A program made the position numbers and the translations under genes. From JBFLXN01 sp040755715 [NCBI: Candidatus Edwardsbacteria bacterium] (lineage in GTDB: Bacteria; Edwardsbacteria; AC1; JBFLXN01), in NCBI GenBank assembly GCA_040755715.1, contig JBFLXN010000023.1, positions 1 to 23,760 on the forward strand: a stretch of DNA of 23,760 nucleotides, written 5' to 3'. Within the stretch, counting starts at the first letter, position 1; each line of letters opens with the position of its first letter. The notes beneath the pieces were generated by a model that made no database searches, was not told the DNA's origin, and saw nothing but the letters and a program-made list of their open reading frames with translations. Shown here piece by piece: positions 1 to 23,760 of the stretch.

Positions 1-25
1 ATTTCTTATGCAACTGTTTTGCCAT
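1..25 (-). CDS. 5' end of a leftward gene (partial, runs off the window)
   Basis: Seen on the minus strand: a perfect Shine-Dalgarno AAGGAGGG (plus-strand 34-41) lies 8 nt before ATG at 25-23, and the frame then reads MAKQLHKK to the window edge. Only eight codons are visible, so no function can be assigned from sequence. An extended -10 (TGCTATAAT, plus-strand 52-60) and a pair of direct repeats upstream support a genuine, separately promoted gene divergent from the cold-shock gene. One possibility, from memory only, is a transposase/integrase-like start; in that case the repeats at 65-122 could be the end of an insertion sequence. Confidence 0.6.
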
Positions 26-51
26 AATCCAAACCCTCCTTTTTGGGTTAG

Positions 52-60
52 ATTATAGCA
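52..60 (-). promoter_or_regulatory. Extended -10 promoter of the leftward gene
   Basis: The minus strand reads TGCTATAAT, a consensus -10 hexamer preceded by the TGn extension. No good -35 hexamer lies 16-18 bp upstream; that position falls inside the first copy of the 25-bp direct repeat (65-89). The leader to the ATG at 25 would be short and contains the Shine-Dalgarno. A promoter depending on an extended -10, with its upstream part covered by repeats, fits control by a DNA-binding protein, which is inference. Confidence 0.55.
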
Positions 61-64
61 GTTT

Positions 65-122
65 AAGAGTTCACTTTTGAACTTTAAATTCGCTAAAAAG
101 AGTTCACTTTTGAATTTTAAAT
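65..122. repeat. Imperfect 25-bp direct repeat with internal dyads
   Basis: Copies at 65-89 and 98-122 are 24/25 identical and start 33 bp apart, about three helical turns. The first contains the dyad AGTTCA-N4-TGAACT (68-83). The second has the same dyad with one base changed (AGTTCA-N4-TGAATT). They lie between two divergent promoters: the extended -10 of the leftward gene (52-60) and the TTGACA box of the cold-shock gene (144). Alternatives are operator sites for a dimeric regulator or transposase-binding sites at an insertion-sequence end. Confidence 0.75.
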
Positions 123-143
123 GACACATTTCTACTTTTTCTC

Positions 144-172
144 TTGACAAACAAATTCAAATATGTTAAAAT
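144..172 (+). promoter_or_regulatory. Sigma-70-type promoter of the cold-shock gene
   Basis: TTGACA at 144-149 and TAAAAT at 167-172 are separated by exactly 17 bp. This predicts transcription from about 179 and an untranslated leader of about 175 nt before the ATG at 354. Confidence 0.8.
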
Positions 173-178
173 ATATCC

Positions 179-353
179 AATGAAGGCAATAGGGCCTTTC
201 CACCAAACTATCTGCCACAAAGACGGCGCGGATTCGCCGTAAGTTAGGCGGAACGGTGGATTCGCCGTGTTTTCCTGACCGTATGCCCTGCATCCTCGCG
301 CAACGGACAGGTAGGCGAACAAATCTTTAAAAAGTAAGGAGGGTAGTAAAGAA
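179..353 (+). promoter_or_regulatory. Long structured leader of the cold-shock mRNA
   Basis: The predicted 5' UTR is long, as in known cspA-type mRNAs whose leaders refold with temperature. Visible structure: a perfect 6-bp hairpin ACGGCG/CGCCGT (223-228 with 235-240), a possible ACGGT/ACCGT stem (253-257 with 278-282), and an exact 11-nt repeat GGATTCGCCGT (230-240 and 258-268). It ends with Shine-Dalgarno AAGGAGG at 336-342, 11 nt before the ATG. It matches no riboswitch family I can recognise. Thermoregulation is inferred from the gene it precedes. Confidence 0.5.
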
Positions 354-557
354 ATGCCACGAGGAAAAGTTAAGTGGTTCAATGAAAACAAAGGTTATGG
401 TTTCATTGAACGCGAAGACGGTAAGCCCGATGTCTTCGTGCACTTTTCCGCTATCAAGGAAGAAGGATTCAAGACTCTTGCCGAAGGGCAGGTTGTTGAG
501 TTCGATATCATTGAAGGCGAAAAAGGTCCACAAGCTGCCAATGTTGTTAAGGCGTAA
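354..557 (+). CDS. csp: Cold-shock domain protein (CspA family)
   Basis: Sixty-seven residues, the usual length for single-domain Csp proteins, forming one OB-fold that binds single-stranded RNA/DNA and acts in the cytoplasm as an RNA chaperone. Both nucleic-acid-binding motifs are present: RNP1 as KGYGFI (residues 13-18) and RNP2 as VFVHFSAI (27-34), with the typical start [11 protein letters not shown]. The ATG has Shine-Dalgarno AAGGAGG. The gene is monocistronic: own promoter at 144-172 and terminator-like hairpins at 560-577 and 624-662. Family assignment is secure. Whether it is cold-induced or constitutive cannot be read from the protein, though the long leader fits post-transcriptional control. 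Confidence 0.97.
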
Positions 558-559
558 TC

Positions 560-577
560 AGCCCTTCGAAAAGGGTT
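560..577 (+). terminator. Small hairpin just after the cold-shock gene
   Basis: The stem CCCTT-CGAA-AAGGG (562-575) extends by a G.T and an A-T pair to 560-577 and starts 2 nt after the stop codon. It is followed by AGTTAGCTTAA rather than a uniform T-run, so it may be a weak terminator or a 3'-end stabiliser. Confidence 0.45.
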
Positions 578-623
578 AGTTAGCTTAATAACATAGTTGG
601 AAATCCGCTGTAACTTAGGCGAG

Positions 624-668
624 AGGGAGGTTTTTCACTTATTAAGAAAGAAAAACCTCCCTTGCTTA
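624..668 (+). terminator. Strong hairpin terminator downstream of the cold-shock gene
   Basis: A perfect 13-bp stem (624-636 with 650-662, left arm AGGGAGGTTTTTC) encloses a 13-nt loop. The right arm is followed by TTGCTT, a partial T-tract. On the other strand the stem would be followed by CTCTCGCC, so it is oriented for rightward transcription. Confidence 0.7.
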
Positions 669-699
669 TAAATCCCTCACCCGATTTTGTTAAAAATTA

Positions 700-730
700 T
701 TGACAACAATTCTGATTTTTTGTGTAATAT
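700..730 (+). promoter_or_regulatory. Promoter of the outer-membrane protein gene
   Basis: TTGACA at 700-705 is followed by TGTAAT at 723-728 (17-bp spacer) or the overlapping better hexamer TAATAT at 725-730 (19-bp spacer). The start codon lies about 65 nt further on, at 803. Confidence 0.65.
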
Positions 731-802
731 AAGAATGATGGAAGTTTCACTTCAACTTTTTCTTTACGAAAAAGGATAAACATTTAATAAAGGAGGTACT
801 CC

Positions 803-1978
803 GTGCTTAAGGAAAAAAGTGCTTTGCTCATAATGATTATCATTATGGGTACTTTGCTCTATGTTCCCTTTTCTTCAGTCTTTGGCCAGCTGTTGAGGGC
901 CGGAGTAGTGGAATTTGAAGAGAAGAACAATATCGGACTGGAAAACGCCAAAGTCATAGTGCCCGAATATTTGGTGTCCTCCCTTAAGGATATTGGGAGA
1001 TATCGGTTGGCGGAACGCATTTACCTTAAAAAAGCTTTTGAGGAACAGAAGCTTCAGATGACTGGCGCGATAGATGAGAAGACTGCAGTGGAATTCGGAA
1101 AGATAATGGAGCTTCAAGCCGTAATTACCGGCGCCACTATGAAGGTGGGTAATGAAATTACTGTTAGCGGCCGGGTGATAAACACTCAGACCTCGGAAAT
1201 CATTGCCGCCGGGACCGTCAAATTCTCCTCGCTTAAAGACCTGAAGGACAATATGGAAAAACTGGCCTACCTTTTATCCGGGACCAGCGAAGGTGAATAT
1301 AATAGAATCAAAGCGAAGAAACTTATATCCAAAACCAGGTACGGTCTGCGCCTGGGAGCGGGGCATATCACCAGCAATTTGAATGATTTTTACAACGACG
1401 GAATAGAGCCTCTGACTATGGGGGCGTTCTACCAAAGCCGGTATGTGGATTTCGACATAATACTGTCAATGCTTTGCCCGTCACAGCTTGTCCAATTGAA
1501 GCTGGCAATTAATCCATTCACCCATCTGGGTTTCGGGGTAGGGTTTCAGATGGTCAACGACGACCTGGGGAAGGACCTACCTAAGAATAGTTTCTATGCC
1601 AACTACTACATGCTGTTGCTGGGCGCAAACTACCGGACTTCACACAAGCTGAGGGCCGCGATGTATGTCGCTACGCCCCTCGCCGGGAAGTATTGGCACT
1701 GGCCCAAGGATACCCTGTTTTTACAGTATTCGGAATACCATTTCAAGGTTAAACCTTTCACGGGAATAACAGGTGGCACTTTAAACATGGAGTACAACCT
1801 CAGCGAGTCGTTTTCGGTGATGCTTAATCTCAACCTGTCTGGTGGTGAAAGCGATCTGTCGGAAAAACTGTACCCTCATTCTCCGCCGATTTCTGGCGTA
1901 CCGGAGACATGGTGGACAAATTCTTGGTTCAACAACACCAGAGTGGGACTGATGGTGGGATACAACCTGCCGTTCTAG
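803..1978 (+). CDS. Outer-membrane protein: CsgG-like domain plus beta-barrel
   Basis: 391 residues. The GTG start is fixed by Shine-Dalgarno AAGGAGG at 790-796, 6 nt upstream. Residues 1-28 form a signal peptide (KEK, long hydrophobic core, cleavage near VFG-Q). Residues ~30-160 resemble the CsgG/curli-assembly type of periplasmic alpha/beta domain: an RAGVVEFEE strand, a helix-rich middle, then AVITGATMKVGNEITVSGRV and TSEIIAAG. Residues ~185-391 look like an outer-membrane beta-barrel: alternating strands, many aromatic and glycine residues, and a final VGLMVGYNLPF ending in Phe, the usual outer-membrane insertion signal. The gene is monocistronic between its own promoter and a strong terminator. 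Family knowledge suggests a role in envelope assembly or secretion, but the exact function is unknown. The two-part reading is from pattern, not alignment. Confidence 0.8.
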   Translation: MLKEKSALLIMIIIMGTLLYVPFSSVFGQLLRAGVVEFEEKNNIGLENAKVIVPEYLVSSLKDIGRYRLAERIYLKKAFEEQKLQMTGAIDEKTAVEFGKIMELQAVITGATMKVGNEITVSGRVINTQTSEIIAAGTVKFSSLKDLKDNMEKLAYLLSGTSEGEYNRIKAKKLISKTRYGLRLGAGHITSNLNDFYNDGIEPLTMGAFYQSRYVDFDIILSMLCPSQLVQLKLAINPFTHLGFGVGFQMVNDDLGKDLPKNSFYANYYMLLLGANYRTSHKLRAAMYVATPLAGKYWHWPKDTLFLQYSEYHFKVKPFTGITGGTLNMEYNLSESFSVMLNLNLSGGESDLSEKLYPHSPPISGVPETWWTNSWFNNTRVGLMVGYNLPF

Positions 1979-2044
1979 AATTTTATATGAAAAGCCGTCT
2001 TGTTCCCTTGTGTTTGCGGCAGATAGCGACCTGATAATATCCCG

Positions 2045-2087
2045 AATACAAAGGGATGGAGTAGTTTCCATCCCTTTGTATTTTTTA
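2045..2087 (+). terminator. Rho-independent terminator
   Basis: A perfect 15-bp stem (ATACAAAGGGATGGA, 2046-2060, with 2067-2081) has a 6-nt loop and is followed directly by a T-tract (2081-2086). It lies about 65 nt after the stop of the outer-membrane protein gene. The A-rich 5' flank is too short to make it clearly bidirectional. Confidence 0.92.
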
Positions 2088-2090
2088 TCC

Positions 2091-2120
2091 TTGCATTATA
2101 ATTGATTTTTATGGTATATT
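2091..2120 (+). promoter_or_regulatory. Promoter of the phasin-kinase-MFS gene set
   Basis: TTGCAT at 2091-2096 and TATATT at 2115-2120 have an 18-bp spacer. The -10 is preceded by TGG, an extended -10 feature. It lies immediately after the terminator of the upstream gene, so a new transcription unit would begin near 2127. Confidence 0.6.
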
Positions 2121-2148
2121 TTTGCAAAGTTTCAAATACTCCTAATGT

Positions 2149-2185
2149 TGAGATCCTTTGGTCGCTTTGCTCCCTCAGAATGAGA
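2149..2185. repeat. REP-like imperfect palindrome
   Basis: The stretch runs GAGATCCTTTGG, TCGCTTTGCTC, CCTCAGAATGAG. It strongly resembles a short palindromic repeat type I recall from intergenic regions of many unrelated bacteria (core pattern: attctgag, gcgaagcga, agatctc). It lies in the 5' leader of the next gene. The open reading frame can be extended back through it to a TTG at 2158, but that extension is repeat sequence rather than protein. Confidence 0.6.
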
Positions 2186-2214
2186 GTTTAAAAAAGAAAG
2201 GAGGTGTCTACTCG

Positions 2215-2511
2215 ATGTCGGACATCTTTCGGAAAGTCTTTCTCGCTGGACTCGGAGCTGCTTGGCTGAGTAAAGAAAAAGTAGAAGAATTGCTTGGCGA
2301 ATTAATCAAAAAGGGTGAAATGGCTGAAAAAGAAAAGCCAAAATTCTTGAGAGAAATGAGCCAAAAAGCAGCCGAAGCGAGGAAAGAATTTGAGAAAGCA
2401 TTTAATCAAGCGCTGGCCAAAGCCCTCAAAAAGGCAAATCTCGCCACGAAAACAGAAGTAGAGGAATTGAAAAAGAAAGTAGAAGCTTTGGCCAAAAAAA
2501 TTGAGCAATAA
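2215..2511 (+). CDS. Phasin-like small helical protein
   Basis: Ninety-eight residues from ATG 2215, chosen because Shine-Dalgarno AAAGGAGGTG (2197-2206) lies just upstream. A longer frame back to TTG 2158 passes through a palindromic repeat and is rejected. The protein starts with a short hydrophobic stretch (FRKVFLAGLGAAWLS, residues 5-19). It continues as a highly charged Lys/Glu-rich helix with a C-terminal coiled coil (TEVEELKKKVEALAKKIEQ). This is the layout of phasin / polyhydroxyalkanoate granule-associated proteins (PhaF/PhaI-like). It stops 2 nt before the next start, so it is probably co-transcribed and translationally coupled with the UbiB-like kinase. Small size and simple composition mean a granule role is unproven; no PHA synthase is visible. 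Confidence 0.75.
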   Translation: MSDIFRKVFLAGLGAAWLSKEKVEELLGELIKKGEMAEKEKPKFLREMSQKAAEARKEFEKAFNQALAKALKKANLATKTEVEELKKKVEALAKKIEQ

Positions 2512-2513
2512 AG

Positions 2514-4202
2514 ATGCTTTTGCCAAAATTGTTTCAGCAATATCGGAATCTGAAACGGTATCGTCAGATTATCAAAATTCTGATGAATTATGGTTTTGCC
2601 GAGATTTTAGAACGGCTGAATCTGACTTACTATTTTGAAAAGACTAAACAAGTTTTCCGCCCACCAAAAGAACGGAAGAGAATTATTCGCTTATCCCTGC
2701 CTCAGCGCATTCGTTTAGCCTGTGAAAAACTTGGGCCAACCTTTGTGAAATTAGGACAAATTGCCAGCACCCGTCCAGACCTCTTTCCACCAGAATTTAT
2801 CAGAGAATTACAAGAACTTCAAGACCAAGTAGCCCCACTTGAATTCTCTGTAATCAAATCAGTGGTAGAACAGGAATTAGAATCACCCTTGGAAAATGTC
2901 TTTTCTTCATTTGAAGAGAAATCCATCGCTTCCGCTTCCATTGCTCAAGTTCATCAAGCAAAAACTTGGGAAGGGGAAAGAGTAGTGGTGAAAGTCCAGC
3001 GGCCAGACTCTGAGGAAATCATTACCACAGATTTAGCCATTCTCTTAGATTTGACTTCGCTTCTTGAACGCCGATTGCCTCAGAGTCGCCTCTATCAGCC
3101 CAGACGAATCGTGGAAGAGTTCACCAAGACAATGGAACGAGAGATTGATTTTCTGAATGAAGGGCGGAATATTGAGCGATTCGCCAGAAATTTTGCCGGC
3201 GATTCCAACATTTATATCCCAAAAGTTTATTGGAATTTATCTACTTCAAAAGTCTTGACTTTAGAAAAAATTGAAGGAATCAAAATCTCTGAAATTGAGA
3301 AATTGAAAGAAGCAGGACTTGACCCCAAGATTATCGCCGCCAGAGGAGCGGAGGCTATCCTTAAGCAAATATTCATCCATGGTTTCTTTCATGCTGACCC
3401 TCATCCGGGTAATATCTTTGTTCTTGAAGACAATGTCCTGGCACTGTTAGATTATGGGATGATAGGACGAATTGACCCGGAACTGATGGACCTATTAGCC
3501 GGACTTTTTGTTGCAGTGATGAAAAAGGACATTAGTAACTTGGTAAAAATCTTTCTTAAGATTGGGATTGTCCGTGAGGAAATCAATGAAAGAGAATTCC
3601 GGGCAGAAGTGCGGGAAATGTTGGAACGATATTATGCGGTGCCTCTGAACAAAATTGAAATAAGAAAGACAGCAGAAGAAATAATGTCTCTGGCACGGCA
3701 CTATGCGGTGCGACTACCGGCGGATTTGGTATTATTAGGAAAAGCACTTTCTACCACACAAGGTTTGGTTTTACTCCTTAATCCGGAGTTCAACTTTGTA
3801 GAGACCGCAGAACCTTTTTTAAGAGAGTTAATGAAACGACAATTTTCTCTGACTCGATTAATCAAAGATTTTTCCAAAGAATTTGAGGCATTAGTTAGTT
3901 TAATCAAAATCCTGCCTGAAGAATTAGAAAAAATTATCAAACGACTTGCCGCGGGTCAATTAAAAATTGAGTTTGAACATAAGGATTTACGTGAATTGAT
4001 TGAAGTGGTCAACCGGGCCTCCAATCGTTTGGCCTTCGCTCTAATTATCGCTGGTTTAATTGTCGCCTCTTCTTTGATAATGCAGTTGAATAAAGGTCCG
4101 CTGATTTTGGGATTCCCTATTTTAGGCGTTTTTGGTTTTATTCTGGCAGGAATTTTGGGACTCTGGTTAATTTTTTCCATCCTGCGTTCAGGAAGGCTAT
4201 AG
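2514..4202 (+). CDS. UbiB/AarF (ABC1, ADCK-type) atypical kinase-like protein
   Basis: 562 residues, the normal family length. Diagnostic ABC1 motifs occur in order: KxGQ (K79-Q82 in GPTFVKLGQIASTRPDLFP), alanine-rich nucleotide loop (ASASIAQVH, 139-147), invariant lysine K160 (VVVKVQRP), catalytic HADPHPGN (293-300), and metal-binding DYG (313-315) replacing DFG. Two C-terminal membrane helices follow (about 500-522 and 527-555). Family members are membrane-bound ATPases/kinases needed for quinone (ubiquinone) biosynthesis or lipid trafficking. UbiB acts late in the coenzyme Q pathway, but whether this organism makes ubiquinone is not visible, so no symbol is given. The start ATG is 2 nt after the phasin-like gene's stop and has a poor Shine-Dalgarno, suggesting coupled translation. 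The next gene follows after 24 nt. Confidence 0.95.
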   Translation: MLLPKLFQQYRNLKRYRQIIKILMNYGFAEILERLNLTYYFEKTKQVFRPPKERKRIIRLSLPQRIRLACEKLGPTFVKLGQIASTRPDLFPPEFIRELQELQDQVAPLEFSVIKSVVEQELESPLENVFSSFEEKSIASASIAQVHQAKTWEGERVVVKVQRPDSEEIITTDLAILLDLTSLLERRLPQSRLYQPRRIVEEFTKTMEREIDFLNEGRNIERFARNFAGDSNIYIPKVYWNLSTSKVLTLEKIEGIKISEIEKLKEAGLDPKIIAARGAEAILKQIFIHGFFHADPHPGNIFVLEDNVLALLDYGMIGRIDPELMDLLAGLFVAVMKKDISNLVKIFLKIGIVREEINEREFRAEVREMLERYYAVPLNKIEIRKTAEEIMSLARHYAVRLPADLVLLGKALSTTQGLVLLLNPEFNFVETAEPFLRELMKRQFSLTRLIKDFSKEFEALVSLIKILPEELEKIIKRLAAGQLKIEFEHKDLRELIEVVNRASNRLAFALIIAGLIVASSLIMQLNKGPLILGFPILGVFGFILAGILGLWLIFSILRSGRL

Positions 4203-4226
4203 CAAATTTAAATATCAAAAATCAAA

Positions 4227-5468
4227 ATGACAATTACTCTTGAGCGCCCCATTCCTTTTCGTTTGCCGCACACCTTTACAGCATTGCGGCATCGGAATTT
4301 CCGGCTTTTCTGGTTCGGACAACTCATCTCACTCATCGGCACCTGGATGCAATCAGTAGCACAAGGCTGGCTAGTATTACAACTAACGAATTCTCCATTT
4401 AAACTCGGTTTTGTGGCTACTATTGCTTCACTTCCAATGTTATTTCTTTCTCCCATCGGCGGAGCAGTGGCAGACCGCCTTAGCAAAAAGAATCTGATAA
4501 TTCTCACACAGATAATAGCAATGATTCTGGCGTTCTTAATTGCCGGGCTTATTTCACTTGGGTGGATTCGTTATTGGCAGATTATGGTGATTGCTGGAAT
4601 GTTGGGAGTAGTCAATGCCTTTGATGCTCCGGCAAGACAGTCATTCGTCATTGAAATGGTAGGGAGGGCAGACTTGATGAATGCCATTGCTTTGAATTCT
4701 TCAATGTTTAATGCTTCCAGGATTATTGGTCCCGCTATTGCGGGACTGCTAATTGCCGCCATGGGTTTGGTAGGATGTTTTTATCTTAATGGAATAAGTT
4801 TTCTGGCAGTAATCGTCGGGCTCTTTTTGATGAGAGGAAAATTTGAACCAAAAGCATCTTCTGATGATTCTCTGCTTCTCAATCTGAAAGAAGGTTTGCG
4901 CTATGTTCGTCGCCATCAAAAAATTTCAACACTTATTGAATTTACGGCAGTTGTTAGTATCTTCGGAATGTCTTACGCAATGTTGATGCCTGTTTTCGCC
5001 CGTGACATTCTATATGCTGGACCTCGGGGTTTAGGCATTTTGATGTCTGCTACTGGAACCGGCGCCTTAGCTGGTGCCTTGACTCTGGCTACTTTAGGCG
5101 ATTTCAAGAAGAGAGGATATTTGATATTGGGGGGAGGATTTTTATTTTCCATAATGTTGATTCTCTTTTCCTTTTCACGAAGCCTAATTCTTTCTATGGT
5201 TTTCTTGTTATTTGTAGGATTTGGTATGTCCAGTCAAATGGCTTCTATCAATACAGAAATCCAAACAAATGTTTCAGACCATCTGCGAGGAAGGGTGATG
5301 AGCATTTATACTCTGACCTTTATGGGAATGATGCCTTTGGGCAGTCTTCAAGCAGGCACGGTGGCGAAGTTTCTTGGTGCTCCGATAGCTGTATTGATTG
5401 GTGGGGGAATTTGTTTGTTGAACCTCCTGTTTCGTGGATGGCGAAATTTAGAAATGTTCAAGGAATGA
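4227..5468 (+). CDS. Major facilitator superfamily transporter (MFS_3/EntS-like exporter)
   Basis: 413 residues with about 12 hydrophobic segments, as expected for an MFS permease of the cytoplasmic membrane. The N-terminus ALRHRNFRLFWFGQLISLIGTWMQ and the conserved stretch DAPARQSFVIEMV followed by LMNAIALNSS and RIIGPAIAG are characteristic of the enterobactin-exporter-like MFS_3 group. Loop 2-3 carries the MFS motif A variant GGAVADRLSKK (78-88). The substrate cannot be predicted. The gene lies 24 nt downstream of the UbiB-like gene on the same strand with no promoter or terminator between, so it probably ends this operon. The ATG lacks a clear Shine-Dalgarno, and no terminator was found after it. 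Confidence 0.93.
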   Translation: MTITLERPIPFRLPHTFTALRHRNFRLFWFGQLISLIGTWMQSVAQGWLVLQLTNSPFKLGFVATIASLPMLFLSPIGGAVADRLSKKNLIILTQIIAMILAFLIAGLISLGWIRYWQIMVIAGMLGVVNAFDAPARQSFVIEMVGRADLMNAIALNSSMFNASRIIGPAIAGLLIAAMGLVGCFYLNGISFLAVIVGLFLMRGKFEPKASSDDSLLLNLKEGLRYVRRHQKISTLIEFTAVVSIFGMSYAMLMPVFARDILYAGPRGLGILMSATGTGALAGALTLATLGDFKKRGYLILGGGFLFSIMLILFSFSRSLILSMVFLLFVGFGMSSQMASINTEIQTNVSDHLRGRVMSIYTLTFMGMMPLGSLQAGTVAKFLGAPIAVLIGGGICLLNLLFRGWRNLEMFKE

Positions 5469-5517
5469 TGAAAAATGGCTCGTCACGGGTTGCGATAAGT
5501 AAACAATTATTCATTGT

Positions 5518-5608
5518 AAAATTAACAATTAGCCATGCAAAATGTTCAGCTTTACCTCTTCATTGATAATTGACAATTGATAATTACTAATTTTGCCATG
5601 TTAATTTT
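5518..5608. repeat. AT-rich nested fold-back in the 5469-5700 spacer
   Basis: The outer arms AAAATTAACA (5518-5527) and TGTTAATTTT (5599-5608) pair perfectly over 10 bp. Inner arms GCAAAAT (5537-5543) and ATTTTGC (5590-5596) pair over 7 bp. The centre holds two direct copies of ATTGATAATT separated by GAC. The spacer 5469-5700 holds no recognisable gene. The structure may act as a transcript end for the MFS operon, or be a small non-autonomous repeat. Confidence 0.65.
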
Positions 5609-5664
5609 GCATTGAAATTGTCTCCCTACTATATTCTGTGGAGAGCCCCCCAAATTATGTAGGA

Positions 5665-5680
5665 CAAACCTTTAGGTTTG
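5665..5680. repeat. Short palindrome upstream of the small hypothetical gene
   Basis: A perfect hairpin CAAACC-TTTA-GGTTTG lies within AGGACAAACCTTTAGG and following bases. It lies 20 nt before ATG 5701, and a reading frame extended back to GTG 5638 runs through it. That argues for the downstream start. The pattern resembles other short mobile palindromes. Confidence 0.55.
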
Positions 5681-5700
5681 CTAAATTGCTTCTATACGAG

Positions 5701-5949
5701 ATGAATAGGAAGATAGAAGTCCAATGTTATTCTGGCTATAAAGGGAATGAATCTCCCCAAGCCTTTGTCTGTGAGGGAAAGAAGTATCAAATCAAGGAGA
5801 TTATTGAACAAGAAAATGTGGAAGATATGAGTTCCAGAGAGAGGAAGAGAATATTTGTGGTGAGACTCTCTGATGGGTCTATCAGAAGAATATTATTTGC
5901 TGAGAAGGATAGTCAGTGGTTCTTGGAATCCTACGATTCCTCTATTTGA
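5701..5949 (+). CDS. Small conserved hypothetical protein
   Basis: Eighty-two residues from ATG 5701. An upstream GTG at 5638 would add 21 residues, but that segment is encoded by a palindromic repeat. No good Shine-Dalgarno precedes 5701, so the start is uncertain. The N-terminal pattern IEVQCYSGYKGNESPQAFVCEGKKYQIKEI... with a later VRLSDGSIRRI and a terminal WFLES recalls a widespread family of small uncharacterised bacterial proteins. Members share an IEV-CYSGYKANE-P start and a DDG-Y-L-pattern middle, forming a small all-beta fold. No function is known to me. No operon partner is obvious: it stands between two repeat-filled spacers. Confidence 0.7.
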   Translation: MNRKIEVQCYSGYKGNESPQAFVCEGKKYQIKEIIEQENVEDMSSRERKRIFVVRLSDGSIRRILFAEKDSQWFLESYDSSI

Positions 5950-5981
5950 TTCCGGGGAGCGTTCAAGTCTAACAAAAACTA

Positions 5982-6011
5982 TTGACTTTATCCTCTGGAG
6001 ATTGATACAAT
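5982..6011 (+). promoter_or_regulatory. Promoter-like pair upstream of the MuiA-family gene
   Basis: TTGACT (5982-5987) and TACAAT (6006-6011) are separated by 18 bp. If used, the transcript would carry a leader of about 330 nt that includes the entire fold-back at 6040-6289. The distance to the ATG at 6345 is large, so a closer promoter may exist. Confidence 0.45.
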
Positions 6012-6032
6012 AAACTTGACAAATCATCAAAG

Positions 6033-6289
6033 CTGATATGGTGATATGCTGATATGTATAAGCAAGATCGCCAATGGGTTAGGATTACGAGGCTTGTATC
6101 GTCAATCTTGAGAAAGTTTGCACAGTTTTTTGGGTTTACATAGTTTCTTAGGTTATAAAACTCAAGAAACTCAATGAACTCAATAAACCCAATAAACTTA
6201 TTAACCGAAACGAGCTTCGTAACCGCGACCGTAGCCTATCCGCCATATGTAGTTTCCGTATCAGTATATAAGCATATTAGCATATCACC
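6033..6289. repeat. Nested fold-back built of tandem short repeats (5950-6344 spacer)
   Basis: This 395-nt gap holds no gene but is highly structured. Four pairs of arms nest around one centre: 6040-6056 with 6273-6289 (17 bp, one G.T); 6083-6094 with 6213-6224 (12 positions, one mismatch, one G.T); 6131-6138 with 6184-6191 (TGGGTTTA/TAAACCCA, perfect); 6142-6149 with 6164-6171 (AGTTTCTT/AAGAAACT, perfect). The outer left arm is part of three tandem copies of the 8-bp unit YTGATATG (6033-6056), and the right side has the inverted version. The inner right side is a 9-bp array of RAACTCAAT-type units, about 4.7 copies (6158-6200). It could be a MITE-like element or a structured leader. Confidence 0.75.
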
Positions 6290-6344
6290 GTGTTATGTTT
6301 CCGTGGTTAAATTTTGAGATAACCCGTCAAAAAAGGAGGTCAAA

Positions 6345-7916
6345 ATGTCCATTCTATTGTTGTTCTTAATCAGCTTGGAGGTTTCTTCCCAGGTTGATTC
6401 AGTGACGGTTTACCAGGACCGTGCTTTGATAGTGAGAGAGGGGACGGTCAGAATCTCGGGTGAGGAATTCTTATCCTTCCCAGGCCTGCCTGGAATTCTT
6501 GATGACCAATCGGTAAGAGTCAAGGCGCCCGGGTTAAAAATCGGAGAAGTTCAGATAAAAAAAGGTTATGCCAGAGAACTGCCTCCGAGAGTGAAAGAAT
6601 TAGAAGAGAAGATAAAAAGATTAGAAAAAGAAGATGAGACATTAGGTAAAGAAATAGAAGTCATAAAAGATAAAGAAAAATTTCTGCTCTCAATTTCGGT
6701 TGGAGCCCCAGAAGTTATCTCAAAAGAACTTTTAACTGGAAAGGTTGAACCCGGTGCCTGGCGAGCGGGATTGAACTTTATGAGTGAAGAACTCACCAAG
6801 GCAAGGTTGCGTTTAGCAGAAATTGAAAGAATTCGAAAGGATTTGAACGAAAGGATTGATGCTCTTAAAAGAGAATTACAGGACACAAAAGCCATAGTAG
6901 AAAATAGAAAGGAAATTTGCTTTGCCGTCTACAGTTCATCCCCCGATGACTATGAGCTTCAACTTTCCTATTTCATCCCCCAAGCGGCTCGCTGGACGAC
7001 CTATTACGAATTGAGAGCCATGGGCGAAGAGGATAAGATTGATTTATCTTACTTTGCTCGCCTTTCACAGAATTCAGGTGAAGACTGGGTAAACAGTAAA
7101 ATTGTTCTCTCTACCGCCGTCCCAGCCTTGGGTGGAATGGCTCCAGAACCTCAACCTTGGTACCTGAGACCAAGACCGCAGTATAAGGCGGAAAAAGCGA
7201 TGGCACCACGCGTCGCAATGATGGTGCCTACGACCCCAAGAGTAGTTCTTGCTGAAGAATCGGCACAAACCGCACCTCTGGTTGAGGCGGGTATTTCGCT
7301 TCAATATCCTCTGCCAGGAAGAATGACAGTGAAGAGTGGCGAGCCAGAGAAAAAAGTTTCTATTTGTCAAACTGCTCTCCCGGCAAGATTTGAGTACTAC
7401 ATACTCCCACGGGTTGTATCCAGAACCTACCTTCAAGGGAAAATACAGAATGCCAGTGATTATATTTTTATCGGTGGCGAAGGCGGAACCTATGTAGGCG
7501 GCGATTTCACCGGCAAGATATTCTTTCCTAATCTGGCACCTCAGGAATCAACCGCAGTTTCCTTCGGCGTGGATGAGCGGGTAAAGGTAAAAAGAGAATT
7601 GCTCAAGTCATTTGTGGTAAAAAGTGGAAGTCGTCTGAAAAGGGAAGTCGTTTATCGTAACACTGTGGAAAATTTCCAGCCCCAGAATATAGATGTTACC
7701 CTGATTGACCAGATTCCTGTCTCCCAACACAGCGATATTAAGGTGAAAGATGTTTCGTTCTCAGTCAAGCCTGCAGAAGAGGATAAAGAAAAAGGGATAT
7801 ATTATTGGAAAGAGAAACTCAACCCGAAACAAAAATTTCTCCTGGATGTGTCCTTCACTATTGAGTATCCTGAAGAAATGGAGATTGAAGGAGCCTTACC
7901 TCCGGCAAAGAAGTAA
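6345..7916 (+). CDS. MuiA-family protein (DUF4140-DUF4139)
   Basis: 523 residues from an ATG with strong Shine-Dalgarno AAGGAGGT (6333-6340). A short N-terminal signal (residues 1-16) is followed by DSVTVYQDRALIVREG, the typical opening of the DUF4140 domain (~17-75). Two long coiled-coil stretches follow (about 78-112 and 148-190, rich in Glu/Lys/Leu). Then comes the DUF4139 beta-rich domain (~200-515), with ELQLSYFIPQAARWTTYYELRA, NSGEDWVNSKIVLSTAVPA and, near the end, KQKFLLDVSFTIEYPE. This is the layout of the mucoidy-inhibitor MuiA family, whose biochemical role is unknown; probably periplasmic or envelope-associated. The region ~265-310 is Pro/Ala-rich and variable. The next gene follows after 8 nt, suggesting co-transcription. 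Confidence 0.92.
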   Translation: MSILLLFLISLEVSSQVDSVTVYQDRALIVREGTVRISGEEFLSFPGLPGILDDQSVRVKAPGLKIGEVQIKKGYARELPPRVKELEEKIKRLEKEDETLGKEIEVIKDKEKFLLSISVGAPEVISKELLTGKVEPGAWRAGLNFMSEELTKARLRLAEIERIRKDLNERIDALKRELQDTKAIVENRKEICFAVYSSSPDDYELQLSYFIPQAARWTTYYELRAMGEEDKIDLSYFARLSQNSGEDWVNSKIVLSTAVPALGGMAPEPQPWYLRPRPQYKAEKAMAPRVAMMVPTTPRVVLAEESAQTAPLVEAGISLQYPLPGRMTVKSGEPEKKVSICQTALPARFEYYILPRVVSRTYLQGKIQNASDYIFIGGEGGTYVGGDFTGKIFFPNLAPQESTAVSFGVDERVKVKRELLKSFVVKSGSRLKREVVYRNTVENFQPQNIDVTLIDQIPVSQHSDIKVKDVSFSVKPAEEDKEKGIYYWKEKLNPKQKFLLDVSFTIEYPEEMEIEGALPPAKK

Positions 7917-7924
7917 AGAAAAAG

Positions 7925-9220
7925 ATGAATCTGAAACCTTTGCTCTATTTTCCCATCTTTTACTTGCTGTCTTTTGGTTGCACAAAGAAAGTTGAGAAGA
8001 GCGGCCAAATTGAGGTTACTTTCTGGCATGTGATGGGTGGGCCTTTGGGGAAGACCTTAGATGAAATGGTAGCTGAATTTAATAAAACCCATCCCAAAAT
8101 ATTGCTGAAGACAGTGAGTATGGGAAGTTACACTGCACTTTCCCAGAAGATTATGGCGGCGGTGGCGGCAGGTAATCCCCCAGAAATGGCTCAAGCCTAC
8201 GAATCCTGGACCTCTCAATTGATTGAAACCGCAAGCATCACACCTATTCAAGACTTCATTGATGGACCAAACGGATTGTCTAAGGAGGATTTGGCAGATT
8301 TCTGGCCAGCAATGCTGCGAGATAATACTTTTGATGGTAAAATCTGGTCTTTCCCTTTTAATAAGAGTGTGCCAGTTTATTATTATAATAAAAGACTTTT
8401 TCGCCAGGAAGGAATAGAACAGTTCCCCAAAGATTGGGGTGAGTTTTTGAATGCTGCAAAGCGATTGACAAAAGATACAAACGGTGATGGTTTGCCTGAA
8501 CAGTGGGGAACGGCTTTTCCTATAGGCGCCACCTGGATGTTTCAATGTCTTCTGTTACAAAATGGAGGAAAGCCCCTGAGCGATGACGGAAAGAAAACAG
8601 AGTTCAATAGCCTCGAAGGAGTGGAAGCTTTGACCTATTTAGTGGACCAGTTGCATAAAGAAAAGGTAGCCTATTTGGTGACGGGCTTTGAACATCAGAA
8701 TGACCTTTTAGCCGGGAAAGTGGGAATGATTCAAAGTTCTATTGCTTCTCTTGCCTACATCCGTGAGGCTTTGCAGAGAAGCAAGCCCGAAGAAAGAATT
8801 GAGATGGGACTGGCACCACTTCCTGCACAAAAAAGAAAAGGCGTTGTTCTTTCAGGAACAAATGTCATCCTCTTCTCAAAGCCTCCTAAGGAAAGACAAG
8901 AAGCGGCTTGGGAGTTTATCAAATGGATGAGTCTTACGGAGAATACCGCTAAATGGGCGATTGGTTCAAGTTATCTTCCTTTGCGCCAGAGTGCCTTGAA
9001 GACGGAAATATTCAAGAAATATCTTAAAGAGAACCCCAGGCTTTCCGAGGTGATTGAACAAGTGAATTATGCCGAACCAGAACCGCAGAGTGTGATTTGG
9101 TTCAATGGGCGAACCATTTTAGAAGAGGAAGGACTTCAGTCCGCCTTAAAAGGAATAATTTCACCACAGGAGGCATTAAACTTGGCAGCGGAAAAGATAA
9201 ACAAAATCCAGCAGAAATAG
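7925..9220 (+). CDS. Family 1 solute-binding lipoprotein (UgpB/MalE-like)
   Basis: 431 residues. The N-terminus has a hydrophobic segment ending in LSFGC with the lipidated cysteine probably at residue 19, so it is a lipoprotein; the lipobox is slightly atypical (Ser at -3). IEVTFWHVMGGPLGKTLDEMVAEFNKTHP opens a classic family 1 extracellular binding fold. Later hallmarks are the MAQAYESW stretch, the DTNGDGLPEQWG loop, the helix with NDLLAGKVGMI, and WEFIKWM near the C-terminus. Such proteins deliver sugars or glycerol-3-phosphate-type substrates to an ABC importer, but no permease or ATPase gene is in this window, so the ligand is unknown. It starts 8 nt after the MuiA-family stop, an unusual pairing. 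No terminator is seen after it. Confidence 0.93.
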   Translation: MNLKPLLYFPIFYLLSFGCTKKVEKSGQIEVTFWHVMGGPLGKTLDEMVAEFNKTHPKILLKTVSMGSYTALSQKIMAAVAAGNPPEMAQAYESWTSQLIETASITPIQDFIDGPNGLSKEDLADFWPAMLRDNTFDGKIWSFPFNKSVPVYYYNKRLFRQEGIEQFPKDWGEFLNAAKRLTKDTNGDGLPEQWGTAFPIGATWMFQCLLLQNGGKPLSDDGKKTEFNSLEGVEALTYLVDQLHKEKVAYLVTGFEHQNDLLAGKVGMIQSSIASLAYIREALQRSKPEERIEMGLAPLPAQKRKGVVLSGTNVILFSKPPKERQEAAWEFIKWMSLTENTAKWAIGSSYLPLRQSALKTEIFKKYLKENPRLSEVIEQVNYAEPEPQSVIWFNGRTILEEEGLQSALKGIISPQEALNLAAEKINKIQQK

Positions 9221-9489
9221 AGGAGACGCAGGAGCGCTACGCTCGGAGGAATCGCAGTATCGTTTCACTCGCAGGAAACGGAGAATTGTTTCCGTATTTG
9301 CAGTATGCTGGGAAGATTAATCAGAAGTCTGAAATGGTTTCATTACACATTATACAAGGGTTTGCTGAACGAAAAGGGAATCATTGATGAAGACTCCAAC
9401 TAATCAATACGAATTTGATTATAAGAGGATAATCCATATTCTGCAGAATCGGGCAAGGGTTTTTAACCTAAGCAGACTGCCTTTTACAA
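9221..9489. other. Gene-free stretch with small palindromes
   Basis: I see no gene in these 269 nt. They contain the palindrome GAGCG-CTA-CGCTC (9232-9244) directly after the solute-binding gene, and the dyad GGAAAC/GTTTCC (9274-9279 with 9288-9293). The last ~100 nt before the TPR frame carry no Shine-Dalgarno. The TPR frame is closed upstream by TAA at 9469-9471, so any lost 5' part of that gene must have been deleted or scrambled here. Confidence 0.5.
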
Positions 9490-10251
9490 TTGAGTGAGAT
9501 TTACGGTTCTATCAGCAAATATGATGAGACGCTGAGTTCAGCAAAGGAACCCCTTTTAATTTATCAGGAAATAAACGATAAAAAAGGTCAGGCAACAAGC
9601 CTCAACAATATCGGTGCTATGAATGATATTTTTGGTGACTATCCAAAGGCACTTGAATATTACACAAAATCATTAAAGATTAAAGAGGAAATCGGCGATA
9701 GAGAAGGTCAGGCAAGGAGCCTCAACAATATTGCCAGAGTCTATCTTGAACAGAAAGAATACAACAAATCAAGAGAGTATTTCACCAATGCTGAAAAGAT
9801 AGCAAAAGAGCTCAATTCAAAAGAGATTTTGCGAACGATTGCGGTTTCTTTTGGGGAACTGGAATTAGCTGAGGAACTCAAATCAAAAGTAGGAGAGGCA
9901 GAGGCACTACTTTTGCAAGCAAGAATCATGGTAGAACAGGCATCCTTGCCTGTTACACAGACAGGGATGTCTGTGCCATCATCTGTACAAGCATCCTTGC
10001 TTATTGATAAATTCAAAGAGGCGATTTTAATATTTGAACAATTAAAACAACCGTTTGAAATAGCAAAAGCGTATTACTATTATGCCCAATCATTGAAATT
10101 ACACACCCCTACTCCTCTTGATAGAGGGGAATATCTGCAAAAGGCAAAAGAGATTTTTGAAAAAATTGGTGCCAAGGAGTGGCTAAATAAAATAGTAAAT
10201 GGTAAAGGGTATTTAAGCAAGGCTCAGGAAGATATAGGCGGCGATTTTTAA
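9490..10251 (+). CDS. TPR-repeat protein, probably 5'-truncated remnant
   Basis: 253 residues if started at TTG 9490. There is no Shine-Dalgarno, and the frame opens in the middle of a TPR helix. Two clear tetratricopeptide units of the kinesin-light-chain/MalT-like 40-residue type follow: GQATSLNNIGAMNDIFGDYPKALEYYTKSLKIKEEIGDREGQARSLNNIARVYLEQKEY (about residues 34-95, read as two helical pairs). A degenerate TPR tail ends in AKEIFEKIGAKEWLNK. This closely resembles the C-terminal regions of large cyclase or kinase/TPR regulators such as the next gene. It may be the surviving 3' part of one, or a shortened scaffold protein. Two repeat-derived inserts are visible: LPVTQTGMSVPSS (~155-167) and TPTPLDRGE (~206-214). 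It may no longer be functional. Confidence 0.6.
   Translation: MSEIYGSISKYDETLSSAKEPLLIYQEINDKKGQATSLNNIGAMNDIFGDYPKALEYYTKSLKIKEEIGDREGQARSLNNIARVYLEQKEYNKSREYFTNAEKIAKELNSKEILRTIAVSFGELELAEELKSKVGEAEALLLQARIMVEQASLPVTQTGMSVPSSVQASLLIDKFKEAILIFEQLKQPFEIAKAYYYYAQSLKLHTPTPLDRGEYLQKAKEIFEKIGAKEWLNKIVNGKGYLSKAQEDIGGDF
9935..10002. repeat. Triple palindrome inside the TPR gene
   Basis: Three hairpins stand side by side: AACAGGCA-TCCT-TGCCTGTT (9935-9954), CACAGACA-GGGA-TGTCTGTG (9956-9975) and AAGCA-TCCT-TGCTT (9989-10002), all with perfect stems and 4-nt loops. Loops 1 and 3 are identical, and loop 2 (GGGA) is nearly complementary to them. The segment is translated in frame as ASLPVTQTGMSVPSSVQASL, unlike the surrounding TPR helices. 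That indicates a repeat element inserted into a coding region. Confidence 0.85.
10112..10129. repeat. Second small palindrome inside the TPR gene
   Basis: CTCCTCT-TGAT-AGAGGGG forms a 7-bp stem with one G.T pair. It is translated as TPTPLDRGE, a Pro-rich break between two TPR helices. The CCCCT-rich context resembles short palindromes common in bacterial spacers. Confidence 0.6.
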
Positions 10252-10262
10252 TCGTCATATTC

Positions 10263-10279
10263 GTGGCTTAAAAAGCCAC
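10263..10279. repeat. Palindrome between the TPR gene and the cyclase gene
   Basis: GTGGCTT-AAA-AAGCCAC is a perfect 7-bp hairpin starting 11 nt after the TPR stop codon. It is not followed by a T-tract, so it is not a standard terminator. It is more likely another REP-like unit. The following ~100 nt (to 10380) contain further short repeated words such as CAGATG and AATCCG. Confidence 0.6.
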
Positions 10280-10392
10280 CACTACAATAGAATTTCTGCT
10301 GTTGATTCAGACAGGCGAGGCAGATGCGGACAGATGTGTATCCATTTGAATCCGTCGTAATCCGCCTGCATCTATTTTTCCAAAGGAGAAAT

Positions 10393-13300
10393 ATGAAATG
10401 TCCGAAATGTAATTTTGAGAGTCCAGAAGGACAGAAATTTTGTGGTGAATGTGGAGCACCACTTGAAAGTATCAAGGCTCCGGAAGAACGTCGCTTAGTT
10501 ACCGTCCTCTTTGCTGACCTCTCGGGTTTTACAGCTCTTACTCAAGGATTAGACCCTGAAGAGGTTATGGGTGTGGCCAATATTTGTTTTGAATATTTGA
10601 ATAATTCAATCATTAAACAGAGTGGGACAATTCATAAATATGAAGGAGACTTAGTCATTGCCCTCTTTGGACTTCCCACCTCTCACGAAGATGACCCAGA
10701 AAGGGCAATCAAGTCGGCGTTAGAGATGATAAGAGTTATGTCGGAAATAAATGAAGCACTGAAATCAAGCTTAAAGAGGAAAGTTAACCTCGGATTACAT
10801 ATTGGTATCAATAGTGGCACGGTGGTTGCTGGTGCGGTTGGTTCTCAGGAGAAAAAGGAATACACCGTGATGGGTGAGGCAGTTAATCTCGCTTCAAGGT
10901 TAATGAATTCTGCAAAGCCTAACGAAATATTAGTATCTGAACCAGTCTTTAGAGCCTCAAGATATTTGTTTGATTATGAAGTACTATCACCACTTACTCT
11001 TAAAGGAATTGAAGAGCCAGTCAGGGTTTTTAAGCCACTGAAGATAAAAGATAAGCCTCAGTCAAAGCGAGGCATAAGAGGGCTCTATTCACCACTTGTC
11101 GGAAGGGACGAGGAATTTGAACGGCTCAAACAAACGGTAGAAAAATTACCTAAGGGAAAAGGCGGGGCAGTCTTCATCCTTGGTGATGCTGGTCTTGGCA
11201 AATCCCGCCTCTTGGAAGAACTCAAATCCTATCTTTCACATTCCGCATTCCACATTCCGCATTCCGCATTCCACATTCCGCAATCCGCAATCTCCCCTTC
11301 CCTCCTTCTCCCTGTCTCCTCTGTCCTTATTTTAGAGGGTCGCTGTCTCTCTTACGGTGAGAACATCACCTATTGGCCTTTCCTCCAGATTCTAAAGGAT
11401 ATACTCGGAATTGATGACAGTGATTCTTTAAAGGTAATTCAGGAAAAAATAGTGAAAAAGTGTCAAGAGCTTTTTTTAGAAAACTGGCAGGAGATTGTTC
11501 CATACATTGCCTATTTATTTTCCATTCGCTTCACCGATGAACTTGATGAGAGAGTAAAATATCTTGACGCCCAGGCTTTAAAGATTCAAATATTTTTAAG
11601 CCTCAGAAAATTACTGCTTGCCTTATCTAAAAAATATCCTCTCATTCTTGTAATTGAAGACTATCATTGGATTGACTCTGCCTCTTTAGAACTTTTAGAA
11701 TTCATCTTTGAGGGTTCTAATCATTCTGACTTGCGGGAAAGTATCATTGCGGAGGTCCCTTTATTATTCATCGGTCTTTCCCGAATTGAGAAGGACAAGG
11801 AATTCTGGAGGGTAAAGGAGCGAATTAAAGAGAAATTACAAGATAATTTTCTGGAAATTACTTTAAGCCCCCTGAATTTTCAAGCAAGCAATGCTCTGGT
11901 TCATAATCTTCTGAAAATTCTTGCTATACCTAAAGAATTGAAAGAAAAAATTTTGTCCAAAGCAGAAGGCAATCCATTCTTTCTTGAAGAAATCATTCGG
12001 AGTTTTATAGATTTAGGGGTCTTAATGTTTGACGGGAATACCTGGAAATTGGCAGGTAATGGCCAGCAATTAGCAAGTATAGAGATTCCTGACACGGTCC
12101 AAGCAGTAATTGCTACAAGATTGGACAGACTTGAGCAGGATGTAAAAGATGTCTTGCAGATGGCTTCAGTAATCGGAAGGAGTTTTTACAAGCGAGTATT
12201 AGAATATATCTCCCATATGGACAATTTAATGTTAGATTTATATCTGGCCGCTTTGGAAGAATTTGAGTTTATTAAAGAACAGAACCGAATTCCAGAATTG
12301 GAGTATATCTTCAAGCATCCGCTACTCCAGGAGGTAACCTATAATGGTCTTTTGAAGAGTAAGAGAAAAGCGCTTCACTTAAAAACTGCTGAATCTATAG
12401 AAAAAATGTTTCCAGACAGAATTTCAGACTTTTGTGAGTTACTTTCTGAACAGTACTATCGTGCTGAAGAGTGGACCAAGGCTTTTCAATATTCTGAAAT
12501 GCAGGCAAAGAAGGCAAAAGATGTCTACGCTAATAGAGAGGCAATCAATGCCTACGAGAGAGCTTTGGAAGTGGCGCCAAAAGCAAATAAACTTTCAGAG
12601 ACTCCGCGCCTTCTTTTAGCCCTTGGAGGAATCTTTACTTTACAAGGCGAAAACGATAAGGCCTTAGGTCTTTTACAAAGGGCACTGAAAGAAGCAATGG
12701 ATGAGAATATGCAATTTGAAATCTATTCACAGTTTGCCACACTTTACGAGAAGATGAGTAAATATGATGAATCACTCCGTTATCTCAAACTGGCTGAATT
12801 TTGTCTTTCTGACGGGATGTCTATTAAAAAGGTGAGGTTGCTCAGGGCAACTGCCTGGATTCAGTATCTGCGGGGTGAAATTCCTCAAGCCCTTAAAACA
12901 CTTGAAGAGGCCTCTTTTACCTTAAATCAATTGGAAGACGAAGATGAAAAAGAGAAAGACTTAATGAAGGCAAGGCTCTTAAGCCAGAAGGGCGGAATTT
13001 ACGCAGATTTGGGCGATACACAGAGGACAATTGACTTCTATCAGGAAAGTCTTGCTCTTTATAAAAAACACAGTGACCTTTTAGGAATATCTGTTATTTA
13101 CAACAATCTCGGCCATCATTTACAGGAAGTGGTCAAATTTTCACAATCAATTGAGATGTTAGAAAATGCTTTGCAGATTGATGAAAAAATAGGAAATTCC
13201 TTGGGCTACGCTATTGTCTGCAATAATCTGGGAGAAATATACTATTACCTTAATAACTTAGAGCGGTCCCAATTCTATTTCTCTGTCTACGCTGGAATTA

Positions 13301-13923
13301 ATGCAAAAATTCAGAATCGCTTAGGTGATGGATATGCGATGTTAGGATTTGGACGAATTCACCAGAAAAAAGGTGAAAATGAAGTCGCCTTAGAAATGTA
13401 TCATAAAGCCTTAGATATCTTTGATGAAGTAAAGTCTGAGAGAATGCACTATTTTGCCTTGACTGATCTCATAGATTTCCATATTCAGACGAATGAATTC
13501 TCAAAAGCAGAGTTGCTGATTCAGGAGGTGATTAGCTATGCTGAATCAAAAGAAATCAAGGCACTTCTGACTACAGCCTACACTTTGTTGGGGGAAATGG
13601 CTCTAAAGAGAGCTAAGAAAGGCGAAAAAGAATTTCCTCTGAGAATTGCACAAATAAATTTGGAGAAAGCACTTAAATTAGCTGAGGAAGGCAAGAATAT
13701 TGTTGACATCTTTGAGATAAAGAGAGAACTGTCAAAGGTTACCTTTTTTGAAGGCGATAGGCAAAGATTCAGAGCCGTCTTGGAAGAGACTCACTCAATT
13801 CTTAATTTGATTAAATCCGGGATAGAAGATGAGGTACTGAGAGAAAAATTCTTAAACAAACCGGAAATACAGGAATTTCTTGCCCTGCCGTGCGAGAGGG
13901 AAGAAAAAGAGGAAATAAAATAG
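10393..13923 (+). CDS. Zinc-ribbon / class III nucleotide cyclase / AAA ATPase / TPR regulator
   Basis: 1176 residues from ATG 10393, chosen for Shine-Dalgarno AAAGGAG 5-6 nt upstream; a frame extended back to 10324 passes through repeat sequence. Domain order: zinc ribbon with C3, C6, C17 and C20 (CPKC...CGEC); class III cyclase domain ~33-215 with metal-binding Asp42 (FADLSG) and Asp86 (YEGD), and the NxxxR pair N165/R169 (NLASR); AAA/STAND-type ATPase from ~235 with Walker A GDAGLGKS (264-271) and Walker B-like LILVIED (417-423); then many TPR units from ~700 to the end (for example GISVIYNNLGHHLQEV). Key catalytic positions are present, so cyclic nucleotide synthesis is plausible. The ATPase-TPR part resembles MalT/AfsR-like signalling ATPases. 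A low-complexity insert (~282-312, HSAFHIP repeats and SPSLLLPVSS) interrupts the ATPase domain after Walker A and is encoded by a 7-bp tandem repeat. Confidence 0.93.
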   Translation: MKCPKCNFESPEGQKFCGECGAPLESIKAPEERRLVTVLFADLSGFTALTQGLDPEEVMGVANICFEYLNNSIIKQSGTIHKYEGDLVIALFGLPTSHEDDPERAIKSALEMIRVMSEINEALKSSLKRKVNLGLHIGINSGTVVAGAVGSQEKKEYTVMGEAVNLASRLMNSAKPNEILVSEPVFRASRYLFDYEVLSPLTLKGIEEPVRVFKPLKIKDKPQSKRGIRGLYSPLVGRDEEFERLKQTVEKLPKGKGGAVFILGDAGLGKSRLLEELKSYLSHSAFHIPHSAFHIPQSAISPSLLLPVSSVLILEGRCLSYGENITYWPFLQILKDILGIDDSDSLKVIQEKIVKKCQELFLENWQEIVPYIAYLFSIRFTDELDERVKYLDAQALKIQIFLSLRKLLLALSKKYPLILVIEDYHWIDSASLELLEFIFEGSNHSDLRESIIAEVPLLFIGLSRIEKDKEFWRVKERIKEKLQDNFLEITLSPLNFQASNALVHNLLKILAIPKELKEKILSKAEGNPFFLEEIIRSFIDLGVLMFDGNTWKLAGNGQQLASIEIPDTVQAVIATRLDRLEQDVKDVLQMASVIGRSFYKRVLEYISHMDNLMLDLYLAALEEFEFIKEQNRIPELEYIFKHPLLQEVTYNGLLKSKRKALHLKTAESIEKMFPDRISDFCELLSEQYYRAEEWTKAFQYSEMQAKKAKDVYANREAINAYERALEVAPKANKLSETPRLLLALGGIFTLQGENDKALGLLQRALKEAMDENMQFEIYSQFATLYEKMSKYDESLRYLKLAEFCLSDGMSIKKVRLLRATAWIQYLRGEIPQALKTLEEASFTLNQLEDEDEKEKDLMKARLLSQKGGIYADLGDTQRTIDFYQESLALYKKHSDLLGISVIYNNLGHHLQEVVKFSQSIEMLENALQIDEKIGNSLGYAIVCNNLGEIYYYLNNLERSQFYFSVYAGINAKIQNRLGDGYAMLGFGRIHQKKGENEVALEMYHKALDIFDEVKSERMHYFALTDLIDFHIQTNEFSKAELLIQEVISYAESKEIKALLTTAYTLLGEMALKRAKKGEKEFPLRIAQINLEKALKLAEEGKNIVDIFEIKRELSKVTFFEGDRQRFRAVLEETHSILNLIKSGIEDEVLREKFLNKPEIQEFLALPCEREEKEEIK
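11239..11292. repeat. 7-bp tandem repeat inside the cyclase gene
   Basis: The unit CATTCCG (variants CATTCCA, CAATCCG) is repeated about 7.7 times without interruption. Because 7 is not a multiple of 3, three units make 21 nt and encode the heptapeptide HSAFHIP, which appears twice. A pyrimidine-rich run continues to about 11328 and is translated SPSLLLPVSS. The array lies shortly after the Walker A motif. Confidence 0.95.
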
Positions 13924-14153
13924 CGAAAAACAATCGCCGAGTAAAATCAAAAAAGAAACACAGCCTCGCATCATTGAGAGTGAGTCCTCTGGACGAAACA
14001 AGACATGCTTTATTTTCAATAAATCTCTTGGAAGATTTGATTCAAGATATGATATTCTACTACTCTATTGCAGAATGGCCACCGATAAGAAAGATTTACG
14101 AAAATATAGGTGATGTTGAAAAGACCTATAAATTACTAAGAGATATAGTTTAA
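13890..14153 (+). CDS. Small ORF overlapping the cyclase 3' end, function unknown
   Basis: Eighty-seven residues if started at GTG 13890, overlapping the cyclase gene by 34 nt. Alternative starts are TTG 13974 or GTG 13980, and none has a convincing Shine-Dalgarno. The N-terminal part is very basic (KRGNKIAKNNRRVKSKKK) and may be out-of-frame cyclase tail. The C-terminal 55 residues, HALFSINLLEDLIQDM followed by IRKIYENIGDVEKTYKLLRDIV, look like ordinary helical protein. I do not recognise it. It may be a small coupled partner of the cyclase or a fragment of an older gene. Confidence 0.4.
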   Translation: MREGRKRGNKIAKNNRRVKSKKKHSLASLRVSPLDETRHALFSINLLEDLIQDMIFYYSIAEWPPIRKIYENIGDVEKTYKLLRDIV

Positions 14154-14175
14154 ATGCTGCTCTAAGAGTGAAAAA

Positions 14176-17100
14176 ATGAAATTTCAGTTGAAGGGATTAC
14201 TAATAATAGGGGCGTTAAATTTAAGGCCTCTACTCTTGCCAATTTCTTTGTCAGCCGCCATTGACATTGATATTTATCCGCAATATGTGGCCTACGATGG
14301 CGTAGTGAGTTCAGGAGTATTGACAAAGGGGACACCATTTGCGGTTCATGTTGTTTGCACCGGCCTTTTACCTGACACTCTATACTACGGTCCCCGTCTC
14401 TATCTCAGGCGGGCTGACGGTGTGAGCATTCGGAAAGGACAACCTACTTGGAGTAACGGTGAGTGGAAGATTTCTACCTCTGCCTGGACATCATTTACCC
14501 CGTTCAGGACGGATGTAAGCGGGAATTGGCAAGGATGGGTCTTTGCCTGTGCTGAGACTTCTTATGCGAGAGGTTTAGATACACTACAAGTAGGGATACG
14601 TCTGGCAGGAGCTGATACCAATATCTACTCCAACAAATATTTTCCAATTACCTCTTTAGATATGTCGGCCTCCGGAGGTTGGCTGGAAGGGCATATTTAT
14701 AACGACCCAGGATTTACTAATAGAGCGGAAAACACCATCGTGCTTGCTTTCGGTGGAGGAAAATTATTAGGCTCCTGGATTACTGAAAATAATCATATTA
14801 GTGAAGGGCAGGATTCCACTAATACAGGTTATTTTAAATTAGCGGATTCTTTAATTACCATTGATTCTCTCCAATTTCGCAATTTGAATAATCAGATAGT
14901 TATATGTTATACAGAGACTTCACCCCCGTGGACTATTTTAGCAAATCAAATTATTTCTGTAGATAAAGTAGATACTATTCCGCCGGCGATAGTAAACAAT
15001 CTTTCTGTCTTGGTAAAAACTCTGAATTCTATAACTCTAACCTGGACAGCACCAGGCGATGATACTACCAGTGGTCAGGCTTCTACCTATGATTTGCGCT
15101 ATGCAACATTTCCTATTGATACAACCAACTGGAATTCATCCATTCAAGTAACTGATGAGTCAATTCCAAAAACTGTTGGCTTGCCAGAGACCTTGATTGT
15201 TACTGGCTTAGCACCGAAGACACTTTATTATTTTGCCTTAAAGACCGCAGATGAAGTATCTAACTGGTCTGGGCTCTCTAATATAGCCAGCGATTCTACT
15301 AGGTCTATCTTTCCCCTTTCAGAAATTCGCAAGAACGATGCTAATGGAGTTCCTTTATTACTCAATGACACGGTTTCAGTTCGGGGAGTTATTACAGTAG
15401 CCAATCAATTTGGTAAACTTTCTTTTTTGCAGGACTATTCGGGTTTTGGTGATACTCAGATGGGTTTGGCAGTTTATGATTCGGCAGTTACCGCTAATGT
15501 TAATATTGGTGATAGTGTTCAAATTTCAGGAGCAGTCACACAATACAACGGTCTGACAGAATTGAAGTCTGCTACAATAGATTCAATATTCAGTCACGGA
15601 CATTCTTTACAAATATCTCCAGCCACCTGCCTGGATATTACCAGTGAGGGTGGCGGTGGGGTGGAGAATTGGGAGGGAAAACTGGTACGCCTAAATAGAA
15701 TTCATGTTACTTCTGGGACTTTCCCTCCAGCAGGTTCTTCAGAAAATGTTACTATTTCAGATTCTACCGGTAGTTGTACGATGCGGATTGATTACCATAC
15801 TGATATTGACGGGACTTCCACACCTACTGATACTTTTGATATAGTTGGAATACTCAGCCAGTATGATGTGAGCAGTCCCTATACCAGCGGTTACCAATTG
15901 ATGCCCCGCTTTCTTTTGGACTTTGGAGGAAACGGTTCTGGCGTGACCCAAATTGCGCCAACGGCGTTCGGTCGTTCTAAACTGGAAAATGCAAAGATAA
16001 CGCTAAATGCCGGGATAAGCATCCTAACCGATGTAAGCATCACTATTCCTTACTTCTGGCAGTGGGATGGCCAGATGAGTAATATTACAGTGGCAGGTGG
16101 TTTCTATGGGGCGAATATTTCTATTAGTGGAAATGGAACAAGTAGTTCTCCTTATCTTATAACTCTTAATGGATGTGCAGTTACTCAAACTAATCCAGGA
16201 ATAATCACCATTTCCAATCTATATACGCCAGCCCAGATGGGTTGGTATCCTTTTATAATGAAAACTGCTGTATCTGGCAGTGCATTGAAAGAAATTGCTA
16301 AACAGCCTCTCGCTTTAGTAGTAATGCCAATTGCCGAAATTCAAGCGACTGGACCGGATGGCTATACTTCAGTTCTGCAAGGCAAAAGTGTTTTAATCGC
16401 TGGGGTGGTTACCGGCCCATCAACAGTATTTTCATCAGGCTCCAGTTCAATCAGTATGTTCATTCAAGATGCCAGTGGTGGAATTAACATTTATGGTTCT
16501 GGCGACAATCGTTGGACTTTGGGAATGAAATCTGCGGTAGCCGGTATTGTTCAGGAATATAATGGATTGACCGAGGTAAAGATTGTAAGTTCCGATTCAA
16601 TGTTTGATTTAGGCATGGATACAATCCCCCCCCCAAAGAAACTTCTCTATAATCAATTCATCACTGAAGGTATGGAAGGATGGCTGATTGAGGTCAGTGG
16701 TAGAGTTATAAGTGAACCTACTTTAACTGGTCCTGGCTGGAATATGGAGATAAGAAATGGCAATCCTGCTATTGCGATAAGAATCAATCAGAGCACTGGA
16801 ATAGACCCGGTCTGGATAAAAAAAGATGCTAATTTAAGAATAGTTGGTATTGTTGGTCAATATGACACTGAACCACCTCATGATTCAGGTTATCAACTAT
16901 TAGTTAGAGTTCCTCAAGACATTCAAGTTATCACCGAAAGTCTCCCTCCTTCAAGTTCTGTAATTATTGAAAAGATTTCCCCAAATCCATTTTCTGCTGA
17001 CCTTGGAGAAGTGGCGGAAATTTCAGTAAATGCTCCGATAGATAATCGGCTAACTTTAAGAATATTTGATTTGCAAGGTCGGTTGGTGAAGACTCTGATG

Positions 17101-17265
17101 AACAATGAATCAGGCGGACATCACCAAATTATCTGGGATGCAACGAATGAAAGGAGAGAAAAAGCAACAATTGGGATTTATGTTCTTCATCTGCAGGGCA
17201 CTTCTCCTTCAGGAGAAACTAAAAGTGTTACCAAGACCCTGGTGGTAGGAACACCTTTGAGGTAA
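14176..17265 (+). CDS. Secreted multidomain protein with T9SS-like C-terminal sorting domain
   Basis: 1029 residues. The N-terminal signal (about 1-27, LLIIGALNLRPLLLPISLSAA) is followed by an unassigned beta-rich region (28-265). A fibronectin type III domain covers ~268-375 (NSITLTWTAPGDD, TLYYFALKTADEVSNWSGLSN). Next come OB-like domains at ~383-583 (VSVRGVITVANQFGKLSFLQD; VQISGAVTQYNGLTEL), a beta-rich linker with an IPYFWQWDG stretch (~590-715), and a second OB-like pair (~717-914, VLIAGVVTGP and IVQEYNGLTEV). The tail ~935-1029 has SPNPFSADLG, LRIFDLQGRLVKTL, IIWDATN and GIYVLHLQG, the hallmarks of the FlgD-Ig/Por sorting domain that directs proteins through type 9 secretion to the surface. 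OB pairs of this kind often accompany secreted nucleases or surface proteins, but no catalytic domain is visible. The start has only a weak Shine-Dalgarno. A run of nine C residues lies at 16626-16634. Confidence 0.85.
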   Translation: MKFQLKGLLIIGALNLRPLLLPISLSAAIDIDIYPQYVAYDGVVSSGVLTKGTPFAVHVVCTGLLPDTLYYGPRLYLRRADGVSIRKGQPTWSNGEWKISTSAWTSFTPFRTDVSGNWQGWVFACAETSYARGLDTLQVGIRLAGADTNIYSNKYFPITSLDMSASGGWLEGHIYNDPGFTNRAENTIVLAFGGGKLLGSWITENNHISEGQDSTNTGYFKLADSLITIDSLQFRNLNNQIVICYTETSPPWTILANQIISVDKVDTIPPAIVNNLSVLVKTLNSITLTWTAPGDDTTSGQASTYDLRYATFPIDTTNWNSSIQVTDESIPKTVGLPETLIVTGLAPKTLYYFALKTADEVSNWSGLSNIASDSTRSIFPLSEIRKNDANGVPLLLNDTVSVRGVITVANQFGKLSFLQDYSGFGDTQMGLAVYDSAVTANVNIGDSVQISGAVTQYNGLTELKSATIDSIFSHGHSLQISPATCLDITSEGGGGVENWEGKLVRLNRIHVTSGTFPPAGSSENVTISDSTGSCTMRIDYHTDIDGTSTPTDTFDIVGILSQYDVSSPYTSGYQLMPRFLLDFGGNGSGVTQIAPTAFGRSKLENAKITLNAGISILTDVSITIPYFWQWDGQMSNITVAGGFYGANISISGNGTSSSPYLITLNGCAVTQTNPGIITISNLYTPAQMGWYPFIMKTAVSGSALKEIAKQPLALVVMPIAEIQATGPDGYTSVLQGKSVLIAGVVTGPSTVFSSGSSSISMFIQDASGGINIYGSGDNRWTLGMKSAVAGIVQEYNGLTEVKIVSSDSMFDLGMDTIPPPKKLLYNQFITEGMEGWLIEVSGRVISEPTLTGPGWNMEIRNGNPAIAIRINQSTGIDPVWIKKDANLRIVGIVGQYDTEPPHDSGYQLLVRVPQDIQVITESLPPSSSVIIEKISPNPFSADLGEVAEISVNAPIDNRLTLRIFDLQGRLVKTLMNNESGGHHQIIWDATNERREKATIGIYVLHLQGTSPSGETKSVTKTLVVGTPLR

Positions 17266-17292
17266 TTACACACTATCCTTGGTTGTTTGAAA

Positions 17293-19647
17293 ATGGCATT
17301 TCCCCTCGCAATTTTTGTAATGGGCTTCACCGCCTTGGTTGGACAACTGGTGCTCATTCGGGAACTCTTGGTCGTCTTCTATGGCAATGAATTCACCATC
17401 GGTGCAATTTTAGGCACCTGGCTTCTCTTTGTCGCCCTGGGCTCCTGGGGATTAGAAAAGATAATAAGAAAGTGGAAATTAGATTTGGGTTCGCTTCTAC
17501 TCATCCAGATTCTCCTCACCATCATATTGCCATTCCAGATTTTTCTTATCCGAGCAATTAAGAGTATCTTGCATTTACCACAGGGAGAACTCGTCGGTTT
17601 CTTCCCTACCATTTTATCTTCACTCCTTATTTTAGCACCACTCTGTCTCCTCTTAGGTCTGGAATTTACCCTTTTAGCGAAGATTTGTTCTTCCTACCTC
17701 TCCCTTTTTCCCTCCCCCACTGGGGGAGGGAAAGGGTGGGGTCCAAACCGCTTTCCACTAGGTCAGGTCTATGTAATAGAATCACTTGGTTCATTGATTG
17801 GTGGACTGGGCTTCACCTTCATCCTCATACATTATCTTCAGCCCCTCCAGATTGTCTTCATCCTAGGGATGCTGAATTTAATCAGTGGCCTGGCGCTTCT
17901 CCCCTATATGAAGAACCGTCTTTTAAAAAGAATTGAAGGCGGACTACTTGTTTCCCTTCTGATTTTTTGGGGTTTTGTCTTCTTTTCCAAAGGCGCCTCT
18001 TTTCTTCAAGAAAAATCTCTCCGATGGCTCTGGGGAAATGAGTTTGTGGAGAGCAAAGATTCTGGTTATAGCAACATAGTCGTTACCCGACAGGGAGAAC
18101 AGTTTACCCTATTTGAAAATGGATTGCTTTCTTTTTCCACTCAGGATTTTCTCACCAATGAACAAATCGCTCACCTGCCACTTTTACAACATCCCAATCC
18201 GGAAAATGTTCTCCTAATCGGAGGAGGAATCGCCGGAGTTCTTGCCGAAATCCTTAAACATCCTTCAGTAAAAGAGATTGACTATGTCCAACTGGATCCT
18301 CAATTGGTTTCTATTGGTCAAAAATATCTCTCTCAAGTGGATTTAATGGCACTCAACGATAAAAGAGTGAAGGTGAATCTCTGTGATGCTCGGTTATTCA
18401 TTAAAAAGACTAACAAAAAATACGATGTCATCATTCTCAACCTCCTTCATCCATTTACGGCTCAGATTAATCGCTGTTATACCCTAGAATTTTTCAGAGA
18501 AATAAAAAGATGTCTTGATGAATCAGGCATTTTCTCTCTGGGCATCATTTGTGCCGAGAACTATATCAACCAGGAGGTTAAAAACCTGGCCGGGTGTATC
18601 TATAAGACCACAAGACAGGTTTTTTCTAAAACACTCATTGTGCCCGGAGATTATATGTTCATCTTCGCTACAGATAAGAACGACCTCTTGACTTTTGATG
18701 TGCCGCTCCTTCAAAACCGGTTTTATCAGCGTTCCATCACGACTTCCATTTTCACACCATATCATCTAATTAACAAATTCAATCTCTACCGAATGAACTA
18801 TACTCTCAGGATTTTGTCTTCCGGAGATAAGGGGATAAAGGTTAATCGTGACTTCTTGCCAATTGCGGTTTGGTATGACACTCTTTTATGGGCAAGTCTA
18901 TTTTCTTTAAAATTCTCCAGAGTGCTTAGTTTTCTAGGTTCCTTTGGCTGGAGTTGGCTAATAATTTCATTCATTCTAATTTTATTATTGCTAACCCCAC
19001 CCTTAATCCATCACCTAGAGAAGAGGGTGAGAGAAGGGTTAAGAGGGACAAAGAGAGAGGTGAGAAGCCAGATGTTTCTCACTACTACTATTGCTGTAGT
19101 GGGATTTGTGGGGATGGTATCTGAGGTCATCGTTTTGCTTGCTTTCCAGATGTTATATGGATATGTTTATCAGGAGCTCGGGTTGATTATGGCGATGTTT
19201 ATGGGAGGTCTAGCTTTTGGTAGCTGGTTAACCACTAAGGCGAGTTATCAACTCAAGACAAGTCACTTAAAATGGCTATTAATTCTTTTGGTCTTATATC
19301 CGCCTTTTCTCTTTTTAATCCTTACTTTCTTATCAAGCACAACATTAAGGGGAATTTTAATTCACTTGATTTTCAGTCTTCTCCTCGGTATTGTTGGGTT
19401 ATTAGATGGGGCTAGTTTTCCCTTGGTGGCCAAGCTTCATCTGGGCCATTCAAGAGAGGTTTCTCGGACTGCGGGAATGCTCTACGGAGCTGACCTGTTG
19501 GGGGCGTTTGTCGGTGCTATTCTTTCTGGTGCAATCTTTTTACCCACCTTGGGACTTTTGGGAACCTGTCTTCTCTCATCTATTCTTTCTCTAATGGCTT
19601 TCATATCTGTAACTTTAATGAGGAATTCAAAGGAGCTATTTTATTAG
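17293..19647 (+). CDS. Membrane-embedded spermidine-synthase-like protein (fused MFS-type segments)
   Basis: 784 residues from ATG 17293 (TTG 17287 would add two). The N-terminal half has several membrane helices, beginning FPLAIFVMGFTALVGQLVLIRELLVVFYGNEFTIG, a signature of membrane proteins fused to spermine/spermidine synthase domains. The central soluble domain (~250-490) is a Rossmann methyltransferase-like fold: VLLIGGGIAGVLAEIL (~306-321), the acidic LDPQ (~332-335), and YDVIILNLLHP. The canonical aminopropyltransferase DxxDP-type motif reads NLLHPF, so polyamine synthesis is doubtful. A second set of membrane helices follows (~535-784, GFVGMVSEVIVLLAFQMLYG). A palindromic repeat encodes FPSPTGGGKGWG in a loop at ~138-150. 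It ends tail-to-tail with the C25 protease gene, overlapping by 12 nt. The substrate is unknown. Confidence 0.85.
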   Translation: MAFPLAIFVMGFTALVGQLVLIRELLVVFYGNEFTIGAILGTWLLFVALGSWGLEKIIRKWKLDLGSLLLIQILLTIILPFQIFLIRAIKSILHLPQGELVGFFPTILSSLLILAPLCLLLGLEFTLLAKICSSYLSLFPSPTGGGKGWGPNRFPLGQVYVIESLGSLIGGLGFTFILIHYLQPLQIVFILGMLNLISGLALLPYMKNRLLKRIEGGLLVSLLIFWGFVFFSKGASFLQEKSLRWLWGNEFVESKDSGYSNIVVTRQGEQFTLFENGLLSFSTQDFLTNEQIAHLPLLQHPNPENVLLIGGGIAGVLAEILKHPSVKEIDYVQLDPQLVSIGQKYLSQVDLMALNDKRVKVNLCDARLFIKKTNKKYDVIILNLLHPFTAQINRCYTLEFFREIKRCLDESGIFSLGIICAENYINQEVKNLAGCIYKTTRQVFSKTLIVPGDYMFIFATDKNDLLTFDVPLLQNRFYQRSITTSIFTPYHLINKFNLYRMNYTLRILSSGDKGIKVNRDFLPIAVWYDTLLWASLFSLKFSRVLSFLGSFGWSWLIISFILILLLLTPPLIHHLEKRVREGLRGTKREVRSQMFLTTTIAVVGFVGMVSEVIVLLAFQMLYGYVYQELGLIMAMFMGGLAFGSWLTTKASYQLKTSHLKWLLILLVLYPPFLFLILTFLSSTTLRGILIHLIFSLLLGIVGLLDGASFPLVAKLHLGHSREVSRTAGMLYGADLLGAFVGAILSGAIFLPTLGLLGTCLLSSILSLMAFISVTLMRNSKELFY
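17707..17733. repeat. Perfect 13-bp palindrome inside the synthase-like gene
   Basis: TTTCCCTCCCCCA (17707-17719) and its exact reverse complement (17721-17733) flank a single C. It is translated as part of SLFPSPTGGGKGWGP, a Pro/Gly-rich loop between two membrane helices. The G-run/C-run palindrome type is common between genes of many bacteria and looks out of place in a coding region. Confidence 0.88.
18990..19050. repeat. Possible degenerate palindromic insert in the synthase-like gene
   Basis: A CCC/ACCCTTAA-rich left part and a GGGTTAAGAGGG-rich right part surround CATCACC and GAGGGTGAGAG. The pairing is imperfect and needs bulges. It encodes a charged linker (TPPLIHHLEKRVREGLRG) between the soluble domain and the last membrane segments. 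It resembles the repeat family of 17707-17733, but the evidence is weak. Confidence 0.3.
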
Positions 19648-22600
19648 AATCATTTTCTTCGTATCCGCAAAATCTCCCGCAGTCAAGCGATAGAAATAGA
19701 CACCTGCCGAAACCTTCCTCCCAGCCTCGTCCTTACCATCCCAACTAACTCTATAAACTCCTGAACTCATAAACTCATTAACTAAAGTCTTCACTAATTG
19801 TCCGGCCACATTATAGATTTTTAAAGTGGTATGGATTGTCACCGGTAACTGATAACTGATAACTGATAACCGACTGAATGGATTAGGATAACTGCTGCCT
19901 AAAGCATAAACCTTTGGCATGGTAGGTTTTACTGGCGGCTCCTCGGTAATACCAGTGAGACTTGGAATTTGGGTGTACCTGATGGCTTTCTGGCTATAGA
20001 ATCCCAAGACATTTCCGCTGTTGCCAGGTGTGCCGTCATAGAAAATATCCAACCCGATGGTGCCCGCTGCATTCTGAATCCCTATACCACTTTGACTTCG
20101 GTCTTGCCATTGTTTGTACTGAACTACTACATCATATCCAGCACAACCGCCAACATCACTGCCAGTGGAATCATAGAAGATAAACTCAAATGTGTTATAG
20201 TAGAGTGAAGTTTCATAGTAGGGAACAGCATCATATTCAACAATGAATCTCTGATTGGCCACATCGTTCATATAGCCCACCCAACCGCTGGCACTTGGGT
20301 CAATATCATCCCACATTCCGAATACCGCAGGTCTGGGAACATTTGTAGCATTACTAGGTAGATGCACATTGTTATAGTAATAGGCTGGAGGCGCGACATT
20401 ACCCAAACCTATCCAGCCGTTGCCACAAACCGAGAGTTGATTATATGTTACACCATACCAGGTGAAATTGAATGGAAGACTAACCACAACCGCGCCATCA
20501 TCACCAGGAAGTATCTGTGTTCCTCCTGCACCACGGATTTCAACCCACTGATAAACAGGAGCCCGACTCGCACCATCGCTATCCTCTACCGCATAGTAAT
20601 TCCCAGCATCTGGTCCTGTGGGAGCATATCCTATAGTTTCCTCCCAGGTAGAGGTTCTGGCGGGTACTCCATCGGCATTCATTACCAGCGTAAAGGTCAC
20701 ATTTGTGCCAACTAGAATATTCCCAACACTCACCACAAATGAATCACTGCTATTGGTCCCACTGGTTCCATAATTTATTGTTCCAAAGGTAGCCACGGAG
20801 TCCGTCACCTGAACCAAAGGCTCACTGCAACGCAGAATGCCCTGCACATTGTAGCCATTGCCTAAGCCAGTATTGTTCACTGTGGTAATTATCTTTGCGG
20901 TCTCGTTAGGGTCCAACCGGCCGTTGCCATCAATAGTGCGGCTGGCATAAACTAACACCGGTGCACCTACTGTGAGAGAAAATGTTGAGACCCAGCTAGA
21001 GTCATTGTCATAACATAGCAGACTACACGGTATCACTACTCCGTTGGTGCAGGCCCCGGCTATTGTGAGGTCATATCCTACTGAATATTGTGCGGAGTCG
21101 CCAGCGTTCAAAGTGCCATAGATGTAGAGACTATCAGCACCGGGAGTCATCCAAGAACTGCGGCTGACAAATTTCCCGGTTACACTACCACTGGTAGCCG
21201 CTATCCCATAGTTCTTAATCCAGGTCGGCATACGAATGATTTCTCCTGGATTAATTATTCCATCGTTGTTGCCACCAGAAGCAGGGTCTGAAATGCTGTG
21301 TTTGAGATGAGCCACATAAGGACCGCCAGACTGAACAACCAGTGCATAACCTTCATACGGCAAGTGATTTTTAGCTGTGGCAGTAACGAATAGGGTATCC
21401 ACATTGGGTGGATTGACATTCAAGGTAACCTCACCCAAAGCATTCGTATTGCCATAGGTATAAACGCTGCCATCCTTAAACATAGCGCACACCAAAGCAT
21501 CTGAGATAGGATTATTAGTAGCTTTGTCTATTACTGTGACTGTGAAATTGCTAGGCCCGACAGGCACCGTTGGATTGTGTGTCACCAGGAGAGTTTCAGG
21601 TTCTGTAGTCCACAACGGCAGTTCAGGGTCACCAAAAAGATTTAATTCATACAAACACCATCTCATCATATCGTACTGATTACTGGAGTCAGCGTACGGC
21701 ACCCAGGCGCTCTTGGTTGAAGCCAGGACTTCACCCAACTTATAGAGCCCCTCGCCAAAGATGCGATGATAGAAGGTAGTATCTATCATCTCTGAAGGGC
21801 CTATAGCAGGTGGACTACCCCAGCCATAGCGGGAATTCATCATCACACCAACACACCCTCCGTCAACCCGGTTGATAATGTGTTCGGCAAAGCAATCCCC
21901 GGCAGATACCTCATCCATAGCGCCAGTAAAACAAGCGATGGAAATGGCTATGCCTTGATTAGTTCCATTGGTAGCAGCATCGGCATTGCTGGAAGTATAA
22001 TATGGGGGAAAGGCTCCACCATTATAATAGTAAATTCCGGTCTCATTTCCATGTCCTACCCAGTGACCCATTCCCCGGCCCTGATTCATAGAGTTCACCA
22101 TTGCTGCTTGCGAGAGTGTGCCATTTCGCTCAAACAGAGAATCATCCAACCAATCACTAGGGGTCATGGCGGCAATTGCCCGCTGGACAGGTCGCTCTTC
22201 GTAACTGCTCCATAAGATAGCAGTCGGAAGAAGCATCTTTTTTAAGTAGCCGGTCGGCGGATTCTTTTCGTATGTCATCACCTTGCTCACAAAATTTTGG
22301 GCATCAGCCACAGTTAGAACTGGCGTCCGCCCAACAAAGACATCGGGATACATATTGACATTGTCAGCCAACTCGCCGTAAGTATAGTTACCATTGGCAT
22401 CCCAAGTGCCATCTAAATCCGAATAATAGAGGTCGGATGGTATTAAATCTTCATCAGGATAATAGCCAACACCACTAGTGATATAATAGGCGTGTCTGCT
22501 CGGAATTAGATTTTGCCCGGAGTTTAAGTCATCACCCTGGCCACCTAATAGCACATAGACTGTGCCCCAAGTGGTTCTGGCATCTTTAATGAAGTTGCGA

Positions 22601-23433
22601 ATCTTCTCCGTCAAATCATAACCAGTGTAATTCGCATTTATCCAGCTTACCCCTACTACTGTATCTCTGATACCTTTCTTGGTTTTCCATTTTGCCAACC
22701 GTGTAAAAACGGTGTCCAAATTTGCTGCGCCAGAAATGGTTACATAGTGATAATTTCCAAGAGGTAATAAGGTAGCTCTACTCCCATTTGCGACTCTGGG
22801 GGCAAATATGGAGACATCGTTAGGATTAACCACAAAAGCCCTCACCACTTCTCCAAAGACACTCTTCTGATACTGAGTGGGAATATTATCTGAGACGGAA
22901 TTCTCCGTATATTTCACCCGGTAGGCTATTCTGCTGGTAAAATATAATTTGCCCTTTACCGGATTGTAGCGTAGCGGAAACAACTCAATATGTCCTATGC
23001 GGTATCCACACATACTTCCGGTAGACAACGCCTTTATCTGAATGCTCGGATAGACCTTATCCTGGCTGTAAATCAAGGGGTCAGGGAATACTGGCTCTAG
23101 AACAAAAGTCTTCCCCGGCATCGGCAAAGGCACGGGCTTTTGACACGGAATAAGATTGTATGTTCCCAGAAGTTCGCTGGTTTCATCTGATAACAAAGTC
23201 ACTTCCGTAACTGCGGCTCCGGCCGGAATGACTAAAGCCTGAACGACACGAGGCAGTCTTGGTTTGCCCGGTTCGGTATTTGCGGGATAACCAGAAAGTT
23301 CTACGACATCATAAGTCTCTGATTTAGTGACTCTCAGGTCTTGCGATGAAAAGTTCACCGTCTGCACCAATTCACCCGCTGACAAGGTGCCCCCTAAGAG
23401 CATTAATGCCAGCATTGACACTATTCTCTTCAT
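19636..23433 (-). CDS. Secreted C25 (gingipain-family) cysteine protease with T9SS-like sorting tail
   Basis: 1265 residues from ATG at 23433 on the minus strand, with Shine-Dalgarno GGGAGG 5 nt upstream. The signal peptide is residues 1-19 (MKRIVSMLALMLLGGTLSA). A propeptide-like beta region follows (~20-215). The peptidase C25 domain (~225-605) carries the expected dyad: H461 in GHWVGHGNETG and C501 in AISIACFTGAMD, 40 residues apart. Supporting signs are VYVLLGGQGDD, IPSDLYYSDLDG, VFVGRTPV and LNLFGDPELPLW. Then an Ig-like domain (~615-700), two CARDB-like units with DGNNDGIINPGE and DGNGRLDPNE, and a beta-rich domain (~960-1165, LPFNFTWYGVTYNQLSVCGNGWIGLG). The last 87 residues (1179-1265) are a sorting domain: SYPNPFS, LKIYNVAGQLVKTLV, VSWDGKDEAGRKVSAGVYFYR, TKKMILIK. 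It is expected to be exported and act extracellularly or on the cell surface; specificity (Arg, Lys or other) cannot be stated. Confidence 0.95.
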   Translation of the reverse strand: MKRIVSMLALMLLGGTLSAGELVQTVNFSSQDLRVTKSETYDVVELSGYPANTEPGKPRLPRVVQALVIPAGAAVTEVTLLSDETSELLGTYNLIPCQKPVPLPMPGKTFVLEPVFPDPLIYSQDKVYPSIQIKALSTGSMCGYRIGHIELFPLRYNPVKGKLYFTSRIAYRVKYTENSVSDNIPTQYQKSVFGEVVRAFVVNPNDVSIFAPRVANGSRATLLPLGNYHYVTISGAANLDTVFTRLAKWKTKKGIRDTVVGVSWINANYTGYDLTEKIRNFIKDARTTWGTVYVLLGGQGDDLNSGQNLIPSRHAYYITSGVGYYPDEDLIPSDLYYSDLDGTWDANGNYTYGELADNVNMYPDVFVGRTPVLTVADAQNFVSKVMTYEKNPPTGYLKKMLLPTAILWSSYEERPVQRAIAAMTPSDWLDDSLFERNGTLSQAAMVNSMNQGRGMGHWVGHGNETGIYYYNGGAFPPYYTSSNADAATNGTNQGIAISIACFTGAMDEVSAGDCFAEHIINRVDGGCVGVMMNSRYGWGSPPAIGPSEMIDTTFYHRIFGEGLYKLGEVLASTKSAWVPYADSSNQYDMMRWCLYELNLFGDPELPLWTTEPETLLVTHNPTVPVGPSNFTVTVIDKATNNPISDALVCAMFKDGSVYTYGNTNALGEVTLNVNPPNVDTLFVTATAKNHLPYEGYALVVQSGGPYVAHLKHSISDPASGGNNDGIINPGEIIRMPTWIKNYGIAATSGSVTGKFVSRSSWMTPGADSLYIYGTLNAGDSAQYSVGYDLTIAGACTNGVVIPCSLLCYDNDSSWVSTFSLTVGAPVLVYASRTIDGNGRLDPNETAKIITTVNNTGLGNGYNVQGILRCSEPLVQVTDSVATFGTINYGTSGTNSSDSFVVSVGNILVGTNVTFTLVMNADGVPARTSTWEETIGYAPTGPDAGNYYAVEDSDGASRAPVYQWVEIRGAGGTQILPGDDGAVVVSLPFNFTWYGVTYNQLSVCGNGWIGLGNVAPPAYYYNNVHLPSNATNVPRPAVFGMWDDIDPSASGWVGYMNDVANQRFIVEYDAVPYYETSLYYNTFEFIFYDSTGSDVGGCAGYDVVVQYKQWQDRSQSGIGIQNAAGTIGLDIFYDGTPGNSGNVLGFYSQKAIRYTQIPSLTGITEEPPVKPTMPKVYALGSSYPNPFSRLSVISYQLPVTIHTTLKIYNVAGQLVKTLVNEFMSSGVYRVSWDGKDEAGRKVSAGVYFYRLTAGDFADTKKMILIK
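19846..19870. repeat. 7-bp tandem repeat inside the sorting domain of the C25 protease
   Basis: The unit TAACTGA is repeated 3.6 times (plus strand). On the coding strand it gives TCAGTTA units translated as SVISYQLPV in the sorting domain. The domain keeps its usual length here, and the I-x-Y-x-L-P pattern matches what this strand normally carries (for example TTIRYSLPEAT in typical domains, from memory). So it has replaced or evolved within the strand rather than adding residues. Confidence 0.85.
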
Positions 23434-23549
23434 TTGGTCCTCCCTTTTTAAAAGTTAATTTTTTCCTCCTCTAGCCCTGTGATTTCTTTTATCCTCGTAT
23501 GTATGATTCCAGCGATTATTTTGAAGCCTAGGAATTTGAATAATGTCTT

Positions 23550-23636
23550 GATTACGCAGATTAAAAAGACAGATTACATTCACCCCGACGGTATGTCAGG
23601 GCAAGGATAAACTTCCCGTGGCTAATCTGTGTAATC
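23550..23636. repeat. Inverted repeat upstream of the C25 protease gene
   Basis: Arms 23550-23563 and 23623-23636 (GATTACGCAGATTA and TAATCTGTGTAATC) pair over 14 positions with one mismatch, around a 59-nt centre. It belongs to a family of GATTAC-CAGATTA-type spacer repeats. The stretch 23434-23760 holds no gene that I can see. Confidence 0.75.
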
Positions 23637-23760
23637 TTGCCGTATCGGAATTTCAATCCGACCAAGGCGGACCACGGAAACACGGAATTCAAGAAACACA
23701 GAATAAAATCTAGTTTTTCATTGCCTTTCCGTGCTTCCGTGGTTAAATATCTTGCCGTAT
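23634..23760. repeat. Inverted and direct repeats at the right edge
   Basis: Arms 23671-23685 and 23729-23743 (left arm ACCACGGAAACACGG) pair over 15 positions with one mismatch. The pair is flanked by an exact 12-nt direct repeat ATCTTGCCGTAT at 23634-23645 and 23749-23760. The word TTCCGTGGTTAAAT also occurs at 6299-6312, showing the same repeat type upstream of another gene. A small non-autonomous element with a long target duplication is possible but unproven. Confidence 0.65.

What the first reader, a model, noticed from the sequence alone, without database searches (positions are those of the whole stretch)
9935..19870. Short palindromic and tandem repeats have colonised coding regions in frame
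Seen: at least four genes contain repeat DNA translated into atypical peptides: TPR protein (triple palindrome; TPTPLDRGE), cyclase (HSAFHIP array), synthase-like protein (FPSPTGGG palindrome) and C25 protease (SVISYQLPV array). Similar repeat types fill the spacers. Known: Rickettsia palindromic elements insert in frame in proteins. Inferred: this lineage may have several independent repeat families that insert into permissive loops, a protein-diversifying process on a broad scale.
Basis: partly seen in the sequence, partly recalled or inferred. Interest (0 to 1): 0.62.

Follow-up and report, generated by a model that had tools for sequence, protein, structure and literature searches.

The report
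Small DNA repeats inside protein genes
Short repeat DNAs of kinds already described in bacteria (hairpin repeats and seven-base tandem repeats) sit in frame inside two, probably three, proteins here, while a fourth suspected case is ordinary protein sequence whose codons happen to read like a repeat.

Summary
The repeats are real and beyond chance, but the four cases differ. Cyclase/AAA gene: a CATTCCG heptamer array gives 25-26 residues that 4 of 4 full-length homologues lack. Synthase-like gene: the loop holding a 13-bp-stem palindrome is 35 aa, against 21-30 in 14 of 15 homologues and 51 in one. TPR gene: a palindrome pair and a hairpin overlap breaks between modelled helices, but homologue alignments do not prove insertion. 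The pair is a GTAG-tagged REP dimer; near-identical palindromes occur in 2 of 44 genomes of another group, 8 of 11 loci clear of ORFs. Tandem tracts are about five times denser outside genes (small numbers). REPs and heptamer arrays inside genes are in print (PMC3733652, PMC4679880, PMC2700814). Verdict: new members of known repeat kinds, probably tolerated in permissive loops; no evidence of an adaptive diversifying system. Two repeat-like tracts in the C25 tail that add no length stay unexplained. The window's own genome is not held, so copy numbers are unknown.

The parts
9931..9981 (+). GTAG-tagged REP dimer (two palindromes, 8-bp stems, 4-nt loops, opposite orientation) inside the TPR gene; with the next part it encodes about EQASLPVTQTGMSVPSSVQASLL
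   Evidence: Fold (z -6.2); left arm 21/24 and right arm 21/24 identical to the elements of genomes G008/G009
9987..10005 (+). third, degenerate palindrome of the same type (ACAAGCATCCTTGCTTATT)
   Evidence: 84% identical direct copy of 9936-9954
10106..10129 (+). CCCCTACTCCTCTTGATAGAGGGG hairpin encoding TPTPLDRGE (residues 206-214)
   Evidence: sequence, place and residues; AlphaFold single-sequence model: break only at 206-208, rest modelled as start of the next helix, block 201-210 pLDDT 59
9490..10251 (+). TPR gene carrying three palindromes and one hairpin
   Evidence: ORF; TPR_12 E 4.5e-20
11238..11295 (+). CATTCCG/CATTCCA heptamer array; the extra peptide is about AFHIPHSAFHIPQSAISPSLLLPVS (about 11247-11321)
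   Evidence: gap of 25 residues in three and 26 in one of 4 homologues
10393..13923 (+). adenylate/guanylate cyclase - AAA_16 - TPR gene (start taken at 10393, not 10324)
   Evidence: Pfam Guanylate_cyc 3.6e-24, AAA_16 2.3e-22
10588..10617 (+). period-8 tract in the cyclase domain; whether it adds residues was not checked
17700..17741 (+). CCCTCCCCCACTGGGGGAGGG palindrome followed by AAAGGGTGGGG, encoding about LFPSPTGGGKGWG
   Evidence: 13-bp stem, z -3.3; same core in 14 stretches of viral contigs, GGGTGGGG within 45 nt in 4 of 14
17287..19647 (+). membrane spermidine-synthase-like gene; the palindrome lies in a variable-length loop before GxVYxxExxGS
   Evidence: Spermine_synth 2.9e-34; loop lengths
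19846..19870 (-). TAACTGA x3.6 tract in the C25 protease tail; native FlgD-type strand LSVISYQLP, not an insertion
   Evidence: 6 of 200,000 synonymous recodings have as long a period-7 run
19754..19785 (-). period-8 tract (AAACTCAT) in the same tail, encoding EFMSSGVYRV; length within one residue of homologues
19636..23433 (-). C25 peptidase with FlgD_ig / Por_Secre_tail C-terminal domain
   Evidence: Peptidase_C25 2.3e-58, FlgD_ig 2.4e-10
5562..5592 (.). spacer period-7 tract ATTGATAATTGACA
6155..6200 (.). spacer period-9 tract AAACTCAATGAACTCAAT; resembles the C25 tract 19754-19785
6259..6287 (.). spacer period-8 tract

Best explanation
The window comes from a bacterium whose spacers hold 7-9 bp tandem tracts and inverted pairs. 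Repeats of the same general kinds have landed, or grown, inside two genes for certain and a third probably. They survived because the unit has no stop codon in the frame used and because the site is a permissive loop: after the Walker-A helix of the AAA domain, in a variable loop between membrane segments, and at turns between TPR helices. The TPR element is a GTAG-tagged REP dimer of the kind thought to be copied by REP-associated tyrosine transposases (inferred here). The cyclase insert is a heptamer array that presumably grew by slippage or copying (inferred); since 7 and 3 share no factor, such an array encodes the same heptapeptide in all three frames. The fourth case, in the C25 protease, is native protein sequence. 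The process is neutral colonisation filtered by selection, not a diversity-generating system. Shown: tracts beyond chance; extra residues in the cyclase and a longer loop in the synthase than in most homologues; related repeats in other genomes and viral contigs. Inferred: mobilisation, neutrality, and the TPR insertion.
For: Cyclase: 25-26 residues absent in 4 of 4 full-length homologues. Synthase: loop 35 aa against 21-30 in 14 of 15 homologues, 51 in one. TPR: single-sequence AlphaFold model (mean pLDDT 80.2) has a non-helical break at 153-163 within the REP-encoded stretch (block pLDDT 55 and 65) and a break at 206-208 at the start of TPTPLDRGE (59). REP: pattern ACAGGCATCYTTGCCTGT with up to 1 mismatch in 2 of 44 genomes, 11 places, 0 in reversed-pattern controls; by my reading, 8 of 11 are preceded by GTAG and 6 of 11 paired with CACAGACAGGAATGTCTG; 8 of 11 loci are clear of ORFs. 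Heptamers: TAACTGA arrays in 5 of 44 genomes, 15 matches (some overlapping), 0 controls, and in 30 viral stretches; CATTCCG arrays in 27 viral stretches against 3 for the reversed pattern. Stop logic: arrays of the stop-bearing TAACTGA lie outside ORFs in 29 of 31; arrays of the stop-free CATTCCG lie inside ORFs of 150 aa or more in 17 of 32, in shorter ORFs in 2, at ORF ends in 10, outside in 3.
Against: The window's genome is not held, so copy number, intragenic share and a RAYT gene of this organism are unknown. Y1_Tnp genes exist in G008 and G009 (2 and 3 matches), but none of the 12 fetched Y1_Tnp loci (3 of those 5 among them) shows these REPs in its flanks. The right REP arm ends in CCAT where CTAC is expected. 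Of 11 REP loci, two lie in short ORFs (70 and 121 aa) and L140 overlaps long open frames. Homologues are distant (24-26% for the cyclase; 31-38% for the synthase). TPR alignments are too noisy, and most of TPTPLDRGE is modelled as helix. CATTCCG arrays: 0 of 392 genomes of the phylum of G001, 2 of 44 in the phylum of G002, each with 1 mismatch. Synthase palindrome: 0 of 44. Plasmids: no match for REP or heptamer query. The ORFs are unverified and many may be spurious.
Confidence: 0.75

Rival explanations
1. A protein-diversifying process: the lineage gains from repeat insertions that vary loop sequence.
For: Two shown and one likely in-frame insert of unrelated families within about 8 kb.
Against: Tandem tracts are about five times denser outside genes, on small numbers; relatives of the REP lie mostly between genes; the inserts lie in loops where drift is enough; no recurrent or variable insertion at one site was seen in the few homologues at hand.
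Confidence: 0.07
2. The peptides are ordinary variable-loop protein sequence, and the DNA regularity is coincidence or low complexity.
For: True for the C25 tail at the protein level; the synthase loop is variable in homologues (21-51 aa); the TPR insertion is unproven.
Against: DNA regularity far exceeds dinucleotide shuffles and synonymous recoding; the REP and TAACTGA DNA lies mostly outside predicted ORFs elsewhere.
Confidence: 0.1
3. The in-gene repeats are functional nucleic-acid sites (translation or mRNA-stability elements) that happen to be translated, as proposed in print for REPs and for TAACTGA repeats.
For: Published proposals: REPs as RNA elements (PMC3733652), TAACTGA as translational control sites near start codons (PMC4679880).
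Against: The window copies lie inside genes or near the 3' end, not just upstream of start codons; the cyclase and synthase sites are not conserved in homologues.
Confidence: 0.06

Closest known systems
GTAG-tagged REPs and REP dimers, including intragenic ones (Di Nocera et al. 2013, PMC3733652; abstract, passages and sections 5 and 15 seen)
   Same: 8-bp stem, short loop, unpaired GTAG at one end, opposite-oriented pair, 20-30 residues encoded when inside an ORF, mostly intergenic in relatives
   Different: I could not compare with the 24 published consensus sequences (figures not held); the right arm lacks CTAC; copy number in the window's genome unknown
TAACTGA direct repeats (MacGregor 2015, PMC4679880; abstract and sections 10, 15, 24 read)
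   Same: identical heptamer TAACTGA; reverse orientation read as LSVISYQ, as the paper notes for ORFs
   Different: the paper's in-ORF copies are mostly at protein ends or in hypothetical proteins; here the tract coincides with a conserved strand and adds no length
Heptanucleotide elements of Geobacter metallireducens found between and within genes (PMC2700814; passages only)
   Different: another unit (GGACCGG), one species
REPINs / RAYT system (PMC3116915, start of abstract in the search listing only; PMC6006769, passages)
   Same: paired inverted REPs; RAYT-like Y1_Tnp genes in 7 of 8 genomes searched
   Different: no RAYT shown in the window's genome; no Y1_Tnp locus with this REP in its flanks among the 12 fetched
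Rickettsia palindromic elements (from passages of PMC3733652 and recall)
   Same: palindromic DNA read in frame in unrelated genes
   Different: RPE-1 are longer elements of one family (recalled); here several short unrelated families, some of them tandem arrays

Membership tests
GTAG REP dimer (element 9931-9981) | perfect stem of about 5-13 bp with a short loop | tested here: met
   two 8-bp stems, 4-nt loops
GTAG REP dimer (element 9931-9981) | unpaired GTAG tag outside the stem | tested here: inconclusive
   left arm GTAG at 9931 present and unpaired; right arm shows CCAT where CTAC is expected
GTAG REP dimer (element 9931-9981) | two units in opposite orientation | tested here: met
GTAG REP dimer (element 9931-9981) | high copy number in the host genome | not testable with these tools
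   own genome not held; in another genome, G008, 9 places
GTAG REP dimer (element 9931-9981) | mostly extragenic | tested here: met
   in G008/G009, 8 of 11 loci clear of predicted ORFs of 60 aa or more; L132 and L141 in ORFs of 70 and 121 aa; L140 overlaps long open frames. The window copy itself is intragenic
GTAG REP dimer (element 9931-9981) | associated RAYT transposase | tested here: inconclusive
   Y1_Tnp genes in G008 and G009, but none of the 12 fetched loci has these REPs in its flanks; 2 of the 3 G009 matches were not fetched
TAACTGA heptamer repeats | direct repeats of exactly TAACTGA, two or more copies | tested here: met
   3.6 exact copies at 19846-19870
TAACTGA heptamer repeats | intergenic, often just before a start codon | tested here: not met
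   inside the C25 gene
Insertion of a repeat in the C25 protease | extra residues relative to homologues | tested here: not met
   strand aligned without extra residues in the four loci that cover it (L158, L159, L160, L162); L157 and L161 start after it; the window's own second tail is 4 residues longer there
Insertion of a repeat in the cyclase | extra residues relative to homologues | tested here: met
   gap of 25-26 residues in 4 of 4 homologues
Insertion of a repeat in the synthase-like gene | extra residues relative to homologues | tested here: met
   loop 35 aa against 21-30 in 14 of 15 and 51 in one; the loop is variable in any case
Insertion of repeats in the TPR gene | extra residues relative to homologues | tested here: inconclusive
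   homologue alignments noisy; model breaks at 153-163 and 206-208 overlap both stretches
Rickettsia palindromic elements | one longer palindromic family inserted in frame in many genes | tested here: not met
   elements here are short and of several unrelated sequences, each unit at one place in the window; the defining feature is recalled

The most novel reading that the evidence does not exclude
Repeat DNA can overwrite coding sequence in place, without changing length. Two tracts in the conserved FlgD-type tail of the C25 protease read as spacer repeats (TAACTGA heptamers; AAACTCAT octamers that align with spacer 6155-6200) although the protein keeps its native motif and, within a residue, its length. 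If so, template-copying or conversion from dispersed arrays rewrites codons, and native motifs such as ISYQL, whose codons can already have period 7, act as landing or nucleation sites for arrays that recur in unrelated bacteria.
Probability: 0.13. Interest if true: 0.62.

Novelty: new member of a known kind. Interest (0 to 1): 0.34.

Why it matters
It documents several repeat families inside genes of one uncultured genome within about 8 kb, shows with homologues which of four claimed cases are insertions, and shows that one REP family recurs almost unchanged in other genomes and that the same heptamer units recur in other genomes and viral contigs. It is also a warning for annotation: peptides such as HSAFHIP or SVISYQL can be repeat readings, but the second can equally be a real conserved motif.

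Tried and rejected
Plasmid collection for the REP dimer and the heptamer: no match. Long exact patterns for the REP pair and the synthase palindrome in viral contigs: 0. The short REP core gave 7 stretches in two groups of near-identical flanks (L110, L111, L114, L115; L112, L113) and one single (L116), none with the window's second arm beside it, so viral contigs give no support for the REP. CATTCCG array in the phylum of G001: 0 of 392. Synthase palindrome in the phylum of G002: 0 of 44. REP beside a Y1_Tnp gene: none in 12 loci. TPR insertion by homologue alignment: too noisy. AlphaFold of the AAA piece: mean pLDDT 41, unusable. The first synthase alignment had wrong frames for 2 of 15 rows (L042, L044), redone with all 15. 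Without L175 I count ten period-7 tracts, 7 in spacers, 1 at an edge, 2 in ORFs; one search also counted a run of N in L164, left out. Rejected: membership in Rickettsia palindromic elements (no single long family).
Full report
What was claimed. Four genes between 9935 and 19870 were said to hold repeat DNA read in frame, with similar repeats in the spacers, pointing to a broad protein-diversifying process.

What is there. The ORFs and repeats are at the stated coordinates. Pfam names the genes: a TPR protein, a cyclase-AAA_16-TPR protein, a spermidine-synthase-like membrane protein and a C25 peptidase with a FlgD_ig / Por_Secre_tail end. The window's genome is not held, so counts in the organism itself were impossible. 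The organism is not identified: the one scan of named genomes, with the synthase, found two distant relatives (26% and 31%). Por_Secre_tail is met in only 1 of 43 genomes of the phylum of G002, the genome of Ca. Auribacter fodinae, so that phylum is probably not the window's own; this is inference, and 'another group' carries that doubt.

Chance. The longest exact period-7 run is 18 matches (maximum 10 in 200 dinucleotide shuffles) and the best 44-position score 39 (maximum 27). There are seven tracts of period 7, 8 or 9 and none of period 5, 6 or 10-13; 100 shuffles give 0.01 on average. With proteins fixed and codons resampled, 0 of 300 rounds reach the four coding tracts of period 7 or 8. 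The synthase hairpin has a 13-bp stem, above the maximum of 11 in 40 shuffles, while the total count of hairpins is ordinary (7 against mean 4.1, maximum 10). The palindrome pair in the TPR gene folds far better than shuffles (z -6.2).

Cyclase. The site is the loop after the Walker-A helix (named by motif). The array is CATTCCG/CATTCCA. Since 7 and 3 share no factor, a heptamer array reads as one heptapeptide in every frame; CATTCCG has no stop on either strand.

Synthase-like protein. In 15 homologues (31-38% identity) the loop before the GxVYxxE motif is 21-30 residues in 14 and 51 in one; in the window it is 35 and holds FPSPTGGGKGWG. The palindrome core CCCTCCCCCNCTGGGGGAGGG occurs in 14 stretches of viral contigs, followed within 45 nt by GGGTGGGG, as in the window, in 4 of 14, and in 0 of 44 genomes of the phylum of G002.

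TPR protein. Homologue alignments are too noisy to prove insertion. A single-sequence AlphaFold model (mean pLDDT 80) has a non-helical segment 153-163 inside the REP-encoded stretch (blocks 55 and 65) and a break at 206-208 where TPTPLDRGE (206-214) begins, the rest of it being modelled as helix (block 201-210: 59). The pair starts with GTAG at 9931. In 2 of 44 genomes (G008 nine places, G009 two; reversed controls 0) nearly the same palindrome occurs. By my reading, 8 of 11 places are preceded by GTAG and 6 of 11 are paired with CACAGACAGGAATGTCTG; the window's arms are 21/24 (left) and 21/24 (right) identical to these. Eight of 11 loci are clear of ORFs of 60 aa or more, two lie in ORFs of 70 and 121 aa, and L140 overlaps long open frames. 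This is a GTAG-type REP dimer. Y1_Tnp genes, the family of REP-associated transposases, are in 7 of 8 genomes searched, G008 and G009 included, but none of the 12 fetched loci shows the REP in its flanks, so the link to a transposase is inferred.

C25 protease. SVISYQLP aligns with the first strand of the FlgD-type domain in the four loci whose alignment covers it (L158, L159, L160, L162) without extra residues, and the window's own second tail is 4 residues longer there; codons differ in the three loci read (L158, L159, L162). What remains odd is codon regularity: 6 of 200,000 synonymous recodings give as long a period-7 run and 1 of 50,000 match the TTATCAG unit as well. A second tract, 19754-19785, arises in 49 of 20,000 recodings, and it aligns with spacer tract 6155-6200 as well as only 1 of 5000 recodings do; its length is within one residue of homologues. 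I picked these after seeing them, so the figures overstate the case. A period-8 tract at 10588-10617 in the cyclase domain was not tested for extra residues.

Spacers and other genomes. Period 7-9 tracts: 4 in the 20,871 bases of 11 CDS, 3 in the rest, so coding sequence is the poorer site, on small numbers. Each of eight in-gene unit patterns occurs at one place only in the window, so the spacers hold the same kinds of repeat, not the same repeats. In viral contigs TAACTGA arrays (the unit contains stops) are outside ORFs in 29 of 31; CATTCCG arrays are inside ORFs of 150 aa or more in 17 of 32, inside shorter ones in 2, at ORF ends in 10 and outside in 3, though such ORFs are unverified. TAACTGA arrays occur in 5 of 44 genomes with 0 in controls; CATTCCG arrays in 2 of 44, each with one mismatch, 0 of 392 in the phylum of G001, and in 27 viral stretches against 3 for the reversed pattern.

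Literature. GTAG and CGTC REPs, including dimers encoding 20-30 residues inside ORFs and argued to be tolerated in linkers or loops, are described in PMC3733652 (abstract, passages, sections 5 and 15). TAACTGA repeats, including in ORFs as LSVISYQ, are in PMC4679880 (abstract and sections 10, 15, 24). Heptanucleotide elements between and within genes are in PMC2700814 (passages). A full-text search for five heptapeptide words found only PMC4679880, and there no HSAFRIP-type word. A search that required three of five terms around CATTCCG found nothing on that array; a paper holding the heptamer alone would have been missed.

Judgement. New members of known repeat kinds: insertion shown in two of four genes, likely in a third, refuted in the fourth; mechanism of entry inferred; no evidence for an adaptive diversifying system.

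Noticed in passing
   Followed up: no
window 19754-19785 and 6155-6200: A coding tract of the C25 tail and a spacer tract align as well as only 1 of 5000 synonymous recodings do.
   Followed up: partly
window 354-557 with leader 65-350: Cold-shock-type small ORF (named by eye) with a 25-nt direct repeat upstream, 65-89 and 98-122.
   Followed up: no
window 2045-2082: Perfect 16-bp-stem hairpin just after the gene 803-1978, probably a terminator.
   Followed up: no
window 23671-23687 and 23727-23743: Inverted ACCACGGAAACACGGAA / TTCCGTGCTTCCGTGGT pair in the spacer before the C25 gene.
   Followed up: no
   Followed up: no
Why seven is preferred is unexplained.
   Followed up: partly
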